Source of the DNA: a virus
Strand: one strand, 5' to 3'
Virus record (IMG/VR): IMGVR_UViG_3300045885_000312
Coordinates: 1-38,383 of that record
DNA: 38,383 nucleotides
A model generated the notes under the pieces. The model searched no databases. It was given only the letters and a program-made list of their open reading frames with translations, and was not told where the DNA came from. A program made the position numbers and the translations under genes. Positions within the stretch are counted from its first letter, which is position 1. Every line of letters begins with the position of its first letter. Below, piece after piece: positions 1 through 38,383 of this stretch.

Positions 1-127
1 AACAGCAGAAATCTCCCAGAAAAATAAAAGGATGATTCTTCTTTTATATCAACAGGTTCTACGCTACCAAAGTTTCTCCTCCGCTGACCGACGTAGTCAG
101 CTTATAACTATTTTCCCTTGGAACTGT
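1..127. repeat. 127-bp exact terminal repeat (circular contig overlap)
   Basis: Bases 1-127 are identical to bases 38257-38383. The first 35 bases repeat the 3' end and stop codon of the integrase gene, so the repeat cuts through a gene rather than bounding a module. A length of 127 matches a common assembler k-mer, so the simplest reading is that the contig closes on itself and the repeat is counted twice. A physical terminal repeat is possible but less likely. The unit genome would be 38,256 bp. Confidence 0.93.
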
Positions 128-417
128 ATATACCGATATTTCCTGTATTTTCGGTATATTATGGGTTTTATATGCCCCTACAGAATTGTTCATAATGCAT
201 CATACACTATCAAGACATTCCATAGTCTCCCAACAGAAGTCCCAACATATCAGGATGTATCATATCAAGTCATCATACGGGCTTGCGGAGGTTTCTCCCT
301 GTTTGACAGCTTCTTTCTTCCAGTCTATTATTCCAGACTGTCCGTAGTTTGTAGTTCTGTAGTGTAGGTATCCTCTATCTACCATAGCCATATGTTCGCC
401 TACTGACGGAGTAATCC
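36..417. other. Gene-free int-to-cassette region, candidate attP
   Basis: This AT-rich stretch follows the integrase stop across the circle junction and contains no convincing gene. It holds a perfect inverted repeat GCTGAC-N7-GTCAGC (83-101), the geometry expected of core sites flanking a 7-bp crossover. Direct repeats could be arm sites: TCCCAACA at 38253-38260, 228-235 and 240-247, and TATCAAGNCAT at 208-218 and 263-273. Two sequences match the IHF consensus WATCAANNNNTTR except for the last base (47-59 and 208-220). A second inverted repeat has 9-bp arms, ATATACCGA at 128-136 and TCGGTATAT at 151-159. The attP assignment is inference from position and repeats. Confidence 0.55.
303..331 (+). 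promoter_or_regulatory. Near-consensus sigma70 promoter before the exported-protein cassette
   Basis: A perfect -35 hexamer TTGACA (303-308) is followed after exactly 17 bp by TATTAT (326-331), one base from the -10 consensus. Transcription would start near 338, about 80 bp before the first gene at 418. An inverted repeat CAGTCT-N8-AGACTG (321-326 and 335-340) spans the -10, so a repressor could cover it. Its strength argues for host RNA polymerase acting without a phage activator, possibly also in a lysogen. Confidence 0.65.
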
Positions 418-1989
418 ATGCGGCGTTGCGCTCTGGCATTTTTGGTGCTCCTGGTGGGGTATGGCAGTGTGCTCGCGGGCGGCCTGACGTTTCCCGGTGG
501 GGGGAGCGGGGGAGGAGGAGCAGGCGCTGCCTCGGAGCTGACGTTTGCGAATGATGCCTGCGTTACGGCCACCGATACCCAGAATGCGGTGGAACAAGCG
601 GCACAGCGCATCTGTTCGGGCACGCTTGCGGCTCGGACCGCCTATTTCACGGCTCCCAGTCTCGGGCAACAGTGGTATGTCACCGATGGTACGACCGAAA
701 CCGACTGCGAAATCGGCGGCGAGGTGACGACGCCGCACAATGTGAAATGCATTTACAATGGGTTGGAATGGGTCTATGATGTCGCGCAGATCATTATCGA
801 CACCGTCGACGCCATTACCGACATTGCTGTCGGTGTGCGGGATGCCTCAGCCAATACTAACCTCGTCACCCGTGATCTGGGACAAGCTGTTGCAACGCAG
901 CAGGTGACTGCCGACACGAATACCCTGTCCTGTGGCACGATTCTCTATTCCTCCTATACCCTCCTCGTCTCGACGAATAGTGGGGCCATTAATCTCGCCT
1001 CAAATCCGCAACTGGCTGATGGGACTAATAACCAGCTCTGTATGCTCTGTGGCACCTCGGATGCTAATTATCCCATTCTCGAAGATGGGAACGGGCTAGA
1101 TTTGCGCAGTGCTGCCAACATGCAGAATCTCTTCTGCCTGCAACTCCAGTACGTCCAGGCCGATGATGTGTGGCGGGAACGCTGGCGTACGCCGACGGCC
1201 GCGGTCGGCGGGACCGATACGCAGTGTATTTTTATGGACGGAGCCACGCCGAATGGCGATGCGGGCTGTACCTACAACAAGACGACGAATGTCTTGACGG
1301 CCACAGGCGGCTTTGTCTCCACCTGTGACTTTGCGACGGAAACGTGCATCAATACCGAAGTCCATGAAACCACCGCGCCGGCTGATCCCACTGATACCGG
1401 CAGGTGCACCTGGGGGTTTCACGCCAACGAGCTGAAATGGTTTTGCGGGGGCGATAGTCTCAAAAGTGCTGTAGACGCAGGAGCCGCTGCGAGAGGGCGG
1501 CTGCTCTGCTCTCGGGCCATGCCTCCCGCGACTGCCTTTGCGACTCTCGATGTACGGGCAGGCGGTAGCACGCCTGCAGAACAAGTCGAAGTATTTGATT
1601 TTGATGATACCACCGCAGAACACATGGATTTTCTTTGCGAGCTCACGGCGGACTATGCCGGGGGCGGCTTAAGTTGCGTCGTCACTTGGTCGGCAACGAC
1701 GGCGACCACGGGCGCTGTGCAATGGGAGCTCGCTTTCCGGCGCTTAGCCGATGATGCGGAAGACATCGACACCTCGCAGACGTATGATTTCAACACCGTC
1801 AGCACCACCACGGCGAGCGCGAGCGGCGAAGTCCAGTACAGTACGATTGCCTTCACCCATGGGGCGGATATGGATAGCCTGGCCGCGGGGGAAGTCGCTA
1901 TTCTGCGGCTGCGTCGCAATCCCGCGGGCACCGATGACCTCACCGGAGATGCCGAATTATGGCACCGTCCTTTGTGTACCGAACCCTGA
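418..1989 (+). CDS. Exported cysteine-rich fibre-like protein
   Basis: This 523-aa protein starts with a Sec-type signal peptide: MRRC followed by a hydrophobic stretch ending near LAGG at residues 20-22. A glycine-rich linker follows (about 24-36). The middle is beta-rich and has well over a dozen scattered cysteines. The last 140 residues, with an AGGGLSCVVTW-like segment and a MDSLAAGE motif, resemble C-terminal modules I associate with phage fibre and appendage proteins. GGAG lies 8-9 nt before the ATG. It is the first gene after the promoter at 303-331 and overlaps the next gene by 31 nt. A signal peptide and many cysteines are unusual for a virion fibre and suggest export to an oxidising compartment. 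No enzymatic motif is visible and the exact function is unknown. Confidence 0.75.
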   Translation: MRRCALAFLVLLVGYGSVLAGGLTFPGGGSGGGGAGAASELTFANDACVTATDTQNAVEQAAQRICSGTLAARTAYFTAPSLGQQWYVTDGTTETDCEIGGEVTTPHNVKCIYNGLEWVYDVAQIIIDTVDAITDIAVGVRDASANTNLVTRDLGQAVATQQVTADTNTLSCGTILYSSYTLLVSTNSGAINLASNPQLADGTNNQLCMLCGTSDANYPILEDGNGLDLRSAANMQNLFCLQLQYVQADDVWRERWRTPTAAVGGTDTQCIFMDGATPNGDAGCTYNKTTNVLTATGGFVSTCDFATETCINTEVHETTAPADPTDTGRCTWGFHANELKWFCGGDSLKSAVDAGAAARGRLLCSRAMPPATAFATLDVRAGGSTPAEQVEVFDFDDTTAEHMDFLCELTADYAGGGLSCVVTWSATTATTGAVQWELAFRRLADDAEDIDTSQTYDFNTVSTTTASASGEVQYSTIAFTHGADMDSLAAGEVAILRLRRNPAGTDDLTGDAELWHRPLCTEP

Positions 1990-2693
1990 TCGCGTTGCTC
2001 CTGTGGGGCCTCGTGCCCGGTCTGGCTTGGAGCGCTCGGCTGTTTAACGATGCCTCAACAGAGCGGCTCGATAACACCACCTCGGCTCCTGTCACTGCTG
2101 TGCCCCTGACCATTTGTGCATTGTTCAAGGTCGATGACAACGCGATTGATCATATGCTCGTGCAGATTCAGGACAAGGATTCGGCGACGAATCTGCTTGG
2201 GATTCAAGCGCCATGGACGGTTGCGAATGATCCGGTCCGCGCCGTCGCAAATTCTGGAGGCGGGTTGTTTAATAGCAGTATCAATACTGGCGGCACGACG
2301 GGCGTTTGGCGGCACGTGTGCGGGCGCTTCCCGGCTACCACCAGTCGCTTTGTCTGTCTTGGCACGACGGGTTGTGGCACCGAAGGGACTCAAACCGTCA
2401 CGCCAACAGGGCTCGATAGTCTCACGGTTGGGGCTGCAGGCGATAGTACGCCGAATCAGTACCTGAGCGGGGATATTGCCGAGGTGAATGTGTGGTCTGT
2501 TAGTCTCTCGGCAGATCAGACCATTGCCTTGAGTAAGGGGTTCACGCCGCATGAAATCGGCAACCTGGCCGACCTGGTCTTTCGTGCTGATCTGATCCGT
2601 AACCTAAATGATGCGGTCGGGGGCCGCAATTTGACCGCGACAGGCACCACGGTCAGTGTACATCCTCGTATGAGCAGGAGGCTGCTGGAATGA
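1959..2693 (+). CDS. Exported LamG/concanavalin-like protein
   Basis: This 244-aa protein has an N-terminal signal peptide (residues 8-26, hydrophobic, ending in a WSA cleavage-type site). One beta-sandwich domain fills the rest. The pattern of a short strand, VWRHVCGRF, and a late DIAEVNVWSVSLSADQ segment is typical of LamG/concanavalin A-like folds (Laminin_G_3), which often bind carbohydrate. Four cysteines could form two disulfides. The ATG at 1959 is preceded by GGAG at about 11 nt and overlaps the upstream gene by 31 nt; it also overlaps the next gene by ATGA, so the set is translationally coupled. It is likely a surface or extracellular sugar-binding protein, but a virion accessory protein is possible. 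Confidence 0.72.
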   Translation: MAPSFVYRTLIALLLWGLVPGLAWSARLFNDASTERLDNTTSAPVTAVPLTICALFKVDDNAIDHMLVQIQDKDSATNLLGIQAPWTVANDPVRAVANSGGGLFNSSINTGGTTGVWRHVCGRFPATTSRFVCLGTTGCGTEGTQTVTPTGLDSLTVGAAGDSTPNQYLSGDIAEVNVWSVSLSADQTIALSKGFTPHEIGNLADLVFRADLIRNLNDAVGGRNLTATGTTVSVHPRMSRRLLE

Positions 2694-4687
2694 TTGCCTT
2701 GCTCCTGCTCCTCCTCACTGCCATGCCGGTCTGGGCCACGGACTACTACTTTGATCCCGTGGGTGGCAATGATGCAAATCCCTGCACAGAAGCACAACCC
2801 TGCAAGACCGATGCGGCGGTGCAGGCAAAGCTCGATGCCCGATCGGCCAGTGATCGCTTCTTTTTCAAGCGCGGCACGACGATGCTGGTAAATCCGGTCT
2901 TGCTCATCAGTGGCACGCCCGGCGGAACCCAGGCGAACCCCCTCCTCCTGGACGCCTATGGCACGGGGGCACATCCCATACTCGACAGTACAGCCGTCGG
3001 TGGGGCCTATACCCTCACCTGTAGCAACGTTGCATGGATCACTATCCGCAACCTGGAAATTCGCGCTGCCAAGGGTATTATCTTTGCGGGCTGTACGAAC
3101 TTCGTCCTGACCGGCATGCGCTTTACCGGGGATTTTGTCAATGAAGTCGTCCGGATTAAAAAGTCGAGCACCGGGGCCGATAGTGCCAATGGGCGGCTTG
3201 CCGAAAACGTGTGGAATCTCACCGATGCCTCTGAGTATATCTATCTCGGCACCGATATTGCGCAGGGCGGGGAGGATTTTCCCCACGATATCACCATTGA
3301 AGACAACGAGTTTGACGGCAATACGACGAACGTTGGCGGAGAAGCCATTGAGGCCAAGGCTGGCGTGTACAACCTCACTATCCGGCGTAATTACTTCCAC
3401 CATACGAACCGTGGTACCAACTCGAACGGCCTCTTGTTCTCCTCCATGGGCACGCTCACTACGTATCCCTTTTGCAACTGTGTTGTGGCCTATAACTGGA
3501 TCGAAAACACCACAGGCACCCAGGCCCATGCCCTGGAATACCGCAATAGCCTGAACGCCTATGGAAACATCATCATCAACAATGCCCAGCATGGCGTGAA
3601 CCTCACGGATCCGAACAACCTCGATTTCACCCGGACAGTGACCTACAATACGTTTTATGCCAACGCTGGGGCTTCGATCAATGATACGGGCGGGGATAAC
3701 GATACCAAAGCCAACAATGTCGCCTGGGCCAATGGGAGCGTGAATGATGCGAGCAATCCCCTGTTTGTCGATGCTGCAGCCCGGAACTTTCGGCTTCAGG
3801 CCGGTTCCCCTGCCCTGACCCGTGGCGCTTTGCGGGCGGTCACTCCCACCGCAGCCACGATTCTCGCCAACGGGACCAGCGTTCGGGTAACCAGTACGCT
3901 GGCCGTGCCGCCGGTCCAGAGCTGTACGGCGGCGGGGTTTGCCTTAACGTGTAGCCCGGCGGGCAGTCAAACCGCCGTCTCCTGCACGCCAGACGGCACG
4001 ACGGATGTGCTCTTGGGCCTGGCAACGGCTGTCCAGCAAGGGGCCACCTGTACCCTCGACATCGCGGCGACGTCGCTGCTTGATGATGCTAGGATCGGCG
4101 GTATTTTTGCGCCCGTAAGCACGAATAGCGGCACGAATTATGCCGTCAATGCCCTCGCGATGACCAATACAAGTACTGTGGGGCAGACCGAGGCCAACCT
4201 GTTGACCGTGACCAATATGGTCCCTGGCACCTGTCCTGAGTGTGCCTCGAATCGGCCTTGGAGTGTGCTCCTGGATCTGGACATGGCCAGTGAGAATGGC
4301 AGTGCGGGGAACCATACGATTACCAGTTTCAGTGGTGAGCATGATCTGGGCACGCTCGCCGAACTCGCCACATTCAGCGCGTGGTGTGATGTCATCGGCA
4401 TATGGAATACCCAGCACGTCACCTTCGAGTACAAAGTGAATAGTGGCGATGCCTACACGGTCGGCGTGAATCATCAGGTCTGTAATGCGAATCAATGGTT
4501 CCTCTTCCCTCTGGGCAATGTCAGCGGGCGGTATGTGCGTATCACATTCTTTTGCGAGACTGCCTGCGATGGGACACAAGCCCGAGAAATCCATCTCGCT
4601 GGTACTCCGGGGGAATTACCGCTCCCAGGTACACGCACCATTACACGGCGGGGGCTCATCGCCCGGAAGGGAGGCGTTGCACGGTGA
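2690..4687 (+). CDS. Exported right-handed beta-helix protein with C-terminal discoidin-like domain
   Basis: The 665-aa product begins with a short signal peptide (residues 1-16, poly-leucine, cleavage after WA). Residues 18-370 read as a right-handed parallel beta-helix of the pectate-lyase type. The opening YYFDPVGGNDANPC followed by FKRGTT, repeated short N-rich turns, and the closing NPLFVDAAARNFRLQAGSPA are hallmarks of secreted polysaccharide-active beta-helices. A small beta domain rich in cysteines follows (about 380-470), then a discoidin-like (F5/8 type C) module with RYVRITF near 620. AGGAGG precedes the ATG. Such helices occur both as phage tailspikes and as secreted polysaccharidases. 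The signal peptide and roughly 15 cysteines favour export. Catalytic residues cannot be assigned by eye. Confidence 0.75.
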   Translation: MIALLLLLLTAMPVWATDYYFDPVGGNDANPCTEAQPCKTDAAVQAKLDARSASDRFFFKRGTTMLVNPVLLISGTPGGTQANPLLLDAYGTGAHPILDSTAVGGAYTLTCSNVAWITIRNLEIRAAKGIIFAGCTNFVLTGMRFTGDFVNEVVRIKKSSTGADSANGRLAENVWNLTDASEYIYLGTDIAQGGEDFPHDITIEDNEFDGNTTNVGGEAIEAKAGVYNLTIRRNYFHHTNRGTNSNGLLFSSMGTLTTYPFCNCVVAYNWIENTTGTQAHALEYRNSLNAYGNIIINNAQHGVNLTDPNNLDFTRTVTYNTFYANAGASINDTGGDNDTKANNVAWANGSVNDASNPLFVDAAARNFRLQAGSPALTRGALRAVTPTAATILANGTSVRVTSTLAVPPVQSCTAAGFALTCSPAGSQTAVSCTPDGTTDVLLGLATAVQQGATCTLDIAATSLLDDARIGGIFAPVSTNSGTNYAVNALAMTNTSTVGQTEANLLTVTNMVPGTCPECASNRPWSVLLDLDMASENGSAGNHTITSFSGEHDLGTLAELATFSAWCDVIGIWNTQHVTFEYKVNSGDAYTVGVNHQVCNANQWFLFPLGNVSGRYVRITFFCETACDGTQAREIHLAGTPGELPLPGTRTITRRGLIARKGGVAR

Positions 4688-5061
4688 ACCGCTTACGGCT
4701 CGTCAGTCTGTGTCTTTTGCTGCCTGGGACGCTCTGGGCAGGCAGTATTACCAGTCAGCAACGCACCGTGCCCTATACGGCACTCGTTGCCGTGGATCAA
4801 ACCGCCGTGGAGGTATTGCTGGACTTCAACGCTGATAGTGTCGCAGACCCTGCACGCATGGTCAGTATCTACAACGCCTCTGGCGACGGCGTGTATTGCA
4901 CCACGCGGGGCACGGCCACAGCCACAGGAGCCCCACTCGTCACCGGTCAAGCGTATACGTTTCCTCCCGAAGGCGTGCAAGGTTCACCACTCCCTACACG
5001 CTTATCGTGTATCTGCGGCAGTGGCGATACCGCTACACTGCACATCTGGGCCTATCCCTAG
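4684..5061 (+). CDS. Small exported beta-rich protein
   Basis: This is a 125-aa protein. The GTG at 4684 is chosen because GGGAGG lies about 11 nt upstream and the codon overlaps the stop of the beta-helix gene as GTGA. That start gives a clean signal peptide (NRLRLVSLCLLLPGTLWAG), whereas an upstream extension to 4495 would lie inside the previous gene and bury it. The mature part is predicted beta-rich with three cysteines (VYC, LSCIC). I do not recognise a family. It closes the four-gene exported cassette and could be a partner or small domain of the large neighbours. Confidence 0.68.
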   Translation: MNRLRLVSLCLLLPGTLWAGSITSQQRTVPYTALVAVDQTAVEVLLDFNADSVADPARMVSIYNASGDGVYCTTRGTATATGAPLVTGQAYTFPPEGVQGSPLPTRLSCICGSGDTATLHIWAYP

Positions 5062-5074
5062 AGAGGACAGGGCT

Positions 5075-5422
5075 ATGCCATGGCGTCCTGCCACACATCA
5101 ATCACACGGGAGAACTCTGCGCGATCAGCGCTACGATGCCGAGCATCAGGACACGACGGCCAAGCAGGTGCGCAACTCGGCACGCTGGCAAAAGCTCCGG
5201 GCTGTGGTCCTGAACACCACGCCGCTCTGTGCTGATCCGTTCCTTGTGCATAGGGGTTCTCCGGTGCCTGCAACGCAGGTCGATCATATCATCCCGCTCG
5301 ATCAACGGCCTGATCTGGCCTATAACCTCGACAACCTGCAAGGACTGTGTACGTTCTGCCACAGTCGCAAGACCACGATGGAACGGCGACGCAAGAGGAT
5401 GATGTTCCAGGGGGAGGGGTAG
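5075..5422 (+). CDS. HNH endonuclease (packaging-associated)
   Basis: This 115-aa protein carries a compact HNH nuclease motif: VDHIIPL (Asp70-His71), NLDNLQGLC (Asn87) and CTFCHSRK (Cys92, Cys95, His96). Cys52 probably completes a zinc site with the later CxxC. It sits directly before the small and large terminase genes, an arrangement known in many cos-type HK97-like phages, where HNH proteins stimulate terminase cleavage. The start at 5075 follows a GAGAGGA ribosome site. The reading frame is open further upstream, but those starts overlap the preceding gene and lack support. Confidence 0.88.
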   Translation: MPWRPATHQSHGRTLRDQRYDAEHQDTTAKQVRNSARWQKLRAVVLNTTPLCADPFLVHRGSPVPATQVDHIIPLDQRPDLAYNLDNLQGLCTFCHSRKTTMERRRKRMMFQGEG

Positions 5423-5537
5423 GGCACGATGCCAACTTGGCCAGGCAGGGGGGAGGCAAGAAACTTTGAGCGCGTTGCCGCCACACCGACGCGCTAGCCA
5501 TGCACATTTTTTCACAACTTTTCAATAGGTTAGAGGT
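5423..5537. other. HNH-TerS gap, possible cos region
   Basis: This 115-bp gap interrupts an otherwise tight gene order. It contains a G-rich stretch near 5440-5458, a perfect inverted repeat AGCGCGT (5469-5475) with ACGCGCT (5489-5495), and a T6 run at 5507-5512. The T-run is too far from the stem for a standard terminator. Because the HNH-TerS-TerL order marks cos-packaging phages, this gap is a reasonable place for cos, but no cohesive-end sequence can be assigned. Confidence 0.3.
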
Positions 5538-6044
5538 ATGGGACAACGCGGAACCAAGCCAACGCCAACAAAAATCCTGGAGATGCGTGGTTCTTGGCGT
5601 GCGAAAGCACGCGAGGGGGAGCCACGCCCTGAGCCATCGGGAGACCAGGCGAAAGCTCCGGGATGGATGGACCGGAAAAGCCAGACGTTGTTTCGCAAGA
5701 AGGTGGCCCAGATGGCCGAAGTGGGCACGATGACAGCCCATGATGTCGAAGCCTTGGCGCGGTATTGTCGCCTGTATACCCGTTACCGGGCGGCAGAAGA
5801 ATATCTCATGCGGCATGGTTCGACATTGGACAGTTATATCCTCGATAAAGAGGGCAATGCATTTCTCGCAGGCGTGAAAATCCGGCCTGAAGCGCAGCTC
5901 GCCAATACCCTGGCCGCGGAACTCTTACGGCTTGAAAACCATTTCGGGTTTACGCCAAGTGCCAGAACCGCCTTGCGCGTCGACAAGAAGGCCCAGCATG
6001 CCGACACTGACCAGAAAACGCGGCTCTTCCGTCAAAAAGTCTAG
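5538..6044 (+). CDS. terS: Terminase small subunit (P27 family)
   Basis: The 168-aa protein fits the P27/Terminase_4 family: a basic N-terminal GQRGTKPTPTKIL segment, a PxPEP-like linker near 28-33, and a helical core with LARYCRLYTRYRAAEEYL. It recognises phage DNA and recruits the large subunit at the start of packaging. Its length is normal for the family. It lies between the HNH gene and TerL, and its 3' end overlaps TerL by 47 nt. A GGTTAGAGGT sequence with GAGG just upstream of the ATG serves as ribosome site. Confidence 0.88.
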   Translation: MGQRGTKPTPTKILEMRGSWRAKAREGEPRPEPSGDQAKAPGWMDRKSQTLFRKKVAQMAEVGTMTAHDVEALARYCRLYTRYRAAEEYLMRHGSTLDSYILDKEGNAFLAGVKIRPEAQLANTLAAELLRLENHFGFTPSARTALRVDKKAQHADTDQKTRLFRQKV

Positions 6045-7731
6045 TATTGCCCCTGAGTGGCAGCGGCTGTTACGCCAGATTCCTGGGTATGATCCGATTG
6101 CCACCGCGGGAGACGCCTGGTTTGACGCGGAGATTGCGCAACGCATGCTCGATTTTTTCCCGCTGTGCCTGCGCCATATTGAAGGGCGGCTCGCACGCCA
6201 ACCCTTTCAGTTAGAGCCTTGGCAGCAAGCGATTGTGGCTAATCTCTTTGGTTGGCAACGCCGGGATGACCGCGGCGATCAGGTCCGACGCTACCGCGAA
6301 TTGTTCCTGTATGTGCCGCGAAAGAATGGGAAAACGCCTCTCGTAGCCGGCTTGGGCCTTGCCGTCCTGTTCTGCGATGACGAAGAAGGCCAGCAGAATT
6401 ATATTGCGGCGGGCGATCGCGAGCAGGCAGGCAAGCTCTTTCGGTATGCCAAGCGCATGATCGAACTCGATCCCGACTTAGAAAAGCAGTGCCGCATCTA
6501 TGGCGGGAATGCCACGGCGGGGCAATCGCGCTCGATCGTGATTGAGGAGGAGGCGAGCTTTCTGCGGATTATTGCGACGGATGCCGATACCGCGCATGGG
6601 GATACAACACACTTGGCGATTATTGATGAGCTGCATGTGCAGCCGAATCGGGGGTTTTTTGATACGGTCCGCACCTCGTTTGCCTCGGAGAATCGCAAGC
6701 AACCGCTCTTTATCCAGCTTACGACAGCTGACTATGACCGGCCAAGCGTCTGTAATGATCAGTACAGGATCGCGAGTGCGATACGTGATGGGCGTATGGA
6801 CAATCCCAGCTTCTTGCCAGTGATTTATGAAGCGCCTCGTGCACGAGAGGGCGTTGATCTCGACTATACCGATCCAAAGATATACGAAGATGAAGCTCTT
6901 TGGGCAATTGCGAATCCGAATTTGGGTGTCAGCGTCTCACGAGCCTATCTCCGCAATGAATGCGTAATGATCAAGGAGACTCCGAGCGCTCTCCCTACGT
7001 TCTTACGCTTGCATTTGAACGTTCGGACGCAGCAAGTTGCGCTGTGGATAGACTTGCAGCGCTGGGATGCGAGCGCGGGGATTGTGGATGCGGACGCTTT
7101 ACGCGGCAAGCCCTGCTATGCGGGCCTGGATTTAGGCGCGACCTCTGATTTGACCTCGTTGACTCTGGTGTTTCCGCCTGATGACGAACATCCCTACCGT
7201 GCCTTGTTTTTTAATTGGGTGCCTGAAGAAACGGCCAAGAAACGCGAGAAGCATGGGGATATTGTGTACATGAACGCTTTATCCCAGGGCGAACTCACCA
7301 CGACAGAAGGCGACGAAATTGACTACGCAACGGTGCGTGCCGACATTAAACGGTTGAAAACGCAGTATAATATCCAAGAAATTGCGGTTGATCGGTTGTT
7401 TCAAGGCGTGGAGTTTTGCCAGGAGCTGGCGAAAGACGGTTTCAAGGTCATCGACTTTGGGCAGGGGTATCTCTCGATGACTGCGCCGACCAAGGAATTT
7501 GAACGGCTGATCAATCGCAAAGAGTTTTGGCATGGTGGCGTGGGGCTGGTACGCTGGGCAGCGGGAAATTGTGTGGTACGTGGCGATCAAGAAGGCCGGA
7601 TGAAGCCCGATAAAGAACGGAGCGCTGACAAGATCGATCCGATTGTGGCTGCCATTATGGGTCTTGGCCGCGCCATGGAACGTCAAGAGACGGATAGCGT
7701 GTATGAAACACGGGGAGTGTTGCGGATATGA
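5998..7731 (+). CDS. terL: Terminase large subunit (HK97-type ATPase/nuclease)
   Basis: This 577-aa protein is the packaging motor. The ATPase half has a Walker A PRKNGKT (residues 107-113) and a Walker B LAIIDE (Asp210-Glu211), followed by a coupling-type region. The C-terminal nuclease half has a RNase H-like first strand, AGLDLGATSD (Asp378), a middle IAVDRLF strand and a late DKIDP motif (Asp544/Asp547). This matches the Terminase_1/YmfN-like group. ATG 5998 is preferred because AAGAAGG lies 6-7 nt upstream. An upstream non-ATG start at 5932 would deepen the overlap with TerS and lacks a site. The next gene overlaps by ATGA. Confidence 0.95.
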   Translation: MPTLTRKRGSSVKKSSIAPEWQRLLRQIPGYDPIATAGDAWFDAEIAQRMLDFFPLCLRHIEGRLARQPFQLEPWQQAIVANLFGWQRRDDRGDQVRRYRELFLYVPRKNGKTPLVAGLGLAVLFCDDEEGQQNYIAAGDREQAGKLFRYAKRMIELDPDLEKQCRIYGGNATAGQSRSIVIEEEASFLRIIATDADTAHGDTTHLAIIDELHVQPNRGFFDTVRTSFASENRKQPLFIQLTTADYDRPSVCNDQYRIASAIRDGRMDNPSFLPVIYEAPRAREGVDLDYTDPKIYEDEALWAIANPNLGVSVSRAYLRNECVMIKETPSALPTFLRLHLNVRTQQVALWIDLQRWDASAGIVDADALRGKPCYAGLDLGATSDLTSLTLVFPPDDEHPYRALFFNWVPEETAKKREKHGDIVYMNALSQGELTTTEGDEIDYATVRADIKRLKTQYNIQEIAVDRLFQGVEFCQELAKDGFKVIDFGQGYLSMTAPTKEFERLINRKEFWHGGVGLVRWAAGNCVVRGDQEGRMKPDKERSADKIDPIVAAIMGLGRAMERQETDSVYETRGVLRI

Positions 7732-7931
7732 GTCGACTTGCAGAAGTCTTGCCCGTTTCCTCTGCAGCGACACAGAGAGCTTCAATTCCACCGCAACGTA
7801 TTCAGCAGATGATTCAGGTGTTACTGGCGAATCAAGCGCTGATTTGTCAGTATCCCTATGGGCATATTGAACTGCATTTTAAAGATACGCAGGTGCAAGC
7901 GGTGATGAAGCATCCACTCTGTGCTGAGTGA
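7728..7931 (+). CDS. Small DUF2292-like protein
   Basis: This 67-aa protein is coupled to TerL through an ATGA overlap. Its second half (LLANQALICQYPYGHIELHFKDTQVQAVMKH) reads like the short DUF2292/YezD family, in which a helix is followed by a glycine turn, a beta-strand, a D/G-type turn and a strand ending in a basic residue. The family match is by eye and moderate. The position between TerL and portal, followed at once by a terminator-like hairpin, is unusual for a head-module gene. The function is unknown. Confidence 0.6.
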   Translation: MSRLAEVLPVSSAATQRASIPPQRIQQMIQVLLANQALICQYPYGHIELHFKDTQVQAVMKHPLCAE

Positions 7932-7961
7932 CAGTCTCATAGCGTAACGTCCACCATTACC

Positions 7962-8004
7962 AAGGCGACGTTGGATCACGTGTTGATCTGATGTCGCCTT
8001 TTTT
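7962..8004 (+). terminator. Probable rho-independent terminator between TerL block and portal
   Basis: AAGGCGAC (7962-7969) pairs perfectly with GTCGCCTT (7993-8000) and is followed by further T residues, giving TTTTTT at 7999-8004. A second hairpin, GATCA-N5-TGATC (7974-7988), is nested in the loop and lengthens the structure. On this strand it has all parts of an intrinsic terminator. On the other strand no U-run follows. It would stop or reduce transcription entering the head genes unless antitermination or a new promoter operates. Confidence 0.72.
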
Positions 8005-8017
8005 GTGGGTTGCAGCA

Positions 8018-9370
8018 ATGAACCTCTGGCAACGTAGCAAAGATTGGCTCCGTATCAAAGCCGCAGAAGCGCTCGGGCTGAGTGATTTACGGCATCCAAC
8101 CGCCTGGCTGTCGAACTGGGCCGGGGGGAGTGCCCATGCGGGGATCTTCGTGTCACCCGAAAGCGCAATGACGCTTTCGGTCTACTACGCTTGCTTGCGC
8201 AATATCAGTGAGGACATTGGCAAACTGCCCCTCATGGTGTATCGCCGCTTAGACCCACGGGGCAAACAGCGGTTGCCGAATGATCCGCGGTACACGTTGC
8301 TCCATGATGCCCCGAACCCGGACATGACCGCGATGACCTTCCGGGAAACCCTGACGCATCACGCCATGGCGTGGGGCAATGGCTATGCGGAGATTGAGAG
8401 GTCGGGTGATGGCCGGGAAGTCGTGGCCCTGTGGCCCATTCATCCCAGTCGCGTGACCGTACGGTGGAGCCAGGAGTTGAATCAGCTCGTGTATGACGTG
8501 TACGGTACCCTGACCTTGGAAGGCAAGCTGATGCTCAAGCCCATGCGGTTACGCCAAGGGGCGGTGTTGCACTTAAAAGGGCTGGGCAGTGAGGGCTATC
8601 AGGGCTACTCCGTGGTGGCGCTAGCCGCCGAATCGCTCGGCGTCGGGCTGGCTGCGCAACGCTTTGGGGCCTCGTTCTTTGGCAACAATGCCTCGCTCGG
8701 GGGCCTTCTGGAGCATCCGGGCACCATCAGCGAAGTCGCGCAACGCAATCTGCGGCAATCCTGGCAGGAATTGTATAGCGGTCCAGGGTCAGTCGGGAAA
8801 ACGGCGGTCCTCGAAGAAGGCATGAAGTTCACCAAGCTTGGCGTGCCTCCCGATGAGGCGCAATTCCTCGAAACACGCCAGTTTCAGACGTCGGACATCT
8901 GCCGCTGGTTCCGCATGCCACCGCATAAGGTGCAGGATCTGGAGCGCGGCACGTGGGGCAATCTCGAACAACAGAATCTGGAATACGTCACCGATACCTT
9001 GACGCCCTGGTGTGTGCGGTGGGAGCAAGAACTGAAGCGCAAGCTGTTCCCTGAACCGGATATTTTCGCCGAATACTTGATGCTCGGCCTTCTCCGCGGC
9101 GATCAGGCGGCACGGGGCGCGTATTACCAGGTGCGCTTTAATCTCGGCACGTTGAGCCAGGATGACATCCGAGAACTCGAAAACGAGAACCCGCTCCCTG
9201 ATGGATTAGGAACGCATTACTTCATCGCGGCCAACAATTATATGCCTCTGGAGGCCGTCTTAAACGCCGCAGAGACAGCAGGCGCGACGGAGGAGGACGA
9301 GGATGACGATGCACAACCGGATTTTCCCGTACCTCTACGTCCAGGAGGCACGAATGGAACCGGACACTGA
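8018..9370 (+). CDS. Portal protein (HK97 family)
   Basis: This 450-aa protein matches HK97-type portals (Phage_portal): an N-terminal MNLWQRSKDWL, then the SAMTLSVYYACLRNISEDIGKLPLMVYRR block, TFRETLTHHAMAWGNGYAEI, and a central RFGASFFGNNASLGGLLEHPG region. The dodecameric portal is the DNA entry ring and the docking site for TerL and the connectors. ATG 8018 is chosen because the upstream in-frame ATG at 7991 lies inside the terminator hairpin. No strong ribosome site is visible for either. The acidic C-terminal end overlaps the protease gene. Confidence 0.93.
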   Translation: MNLWQRSKDWLRIKAAEALGLSDLRHPTAWLSNWAGGSAHAGIFVSPESAMTLSVYYACLRNISEDIGKLPLMVYRRLDPRGKQRLPNDPRYTLLHDAPNPDMTAMTFRETLTHHAMAWGNGYAEIERSGDGREVVALWPIHPSRVTVRWSQELNQLVYDVYGTLTLEGKLMLKPMRLRQGAVLHLKGLGSEGYQGYSVVALAAESLGVGLAAQRFGASFFGNNASLGGLLEHPGTISEVAQRNLRQSWQELYSGPGSVGKTAVLEEGMKFTKLGVPPDEAQFLETRQFQTSDICRWFRMPPHKVQDLERGTWGNLEQQNLEYVTDTLTPWCVRWEQELKRKLFPEPDIFAEYLMLGLLRGDQAARGAYYQVRFNLGTLSQDDIRELENENPLPDGLGTHYFIAANNYMPLEAVLNAAETAGATEEDEDDDAQPDFPVPLRPGGTNGTGH

Positions 9371-10319
9371 TTTGGTACTGGAGTTTGGCGATACTGCCCG
9401 GTGCTTTGTCAATCACCTTGGCATCTGGTGTATCGAGCCGCTGTGGTTTAATCAGGCAGTTCTGGCTGTGAAAGAGGGATTGTGGTGTCCGGGAGCGTTT
9501 GACAAGCATGAGTTTGATGAAACTCCAGTGGCCATCGACACAGGGCGCAAAGCCTATGATGTCCTCAATCGTGTGGCACGGATCCCGCTCATTGGTCCCA
9601 TGATGAAGGGTGACAGCAAATTTGGCGGGGTGTCTACCGTGCGGGCACGGCGACTCCTCCAGACCGCAGCGCGTGATCCTGACGTCGACAGTATCTTGCT
9701 GCATATCGACTCGCCCGGCGGGCATGTGGCTGGGACACAGGCCCTGGCCGATGATGTATACCGCATCGATCGCACGGTGAAGCCCGTCGTGACGCATTAT
9801 GACGACTTAGGGGCGAGTGCCGCCGTCTGGGTTGGCTCACAGGCGCGACACGTCAGCGTCAATCGCGGCGGGGAAGTCGGCTCGATTGGCACCGTAGCGG
9901 TCCTGGAAGACACGTCGAAGCGTATGGACCGCTTAGGGGTGACCGTGCATGTTATCAGTACCGGGCCCTACAAAGGCACCGGGGTCGAGGGTACGCCGCT
10001 CAGTACGGAAGGGCTGGCGTATATCCGGGAACGGGTGGAGAGCCTCAATCATCACTTTGTCGAAGCGCTGACCAGGGGGCGGCCTCTCTCCCTGGAGCAG
10101 TTGCACACCTTACGGGAGGGCAAAGTCTACGGGGCTAGCGATGCACAACGGTTGGGGCTGGTAGATCGTATCACCTCGTTGGAGGAAGCATTAGAAACTG
10201 CTCCGCGTGGAGCAGGCATCGCAGGGGGGAGGGCCGCAGTGGCCGCAGATGAGCTACGGGCACAACGGCTCAGGCAACGTCTGGCATCACAAGGAGATAC
10301 CTCATGCCAGGAGAAGTGA
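9354..10319 (+). CDS. S49-family head maturation protease (SppA-like)
   Basis: The product is 321 aa from ATG 9354, which has an AGGAGG five bases upstream. An alternative ATG at 9303 would add 17 residues and a longer overlap with portal. The fold is that of S49 signal-peptide-peptidase-like proheads (lambda C type): LLHIDSPGGHVAG, then LGASAAVW with probable nucleophile Ser155, GEVGSIGTVAV, and ISTGPYKGTG with probable base Lys207. It should trim capsid precursors during head assembly. The alanine/arginine-rich C-terminal tail overlaps the capsid gene by 16 nt, as is common in lambda C/Nu3-type layouts. Confidence 0.9.
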   Translation: MEPDTDLVLEFGDTARCFVNHLGIWCIEPLWFNQAVLAVKEGLWCPGAFDKHEFDETPVAIDTGRKAYDVLNRVARIPLIGPMMKGDSKFGGVSTVRARRLLQTAARDPDVDSILLHIDSPGGHVAGTQALADDVYRIDRTVKPVVTHYDDLGASAAVWVGSQARHVSVNRGGEVGSIGTVAVLEDTSKRMDRLGVTVHVISTGPYKGTGVEGTPLSTEGLAYIRERVESLNHHFVEALTRGRPLSLEQLHTLREGKVYGASDAQRLGLVDRITSLEEALETAPRGAGIAGGRAAVAADELRAQRLRQRLASQGDTSCQEK

Positions 10320-11695
10320 CGATCCATAGAGCCATGGCGGATCTCTCGGAGTACAAACGCCAGGCTGCCGAGTTGTTAGATCAGGCCGACGCGATCAAAG
10401 GCCAGGCGGAAGCCGAGCATCGCGGCATGACGGAGGAAGAACGGAAGGAATATAGCGATGTCATCGAGCAAGCGTATGCCCTGGAGGAGGAATATCAGCG
10501 CGAATTTGCCGCAGATCAGCGCGCGGCGGATGAAGCGTTAGCCAAAGTGGCTCGCCAAGATATTCTTGGCAGTGCAGCCCATCAGCGGCTGTCCCAGAGT
10601 CCCTATAGCCGTGTGACGCGTGTCCATCGGCGGCTGTACACCGATCCTGCTCGTGGGTTTGCCTCGTTCGGCGATTTTGCCCTCACCATTCAGCAAGCCT
10701 ATACGCCTGGCAATCCCCACATGGACGAGCGCTTGCTGCAAATTTCTGCCCAGACAGGCATGAACCAGGCCCAGGGCTCCGAGGGGGGCTATGCGGTGCC
10801 ACCGCAGTTCCTCACCTCGATCTGGGACGGGCTGAATGAAATGCCCGATAACCTGATGCAATACTGCGATGTCTACACGATCACGGGCGATAGTTTGACC
10901 ATCCCAGCCAATGCCGAAACGTCGCGGGCCACAGGCAGCCGCTACGGGGGTGTGCGGGCGTACTGGATTGCGGAGGGAGGGCAGATCACGAGTAGCTTCC
11001 CGCGCTTGCGGCAGATGAAACTGGAACCGCAAGAACTGGCAGCCCTTATCCCGATTACCAATAAGCTCCTGAATAATGCGCCGGCCTTGGGGCAATACTT
11101 AACCCGTGCGGCCACGGATGAGATTGGCTTCCTGGTCAACGATGCGATCCTGAATGGCGATGGGGTGGGTAAGCCCAAAGGCGTGCTGACGAGCTCCTCG
11201 TTGATTACCGTGGCAGCGGAAGGCGGCCAGGGCCTCGATACGGTGGTCGATGAGAACATCGAGAAGATGCATGCCAGATTACACAGCCGTGCCCGGTCCG
11301 GGGCAGCCTGGTATGTGAATCAAGATGTTGAGCCGCAGCTCAACGGCCTGCTCGTAGGCACCTGGCCGGTGATGCTCAACCCTGTTGGCGGCTTTCCCAG
11401 TATGGCGACGGCGCCGGTGCGTACCCTCAAGGGCCTGCCGATTCGTACCATCGAGTATGCCGATACCGTCGGCAATGTGGGCGATATTACGCTGCTCAAT
11501 CTGGGCTATTACGCGCTGGGCGTGCGAGCAGGCGGCATCGAGCAAGCCATGTCGATCCATCTGCGCTTCGATTTTGCGGAATCGGTTTTCCGCTTCATGT
11601 TTGCGGTGGACGGGCAATGCTGGCTGGAACAGCCGTTAACGCCCTTTAAAGGCACCAATACCCTGTCGCCCTTTGTGGCACTCGCAGCCCGCTAA
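10304..11695 (+). CDS. Major capsid protein (HK97 fold)
   Basis: This 463-aa protein has the two parts of an HK97-type capsid precursor. Residues 10-95 form a charged, helical delta/scaffold-like domain. The mature shell domain begins near the serine/arginine-rich stretch at about 100-110, with EGGYAVPPQFLTSIWD, a long ELAALIPITNKLL helix region, and GDGVGKPKGVL in the G-loop area. The S49 protease just upstream is the expected processing enzyme. AAGGAG lies before ATG 10304. A second ATG at 10334 is less well placed. No covalent cross-link residues can be confirmed by eye. Confidence 0.93.
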   Translation: MPGEVTIHRAMADLSEYKRQAAELLDQADAIKGQAEAEHRGMTEEERKEYSDVIEQAYALEEEYQREFAADQRAADEALAKVARQDILGSAAHQRLSQSPYSRVTRVHRRLYTDPARGFASFGDFALTIQQAYTPGNPHMDERLLQISAQTGMNQAQGSEGGYAVPPQFLTSIWDGLNEMPDNLMQYCDVYTITGDSLTIPANAETSRATGSRYGGVRAYWIAEGGQITSSFPRLRQMKLEPQELAALIPITNKLLNNAPALGQYLTRAATDEIGFLVNDAILNGDGVGKPKGVLTSSSLITVAAEGGQGLDTVVDENIEKMHARLHSRARSGAAWYVNQDVEPQLNGLLVGTWPVMLNPVGGFPSMATAPVRTLKGLPIRTIEYADTVGNVGDITLLNLGYYALGVRAGGIEQAMSIHLRFDFAESVFRFMFAVDGQCWLEQPLTPFKGTNTLSPFVALAAR

Positions 11696-11739
11696 AGGAC
11701 CCGTCCTATCGCCTGCCAGGGGGCAAAAAGGAGGAACGT

Positions 11740-12219
11740 ATGAAGCTGGTTGAACTGATGGGACTCGAAACCGGGGTGGCACCGAAAGACATCACCGGGG
11801 CGGCACAGACGGGCGATTATGTCAGCCTGAAAAACTATAGCCACTGCACCGTTGTGATCATTCAAGGCGCGTGGGCAGCCGGTACGCCAGCCGTGACGTT
11901 ACTGCAAGCAACGGATGTGGCCGCCTCGGGCGAAAAAGCCTTGGGCTTTACGAGTCGTTGGAGCAAAGTAGGCCTCGGCACGACCACGCAATTTGCGCAT
12001 ACGGATGTGGCCTCGAATACGTTTAACCTGCCCAATACGGCGAATACGATCACCGTGCTTGAAGTGGATGCCAACACGCTCGACACCAACAACGGCTTTG
12101 ATTGTATGCGCGTTGGGATTGCTTCGCCGGGAGCCAATGCGGATTTATTGAGCGTGCTCTATATCCTGAGTGGGGCACGGTACGCACAGGCAGCGATGCC
12201 GGATGCCAAGGTGGACTAG
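11740..12219 (+). CDS. Putative head protein after capsid
   Basis: The 159-aa protein has an excellent ribosome site (AAAAAGGAGGAACGT before ATG). It is beta-rich, with threonine and alanine repeats and the segment YVSLKNYSHCTVVIIQGAWAAGTPAVTLLQA. This general layout is seen in small structural proteins encoded after HK97-type capsid genes, possibly decoration or head-associated proteins. I cannot assign a defined family. Its position between capsid and the head-tail connector supports a virion role. Confidence 0.75.
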   Translation: MKLVELMGLETGVAPKDITGAAQTGDYVSLKNYSHCTVVIIQGAWAAGTPAVTLLQATDVAASGEKALGFTSRWSKVGLGTTTQFAHTDVASNTFNLPNTANTITVLEVDANTLDTNNGFDCMRVGIASPGANADLLSVLYILSGARYAQAAMPDAKVD

Positions 12220-12221
12220 TT

Positions 12222-12818
12222 ATGACGTGGGCCGGGGCCTATATGCGGGATATGCCATGGGGACTGGTGCAGACCGTGCCTCCAGCCGAGGCCCCAGTGA
12301 CGCTCGAGCAGGTCAAAGCCCATCTGCGCGTCGATCATGATGACGAGGATACGTTGATTACCGCATACCTGGACGCTGCACGGGGGCATGTCGAGACCGT
12401 CACGCGCTATCAACTGGTGACGGCCACGTATCGGCTCGATTTGCCGGCGTTCCCGGCTGTGTTGCGCTTGCCACGGCCTCCGCTGCAGTCCGTGACGAGT
12501 CTTGTCTATCACGATGGCAGCGATACCGAGCAAACCTTACCCGACACGGACTACAAGGTAGCAACCTCCGTGATCCCGGCCTATCTCGAGCCCGTAGACG
12601 GCTGGCCAGCGATTACCGAAGGTCCGGCGGCTGTCCAGGTAACATATGTGGCGGGGTTTGGGGAGCAAGCAGCCGTTCCGGCTGTGTACAAGGCCCTGCT
12701 CTTTTTGCTGATTGCCGATCTGTACGAGCACCGTGAAGCCGCAATTGAAATGGCACGGATGACGGAGAATAAGACGTATCAACGGCTTATCCAGGCTGCA
12801 CGCCTTCTGGAGGTCTAA
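12222..12818 (+). CDS. Head-tail connector (gp6-like)
   Basis: This 198-aa protein matches the gp6/phiE125 gp8 connector group: VTLEQVKAHLRVDHDDEDTLI, ITAYLDAARGHVETVTRYQL, then LPRPPLQSVTSLVYHDGSDTEQTL with a conserved V-YVAGFG stretch, and a terminal helix with ALLFLLIADLYEHRE. Connectors of this group form a ring under the portal. ATG 12222 is preceded by AAGGTGG and starts two bases after the previous stop. The open frame extends upstream to 12102, but that part overlaps the previous gene. Confidence 0.85.
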   Translation: MTWAGAYMRDMPWGLVQTVPPAEAPVTLEQVKAHLRVDHDDEDTLITAYLDAARGHVETVTRYQLVTATYRLDLPAFPAVLRLPRPPLQSVTSLVYHDGSDTEQTLPDTDYKVATSVIPAYLEPVDGWPAITEGPAAVQVTYVAGFGEQAAVPAVYKALLFLLIADLYEHREAAIEMARMTENKTYQRLIQAARLLEV

Positions 12819-12820
12819 CG

Positions 12821-13237
12821 ATGGCCGATTTGACCATTACGGCAACACAGGTACTCCCCAGTACCGGAGCGCAATATGTGGACGGCATAGCCGGGGCCGC
12901 GATTACGGCGGGGCAGGCGTGCTACAAAAGCACCGGCGACACGATCTTACTCGCCGATGCCGACGCGGGGAGTAATGCCGCGGCCAACGTCCTCGGCATT
13001 GCGCTCAACAATGCCGCTGCAGGACAACCGGTGCGACTGCAATCGACCGGCACGATTATTCTGGGAGCGGCCGCGGCTCCGGTCAAGGGCACCATTTATG
13101 TCCTCTCGGGCGGGGCAGGCGGGATTGCTCCGGCTGCAGATCTGGCGGCGGCAGATCGCGTGACCATTATCGGCGTAGGCGGAACAACCGCTGGAACGCT
13201 CGTGATGGACCTGTTTACGAGTAACGTTGTAGTGTAG
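12821..13237 (+). CDS. DUF2190-like capsid cement protein
   Basis: This 138-aa, alanine/glycine/threonine-rich beta protein contains AGAAITAGQACYKS, then NVLGIALNNAAAGQPVRLQSTG, and ends with GTTAGTLVMDLF. This order is characteristic of the DUF2190 family, whose members decorate or cement HK97-type capsids. GGAGG precedes the ATG. It sits between the connector and the head-closure genes, which is a little later than usual for a cement gene, but the sequence pattern is clear. Confidence 0.78.
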   Translation: MADLTITATQVLPSTGAQYVDGIAGAAITAGQACYKSTGDTILLADADAGSNAAANVLGIALNNAAAGQPVRLQSTGTIILGAAAAPVKGTIYVLSGGAGGIAPAADLAAADRVTIIGVGGTTAGTLVMDLFTSNVVV

Positions 13238-13245
13238 GGGACTGT

Positions 13246-13494
13246 ATGGAACTAGAAATCACGGAAGGCGTGAGGCATTCCCTGCAACGCGGTGATGCGA
13301 TTATCGTTACGCTGGCAGGGCCGGTGAGTACCCAGGCACGGATGCTCCTGCTCCGTCAACTCCAGGGCTTATTTCCTGCCCAAAAAGTCGTGGTATTAGA
13401 ACAGGGGATGACCTTCGAGGTCTACAGCGAACACACGAAGGAGGAGCAACAAGCCCCTGCTCTTGACGAGCCGAAACCTCGCACACGTAGGTAG
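13246..13494 (+). CDS. Small hypothetical head-module protein
   Basis: An 82-aa protein of unknown family. It has a short beta-alpha-beta pattern (DAIIVTLAGPVSTQARMLLLRQLQGLFPAQKVVVLEQGMTFEV) and a charged tail rich in E, P and R. It lies 8 nt after the cement-like gene and 2 nt before the head-closure gene, so it is clearly part of the operon. Its location suggests a minor structural or assembly role. Confidence 0.65.
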   Translation: MELEITEGVRHSLQRGDAIIVTLAGPVSTQARMLLLRQLQGLFPAQKVVVLEQGMTFEVYSEHTKEEQQAPALDEPKPRTRR

Positions 13495-13496
13495 CC

Positions 13497-13829
13497 ATGC
13501 AAGCCGGGAAATTGCGTACACGGTTGACCATCCAGAACGCCATGACACTGATTGATCCCTACGGCGAAAGTCTCAAGACGTGGACGACGTTGGCAACCGT
13601 CTGGGGCAGTGTCGAGCCGTTACGCATGCAAGAGTATTTCGAGGCCCAGCAGACCCAAGCCAAAGCCACACATCGCATTGAGATTCGCTATCTTCCTGGG
13701 GTGTTGCCGACCCAGCGCATTGTCATGGGGTCACGCATTTTTGAGATCACCGCCGTGCTGAATCCGCAAGAGCGCAACGCACGGCTCCAGATTCTTGCCG
13801 TGGAGAAGCCCGATTATGGCACGGTTTGA
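13497..13829 (+). CDS. Head-closure / head-tail adaptor (SPP1 gp16-like)
   Basis: The 110-aa protein fits the Phage_H_T_join family: MQAGKLRTRLTIQN at the start, a WTTLATVWGSVEPLRMQEYFEAQQ block, THRIEIRYLPGVLPTQRIVMGSRIFEITAVLNPQERNARLQILAVE at the end. It should cap the connector and join head and tail. Length and motif order are normal. It overlaps the next gene by 14 nt. Confidence 0.88.
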   Translation: MQAGKLRTRLTIQNAMTLIDPYGESLKTWTTLATVWGSVEPLRMQEYFEAQQTQAKATHRIEIRYLPGVLPTQRIVMGSRIFEITAVLNPQERNARLQILAVEKPDYGTV

Positions 13830-14250
13830 CCTCTCGTTGTTGGGGGATAGTGCTCTAGCGGCTCGGCTCGCCGCGTTGCCGGAGAAAACCGAGCGCAAGG
13901 TCCTGCGTCAGGCCATGCGGAGAGCAGGACAACCGATTTTGCAGGCGGCACGGAGCAATGCCAATCGCCGGTCTGGGCGTATGGCGCGGAGTATTAAGTT
14001 GCGGGCGTTACGTCGGCGCAAAGGCCGTATTGGGGTGGCAATTCAAACGGGCACACGCCTGGAGCTTGGTATAGGCGCGGACGATCAATATTACTACCCG
14101 GCGATTGTCGAATTTGGCGATGGCGAAACCCACAGACCGTATCGCTTCATGCGGCGGGCCCTGGACGCCAACCGGGCGACTAGTATGCAACGCCTACGGG
14201 TTGAAATCGGCCAAGGCATTGAACGCGAAGCAGCGACAACCACGCTATGA
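13816..14250 (+). CDS. HK97 gp10-like head-tail protein
   Basis: The product is 144 aa from ATG 13816, which has GGAGAAG about 7 nt upstream. A start 21 nt earlier is possible but less well placed. The N-terminal helix, LRQAMRRAGQPILQAARSNA, the RSGRMARSIKLR loop and the later YYPAIVEFGDGETHRPYRFMRRALDAN match the HK97 gp10 family, which has a tail-terminator-related role. It is strongly basic and overlaps both neighbours. Confidence 0.85.
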   Translation: MARFDLSLLGDSALAARLAALPEKTERKVLRQAMRRAGQPILQAARSNANRRSGRMARSIKLRALRRRKGRIGVAIQTGTRLELGIGADDQYYYPAIVEFGDGETHRPYRFMRRALDANRATSMQRLRVEIGQGIEREAATTTL

Positions 14251-14648
14251 GCCTCCTCAGTGATCTACGCACGGCTTTACTCGATGCTGTTGGCATGCCC
14301 ATCATTTATGTGGGAGCCGCTGAACAGGGGGCGACGTTACCGTATGCGGTCCTCTCGCGCATGGAGACTGATCGCGTACGGGGCCTCCCTGGTCCGCAGA
14401 GCCTGGCATTGAGCGAGTGGGAACTTGCGGTCTATACCGCACGGGTCTCGGAGCGGGAAACGTTCCGCAGTGTGGCGCGCAAAACCATCGAGACGTTGGG
14501 ACCATGGCGGGTGCATGGGGGCACATTAATCCAGAGTGCCGCCGTCATAAACGACTTTGATGACGAAGTGCCGCCTTCTGATGGCAGCGATCAGCCACGG
14601 CGGCGGGCAATCTTTCAATTTCAACTCTGGGCGGGCGAACCGCTCTAG
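14247..14648 (+). CDS. Tail completion protein (DUF3168-like)
   Basis: This 133-aa protein starts in an ATGA overlap. Its LRTALLDAVGMPIIYVGAAEQGATLPYAVLSR opening and SEWELAVYTARVSERETFRSVARKTIETL middle match the DUF3168/gp17 tail-completion group, which caps the head-proximal end of the tail tube. It is the usual neighbour of gp10-like and tail tube genes. Confidence 0.85.
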   Translation: MSLLSDLRTALLDAVGMPIIYVGAAEQGATLPYAVLSRMETDRVRGLPGPQSLALSEWELAVYTARVSERETFRSVARKTIETLGPWRVHGGTLIQSAAVINDFDDEVPPSDGSDQPRRRAIFQFQLWAGEPL

Positions 14649-14659
14649 GAGGGCCGTCA

Positions 14660-15091
14660 ATGGCTGAGGGTGTGATTGCGGATGGCACCAGGATTGTGTT
14701 TGAAAGTTCGGGCTTTGTCGGGTTTATTGTCGGCATTGACTTCGACATTCCAGGTCGGACGGCGTTGGACACGACGCACCTGGCCAGTACCTTGCCAGTT
14801 GGGTCGAATCAGTTTGGCGGGCGTACCTATATTCCCACTACATTAGCTGATCCAGGCTCGATGACGATGACGCTCAATTTTGACCCGGAGATTGAACTTC
14901 CACCGCTGAACAATGCGCCAGAGTTTATTCGTATCGAGTTTCCGACTCCTCCAGGGTTGACCACACCGGCTTCGTTTCGGGGGCAGGCGTTCATCACCTC
15001 GTCACCGATCACGATCCGGGTACAGGAACTGATTCAGGGCACGATCACCATGAAGGCGATTGGGATTTGGGAGCGGACCCCAGCCGCATAA
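14660..15091 (+). CDS. Major tail tube protein
   Basis: The 143-aa protein has the start of a siphovirus tail tube protein: a short N-terminal strand, GFIVGIDFDIPGRTALDTTHL, then PGSMTMTLNFDPE, typical of the lambda V/tube fold. It polymerises into the tube through which DNA passes. AGGAGGG lies before the ATG. It is followed, as expected, by the G/T chaperone pair and the tape measure. It is shorter than lambda V because it has no visible extra Ig-like domain. Confidence 0.85.
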   Translation: MAEGVIADGTRIVFESSGFVGFIVGIDFDIPGRTALDTTHLASTLPVGSNQFGGRTYIPTTLADPGSMTMTLNFDPEIELPPLNNAPEFIRIEFPTPPGLTTPASFRGQAFITSSPITIRVQELIQGTITMKAIGIWERTPAA

Positions 15092-15101
15092 GGGACACCG
15101 T

Positions 15102-15170
15102 ATGAAGAAAGACAAGGCCAAAAAAAGCAAGGCCAAGAAAGGGAAGGGTAAACGTGTCGACGCTACGTGA
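15102..15170 (+). CDS. Possible 22-aa lysine-rich peptide
   Basis: ATG 15102 opens a 22-residue, lysine-rich reading frame (KKDKAKKSKAKKGKGKR) that ends in TGA at 15168-15170 and overlaps the start of the G-like gene by 17 nt. The purine-rich sequence also supplies the GGGAAGGG ribosome site of that gene. It may be a leader that tunes translation or simply a by-product of the purine-rich leader. Confidence 0.3.
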   Translation: MKKDKAKKSKAKKGKGKRVDAT

Positions 15171-15549
15171 CCAACTCCTCGCACTCGCCACACAACAGAC
15201 CCATCGGGAACCCGTCAAGATTCCTGGCATAGGCGAAGTCCACATCCGAGTCATGACGGGCGCGGAAGCCATGGCATATAGCCTGGAAGCCGACACGATG
15301 GAAGGTCAGCCCGGGATGCTCTCGGCCTTGCTCATGGTCTGCACGGTCTGCGATCACGACGGGCAGCCGGTGTTTACCAAGGAGGATATTCCCACGCTGG
15401 TGAACCTCCCGTACCCTGTCTATCAAGCCCTGGTGAAGACCGCGCAGCATTTGAACGCGCTGGATATCACCCTGGAGGACGTGGAAAAAAACTCCGTACC
15501 TCATACCAGGAACGGCTCTGGCATCGCCTCGCCAGAGCACTCGGTATGA
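15154..15549 (+). CDS. Tail assembly chaperone, G-like
   Basis: This 131-aa protein starts at GTG 15154, with GGGAAGGG about 5 nt upstream. It has the general pattern of lambda G-like chaperones: an N-terminal helix, VHIRVMTGAEAMAYS, a LPYPVYQALVKTAQHLNAL helix, and a final LEDVEKNS segment. It binds the tape measure during tube assembly. At codons 112-113 an A-AAA-AAC slippery site allows a -1 frameshift into the T-like frame, giving a 220-aa GT fusion. The 18 residues after the site in the zero frame are poorly structured, as expected for a G tail. Confidence 0.88.
   Translation: MSTLRDQLLALATQQTHREPVKIPGIGEVHIRVMTGAEAMAYSLEADTMEGQPGMLSALLMVCTVCDHDGQPVFTKEDIPTLVNLPYPVYQALVKTAQHLNALDITLEDVEKNSVPHTRNGSGIASPEHSV
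15486..15492 (+). promoter_or_regulatory. -1 programmed frameshift site A-AAA-AAC
   Basis: In the zero frame the ribosome reads AAA (15487-15489) and AAC (15490-15492) after an A at 15486, a canonical slippery heptamer. After a -1 slip the frame stays open: CTC CGT ACC ... GGT leads straight into ATG 15546 of the T-like gene. The joined segment LWHRLARALGMSVREAK is a natural-looking T-domain start. A hairpin, CCGT-A-CCT with AGG-A-ACGG (15494-15501/15508-15515), follows almost at once and may act as stimulator, although the spacing is shorter than usual. Confidence 0.85.
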
Positions 15550-15815
15550 GTGTCCGGGAAGCCAAACAGCGGATTCATGCGGACGAGTGGCCACGCTGGA
15601 TGGTGTATGATGCCATCGAGGGCTTGACGCCTGTATCCGCCCAACAATTTGCCCAGATGTGCGCGCTCCTGTGTAACTACCTTGCCTCGAAACCGGGGAG
15701 ACGGTTCACCATGCACGACTTCTTACCGCAGTGGACGCCTCCACATCCTGTCCAGCAACAATCGCCGGAAGAGATTGAACGGACCTTGCTCCTGGCACTG
15801 GGAGGCCAGGCCTAA
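15546..15815 (+). CDS. Tail assembly chaperone, T-like domain
   Basis: From ATG 15546 the gene encodes 89 aa, but its natural product is probably the -1 fusion starting at 15492, which adds 18 residues and joins the G domain. MSVREAKQRI, a FAQMCALLCNYLASKPGRRFTMHDFLPQW helix-turn segment and a closing QQSPEEIERTLLLAL match the lambda T pattern, whose extension is needed for tail assembly. ATGA overlap with G. Independent translation from 15546 is possible but less likely to be the functional product. Confidence 0.85.
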   Translation: MSVREAKQRIHADEWPRWMVYDAIEGLTPVSAQQFAQMCALLCNYLASKPGRRFTMHDFLPQWTPPHPVQQQSPEEIERTLLLALGGQA

Positions 15816-15817
15816 CT

Positions 15818-18800
15818 ATGGCACTGATTGGCTCACTCGTTGTCTCGCTCGTGGCACGGACTGCCGAATTTGAGCGCGGGTTGAACCGTGCCCGGCAACA
15901 AGTCCAGACAACCGCCTCAAGCATTCGCGGGGTCAGTGCCGGCATGGCGGCCTCGTTTGGCGCGGTCAGCGCGGCGATAGGGGCCATTGCGGCCAATCGT
16001 GGCTTGCAAGAGATTATCCGCGTTGGCACGGCGATGGAAGGCACCAGAGCTGCCTTCCAGGCGATTACGGGCTCTGCGGAAGCGGCACGGGCCGAACTGG
16101 CCTTTGTGAGCCAGGTCTCACAAACACTGGCGACTGACTTACTCACCAGTACCAAGGCGTACCAGAGCATTGCCGCTGCAGCACGGGGTACGGCGTTGGA
16201 AGGCAAAGCCACGCGCGACATTTTCCTGGGTGTGTCGCAAGCGGCACGCGTCCTGCAACTCTCGGGCGAAGAGGTGTCAGGGGTACTCAATGCGGTCTCG
16301 CAGATCATGAGCAAGGGCACCGTGAGTAGTGAAGAGCTCCGTGGGCAGATTGGCGAGCGCTTACCAGGGGCCTTTAACATTGCCGCACGAGCGATCGGTG
16401 TCACCACGAAAGAGCTGTCAGACATGCTGGAGCAGGGACGCATCCTCTCCGCAGATTTCCTCCCCAAGTTTGCTGCCCAACTCCAGAAAGAGTTTGCCGG
16501 GGGGGTCGAAAAGGCGACACAAACGGCGGGAGCTGCCTTTCAACGGGCTGCCAATGATATTACCGCCATGGCCGCGGCGTTGGCGGATTCAGGCTTATTG
16601 CGCTGGCTCGCGAACGCTACCGAGGGGTTTACGAAACTGGCGGCTGAAGCAGTGGGGGCCTCTCGCACGACACGGAGAGCCCTGGCTGAAATTCAGACGC
16701 AGGCACCAGGAGCCTCAGAGGCCAGTCAACGCCGCTTTGTCGAACTGGCTGAAGAGCGGCAACGCGCGACACGCCGCATTCAGGAGATTGAGGACAGCAT
16801 TGCGCGCTCCACCATTGGCGGGGTGTACTTTGGCATCGATATGAAGCAGCGGCAACAACAGATTGCCGCCATTAAAGAGCAGATTCGGGAAATTGACCGG
16901 CTGAGTGCTGCACTCCTGGAGAATCAGCGCCAACTCGAACAAACCGCTGCACGCGAAACCATTGCCGAAGTCCCAACACAAGGCGTCTTTGATGCCGAAA
17001 TCGCCAATGTCAGAAAGCGCGTGGACGAACTCCGGAAAGCGATGGACGACATCCGGCGGCAAGGGGAATTGGGCATGCCGGGCCTGGATGTGGCCGCAGA
17101 ACAAAGCAAAGTCCTGCTCAAGGGCTTGCAGGACATTACCGAAGAACTCGCTAAGCAGCCCGGCCTCGTTGCCAATCTCCCCAAGGGCATTCAGGATACC
17201 TTGAGCGCCGCACGGCTCGATGTCGTCAAACAGACGATTACGGATATTACTGCACGGTCGAACGAGTTGCGTACGTCGGTACGCGATTGGAAAGACCCGC
17301 TGGAGCAGAATAGGGCCGAGCTCAACTTTATCGAGCAGCAACTCGACAAGCTCGTTGACACGTTTGGCGTCATGCGGGAAGGGCAAAAAGTCCTGGATCT
17401 GACCGATGCGCCGGAAACCGCACGTCAGGTGCAGGCGCTGATTCAGCGGGTGCAGGAATTGCGCCAAGGATTGCTCGATGTCAAGGAAGCCCGGAAGCAG
17501 GACCGTGCGGAAGAAGCCGCGGCCAGGCGTGAAGCTGAGCAAGCTGAGCGCTTCATGGAATCCCTCCGAGCCGAAGCGAAATTGCGGGCTGATGCGTTGC
17601 AGATTCGGGACCGGGAATCTGTGGCCAGTCAACGCCAGATCGCTCTCATGGAACTGGAAGCCAACATCCGTGAACGAGGCATTACGCTTAGCGCGGAGCA
17701 ACGAGCTGAGGCTGAGAAGCTTGTGCAGGCTACGGCGACATCGATCGCTGCCTTGGAAGCGATGCCCCTGCGGCAAGAAGCCATGCAGGCACAAGCGGAA
17801 GCCCAGCGGAACCTGCTCACCAGCATGGCACAGGAAATCAATCTGCGGGGGCAACTGCTCGACATTCAGCGCTTGAGCGACACGGAACGGGACATTGCCG
17901 CACAGGCGTTGACGATGGAAGCCGAATTGACGGCGAATGGCGTGACGATTACCGAGCATTTACGGGCGGGTATCCGACAACTCGCCGCAGAGTATGTGCG
18001 GCTGGGCGGGGCTATCGAGGCGGTGAATGAGTCCAGAGCGATTGAGCAACGCTTTCAACAGTCGCGGACAGAGACCTTTACCGATCTCGCACGGGAACTG
18101 AATCATCTCACCGCGCTCGTCGATATCCAACGCAAGAACCGCGTGGAGCGGGAGCGTGAATTGATCGTGCTCCAGACGAAGCGGCAACTGGTAGGGCAGG
18201 TCAGCGCGGAAGAGGAAGCCGCACTACGCCAGTTTGCCACGGAGATGCAGCGACTCAATACGGACCTGCAACGGCGACATCCGTTGCGCGACTTTTTTGA
18301 GTCGACCGAGGATTTTTGGGTCAACATGGAAGACATCGGCGTGGAGGCGATTCAGGGGCTTGGCGATGCCTTGGAAGAATTTGCCAAGACGGGTAAGTTC
18401 TCGGTCAAAGATATGATCGATGATATCATCGGCCAACTCGCCAGGCTTGCGGCGGCCACGCTCGCCAGTGAGGCCTTCCGGCTCTTCCAACCGAAAGAAG
18501 GAGGAACCCCAAGTACCGCAACAACCTGGCTCAATACCGCATTAAGCCTTGCCGCTACTGCCCTGGGATCACGAACGAACTCCGCCGCAACGCCATCCAG
18601 TTCTGGGACGCCGTCCGGGTATGGCGATGCCACGCTGATTCCCCATCGCGGCGGCATTATCGGCAGAGATACTTTTCCCCGTATCGCGCTGCCCTCAGCG
18701 GTCTTTACGCATGCGCAACGCTTTGCCATGGGCGGCCTGATCATGAGTCGTGGGGGCGATAATGTTCCCGCCTTGCTCCAGACGGGCGAGCGGGTCTTGA

Positions 18801-19039
18801 ATCGTCAGGAAACTTCCCGTTTAGCCCAATTAGAGCAGGCGATACAACTGGCCAGACAGGTACGCCAGGAGCAGATGGAGCCGCAACAGGGGCATACGTT
18901 TAACCTGGTCTTCCCCAATGTGGCGACGCGGCAGGATGCGGACGCATTACGCCGCAGTGCCAGCCAGGTCCAGAACCAAATTATTACGGCGGTTGAGCGC
19001 AGCAGGGCACGCAACAACATTCCCTCTTCTACGAGGTGA
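15818..19039 (+). CDS. Tape measure protein
   Basis: The 1073-aa protein has the N-terminal ALIGSLVVSLVARTAEFERGLNRARQQV and the QIMSKGTVSSEELRGQIGERLPGAFNIAARA region of the tape-measure N-terminal domain (tape_meas_nterm). Residues 300-800 are long charged helices of coiled-coil type. The C-terminal part has FAMGGLIMSRGGDNVPALLQTGERVLN, a common end module. It sets tail length; at about 1.5 angstrom per residue the tail would be near 160 nm. A short hydrophobic stretch near residues 40-60 may be inserted in the host membrane. It is clearly a siphovirus protein. Confidence 0.95.
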   Translation: MALIGSLVVSLVARTAEFERGLNRARQQVQTTASSIRGVSAGMAASFGAVSAAIGAIAANRGLQEIIRVGTAMEGTRAAFQAITGSAEAARAELAFVSQVSQTLATDLLTSTKAYQSIAAAARGTALEGKATRDIFLGVSQAARVLQLSGEEVSGVLNAVSQIMSKGTVSSEELRGQIGERLPGAFNIAARAIGVTTKELSDMLEQGRILSADFLPKFAAQLQKEFAGGVEKATQTAGAAFQRAANDITAMAAALADSGLLRWLANATEGFTKLAAEAVGASRTTRRALAEIQTQAPGASEASQRRFVELAEERQRATRRIQEIEDSIARSTIGGVYFGIDMKQRQQQIAAIKEQIREIDRLSAALLENQRQLEQTAARETIAEVPTQGVFDAEIANVRKRVDELRKAMDDIRRQGELGMPGLDVAAEQSKVLLKGLQDITEELAKQPGLVANLPKGIQDTLSAARLDVVKQTITDITARSNELRTSVRDWKDPLEQNRAELNFIEQQLDKLVDTFGVMREGQKVLDLTDAPETARQVQALIQRVQELRQGLLDVKEARKQDRAEEAAARREAEQAERFMESLRAEAKLRADALQIRDRESVASQRQIALMELEANIRERGITLSAEQRAEAEKLVQATATSIAALEAMPLRQEAMQAQAEAQRNLLTSMAQEINLRGQLLDIQRLSDTERDIAAQALTMEAELTANGVTITEHLRAGIRQLAAEYVRLGGAIEAVNESRAIEQRFQQSRTETFTDLARELNHLTALVDIQRKNRVERERELIVLQTKRQLVGQVSAEEEAALRQFATEMQRLNTDLQRRHPLRDFFESTEDFWVNMEDIGVEAIQGLGDALEEFAKTGKFSVKDMIDDIIGQLARLAAATLASEAFRLFQPKEGGTPSTATTWLNTALSLAATALGSRTNSAATPSSSGTPSGYGDATLIPHRGGIIGRDTFPRIALPSAVFTHAQRFAMGGLIMSRGGDNVPALLQTGERVLNRQETSRLAQLEQAIQLARQVRQEQMEPQQGHTFNLVFPNVATRQDADALRRSASQVQNQIITAVERSRARNNIPSSTR

Positions 19040-19042
19040 GGC

Positions 19043-19315
19043 ATGTTTGATCGCTTTACGAATCCCATCGTCTTCCCTGATGGCTGGCGCTTAGTCATCG
19101 AGCGCTACGCCATGCAGAGCATCTACCATGTCGAGTTGCACGGGATTATGGTGCCTCCGGTGCAGGAAGAAACGGTCCTCCCAGAAACCGCTACGGCTGA
19201 ATATGAGCTGAGCCACGAAACCTTAGCCCCTGCACCTGCCTTGACGCGAGAAGAGTTGCGGGGATGTGTCGTGATATCTGGAGTGGCGGCACGTGACCGT
19301 GAAGAGGAGGGCTGA
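19043..19315 (+). CDS. Small tail-module hypothetical protein
   Basis: The 90-aa product has no recognised family. It begins MFDRFTNPIVFPDGWRLVIERYAMQSIYHVE and ends in a charged tail. GAGGTGAGG precedes the ATG and the gene overlaps the next by one base. It lies between tape measure and the DUF2460-like protein, where small minor tail proteins often occur. Confidence 0.65.
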   Translation: MFDRFTNPIVFPDGWRLVIERYAMQSIYHVELHGIMVPPVQEETVLPETATAEYELSHETLAPAPALTREELRGCVVISGVAARDREEEG

Positions 19316-21840
19316 TGCCTCTAGCGCACTTCCATGATGTCGATTTCCCTCTGCCAGTCCGCGAAGGGTTGCGCTGTCGCTTGCGTTGTCTGACCGAAGT
19401 TGCGACAACGCGGAATCATTCCGAGCAACGCCATTGTGCCTGGTTTGATCCCCTGTGGGAAATTGATCTGGAACCCGTCATTGAGGATCAGGAGGATTTT
19501 GACGTCATTGTCGCGTTCTGGCGCGCACGGAAAGGCGCGTCCTTTCGCTTTCGTCACCCAATCGATCAGACGGCCACTGATGTCCAGATCGGCACCGGAG
19601 GAGCAGGCGTTACGCAATTCCAACTCCTCCAGACGTACACCTCGGGCTTTGTCGGCGATACCTATACTGCCCAACGCATTGTCCATCTTCCGCTGGCCTC
19701 TACGGTCAGTGTCACCGTGAATGACACGGTGACCACAGCCTACACGCTTGATGCGGAGACCGGCGTTGTCACGTTCGATGACGCGCCAGCGTTCGGGGTG
19801 ATTATCCGCTGGAGTGGCACGTATGACCTCCCCATGCGCTTTGCGGCACAAGAAATGCCGACAGATCTCGTGCAAATAGACCGCTTTGCGAATGCGTTGA
19901 CCCTCGTTGAAGATCGCGGCAGCGCGGCTGTGACGCCTGGTGTTGCGGAAGAGACGATCCCGCTGACGGTGGTCTCCCGCCTCCCGTTCGAACTGGCTGA
20001 GGGCTCGCTCTTCGGTCCTGTCCATCGCCTCCTGGTGTTATCCGGGGAGGATGAAGTGACCGAGCGCATTGATGTCGAAGCCGGCACACGCTTGACCGCC
20101 GTCGTTGGCTATCGCTCTCGTCCCTGGACAGACATCCAATGTCTCCTGGCATTTTTTTGGGGCAGACGAGGCCGGTATGCCTCCTTCCAGGTCCATGACC
20201 CGAGTGATTACACTGCGCTGACTGCCACACTGTCTGGGGTTGGCACGGGCACGGCAACCATGTTTCCTGTCCGCAAAGCCTATAGCTCGGGAGCTACCAC
20301 GGAGTATCGCCGCATCTATCGCCCGGTGAGTGCCGTCCAGGTGTATCTTGATGGGGTGCTGCAAACCAGTGGCTACACGCTGAATACGACACGCGGGGAG
20401 ATTACCTTTACGACGCCTCCTGCCAACGGCGTTGAAGTGGCCGCCATCTGCGAGATGTTTGATACGCTGGTGCGCTTTGATACGGACACCCTGGATATTA
20501 CGTTGGACACGCCACACACCGCCTCGATTACTGGACTCGAATTGCTTGCGGTGACCGATGAACCCGTTGCGTTGGCGTATCAGTCCGGCCAGGTCGGGCG
20601 CCTCGTGGCCTCGGTAGCAGGCTGTGGCGTCCCAGGCTTTGCCCCCCCTGCTCCTGTGCCGCTCGCTCTGGAATTTGGCCATAGCACAGGGCCTGGCACC
20701 AATACCCTGCAATTTCGTCTGGGCAACGAAGGCAGTTTAGACTTCTATCGCCTGTTGAACGGGATCAATCTGTTTACGGCGGGCATTGTCTTCAGTCATG
20801 CCAGCGCGGGGGTCTTGATCGATCTCGGAGGGCCAGATAATTTAGGGCCGCCTGAAGGCGGCTCGCCGCCGTGGGGTGGGCCGCGCTTTGCGCCGTGGTT
20901 TCGTCTCGGGCTCGCTGCCAGCGATACCGATCTCGGCCTTGCCGCTGTGCCCGTCAGTTCATCACATCTCACGGTGTATGGCAGGGCGGGCAGTGGGGGT
21001 TCGTTGCCCTATATCCAGGGTGATCCCTGTGACCCATTCAGCCGCGCTGCTGGAAATGATTCGGCAACTGCCTCAGATAATCTGGGGGTCATTACCGGCA
21101 AAGATGGCAACGAATTGGGGCCGATGGTTGGCGGGGTTGTGCCTGATGTCATGGTCTTGATTGTCTCGATTTGTGTTGCTACTGCGACACTGTATTGCTC
21201 AGGCTCCCAGTACGGCAAGACCATTCTTTCCCCGAATCCACTCACCCCAACGTGGTTTGAATTTTACAATATCAACGATGATGGTGCAGGATGTTGGGTC
21301 GTGACCCGTGGCCCTACTCCTATTTGGATTCGCCAACAAAATCAAGCAACCTGGTTACGTGAGGCCGTGGTCGGGGGCTGGCGCGCAGATAATTATGTGT
21401 CATATGCCGGCGGGGGCAAGTTTTACCTGTACGAACTCCTGTTACAACGCAATCTCCTGACTGTGCCGCTCTTTGGTGGCTTTACAGGCACACCACCTCC
21501 TGGTGCAGATGCCACGATTCTGGCCATCCATCAAGCGATGCTGCGCTATTTTTTGTTTCGCTATCAACTCGGGGTACTCCCGACCTATACCGGGGAAGGC
21601 GTCCTGGCCCATTGGACCAATGATACGTTACAGGGGAGTCCAGATGCCGTGATGTCTGCGCCCTGGGTGAGTAGTCAGGGCGGCATGCAGCTCGTGAATA
21701 CGGCCGTGGGCTTGACCACCAGTTCGCCAGTGCTCCGTGTTGTGCCGAAACCGGCGATTGCTCTGGAGCGTGATCTCCGGCTGTTTAACGGGTCCTCCGT
21801 ACTCACAGGGAAGCCGTTAACGACACCAGTCGGGGGCTAG
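19315..21840 (+). CDS. Distal/minor tail protein with two DUF2460-like domains and a large C-terminal extension
   Basis: The 841-aa protein contains two copies of a DUF2460-like domain. The first (about 1-230) has the FHDVDFPLPVREG start, FWRARKGASFRFRHPIDQ and RFAAQEMPTDLVQID. The second (about 235-430) repeats FFWGRRGRYASFQVHDPSDY, FPVRKAYSSG and LVRFDTDTLDI. A single copy is normal for the GTA gp12-like family. Residues about 450-841 form a separate beta-rich region, possibly a receptor or sugar-binding part. It precedes the DUF2163, NlpC and tail-tip genes in the standard order. GAGGAGG precedes the ATG. Confidence 0.85.
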   Translation: MPLAHFHDVDFPLPVREGLRCRLRCLTEVATTRNHSEQRHCAWFDPLWEIDLEPVIEDQEDFDVIVAFWRARKGASFRFRHPIDQTATDVQIGTGGAGVTQFQLLQTYTSGFVGDTYTAQRIVHLPLASTVSVTVNDTVTTAYTLDAETGVVTFDDAPAFGVIIRWSGTYDLPMRFAAQEMPTDLVQIDRFANALTLVEDRGSAAVTPGVAEETIPLTVVSRLPFELAEGSLFGPVHRLLVLSGEDEVTERIDVEAGTRLTAVVGYRSRPWTDIQCLLAFFWGRRGRYASFQVHDPSDYTALTATLSGVGTGTATMFPVRKAYSSGATTEYRRIYRPVSAVQVYLDGVLQTSGYTLNTTRGEITFTTPPANGVEVAAICEMFDTLVRFDTDTLDITLDTPHTASITGLELLAVTDEPVALAYQSGQVGRLVASVAGCGVPGFAPPAPVPLALEFGHSTGPGTNTLQFRLGNEGSLDFYRLLNGINLFTAGIVFSHASAGVLIDLGGPDNLGPPEGGSPPWGGPRFAPWFRLGLAASDTDLGLAAVPVSSSHLTVYGRAGSGGSLPYIQGDPCDPFSRAAGNDSATASDNLGVITGKDGNELGPMVGGVVPDVMVLIVSICVATATLYCSGSQYGKTILSPNPLTPTWFEFYNINDDGAGCWVVTRGPTPIWIRQQNQATWLREAVVGGWRADNYVSYAGGGKFYLYELLLQRNLLTVPLFGGFTGTPPPGADATILAIHQAMLRYFLFRYQLGVLPTYTGEGVLAHWTNDTLQGSPDAVMSAPWVSSQGGMQLVNTAVGLTTSSPVLRVVPKPAIALERDLRLFNGSSVLTGKPLTTPVGG

Positions 21841-21841
21841 C

Positions 21842-22942
21842 ATGAAAGATGTCCCTGCTCTTTTGCAAACCGTGCTCGCTGCCACCGGCAACACGCTGGC
21901 ACGATGCTGGCAAATTGTCACCAGGCGGGGCGAGGTCTTGGGATTTACCAAGCATACGCGCAACCTGGTCGTGGAAGGGATCACCTATCAATCGCTCTGG
22001 GGCATTCGAGAAGCCGCGATTGAAACAGGCGAAGGGTTTGCCGTAGGGAATCAAGACCTGTCGCTGTTTCTCAGCAAACTGGATGAGCAAGACATCGATG
22101 GCGGGCGCTATGATCAGGCACGGATCAGTGCCTTTGATGTCGATGTGCAGCAGCCTGACTCCGGCATCATTCCGCATAAAGTGGGGTTGCTTGGCAACAT
22201 CACCCGCGCTGATGGTGTGGCCACCTTAGAAATACGGGGGCCAACGCAAATGCTGCAAACCAAGATCGGGGAACTGTACACCACAGGATGCCCGGTGAAG
22301 CTGGGCAGTCCACGCTGTGGCGTCGAACTGCACGACACCGGCTTCACGTATACCTGGACTGTGACTGTGGCCACAGACACCCTCGAAGCGCCTCAGACCT
22401 TACTCGATGTGCAGGGTTTTCGGCCAGGCCAGGTCATTGAGCTCATTGGCACGGCGACGAATGACGGCATCTATGTCCTGGCCACAGTCAGCGGCGATAC
22501 CATGACCATTACCGGGACGTTCCCCGGTACAGATGAGACGCTGCTTGCCACAGTGGTACGCCGCAATGGCTTCGTGTATCAGGCCGTAGTCGATAGTGTG
22601 GACGTGCTCTCACCGCGGCGGATTTTTACTGTTGAACCGTTGTTGGATGCGCAAGGCAATCCTCCTGCAGCCAACACATTTCAGGAGGGCAATGTCGTGT
22701 GGGTCACCGGGGCGAATGTCGGGGCCATCGCTAAAAATATCCGCTCGCATGCGGGCCTCACCATGACGCTGTATGACGAATTGGCCTTTGACATCGTGCC
22801 GGGGGATACGTGTGTCCTGGAAGTCGGGTGCAATAAGCTGGTACAGACCTGTATCGGGACATTCGACAACTTCATCAACTACCAGGGCTTTCCCTACGTG
22901 CCAACGCCTGAACAAATCTTTGATAGTCCGGTGAGTGGCTAA
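21842..22942 (+). CDS. Tail hub protein (DUF2163 / Phage_BR0599)
   Basis: This 366-aa protein matches the GTA gp13-like DUF2163 family: FTKHTRNLVVEGITYQS, a central GTFP domain, and the cysteine motif CPVKLGSPRCGVEL together with GDTCVLEVGCNKLVQTC and NYQGFPYVP near the end. These cysteines in related hub proteins can hold an iron-sulfur cluster, as proposed also for lambda L. It joins the tube to the tail tip. It lies immediately after the doubled DUF2460 gene and before NlpC/P60. Confidence 0.9.
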   Translation: MKDVPALLQTVLAATGNTLARCWQIVTRRGEVLGFTKHTRNLVVEGITYQSLWGIREAAIETGEGFAVGNQDLSLFLSKLDEQDIDGGRYDQARISAFDVDVQQPDSGIIPHKVGLLGNITRADGVATLEIRGPTQMLQTKIGELYTTGCPVKLGSPRCGVELHDTGFTYTWTVTVATDTLEAPQTLLDVQGFRPGQVIELIGTATNDGIYVLATVSGDTMTITGTFPGTDETLLATVVRRNGFVYQAVVDSVDVLSPRRIFTVEPLLDAQGNPPAANTFQEGNVVWVTGANVGAIAKNIRSHAGLTMTLYDELAFDIVPGDTCVLEVGCNKLVQTCIGTFDNFINYQGFPYVPTPEQIFDSPVSG

Positions 22943-22943
22943 C

Positions 22944-23408
22944 ATGGTGACACGTCAGGACATCATCACCGAGGCATTGACCTGGCTGGATACCCCCTGG
23001 CAACACGGGCAAGGGGTGAAGGGTGTCGGTTGTGACTGTGTGCATCTCCCGCTCCGTGTGGGGCAAGCGCTTGGGTTGATTGCTACAACGTATGTCCCTG
23101 AGCCCTACAGCCAGCAATGGCACCTGCACAAGCGGCGGGAGCAGGATGAGTTGCTGTTGACGATCCTGGCAGATTTCCCATTGGTAGCGATGCCTCTCGC
23201 CGAGCGGCAACCGGCGGACTTGCTGGTGTTTCGCTGGACGTTTCGCCAACCCTGCGCCCATATGGGTCTCTTGCTTCCAGGGGAGAAGGTCATTCACGCC
23301 CTGTGTGGCGAAAGCGTCAACCGGGTCGTGATCCAGCCGTTACAGGGACTCCGCAAGCGGCAGATGGCCTTTGTGTACCGCTTCACAGCCCTGGAGACGA
23401 TACCGTGA
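22944..23408 (+). CDS. NlpC/P60 tail peptidase
   Basis: The 154-aa product fits phage NlpC/P60 proteins: GVKGVGCDCVHL with probable catalytic Cys32, QPCAHMGLLLP with His106, and VIHAL with His118. It likely cuts peptidoglycan stem peptides during DNA entry or tail assembly (lambda K and GTA gp14 are comparable). ATG 22944 is preferred; a GTG nine bases upstream is in frame. The stop overlaps the tip gene start as GTGA. No other peptidoglycan hydrolase is evident, so a second role in lysis cannot be excluded. Confidence 0.88.
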   Translation: MVTRQDIITEALTWLDTPWQHGQGVKGVGCDCVHLPLRVGQALGLIATTYVPEPYSQQWHLHKRREQDELLLTILADFPLVAMPLAERQPADLLVFRWTFRQPCAHMGLLLPGEKVIHALCGESVNRVVIQPLQGLRKRQMAFVYRFTALETIP

Positions 23409-26400
23409 CTGCACGTCAGGGCGTCCAGATTGGCTTTGCCGCGGCTGGGCTGGCTGTCGGTGCGTATCTCGGCAATCCACAGCTTGGCCTGGCCATTGGC
23501 ACCGTTCTTGGTGCTGTTGTGGCGAATGTCGCCTTTCCGCTCGATGATATTATCAACAAACAGGACAATCTAGCTGATGTGCCGATTACCAGTGCGGCCA
23601 TCGGGCAAATGAAGCCCATCGTGTATGGGGTCTGGCCACTGGGAGGCAACATCATCTGGACCTATCCCAAGATTGCCATTGAGCATAGTGAGACGGTGGA
23701 CGGCGGGGGCAAAGGCGGCTTCGGAGGCCCAAAGACGGTCAACGTGACCACAACGTACCGCTGGCATGGCATGATTGCCCTCTGCGAAGGCCCCATCAGC
23801 CGCATTACGCGCATCTACACGGATGCCACGCTCATCTATGATGAGGCCCAACCCGAAGGCTGGACCGTCTCACGCGGCTTGCCCAATGGGGAGCCCGACA
23901 GTCCAGAAGAAAGCGTCACTCTCCCCGACACGATCATTTACGAGAAAGCCAACGCCGACAGCCTCACCAAGTTTACGCTGTTTCGTGGCACGGCGACGCA
24001 AGAGCCGTGGGCCTTCGCAGAAAGTCTCGAGGATGTCGGCGAAGGGCTCTTACCGGCCTATCGCCACACGGTGGTTGTCGGGGTGACGATGGACCTTGGC
24101 GTCACAGGGCGTGTGCCCAACTTGCGCTTTGAAGTGAGCACCACAGATGAGGCGTTGGGGGTGCCCTTCGCTGTCCATTGGCTCCCAGAGGAAAAAGCCC
24201 TGTGGTCCGTGTGGAAACAGAGTGTTGCTGATGTCTCTGGCGATGGCTTTGCCATACGCTATGATGCCACGAGTTTTATGCGCGAACGCTTTGTCTCGCT
24301 ACGTCCCAGCCTGGAGTCGCTCCCCCGCGGGACACGAGCGCCTGTCGCTACCACTGTCGGGCAAACCCTGGCAGGGCAGGATGCAGTTATGGTCCTGCGT
24401 CAAGACAGTTCCATGGCGGTCTTTGTGGGCAGTACGGGCAACGTGATTCATCGCCGCATCAATCCACTCACGACGGAGGAAGAAGAAGAACTCGGCACGC
24501 TCGGCCTCGATGGTGACCTTGCCGTGCGTCCCAATCTCCAAGACGGCAACCGTACCACGCTGCTCTATACTTTGTCCGACGTGCCAGCCCTCGGCCAAGT
24601 CGAGACGCACACCGGCACGGAGACGTACACCTTTCAGCGGCTCACCTTAGCAGGCACGCCGCATGCCGTGGTCTGGAATGAAGAGGAAACCTCAGCCTAC
24701 GTGTCCATTCCGGATGAGGGGATGGTGCAACGTATTACGGGGTATAGTCCGTTGACGGTTGCCGAGGCGATTGCCTGCGGTGAGGAGCCGACCACGCTCT
24801 TTGTCGCCAGTACGGGGCAATGCTGGGTGACAGCGCGGGGGAGTGCGGAGGTGTTTCGCTTCACGACGTCTGGCGATCTCTCCGCCGCGATCGCGGTGGG
24901 AGTGGCGCCGCACGATCTGACTGAGGCCTCTGATGGCTTCATCTGGGTTGCGAATACTGGCGAGCCGACGGTGTGTCGCATCAATCCTACCAGCCTGGCC
25001 GTGCAGACGTTCACGCTGCCTGCTGCGCCGGTTCGGGTGATGGGAGCCCTGGAGGATGGGGCCTGCTGGGTCATCTCGCATGCAGGACGCTGGGCCGCGT
25101 TGGTGAACGATGATGGCACCTATGCGCTGATGGCCCTGCCACGCGGGCCGAGCGATCTCACGGTGGATGAGTTTGGCAACTGTTGGGTTGTCTGCGAAAC
25201 CGCGCGCACGCTCGTCAAGGTCAACACGGAAGCTACCGAAATCCTCCAGGCCGAGAACGCCAACGCGCTCGCCTGTGTGGTGCGTGACGTGAATCTCCGG
25301 GCCGGCATGCCCGAAGAATGGATTGATGTCAGCGGCCTCGATGGCACACCCGTGCATTATGCGCTGTTTGGTGTGGCTGCAGCCTCACGTGCCCTGGAAG
25401 ACCTGGCCATGGCTTTTCAGTTCCTGGCCGTCGAGACCGCTACAGGCATCAAGTACCTGTTCAAAGGCGGTGCGCCAGTCGCCACGATTCACGAGTCGGC
25501 CACGCTCGTTGCTGCGCAGAATGAAGGGACATTGGCTATCGAACGGGCACAGCCGCAAGAGCTGCCGACCTCCGTCAATGTGGTGTATCGCTCGCCTCTG
25601 CGGCACTATCATACCGATGAGCAAACCAAAACCAAGCCGACGGATGGCCCCACTATCCCGGTGATTCAGCAGATTGCGCCAGCCTTTGATGACGCGCAGT
25701 ATGCCAAGGACCTGGCAGAAATCCTCCTCTATGAGCCCGTCTTTGCCCGCTATGCCGCCAAGCTGCAAGCGCCTCCCATGGCAGCACGGCTCGAACCAGG
25801 CGATCTCCTCACGATTCACACGGCCGCAGGCCAGACGTATGACGTCCGACTCCTCAAGAGTGCGCTTGGGACCGATAACCGCGTCGAATGGGACACGATC
25901 AGGCACCGGAGCTATCTCTACGAAGGCTTCCAGAGTCTCCCGGCAGAGGGCGATCCTGGTGAGGTCATCATTCCGCAACTGGCGCCTATCGAAGTGCATA
26001 TTGTCGAACCTGTACCGCTCCCAGACGAGACAGAAAGCACGCATCTCCTGTTTGCCCTGACCAAAAAGGCGACGACGCTCCAAAACGAACCACTACCGCT
26101 TGTGACCGTATATGAATCGACAGACAATGAAGCAACGTATAGCCCGGTCAAGGTCCTGGCACGGCAAGCAACGGTTGGCACCATCGCGACGGCATTACCC
26201 AATGGGGCAACGCACACCTGGGACCGGTCGATCATGGTGGAAGTCGTGTTAAGGCCTGGCAGTCCTGCCCTCACTGCAGCGACAGAAGCTGCACCACACT
26301 ATGCCATGATCGGCGAAGAATGCATCGCCTTCACGACACCAACGCTGGTCGGGGAACGTACCTATAACCTCTCGGTCATTCTCCGAGGAGCACAGGGCAG

Positions 26401-27085
26401 TGAACAGCATTGCCGCACGCATCAAGCCAACGAGACGTTTGTCTTGTTGGAGAGTATTGTCCGGGCTACGAAGCGGCTCTTCAGTCCTGCCCTCCTTGGC
26501 ACCACACATCACTACAAAGCCGTGCCTGAAGGTATCAACATTAGCGCGGTGACCGGCCAGGCGCATGTCCTCCTTGGCACGAGTAGCAAAGCCTGGGCTC
26601 CTGTACTTCTCAGTGTCGAAAAGGACGGGGATGATTGGGAGATTACCTGGTTGCATCGTAGTCGCATACGTGGAGCCTGGGTCGATCTGGCAGGCATTGC
26701 CTATGATACCGATGATTTGCGCACCTACACGATCACGTTCTATACCAGTCGGGCGTATACCACAGTCCAGGCAACCTATACGACGGCTGTCTATAGCGAT
26801 CCTGAAGCGACACGCACCTTTACCTATACGCTGGCACAGCAGACTGCCGACTTTGGCGCGGAACAAGAAGTGATTTATATCGGCATTCGCAGCGGGACAA
26901 CGAATCAGCAAGGCTACGAGACGCGCTATCCTACTGCCGCATTTGATGCCTGGGAAGCCGATTGGGAAGCGGACACGGGCTTAGCGAATCCCGGCTGGGA
27001 AGCCGATTGGGAGTATTACACCTGGCCGCCGTCGTCAGGAAACGCGCAAGAGGCGTGGAATGCCGATTGGGAGAATGAACCCTAA
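23405..27085 (+). CDS. Tail-tip / host-specificity protein with propeller-like insertion
   Basis: The protein has 1226 aa from GTG 23405 in a GTGA overlap. N-terminal IGFAAAGLAVGAYLG and the YRWHGMIALCEGPISRITRIYTDATLIY block, together with LPTSVNVVYRSPL and LEPGDLLTIHTAAG further on, match the GTA gp15-like putative tail protein (Phage-tail_3). Between them, residues about 250-630 contain repeated blades such as GFIWVANTG, GACWVISHA and GNCWVVCETA, the pattern of an NHL/Vgb-like beta-propeller. The last 50 residues contain three tryptophan-rich repeats (WEADWE). The tip complex contacts the host and may bind its receptor. Confidence 0.85.
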   Translation: MTARQGVQIGFAAAGLAVGAYLGNPQLGLAIGTVLGAVVANVAFPLDDIINKQDNLADVPITSAAIGQMKPIVYGVWPLGGNIIWTYPKIAIEHSETVDGGGKGGFGGPKTVNVTTTYRWHGMIALCEGPISRITRIYTDATLIYDEAQPEGWTVSRGLPNGEPDSPEESVTLPDTIIYEKANADSLTKFTLFRGTATQEPWAFAESLEDVGEGLLPAYRHTVVVGVTMDLGVTGRVPNLRFEVSTTDEALGVPFAVHWLPEEKALWSVWKQSVADVSGDGFAIRYDATSFMRERFVSLRPSLESLPRGTRAPVATTVGQTLAGQDAVMVLRQDSSMAVFVGSTGNVIHRRINPLTTEEEEELGTLGLDGDLAVRPNLQDGNRTTLLYTLSDVPALGQVETHTGTETYTFQRLTLAGTPHAVVWNEEETSAYVSIPDEGMVQRITGYSPLTVAEAIACGEEPTTLFVASTGQCWVTARGSAEVFRFTTSGDLSAAIAVGVAPHDLTEASDGFIWVANTGEPTVCRINPTSLAVQTFTLPAAPVRVMGALEDGACWVISHAGRWAALVNDDGTYALMALPRGPSDLTVDEFGNCWVVCETARTLVKVNTEATEILQAENANALACVVRDVNLRAGMPEEWIDVSGLDGTPVHYALFGVAAASRALEDLAMAFQFLAVETATGIKYLFKGGAPVATIHESATLVAAQNEGTLAIERAQPQELPTSVNVVYRSPLRHYHTDEQTKTKPTDGPTIPVIQQIAPAFDDAQYAKDLAEILLYEPVFARYAAKLQAPPMAARLEPGDLLTIHTAAGQTYDVRLLKSALGTDNRVEWDTIRHRSYLYEGFQSLPAEGDPGEVIIPQLAPIEVHIVEPVPLPDETESTHLLFALTKKATTLQNEPLPLVTVYESTDNEATYSPVKVLARQATVGTIATALPNGATHTWDRSIMVEVVLRPGSPALTAATEAAPHYAMIGEECIAFTTPTLVGERTYNLSVILRGAQGSEQHCRTHQANETFVLLESIVRATKRLFSPALLGTTHHYKAVPEGINISAVTGQAHVLLGTSSKAWAPVLLSVEKDGDDWEITWLHRSRIRGAWVDLAGIAYDTDDLRTYTITFYTSRAYTTVQATYTTAVYSDPEATRTFTYTLAQQTADFGAEQEVIYIGIRSGTTNQQGYETRYPTAAFDAWEADWEADTGLANPGWEADWEYYTWPPSSGNAQEAWNADWENEP
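26951..27072 (+). repeat. Tryptophan-rich repeats at the tail-tip C-terminus
   Basis: TGGGAAGCCGATTGGGA occurs at 26951-26967 and again at 26996-27012, with a diverged third copy at 27056-27072. They encode WEADWE, WEADWE and WNADWE. The near identity of the DNA points to recent duplication. Confidence 0.8.
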
Positions 27086-27720
27086 TGCCAAATCTGACCC
27101 TGAGCCAATTTGATCAGTATGTCCAGAATGCGCCGGGAGCCTTCTCTGTGGATGCCTTTACAGGCATCAGCGGGAAATCCATTCAGCACATCTACAATGG
27201 GAGTCTCTTCACCATCCGTCTGGCCGTGCCACAAACTGCCACTGGCGTCCCAAAAGGCATTACAACGGGACAGTGGAGTATTGCGCTCAAGCGCTCCGTG
27301 GCCAATCCGACGGGATTTTTTGGGGTCACGTTTGGACAGTCCGCGCAAAACGTCTCGGGCTCTGGGGCCTGTTACACCTTCGAGATTGCCCGCTCTGGAT
27401 CAATATCGAATCGCATTCGCCTCACCAAGCGTGCAGCAGGAGGGCTCGGCAGTGCAGGCACTGAACTCGCACAGGTTGCCCTGACCGAATCGACCGATGT
27501 CGTCACCATGCGCATTATCTGGGATTTGAGCACGGGCAACTTTGAAGCTTTTCAGGGCACCGCACTCGATTACTCGGATCTGAGCAGCATCTTTGACTAT
27601 ACGGATGGTTCCCCGCTGACCTCAACCGTGGCAGAGGGCTTTTTTATCAGTGATTACAATCAGGGCGCGTCTGTACATACGGTCTGGTTCGATAACTTGA
27701 TCGTGGCCACGTTTGATTAA
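27085..27720 (+). CDS. Putative lectin-like tail protein
   Basis: The 211-aa protein starts in a TAATG overlap with the tip gene. It is a single beta-rich domain with alternating strands such as FTIRLAVPQTA, QWSIALKRSV, CYTFEIARSG, VVTMRIIWDLSTGNFEAF and HTVWFDNLIVATF. This resembles a concanavalin-like jelly roll. It probably binds sugars or attaches to the tip complex. The family is not certain. Confidence 0.65.
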   Translation: MPNLTLSQFDQYVQNAPGAFSVDAFTGISGKSIQHIYNGSLFTIRLAVPQTATGVPKGITTGQWSIALKRSVANPTGFFGVTFGQSAQNVSGSGACYTFEIARSGSISNRIRLTKRAAGGLGSAGTELAQVALTESTDVVTMRIIWDLSTGNFEAFQGTALDYSDLSSIFDYTDGSPLTSTVAEGFFISDYNQGASVHTVWFDNLIVATFD

Positions 27721-27729
27721 GGGGGAGGT

Positions 27730-28542
27730 ATGACCCAGGCAACTGATACCCTCCGTGGCACCTACCTGGTGCCAGGCCAGGCCCAAAAAGAAGCGCGGAC
27801 GAACGAATGGTTTGACCAGATCGCGGCGAACTTTGCCGGGTTCGTGAGTATTGATGCGGCGGGCACGGGTGACCTGACGTTGACCAACACGATCGCCGGG
27901 CAAGTCCATAATGCGGTCCTGATCTTTACGGGCACGTTGACCGGCAATCGCACCGTGATTGTTCCCACGGCGGAGCGGCGATTGAGTGTCAGGAATAGCA
28001 CATCAGGGGCATTCTCGTTGACCGTGAAAACGGCCGGCGGCACGGGCATCGTGATCCCGCAAGGCACATGGGCTGATCTCGTCTGTGATGGCACGGATGT
28101 ACAGGCAGTCCGTCCAGGAGTGTTGACCTTGGCGGCCTATGCCGCAGGGACGGCGTATCAGCTTACTGCAACACCAGCCTTGCTGAACTTTGGCACCACA
28201 GACCCCACGATCACGCTCACACAGGCGGGCACCTATCACCTCTCCGGGCAGGTGAATCTCCTCTACAATGCGGCGACGTTCGCGGCGACTCGCACCGTCA
28301 CGCTCAAGCTACGCCGCACGAATAACACGGCGGCAGATGTCGCAGGGAGTAGCCTCAGCCTCACAACGGCCATCATTACCACGCTTACGGCGACGTTTGC
28401 CGCTGTGGCGTTGCCGCCTGTAGTGTATACCACGAGCAATACTGATGATGCGTTACAGGTCTGGGGGGATGTGTCGGTAGTGCCTTCAGCAGGATCACTT
28501 GATGCGGTCGGTGCCAGTATTGTGGCGGTCAAATTGTTCTAG
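27730..28542 (+). CDS. Putative tail fibre / receptor-binding protein
   Basis: The 270-aa protein has an N-terminal segment with GTYLVPGQAQKEARTNEWFDQI, then repeats seen in phage fibre proteins: IFTGTLTGNRTVIVPTAERRLSVRN, SLTVKTAGGTGIVIPQG and WADLVCDGTD. The last half is a beta-sandwich-like domain of alternating Thr/Ala strands. GGGGGAGG precedes the ATG. As the last gene of the tail block it is a good candidate for the receptor-binding fibre. It has one cysteine, unlike the exported cassette proteins. Confidence 0.75.
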   Translation: MTQATDTLRGTYLVPGQAQKEARTNEWFDQIAANFAGFVSIDAAGTGDLTLTNTIAGQVHNAVLIFTGTLTGNRTVIVPTAERRLSVRNSTSGAFSLTVKTAGGTGIVIPQGTWADLVCDGTDVQAVRPGVLTLAAYAAGTAYQLTATPALLNFGTTDPTITLTQAGTYHLSGQVNLLYNAATFAATRTVTLKLRRTNNTAADVAGSSLSLTTAIITTLTATFAAVALPPVVYTTSNTDDALQVWGDVSVVPSAGSLDAVGASIVAVKLF

Positions 28543-28654
28543 CAGCATCATTGCACAGTTTCTCTACGCTCTGCCCTGTCTTTTGTGCACTTCAATGTAT
28601 CCTTCCTCTGTAACTTCTACGCCATTACTTGCTGTCTGCTCTGGTACAGTTCTT

Positions 28655-28670
28655 GCTCTCTTGTGAGAGC
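28655..28670 (+). promoter_or_regulatory. Hairpin GCTCTC-TTGT-GAGAGC immediately before the lysis-type gene
   Basis: A perfect 6-bp stem (28655-28660 and 28665-28670) with a 4-base loop abuts ATG 28671 and covers the weak GAG ribosome site. If folded it would limit translation initiation. Upstream, 28543-28654 shows no clear promoter. Confidence 0.55.
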
Positions 28671-29009
28671 ATGAGTGACATAGAAACTCTCAAAACCATG
28701 CTACACGCATTAGATAAGCGCCTCACGGAGACAGACGCTTGGGCACGGGCGGGTATCGACCACAATGCCGGGAATTTGCAACGCCTCGTGGACTCTTTGA
28801 AAGAAACACGGGACCATCTGTACAATGCCAGCAACGGCAAGGCTGGTATTATCAGCCTGCTCAACACGTGGTACTACGAGACGATTCCGAATCTCAAAGC
28901 CCGGCAAGAGGCGATGGATAAGCGCCTCAAGTGGCTGATGGGCGTACTCGTCACCTCGCAGGTGTCCCTGATTACGGGTCTGGTGTTGCTGCTGCTGAAG
29001 AAGCCGTGA
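28671..29009 (+). CDS. XhlA-like holin or lysis accessory protein
   Basis: The 112-aa product has a long coiled-coil-like N-terminus (MSDIETLKTMLHALDKRL and AGNLQRLVDSLKETRDHL), a further helix, and a single C-terminal membrane segment GVLVTSQVSLITGLVLLLL ending in KKP. This layout matches haemolysin XhlA-type lysis proteins. A longer frame from TTG 28629 exists but has no ribosome site. It closes the plus-strand late operon. No separate endolysin is next to it, so the lysis assignment rests on topology and position only. Confidence 0.65.
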   Translation: MSDIETLKTMLHALDKRLTETDAWARAGIDHNAGNLQRLVDSLKETRDHLYNASNGKAGIISLLNTWYYETIPNLKARQEAMDKRLKWLMGVLVTSQVSLITGLVLLLLKKP

Positions 29010-29011
29010 GT

Positions 29012-29179
29012 TTACTCTTCGGCCTCTGGCCACTCCGACAAACCTAGAGCCTGCAGCCAGGTGCGCTCGCCACATTGGCATGGCCAATCGGGCGGAGGAT
29101 CGACCTCTCCGGGATATTCCTCCTGCCATGTATAGACATGAATGGGCGGTTCACAACCTTCAATCATCTCGCTCATCAT
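29012..29179 (-). CDS. 55-aa hypothetical early protein
   Basis: The gene starts at ATG 29179, with AGGAG five bases upstream, in an ATGA overlap with the preceding gene. The protein is acidic and tryptophan/proline rich, with one CxC (WPCQCGERTW). It is the last gene of the minus-strand early operon and ends 2 nt from the stop of the convergent late operon. Family and function are unknown. Confidence 0.6.
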   Translation of the reverse strand: MMSEMIEGCEPPIHVYTWQEEYPGEVDPPPDWPCQCGERTWLQALGLSEWPEAEE

Positions 29180-29397
29180 TCCTTCTCCTGTGCGTCTACT
29201 ACTGGGTGATACTGCGCCTCGGGACATACCAGGTATCCTCCCTCCCCTTGGCATTCCGCGCACCAGTCCGTGATCTCCTCGCCGTCCAGACAGCAGCAGG
29301 TATCTTCGCCACACTCATGCCAGCCGCCGGCCCCAACACACATCCAGCAGCTTTCGAACTGGAGTTCTGCGCCACACACACGACATGGCTCGTTCAT
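29176..29397 (-). CDS. Cysteine-rich DnaJ-type zinc-finger-like protein
   Basis: This 73-aa protein has four CxxC pairs and related clusters: CRVC, CWMC, CGEDTCCC and CAEC, the last followed by QGEGG as in CxxCxGxG repeats of DnaJ. It should bind two or more zinc ions. ATG 29397 overlaps the previous stop as ATGA, and its stop overlaps the next start in the same way. It may act as an adaptor or DNA/protein-binding factor. A specific role is unknown. Confidence 0.65.
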   Translation of the reverse strand: MNEPCRVCGAELQFESCWMCVGAGGWHECGEDTCCCLDGEEITDWCAECQGEGGYLVCPEAQYHPVVDAQEKE

Positions 29398-29639
29398 GCT
29401 TTCTCCCCCTCCCGCGCCTCTGCCAGCGCCAGGGCCGCCCGACACAGGGCCTCGAGCCAGGTGGCGGCGTCGTGATGGCCTTCTTGCCACCAGTGCAGGG
29501 CTTTTGTGTTGTCCCAGAGCCGATAGAACGCCAGGCTGTATTGCCGGGCGCGTTTCCCGGTGGTGCCCCACATGGTGTAGCCCAGATGATACGCCGCAAG
29601 GAGACGCGGCGCCGGCGGGCGCGGGGTGAGGTCGGTCAT
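29394..29639 (-). CDS. 81-aa hypothetical protein
   Basis: ATG 29639 has AGGAGGAG upstream. The protein has helical segments with many W, Y, A and R residues (LLAAYHLGYTMWGTTGKRARQYSLAFYRLWDNTKALHWW). It is in an ATGA-coupled chain of small early genes. No known family is recognised. Confidence 0.6.
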   Translation of the reverse strand: MTDLTPRPPAPRLLAAYHLGYTMWGTTGKRARQYSLAFYRLWDNTKALHWWQEGHHDAATWLEALCRAALALAEAREGEKA

Positions 29640-29827
29640 GGCGTCTCCTCCTCCTGGGCGGCGGGTGGGGGCGTGGGGTCCAGACGCCGCGGGAAACACT
29701 TTTCACACCACCAGGCGGTATGCCCGGCCTGCTTACACGCGTCGCAGAGCGTGGTCATGACACATGCCTGGCTCCATTCCTTGCCACAGTGGACACAATG
29801 GTTGTGGAGCGTTGCAAAGCGGCTCAT
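29636..29827 (-). CDS. 63-aa zinc-ribbon-like protein
   Basis: The protein contains three CxxC-type pairs (CVHCGKEW, LCDACKQAG, WWCEKC) and histidines between them, so it probably forms one or two zinc knuckles. GGAGGAG precedes ATG 29827. ATGA overlaps on both sides indicate coupled translation with its neighbours. Possible role: DNA or protein binding. Confidence 0.65.
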   Translation of the reverse strand: MSRFATLHNHCVHCGKEWSQACVMTTLCDACKQAGHTAWWCEKCFPRRLDPTPPPAAQEEETP

Positions 29828-30066
29828 AGGGTCTTCTCCTCCGGCACCGCGTTACTCGGAACATCGAGCCATGGCATCTCCCCATTCTGCGCAAACAGGC
29901 CGAGAATCGTTGCCAGATGCTGCGCTGTGACTTGAGTGAGCTGTACGCCGGGCTGGCCAATAAGACCCAGGCTGATGACTTTCAAGGCATTCGCGTTCAG
30001 AGGCTGCTGAATAAACAGCGTCTGTCTGTCTAACGTGTCAAACTCATAGCGGATAATCCGGTTCAC
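29824..30066 (-). CDS. 80-aa hypothetical early protein
   Basis: The gene starts at GTG 30066 with GGGAG about 8 nt upstream and overlaps the next gene as ATGA. The product is mixed alpha/beta (IIRYEFDTLDRQTLFIQQPL, VQLTQVTAQHLATILGLF). It has no zinc motif or membrane segment. Function unknown. Confidence 0.6.
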   Translation of the reverse strand: MNRIIRYEFDTLDRQTLFIQQPLNANALKVISLGLIGQPGVQLTQVTAQHLATILGLFAQNGEMPWLDVPSNAVPEEKTL

Positions 30067-30084
30067 TTGTCGCTCCCTCTTCTC

Positions 30085-30303
30085 CTAGAAGGCCTTCACA
30101 CAACGTACACGGACAATGCCGCCACTCCCGGCGCGTTTCACACCGGACACAATGGCCGTGCCTTCCGTACAGGGTTTGATGCCGGCAATCTTTCCCATCT
30201 GTTGCATCTGCTCATGGGTCACGCGATACGTCTGCACTGGCGAGCCACCACAGCCCTCGCAGAACACCAACAGCACCAGCCCGGCCAGGACGAACCACCA
30301 CAT
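30085..30303 (-). CDS. Small membrane-anchored or exported protein
   Basis: This 72-aa protein starts with a hydrophobic stretch WWFVLAGLVLLVF followed by CEGCGG. That resembles a short signal or lipoprotein signal, but the residues before the cysteine do not match the usual lipobox well. The mature part holds two more cysteines and a GTAIVSGVKRAGSGGIVRVRC segment. GGGAGGA precedes ATG 30303. It might be an envelope protein, perhaps for exclusion or lysis, but the role is not shown. Confidence 0.55.
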   Translation of the reverse strand: MWWFVLAGLVLLVFCEGCGGSPVQTYRVTHEQMQQMGKIAGIKPCTEGTAIVSGVKRAGSGGIVRVRCVKAF

Positions 30304-30307
30304 ACGC

Positions 30308-30799
30308 TTATCCTCCCAGGATTTCCCTAATCGTGTCCCAATCGGTAGGACGCCACACATCAACCGCTATGGTCTGCGCAGAGGCGTGTAAGGTATCGAG
30401 CCAGGTCGTCTGAGCCTGTGTCAGGCGGCCAGTCTCGGTTTTACATTCGACCAGCCACACAGGTTGCCCTGCCTTGACTAATACCAAATCGGGGAAGCCA
30501 GGTTCGCTGCGCCGGGCATCGTGGGTATGGTAGACAAGCCAGTCGAGCTTTTTGGCTTCGCTGATGATGCGGGCCATAAAGACCTTCTCGCTCGTACTGC
30601 ATGCGGTGAATGGCAGCTCACCCGCCTGTCGCTGTGCCATAAAGGCAGGCTGAGGCCATTGTTGACAGCCAGGACACAAGCTGTCTTTGTACTGCAAGAA
30701 CAGACTGAGGGGGATGAGCGTGTCATCCAAAGTCGGGAGAGCGCCACAATGCGTTCCCCAGTTATGATCGCGTTGCACCAGGAGATGAATATTAGCCAT
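30308..30799 (-). CDS. VRR-NUC nuclease with N-terminal zinc motif
   Basis: The 163-aa protein ends with a VRR-NUC core: EPGFPDLVLVKAGQPVWLVECKTETGRLTQAQ, where Asp, Glu and Lys form the PD-(D/E)XK-type active site. The N-terminal part contains CPGC and other cysteines. VRR-NUC proteins in phages act as structure-specific nucleases in replication or recombination. ATG 30799 overlaps the previous gene by 8 nt (ATGGCTAA) and has no Shine-Dalgarno, so coupling is likely. Confidence 0.85.
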   Translation of the reverse strand: MANIHLLVQRDHNWGTHCGALPTLDDTLIPLSLFLQYKDSLCPGCQQWPQPAFMAQRQAGELPFTACSTSEKVFMARIISEAKKLDWLVYHTHDARRSEPGFPDLVLVKAGQPVWLVECKTETGRLTQAQTTWLDTLHASAQTIAVDVWRPTDWDTIREILGG

Positions 30800-30980
30800 G
30801 CTGCACCGGGCTTTTGCGCGGGTTGCGCGGGCTGAGGGCCATAATGCGTCCCATTTGGTAACACAATGGACTACAATAGATGCCATGTACCGTGTCCAAT
30901 CTGCTGCCAAAATACAGCCGCATTGCACAGTAATCACAGGGCCGCGTGAACCAGGTCCAGCAACGTTTTAGGGTATGCAT
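30792..30980 (-). CDS. 62-aa zinc-finger-like protein
   Basis: Basic small protein with CDYC and CSPLC, the arrangement of a four-cysteine zinc site like MYM/TRASH-type knuckles. GAGGAG precedes ATG 30980. Its stop lies within the start of the VRR-NUC gene. It could assist that nuclease, but only context suggests this. Confidence 0.65.
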   Translation of the reverse strand: MHTLKRCWTWFTRPCDYCAMRLYFGSRLDTVHGIYCSPLCYQMGRIMALSPRNPRKSPVQHG

Positions 30981-31001
30981 ACGGGAATCTCCTCTAGGGG
31001 A

Positions 31002-31226
31002 TTAGAGCATCTTCCGAGCATTCAGATACTCTTCAGCCGCACGGACTTTGATGGGAGTCACGCGATACACCTGCACAAGCAGTGCTTGCAGCAACATAAT
31101 CTCCTCCTCATCCTGCACAGCTTGCTTACGGAGCTGCGCTATCTCGCATGCACAACAGGAACTATCCTGCCCATGTTCGCAGGGGTCATACTCCTGCGAT
31201 TGTCGCCATACATCATGAAAGCTCAT
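31002..31226 (-). CDS. 74-aa coiled-coil hypothetical protein
   Basis: AAGGAG precedes ATG 31226. The N-terminal part has a cysteine/histidine cluster (CEHGQDSSCCAC), followed by a long helix (IAQLRKQAVQDEEEIMLLQALLVQVYRV). Function unknown. It belongs to the early operon. Confidence 0.6.
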   Translation of the reverse strand: MSFHDVWRQSQEYDPCEHGQDSSCCACEIAQLRKQAVQDEEEIMLLQALLVQVYRVTPIKVRAAEEYLNARKML

Positions 31227-31232
31227 CGTGCG

Positions 31233-31676
31233 TTACTCCTTCGCGGTTAAGTCCAGGTCCATCACCGTCCGCAAGCACATCGCCGCGACCTGCATTAATT
31301 CGTGATGCAGGGTAGCCGTGTCACGTATCGCCTCCTTCTTGCGTACTTCGTCCCAAAATGCCTCCAGGTGCTCCAGCAGCAGGCCGTAGGCTTCATGCGC
31401 ACTATGCAAGGGGCGGCCATAAAGCCTTTCTGCCCGGAGATATGCGGCGTGGATATCCGCAAGAAATTGCTCCACAGGGGGCAGGGGCACACGGCCGTTC
31501 TGCTTCCCGGCAATCCAGGTTACCAGCTTGGCACGGGTATGGCTGTTGATCCCATGCGGGCCATCCTTCAAGGCGCGAATCGTGTTACGGTTGAGCCCGG
31601 TGGCACGGGCAACCTCCGCAATGGTGGTGTACGACAGATGAAATCGGAAGGTGTGGAGGAGCGTGGCATCATCCAT
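31233..31676 (-). CDS. HTH plus MazG-like fusion
   Basis: The 147-aa product joins two domains. Residues 10-55 read as a helix-turn-helix (YTTIAEVARATGLNRNTIRALKDG). Residues 75-145 match the all-alpha MazG-like pyrophosphohydrolase group: SAHEAYGLLLEHLEAFWDEVRKKE with E/D residues that could bind metal, and HELMQVAAMCLRTVMDL. Known phage MazG-like proteins hydrolyse nucleotides, but a regulator-like head is unusual. ATG 31676 overlaps the previous gene by 8 nt (ATGGATGA). Confidence 0.75.
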   Translation of the reverse strand: MDDATLLHTFRFHLSYTTIAEVARATGLNRNTIRALKDGPHGINSHTRAKLVTWIAGKQNGRVPLPPVEQFLADIHAAYLRAERLYGRPLHSAHEAYGLLLEHLEAFWDEVRKKEAIRDTATLHHELMQVAAMCLRTVMDLDLTAKE

Positions 31677-31887
31677 GGCGGTCTGACTCCCCGCGACACG
31701 CATGCACCGGGTACCCGCCCGAGGCTTCCGCACGAAACGTCACATTATCGGCCTCAGCCACAAGGCGATAGCTGCGCAACCCGGTATCCAACGCCAGACG
31801 GCGGCCATCGGTGGTGGTGGCCTGGACGATGCGATGGCCACAGGCCGGACACAGGGTATGCTGGGGGATGTTATGGGTTCGTGGCAT
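31669..31887 (-). CDS. 72-aa zinc-ribbon-like protein
   Basis: Contains CPACGHRI, an RRLALDTGLRSY strand region, and a YPVHAC end, the layout of small phage zinc-ribbon proteins. GAGGAA precedes ATG 31887. Its stop overlaps the HTH-MazG start, so both are likely translated together. Likely role: nucleic-acid or protein contact, unproven. Confidence 0.65.
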   Translation of the reverse strand: MPRTHNIPQHTLCPACGHRIVQATTTDGRRLALDTGLRSYRLVAEADNVTFRAEASGGYPVHACRGESDRHG

Positions 31888-31941
31888 GTGTCATTTCCTC
31901 TTAGGCGGTTTTTGGCCCCTAGCAGCCAATTTAAGGCGTTT

Positions 31942-32838
31942 TCACTCTGCCACGTGCGTATTGACATACTCCTCCCGTATCGCGTCAATTTGGGCTATCG
32001 TGAGCCGATTTAGACGGGGTTCCTGGTAACGGGCTAAGAGCGTGGCTTTCACCTCGTCCAGAGGGATGCCCAGTTCAACGGCGACATCTTTCAGGTCGGC
32101 CAGAGCCTCTTCTACCGTGCGTGCGCGCTCGCCCTCATCGCCAAACAGCTCCGCCCTATTGCGCGTGGCCTGTTCTGCCGACACCACGAGCGGTGGCATC
32201 TCCTCGGCCTCAAAGGCCTCCTGCAAGGCCGGGAGGAGGGGGAATTGCTTGGCTGTGACCTTCAGGGCCACTTTGCGCCACATCTCCTGCTCGTGATCGC
32301 GCCAGGGGCCTTTATCGTGCAGCCGGGACAGATGCCGAATCCGGGTAATATCGTCACGTCCCATGTAATGCACCTGGACGCCATGATCCCTGAGCACCAC
32401 ACAGCCATACGCACCGAGCGGATCACCACGTTCGCCCAATGCCGGGCGGTGCGACAGTGGTTGTTGCACCCGGCCATAATCCAGATCGAAGTGATCGGCT
32501 CGATAGACCACTTCACTAAAGCAGCGTTGCACGGTAGGCAGGCGGCACAACAAGGTGACCGTGCCGCGATACGACAGCACAAAGCTGCAGGTCGACCCAA
32601 AGGGCACAAGATAGGCTTCAATGCCGGGTTCGAGACTATGCCGGGCACACAGATAGAGACACTCAATCACGCTGCGCTCGCTGCACTTGAGGATGTCGGG
32701 ATTCGAGCGCACGGCCAGGTCAGCCAGATCGAGGAAGCGCGTAATCGAGAGTTGCCGGGGGAGATAGGCCGCCAACCCGGATTCTTCCTTGGCAACAGCT
32801 TCACGAAACCTCTCACGGGTCATCTCGCTCGTGGTCAT
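31942..32838 (-). CDS. recT: RecT-family single-strand annealing protein
   Basis: The 298-aa protein has the RecT pattern: a helical N-terminus, LADLAVRSNPDILKCSERSVIECLYLCARHSLEPG, VPFGSTCSFVLSYRGTVTLLCR, a GAYGCVVLRDHG strand pair, and KGPWRDHEQEMWRKVALKVTAKQFP. It anneals complementary strands in phage recombination. ATG 32838 is supported by AGGAGG, though spacing is wide, and overlaps the upstream gene as ATGA. No RecE-like exonuclease is beside it. The VRR-NUC protein may be the only nuclease partner. Confidence 0.92.
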   Translation of the reverse strand: MTTSEMTRERFREAVAKEESGLAAYLPRQLSITRFLDLADLAVRSNPDILKCSERSVIECLYLCARHSLEPGIEAYLVPFGSTCSFVLSYRGTVTLLCRLPTVQRCFSEVVYRADHFDLDYGRVQQPLSHRPALGERGDPLGAYGCVVLRDHGVQVHYMGRDDITRIRHLSRLHDKGPWRDHEQEMWRKVALKVTAKQFPLLPALQEAFEAEEMPPLVVSAEQATRNRAELFGDEGERARTVEEALADLKDVAVELGIPLDEVKATLLARYQEPRLNRLTIAQIDAIREEYVNTHVAE

Positions 32839-33434
32839 GGGCGGGTTTCCTCCTGGGAAGTGAGAGCGATTGATACGCCAAGTACCGCGCTCAGAGCCGT
32901 CAGCAATTTCGCTGATGGCTGTGTTTTGCCGTATTCCAGGCTTTTGACGGTTTGCGGGGAACAATCCAAATCCTCGGCCATCTGCTCCTGTGTCAAGCCG
33001 TGCACGCGGCGATACTGCCGTAGATAGGCGGGCAGTGTGGCGAGGGTGAGTCCATCAACCTGTGGCAACGTGGCAGAGCTGGTGAGATACGAGGCAGGGA
33101 CGCCTACAATATCGCGCAACGCCGTCAACGTGGGCCCGGTGGGGTAGCGTGTACGCGCATGTTCCAGATCGCTGAGCACGCTCTTCGCGAGCCCCAATAC
33201 CTCGGCGGCTCGCACCGTCGACAAGCGCTGCGCTGCACGCCACTCGCGAACCAGGCGGGCGACAGCGTAGCGGTCCATCTCTGCCTCGTGGCCGGGGCTG
33301 CGCATCCCGACAGAGAGCACCTCTCCAGAGGCGATGCAGACCGCACAAATCAGGCCAGGGGCACAAGTACATGGCGGACGCAAGAGCATTGCGCCATGGG
33401 AACAGATATAGCCTTCTGAACAGTAACAGGGCAC
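32835..33434 (-). CDS. Cysteine-rich tandem-XRE regulator
   Basis: This 199-aa protein starts at GTG 33434 with GAGGAG upstream. Residues 1-33 hold a dense cysteine cluster (CYC, ICS, CTCAPGLICAVC). Two XRE-type helix-turn-helix domains follow, at about 58-112 (LSTVRAAEVLGLAKSVLSDLEHA) and 135-190 (LTQEQMAEDLDCSPQTVKSLEYG). A fused pair of XRE domains with a likely zinc site is uncommon. It might bind a pair of half-sites such as the repeats at 33704-33888, but this is only inference. Alternative role: an early gene regulator. Confidence 0.8.
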   Translation of the reverse strand: MPCYCSEGYICSHGAMLLRPPCTCAPGLICAVCIASGEVLSVGMRSPGHEAEMDRYAVARLVREWRAAQRLSTVRAAEVLGLAKSVLSDLEHARTRYPTGPTLTALRDIVGVPASYLTSSATLPQVDGLTLATLPAYLRQYRRVHGLTQEQMAEDLDCSPQTVKSLEYGKTQPSAKLLTALSAVLGVSIALTSQEETRP

Positions 33435-33637
33435 TAGCGCGTCTCCTCTAGGCGATGGACCAAGGTCAAGAGGCGGTGTAAATGGCGGCGTTGCGCCGGT
33501 TTGAGGGAATGCCCAGCCAGCAACCGCAGCCGGGCATGGGCAAACACCTCGCGGTCGAGGCGCGACATCTGCGGGAAGGCCAGCTCGACACGAGCGAGAA
33601 GCACGTTATCAGGGGGAACGACGGGATCAGGCAGCAT
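33434..33637 (-). CDS. 67-aa early protein next to the iteron region
   Basis: ATG 33637 is preferred because AAGGAG lies 7-8 nt upstream. A GTG 21 nt earlier is in frame. The product is helical and basic (LLARVELAFPQMSRLDREVFAHARLRLLAGHSLKPAQRRHLHRLLTL). The stop overlaps the GTG of the next gene by one base. It is the first gene after the repeat-rich gap. Function unknown. Confidence 0.6.
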   Translation of the reverse strand: MLPDPVVPPDNVLLARVELAFPQMSRLDREVFAHARLRLLAGHSLKPAQRRHLHRLLTLVHRLEETR

Positions 33638-33882
33638 AGGGGTGTCTCCTTCGTTCACTACCTCGCGTGCGCGTCATGCGCGCATGATATACCCCGGAAA
33701 CATGCGTAACATTGGCCATAACCGTAATAAAACCAATAGGATTTTGTGTTACGACCCCCTGTATAACATTGCGTGACATTGGTATTAATGTCTGAATGTT
33801 ACGAGAGAGCCAGTAACACAAAAAAGTGTTGTATTTACTAGAGTTATTACGAATGTTATGCATGTTGTGCATGTTGTGCATG
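33638..33882. repeat. AT-rich gap with iteron-like repeats (candidate replication origin)
   Basis: The gap is repeat-rich. Copies of CCAATGTTACGC or its complement occur at 33704-33715, 33771-33782 (one base changed), and shorter versions at 33762-33771 and 33795-33803. At 33853-33888 four 9-bp units stand in tandem: ATGTTATGC, ATGTTGTGC twice and ATGTTACGC, the last running into the repA-like stop. An inverted repeat AACAC-N6-GTGTT lies at 33815-33830. Iterons beside a replication helicase gene suggest an origin or an autoregulatory site. No gene or clear promoter is seen. Confidence 0.65.
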
Positions 33883-35130
33883 TTACGCACGATCTTTCAG
33901 CGAGAGGACATACGCGCCACGGGTTGTGCGTTCGACTTCGCGGGCTTTCTGGCCACGCACTAACGTTTGTTGGATGCGGCGATACACGTCGCGGCTATCG
34001 GGTAAGTCGAGCGTGAGCAGCAATTCTTTGATGGTCAGTGGCGTTGGCGACGTGGCCAGGCAGGTATACACCTGCTGGCGTAAATCGCCGTACTGACCGT
34101 TCTTGGTGGTTTCGCCGCTATACGATAGCCAGCAGCGGCCATCCCGAAACAGCATTTCGAGGGTATGGATGGCATCTGCCCCACGCCGCACGAGGGCGGA
34201 TATCGTGAGTTGTTCCTGATCGCGTTCCACCATCAGGAGTGCATCAGCCACCGCTTGTTTCGCAATCGAGCCATGCAAGGTATCGAAGATGTTGACATCA
34301 TCGCGGGACCGCTTGCGGCGATGATCCAGGCCGACAATGGCGCAGTGTTCGGTTTTGCCGAGCCAGCGCAGCGGCAAGAGTTGTTGCCGCATGGTGCTAA
34401 AGGCATCGCCTTTCTTGTCATTGCCGGTATAGAGATACGACAGCGGATCGAGGATCACGAGCCGGGGATGCAATTCACGCACCATGGCGGTGAGATAGTC
34501 GACCAAGCCCTCATCAAAGCCGGGTAGCGTGTCATCAGACGTGAAGAAATGCATGGGATAGGGACCGCCTGGCGTCAGATCAGGGTCTAATTCGGCGAGG
34601 ATCAGCCGCGTATCGTCAGCATCGTCTTCCAGGCTAATCACGGCGACTGGGCCTTGGGGCACATCCCACTGATTCAGCCAGCGGCCATAATGGCTCATCG
34701 CCAGTGCCAGACTATAGGCCAGATAGCTTTTGCCACTTTTGGGCATCCCGCCTAAGATCGTGAGTCCCTCCGCGATGAGGCCAGGGACGATCCAGGCCGC
34801 TGGCTGAATCTGGCGGGCGAGCATCGCCTCCTCGCTGACAAAATCGAGCGGCGTAAACAGCCGGGTCGGGACCTGGCATGCTGCCAAAAGATCGGGCACC
34901 CAAATCCGTTTGCGGGCGCGTATGCCTGGCAAAAAGAGGCCGTAAAACAAATCCTTGCGTTCGCGCTGGATCACGGTGAGCCGGTCGATGATGGCCGGCT
35001 GAAAGGGGAGTTGTTGATTCTCCAGCCGCTTCATATCGAGCTGATTCAACAACTCGGTAATAAACGTTTCATCGGTTTCATCGACCAGCCAGCTTGTCAT
35101 TTGGGCGATATAGTTGGTACTCAAGTCCAT
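33883..35130 (-). CDS. RepA-like AAA/RecA-type replication helicase
   Basis: The 415-aa protein contains a RecA-like ATPase core of the RepA/AAA_25 group: Walker A GGMPKSGKS (127-135, Lys134), a VISLEDDADDTR segment, Walker B LVILD (224-228, Asp228), and GLDHRRK. A smaller winged-helix-like region lies at the C-terminus (about 345-405). It is a good replicative helicase candidate. GGGAGGAAG precedes ATG 35130. The iteron-like array lies directly after its stop. It shares little of the N-terminus of DnaB. Confidence 0.85.
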   Translation of the reverse strand: MDLSTNYIAQMTSWLVDETDETFITELLNQLDMKRLENQQLPFQPAIIDRLTVIQRERKDLFYGLFLPGIRARKRIWVPDLLAACQVPTRLFTPLDFVSEEAMLARQIQPAAWIVPGLIAEGLTILGGMPKSGKSYLAYSLALAMSHYGRWLNQWDVPQGPVAVISLEDDADDTRLILAELDPDLTPGGPYPMHFFTSDDTLPGFDEGLVDYLTAMVRELHPRLVILDPLSYLYTGNDKKGDAFSTMRQQLLPLRWLGKTEHCAIVGLDHRRKRSRDDVNIFDTLHGSIAKQAVADALLMVERDQEQLTISALVRRGADAIHTLEMLFRDGRCWLSYSGETTKNGQYGDLRQQVYTCLATSPTPLTIKELLLTLDLPDSRDVYRRIQQTLVRGQKAREVERTTRGAYVLSLKDRA

Positions 35131-35148
35131 CGCTGTCTCTTCCTCCCC

Positions 35149-35388
35149 TCATGGCTCCACTCCCAGCGCATCGAGTGCCCGTTGCACACTACAGCCCTCT
35201 AAGGCCGCAAGAAACGTCTCCAGTTCCTGTTCCGGGATGACATAGCGCTTACCCAACTTGCGATGCGGCAAGGTGTGGCGAAAGCAACGCAAGCGCACGG
35301 CATTGACCGTGAGGCCCAGCCGCTGCGCCACTTCGGCCAGGCTGAGATAGCGTTGCGGCTTGACCGGCATGGGGGCACGTTTCGGCAT
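35149..35388 (-). CDS. Excisionase-like MerR/HTH_17 protein
   Basis: The 79-aa protein has the pattern of small HTH_17 excisionase-family proteins: YLSLAEVAQRLGLTVNAVRLRCFRHTLPHRKLGKRYVIPEQELETFL. GGGAGGA precedes ATG 35388. It may act as Xis with the integrase or as an early regulator. Its location away from int, within the early operon before repA, leaves both options open. Confidence 0.75.
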   Translation of the reverse strand: MPKRAPMPVKPQRYLSLAEVAQRLGLTVNAVRLRCFRHTLPHRKLGKRYVIPEQELETFLAALEGCSVQRALDALGVEP

Positions 35389-35391
35389 GGC

Positions 35392-35610
35392 TCAGTCCTC
35401 CCGCGCGCGCTGGACGATATAACGCAGCCCTGTCGGGGCCACGTTGACGCATTGGCTTTCGCACCACGCCAACAAGCCGTCGGCCAGGTCGATGGGCACA
35501 TCTCGCACCTTGCCGCTGGTGAACGTGAGGATGACCAGCTCCCCGTCTAAGCGGACTTCCGCTAATGCCTCCAAGTTCAGATAGCGGTTTCCGAGGCGAA
35601 AAAGTCTCAT
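35392..35610 (-). CDS. 72-aa conserved-looking phage protein
   Basis: It begins MRLFRLGNRYLNLEALAEVRLDGELVILTF and continues with SGKVRDVPIDLADGLLAWCE, a short beta-rich pattern that recurs in small proteins of temperate phages. AAGGAGG precedes ATG 35610. Function unknown. Confidence 0.65.
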   Translation of the reverse strand: MRLFRLGNRYLNLEALAEVRLDGELVILTFTSGKVRDVPIDLADGLLAWCESQCVNVAPTGLRYIVQRARED

Positions 35611-35639
35611 GAGTAGGGGCCTCCTTGCTGGTGGGGGTG

Positions 35640-35960
35640 TTAATTCTGGTCAGGGATTATCGAATTGCAGGAAACCTCAGGATGTGTTTTATCGGAGCGG
35701 CAAGCATCAATATGCGATAAATCAAGGTCAGGGGGCTCACGATACCGCTCAGGCCAAATCTCTGCAGGATCAACGTTCAGTGCGGCGGCTATGGCCGCCT
35801 GAATGCGTTGTGACGGGCGATCAATCGCTTGACTTACCGCTGCCTTGCTTACCTCTAACTGACGCGCAATCTCAGCTAATGTGAGATTGCGTTGACGAAG
35901 CTGATACTGAATCCATGCGCGCTTTTTCGCAGGATCTCTAGGAATTCGCTGCGCTGGCAT
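35640..35960 (-). CDS. Ner-like HTH regulator (Cro counterpart)
   Basis: The 106-aa protein has a Mu Ner-type domain at the start: RAWIQYQLRQRNLTLAEIARQLEVSKAAVSQAI, NVDPAEIWPERY. The rest is polar and lacks a known domain. As first gene of the early operon, divergent from the repressor at 36103, it is the likely Cro-like switch. AAGGGATT before ATG 35960 is a weak ribosome site. Confidence 0.82.
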   Translation of the reverse strand: MPAQRIPRDPAKKRAWIQYQLRQRNLTLAEIARQLEVSKAAVSQAIDRPSQRIQAAIAAALNVDPAEIWPERYREPPDLDLSHIDACRSDKTHPEVSCNSIIPDQN

Positions 35961-36102
35961 GTATAATCCCTTATGTTTACTTGTAAACCTTATGGTAAAT
36001 ATCTCAAGATATTTCTTGAAATATTAGCATTGCGAGATTTTCCTTGCAAGGAAAATCTCGCAACATTTGTATTCTTTGTTTCTTGGGAGTCTATGCAGCT
36101 AA
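35961..36102. promoter_or_regulatory. Divergent genetic-switch region with three palindromes
   Basis: This AT-rich gap separates the Ner-like gene (-) and repressor (+). It holds GTTTAC-TT-GTAAAC (35975-35988), TCAAGA-TATT-TCTTGA (36004-36019, extended by ATAT arms at 35999-36024 with one mismatch) and a perfect 34-bp palindrome with half-site TTGCGAGATTTTCCTTG (36030-36063). On the minus strand TTGCAA and TAATAT are 17 bp apart and form a plausible early promoter, overlapping the big palindrome. A repressor promoter on the plus strand is less clear. Confidence 0.75.
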
Positions 36103-36669
36103 ATGATTGAACTATTGATTGGTGTTGACGAGCATAGGCAGGGATGCGTTATGGGGCGGCAGAAAAAACCAAAAGTTTTTGACCCTGAAACCGCAAGATT
36201 TCCTGAGCGTCTGAAAGAAATTGTTGGAGGAAATATCCGAGATTTTTCTCGACGCTGCGGAGTTTCAGATGCAATGATAGGGGATTATTTGCGGGGGGAA
36301 AGCCAGCCAGGTTTATCGGCGCTTGTGCAGATGGCACGGGCCGGAAACGTCTCTGTGGATTGGTTGGCATGGGGCAAGGGGAAGAAAGAGCCGAGAACTG
36401 CCTATGGCTCTTATCCAGAGTGCCAAGATGTCGCAATCTATGTTCATGAAGAGCCTATAGATATTGACTTGGTATTTCGAGACGGGGGATTCCTTGAAGA
36501 ATCTATTCAGGCGGTAGAGGTGGCAATAAGCAATACCAATGCATCCCTCTCGCCGCATAAGAAAACACGGATGATTAAATTATTATGTCAGTGGCAAAAG
36601 GAAAATGGGCGAAAAGATTTAGTGACAACCGCCACAGAATTACTGAGTTTACTCGACGATACCAAGTAA
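36103..36669 (+). CDS. CI-like repressor
   Basis: This 188-aa protein has a CI-type HTH: RFPERLKEIVGGNIRDFSRRCGVSDAMIGDYLRGESQPGLSALVQMARAGNVSVDWLAWGKG. The rest is helical and has no S24/LexA peptidase motif, so induction may not follow RecA-driven cleavage. ATG 36103 is used. ATG 36151 has a closer AGGGA and would shorten the protein by 16 residues without touching the HTH. A five-codon frame (36093-36110) with its own GGGAG overlaps the first start. Confidence 0.82.
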   Translation: MIELLIGVDEHRQGCVMGRQKKPKVFDPETARFPERLKEIVGGNIRDFSRRCGVSDAMIGDYLRGESQPGLSALVQMARAGNVSVDWLAWGKGKKEPRTAYGSYPECQDVAIYVHEEPIDIDLVFRDGGFLEESIQAVEVAISNTNASLSPHKKTRMIKLLCQWQKENGRKDLVTTATELLSLLDDTK

Positions 36670-36701
36670 GAATGTAGTGTTCCGATACCTAGCTCGGACG
36701 A

Positions 36702-36716
36702 CCATAAGGGTTTACG
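36702..36716 (+). promoter_or_regulatory. Second copy of the switch motif before the exported-protein gene
   Basis: CCATAAGGGTTTACG at 36702-36716 matches CCATAAGGTTTACAA of the switch region (minus strand, 35995-35981) with one base inserted. It lies between the repressor and the exported-protein gene, inside a gap of 110 bp that also has an imperfect 10-bp hairpin at 36709-36734. It may be another operator. Confidence 0.4.
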
Positions 36717-36779
36717 CCTTTTTGGGCGAAAACCTCATAATCCCGGTGTTCCACCTGTATTTTTCAGTAGGGAGGGGCT

Positions 36780-37193
36780 ATGCACAGTGTGAGGGTGAGC
36801 TTTGCGCTTGTGGGGCTCGGGCTTCTCGTCCTGCCCTTGCTGGTGTGTGCAGCCCCTGTGTATCTCACGTGTACGCTCAAGGCGAGCGAGACGACCTATC
36901 AAGTATCATTGACTGTCGAGCAGGAGCAGGGAACGGTCACCACGACTTCTGAGAATGGCGCGGCTTTTAAAGCTCAAGGATTCTTTACCCCGGATACGAT
37001 AACGTTCCAGGAGGTTATGCCGTCAACAACGGGGATCATGACAACCAGAAGATTTCAATTACAGCGTAAAGATTTATCGATTCAGGAAACGCTCATTATA
37101 GAAGCGCCGAAATTTAAAACACAGATTGCCCCTGTATCGATTAGTCGTTATGGGACCTGTCAGATTGTTGCTGCAACCAAGAATAAGATTTGA
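36780..37193 (+). CDS. Exported protein near integrase (lysogenic-conversion candidate)
   Basis: The 137-aa protein starts with a signal peptide (VRVSFALVGLGLLVLPLLVC and AAP as probable cut) followed by a beta-rich domain with two cysteines (LTC, GTC). GGGAGGGG precedes the ATG. It stands alone between repressor and integrase, a common site for genes expressed in the lysogen. No known family is recognised. Envelope or surface function, such as exclusion of other phages, is inference. Confidence 0.72.
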   Translation: MHSVRVSFALVGLGLLVLPLLVCAAPVYLTCTLKASETTYQVSLTVEQEQGTVTTTSENGAAFKAQGFFTPDTITFQEVMPSTTGIMTTRRFQLQRKDLSIQETLIIEAPKFKTQIAPVSISRYGTCQIVAATKNKI

Positions 37194-37241
37194 AGATTGC
37201 TGACAGTGTAGCAAGCCTAAACGTCGTAGGCATGGGGCACC

Positions 37242-38291
37242 ATGACCATCTTTCTCCGCGGCACATCTTGGTACTACGAATTTCAATTGCGGGGTGTCCG
37301 TCATGTGAAGGCGCTTGGACCGATTACCAAAACTCAGGCGAAGCGTGAGGAGCAACTGGCGCGTGCCAAAGCTCTCGAAGGGACACTTGCCGCACAGGCA
37401 CCACGCAGCAGTCCACGCTTTGCCACCTTCGCCCATGAGTATCTCCCCTGGTACGCCAGTAGTCGCCGTCCGAGCAGTGCCCGGCGGTATCGGGATGCCC
37501 TGAAACCCCTCGTGGCCTTCTTTGGCCCAGAACGGCTCGCCCATCTTTCTCTGCTCAGTGTCGAACGGTATAAGCAATACCGGCTGGCACAAGGCGTGAG
37601 TCCGGTCACCGTCAATGCCGAGCTGAAAACGCTCCGCCACATGTACAGTACCGCGCTCGCGTGGGGCAAACTGACCACGAACCCCCTGGCCACCCTGAAG
37701 CGCTATCGGACGGCCATACGTCACATGCGCACCTTGAGCATGGACGAAGAAGCCCGCTTACTGGCCGCCTGTTCGAACACGGTACGACCGCTCGTACTCG
37801 TGGCCTTGTATGCCGGGTTGCGACGTGGAGAACTTTTAGCGCTCCGGTGGGGGCATGTCGATCTGGCGCATCGTCTGGTTACGGTCGACGCGGCGACCGC
37901 CAAGTCGGGCAAGACCCGCAGTATCCCGCTGAATGCCACCGCGCTTGCGGCTTTCCAGGGCCTGTACACGGGGCAGACACGCGACGAGCCGGTATTTCTG
38001 AACTTCTACGGGCAACCGCTTTATGATCCCAACTGGGGTCTACGGCAAGCGATCTCTCGCAGCGGCATTGCCCCATGCCGTTTGCACGATCTGCGGCATA
38101 CCTTCGCCAGTCGCCTGGTCCAGGCCGGCGCCGATCTGCGCAGTGTCCAGGAGCTCATGGGCCATGCCAGTCTGCGCGATACCGAACGTTATTTGCACCT
38201 GCAACCCGGCCAGACGCGCACCGCAGTCGCGCTTCTCGACTCCCATCAAAAATCCCAACAGCAGAAATCTCCCAGAAAAATAAAAGGATGA
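37242..38291 (+). CDS. int: Tyrosine integrase
   Basis: The 349-aa integrase has a basic N-terminal region, a SAM-like core-binding domain at about 58-155 (FATFAHEYLPWYASSRRPSSARRYRDALKPL) and a catalytic domain with Arg194 (GLRRGEL), probable Lys221 or Lys224 (KSGKTR), His282-x-x-Arg285 (HDLRHTF), His308 (MGHAS) and nucleophile Tyr317 (ERYLHL). It integrates the circular genome at attP, probably in the adjacent 36-417 region. The last 11 codons lie inside the terminal repeat. The ribosome site is weak. Confidence 0.95.
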   Translation: MTIFLRGTSWYYEFQLRGVRHVKALGPITKTQAKREEQLARAKALEGTLAAQAPRSSPRFATFAHEYLPWYASSRRPSSARRYRDALKPLVAFFGPERLAHLSLLSVERYKQYRLAQGVSPVTVNAELKTLRHMYSTALAWGKLTTNPLATLKRYRTAIRHMRTLSMDEEARLLAACSNTVRPLVLVALYAGLRRGELLALRWGHVDLAHRLVTVDAATAKSGKTRSIPLNATALAAFQGLYTGQTRDEPVFLNFYGQPLYDPNWGLRQAISRSGIAPCRLHDLRHTFASRLVQAGADLRSVQELMGHASLRDTERYLHLQPGQTRTAVALLDSHQKSQQQKSPRKIKG

Positions 38292-38383
38292 TTCTTCTTT
38301 TATATCAACAGGTTCTACGCTACCAAAGTTTCTCCTCCGCTGACCGACGTAGTCAGCTTATAACTATTTTCCCTTGGAACTGT
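38257..38383. repeat. Second copy of the 127-bp terminal repeat
   Basis: Identical to bases 1-127. It starts inside the last codons of the integrase and runs into the non-coding region that continues at position 36. Merge it with the first copy before counting genes or mapping reads. Confidence 0.93.

Follow-up and report, generated by a model that had tools for sequence, protein, structure and literature searches.

Judged by sequence, the last ~160 residues of protein P1 and the entire protein P2 are a conserved two-gene phage fibre module. They are encoded in a four-gene cassette of the window (the whole 38,383-bp stretch analysed here, an IMG/VR record). In this module, a gene for a fibre-tip beta-sandwich is directly followed by a gene for a LamG protein, on the same strand and in the same order. 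The window copy is a variant of this tip-LamG pair and not a typical member. The best reading of the cassette is an exported, disulfide-stabilised, fibre-derived glycan-binding set, which would be active outside the cytoplasm. What appears to be new is the origin of the P1 tip and P2, in which a known kind of virion module seems to have been retargeted for export.

The four genes and their predicted signal peptides

All four genes are on the plus strand. P1 (418–1989, 523 aa) is composed of a signal peptide, a fibre-like Cys-rich N-terminal part, and the fibre-tip beta-sandwich. P2 (1959–2693, 244 aa) is a signal peptide followed by a complete phage LamG protein (Laminin_G_3, E 3.2e-10). P3 (2690–4687, 665 aa) contains a signal peptide, a probable right-handed beta-helix, and a C-terminal part. 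P4 (4684–5061, 125 aa, GTG start) contains a signal peptide and a remainder of 106 aa. The tight gene overlap described in the initial annotation is confirmed: P1/P2, P2/P3, and P3/P4 overlap by 31, 4, and 4 nt. SD-like sites are present upstream of the starts of P1 (GGAG), P2 (GGAG), P3 (AGGAGG), and P4 (GGGAGG).

The same annotation assigned signal peptides to all four proteins, and the n-, h-, and c-region of a Sec-type signal peptide is indeed found at the true start of each. They correspond to 418–477 in P1 (20 aa, ending GSVLA/GG), 1959–2033 in P2 (about 25 aa, ending GLAWS/ARLF, with the first 31 nt overlapping P1), 2690–2737 in P3 (16 aa, ending MPVWA/TD), and 4684–4740 in P4 (19 aa, ending GTLWA/GS). 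The signal peptides were called by our own strict rule, which is positive for P1, P2, and P3; that of P4 was identified by eye, since the start assigned to this gene by the ORF caller was too far upstream. The rule gives 1.7% false positives on shuffled proteins and 24 positives among 1270 proteins in related loci. These low rates indicate that four signal peptides in a row are not due to chance. No lipobox of the Llp type is present at the cleavage sites of P1–P4, and signals for export across, or anchoring in, the outer membrane were not seen in these proteins either.

The mature P1–P4 contain 41 Cys in 1477 residues (2.8%), versus 60 in 7535 (0.8%) for the other structural proteins, a 3.5-fold enrichment (Fisher P = 5e-9). 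In agreement with the contrast drawn previously, a single Cys is present in each of the fibres at 27085 and 27730. The description of the proteins as Cys-rich is thus appropriate for the set as a whole. It is weak for P2, since its total of 4 Cys is inside the range of its relatives (0–5).

P3 probably starts as a secreted right-handed beta-helix protein, to judge from alignments. Its residues 19–104, a stretch of only 86 residues, match the GH136 lacto-N-biosidase 6kqs with an E of 1.7e-5. Weak matches to bacterial beta-helix-type proteins were also found, one of which (L195) has a signal peptide. Structure prediction had been proposed for all four proteins; it gave a pLDDT of 89 for the tip and 36 for the single-sequence AlphaFold model of P3. 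Of the folds originally suggested, the fibre tip, LamG, and (as probable) the beta-helix stand, while the discoidin-like C-terminus of P3 does not find support in a model of this pLDDT. The family searches gave no family and no detectable relatives for P4.

Origin of P1 and P2 from the tip-LamG fibre pair

The initial scan with P1 recovered one contig (L002), where the last 150 residues of P1 correspond to a separate protein that lacks a signal peptide. An alignment-based search extended the tip matches to more than 70 IMG/VR contigs of uncultured phages and three bacterial genomes (prophages). The tip domain corresponds to residues 357–517 of P1 (1486–1968, + strand; profile E 5e-75, with alignment and AlphaFold model), and it carries the tip motifs DDAED[LI]D and FT.GADMD. 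In nearly all relatives, the tip is a free-standing protein of ~170 aa starting with MASGD. Longer fibre-like proteins end with this domain in L050, L059, L070, L074, L079/L080, and L084, and likewise in the prophage loci L185, L187, and L190. P2 belongs to the LamG proteins starting with M-ARLF directly downstream of the tip (E 3.8e-75). LamG adjoins the tip in 72 of 86 LamG rows, redundant contigs and the window included. The homology of the P1 tip and P2 to non-exported phage fibre proteins, together with the signal peptides, supports the earlier proposal of exported fibre- or adhesin-like proteins.

The order, adjacency, and strand of the pair are shared by the window and its relatives, whereas several features are seen only in the window copy. 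These are the signal peptides, the Cys-rich N-terminal part that precedes the tip, extra Cys, the addition of P3 and P4, and the location before the terminase genes and next to the integrase gene. No credible signal peptide was found in the other tip proteins (63 distinct sequences besides that of the window) or in the other LamG proteins. Two rule positives, L081 and L092, were taken as false positives, as they lie inside the LamG domain itself. The tip of the relatives has a mean of 1.05 Cys, while that of the window has 4. The relatives of the pair sit among head and tail structural genes, while the window pair is located between the integrase gene and HNH-TerS. The start of P2 is inside P1; in L009, the LamG gene begins just past the stop of the tip gene. 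The P2 signal peptide ends AWS/ARLFNDAS, and the LamG proteins of the relatives begin M-ARLFDDAS. The cleavage point therefore abuts the homologous N-terminus, and the signal peptide replaces the start Met.

Signal-peptide proteins were also considered as a general trait of tip-LamG loci. This was rejected, as only about four loci (L015, L020, L027, and L056) have one within 2 kb, which is judged near background. In L015, the tip and LamG genes are separated by an inserted gene for a signal-peptide protein with 12 Cys (10481–11812, + strand). L098, a prophage-like record, encodes a signal-peptide LamG-like protein (16970–17767, + strand) among its structural genes, followed by a transposase-like ORF. 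This protein has no match to the tip or LamG profiles; it could be a separate case of a phage-carried, predicted secreted LamG protein.

The tip has no match among Pfam, NCBIfam, or PHROG models. It also has none in 50,697 annotated phage records, where two diverse tip relatives used as queries gave no match either. P1 and P3 have no relatives in the annotated phage collection, and no relatives were detected for the fibre-like part of P1. As single-protein queries of IMG/VR, P3 found no relative and TerL found one distant contig. A portal-based scan for sister phages gave 80 loci, none of which encodes any cassette protein, the tip and LamG included. The full cassette with its predicted export is known from one genome, with no close relative carrying it found.

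The AlphaFold model of the tip is a beta-sandwich. Its solved-structure matches include the carbohydrate-binding modules CBM11, CBM61, and CBM28, the Klebsiella K2 tailspike, and a viral turret, and these PDB matches are weak (E about 1e-4, TM about 0.4–0.5). Among viral folds, the tip is closest to phage proteins that are uncharacterised (TM about 0.7). At three of the tip Cys, C20, C76, and C176, Cys is seen in 0–1 of the 63 relatives; at C63, Cys is common among them. In the model, C20 is in the first strand and C176 is in the last strand. In the predicted hairpin 57–65/74–82, C63 is directly opposite C76 on the neighbouring strand, and the two are thus predicted to face each other as a disulfide would need. 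Two of the four Cys of P2, in CLGTTGC, are likewise at sites for which the residues listed in the relatives do not include Cys. Such new Cys would be expected if the proteins had adapted to an oxidising compartment.

Genome context and expression

The window is probably the complete genome of a temperate siphovirus-type phage, as it is closed into a circle by an exact terminal repeat of 127 bp (1–127 and 38257–38383). Since 127 bp is a common assembler k-mer size, the repeat probably reflects overlapping assembly ends of a circular genome rather than a terminal repeat physically present in the DNA. The head and packaging genes include HNH-TerS-TerL, the portal, an S49 protease, and an HK97-type capsid protein. 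The tail genes include the tape measure, DUF2460, the gp84 hub, and the tail-tip gene, behind which the fibres at 27085 and 27730 sit. RecT, a CI-like repressor, and a tyrosine integrase are also encoded. Between the repressor and integrase genes, at 36780–37193 (+ strand), a further protein of 137 aa is encoded (positive by the signal-peptide rule, SD AGGGAGG). It is the fifth with predicted export, and the family searches gave no family for it.

On the circular map, the order is the integrase gene (37242–38291, + strand; PF00589, E 1.9e-31), a non-coding stretch of 382 nt, P1-P2-P3-P4, and HNH-TerS-TerL. The HNH endonuclease gene (5075–5422, + strand; PF01844, E 1.1e-9), the first gene of the packaging block, begins 13 nt downstream of P4. 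It is followed by TerS (5538–6044, + strand), assigned by position and relatives, and TerL (5998–7731, + strand), which has matches in 1162 phage records. The non-coding stretch between the integrase gene and P1 (36–417) is presumed to contain attP. Its GC content of 40.6% is the lowest of 760 windows of the same size, and it is thus the most AT-rich region of the genome. This suits the presence of attP, of which a core was not identified.

A sigma-70-like promoter, TTGACA-17-TATTAT (303–331, + strand), with 11 of 12 matches to the consensus, is located about 85 nt upstream of P1. The promoter scan scored the match to the consensus only, and found 10 sites where 3.1 were expected. Of the promoter and attP proposed earlier, a promoter-like site and the AT-rich stretch next to the integrase gene are present. 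The interval between HNH and TerS (5423–5537) folds no better than shuffled sequences. As the cassette abuts the HNH-terminase block by 13 nt and no terminator is supported after HNH, expression late in infection and expression in the lysogen are equally likely, and the time of expression does not discriminate between the functions considered below. P1 could just be the first gene of the late operon, which weakens production by the lysogen, one of the options named earlier.

Possible functions and related systems

The explanation tentatively favoured here is that the cassette encodes a secreted form of a phage receptor-binding (tail-fibre) module, possibly acting on the surface of the producer. 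P1–P4 would be exported by Sec, and their disulfides would be formed by oxidation outside the cytoplasm. Glycan binding could be mediated by the beta-sandwich of the tip, the LamG fold of P2, and P3 with its probable beta-helix. The proteins might then act on the producing cell's own surface by occupying or trimming the sugar receptor of the phage, a less firm step than the preceding ones. Such masking or trimming would block superinfection, or keep progeny from sticking to the producer and debris. Action on the producer surface is preferred because the proteins are related to phage receptor-binding modules. The target of the proteins is the weakest step of this mechanism. In a diderm host, Sec alone takes proteins only as far as the periplasm, and the 13-nt link to HNH-terminase suits virion genes equally well. 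It is conceivable, at a lower probability, that a tailed phage shifted a whole receptor-binding module out of the cytoplasm by adding a signal peptide to every gene. Fibres oxidised in the envelope would then either attach to virions no earlier than lysis or act as free decoys or as a glycan-binding coat of the infected cell.

A surface system made by the lysogen, as suggested in the initial annotation, could be an adhesin of lysogenic conversion: the prophage would express the genes from 303–331, and the adhesion of the lysogen to surfaces, partners, or polymers would be altered. The promoter-like site, the position next to the integrase gene at a prospective prophage end, and the sugar-binding folds are all consistent with this. 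Phage-encoded bacterial surface adhesins of a similar effect exist as well, namely PblA and PblB of the Streptococcus mitis prophage SM1, which reach the surface via permeabilisation by holin and lysin (PMC2920869). The cassette proteins, as presumed prophage-encoded surface proteins, are likened to PblA/PblB by function, but carry their own predicted signal peptides. The cassette is, however, co-directional with the late block and abuts it, and no terminator was found between it and the packaging genes, so constitutive transcription would enter HNH and the terminase genes. An adhesin of the lysogen is less probable than the favoured explanation, but a serious rival to it.

Another serious but rather unlikely rival is that P1–P4 are virion parts assembled outside the cytoplasm, in the sense of fibres or decoration proteins that would be exported and oxidised in the periplasm before attaching to particles during or after lysis. 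The derivation of the P1 tip and P2 from a virion-type fibre pair, the contiguity with the packaging genes, and the disulfide-like Cys would fit such a role, but P1 has no recognised tail-anchor domain and fibres are already present at 27085 and 27730. To our knowledge, there is no precedent for envelope-assembled virion parts in tailed phages. It is very improbable that the N-termini are not used for export and that the proteins are ordinary fibres assembled inside the cell. Export is predicted by rule and by eye only, and P2 has alternative in-frame GTG/TTG codons at 1974, 1995, and 2013, the last preceded by GGGG. Nevertheless, signal peptides in four of four consecutive genes stand against the background rates of the rule given above, and the good SD sites at the chosen starts of P1, P3, and P4 and the Cys pattern also argue for export.

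The preferred reading, secreted fibre-derived proteins acting on the producer, can be compared with other exported proteins. Llp of T5 and Cor of the phi80 type are small exported phage proteins that stop superinfection or inactivation of progeny. They are lipoproteins or outer-membrane proteins and are not fibre-derived, in contrast to the cassette proteins, which lack a lipobox. Among secreted beta-helix carbohydrate-active proteins, P3 aligns with the GH136 enzyme LnbX at the start of the LnbX beta-helix. No signal-peptide-bearing tail-fibre module was found described in the literature searched. The earlier statement that no phage system of this composition has been described holds to that extent, although the composition is not wholly unprecedented because the tip-LamG pair itself is widespread.

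Phages normally produce and assemble their fibre proteins inside the cytoplasm. If the proposed export is true, a fibre pair retargeted as a set, with matching new Cys, would be a clear natural case of virion parts turned into secreted proteins. It would also provide a concrete route for phages to gain surface-altering or receptor-masking functions. The cassette draws attention to the widespread tip-LamG pair, whose tip matched neither a curated family nor an isolated phage genome in the searches made. It suggests that a virus may coat or modify the surface of its host with its own predicted sugar-binding parts.
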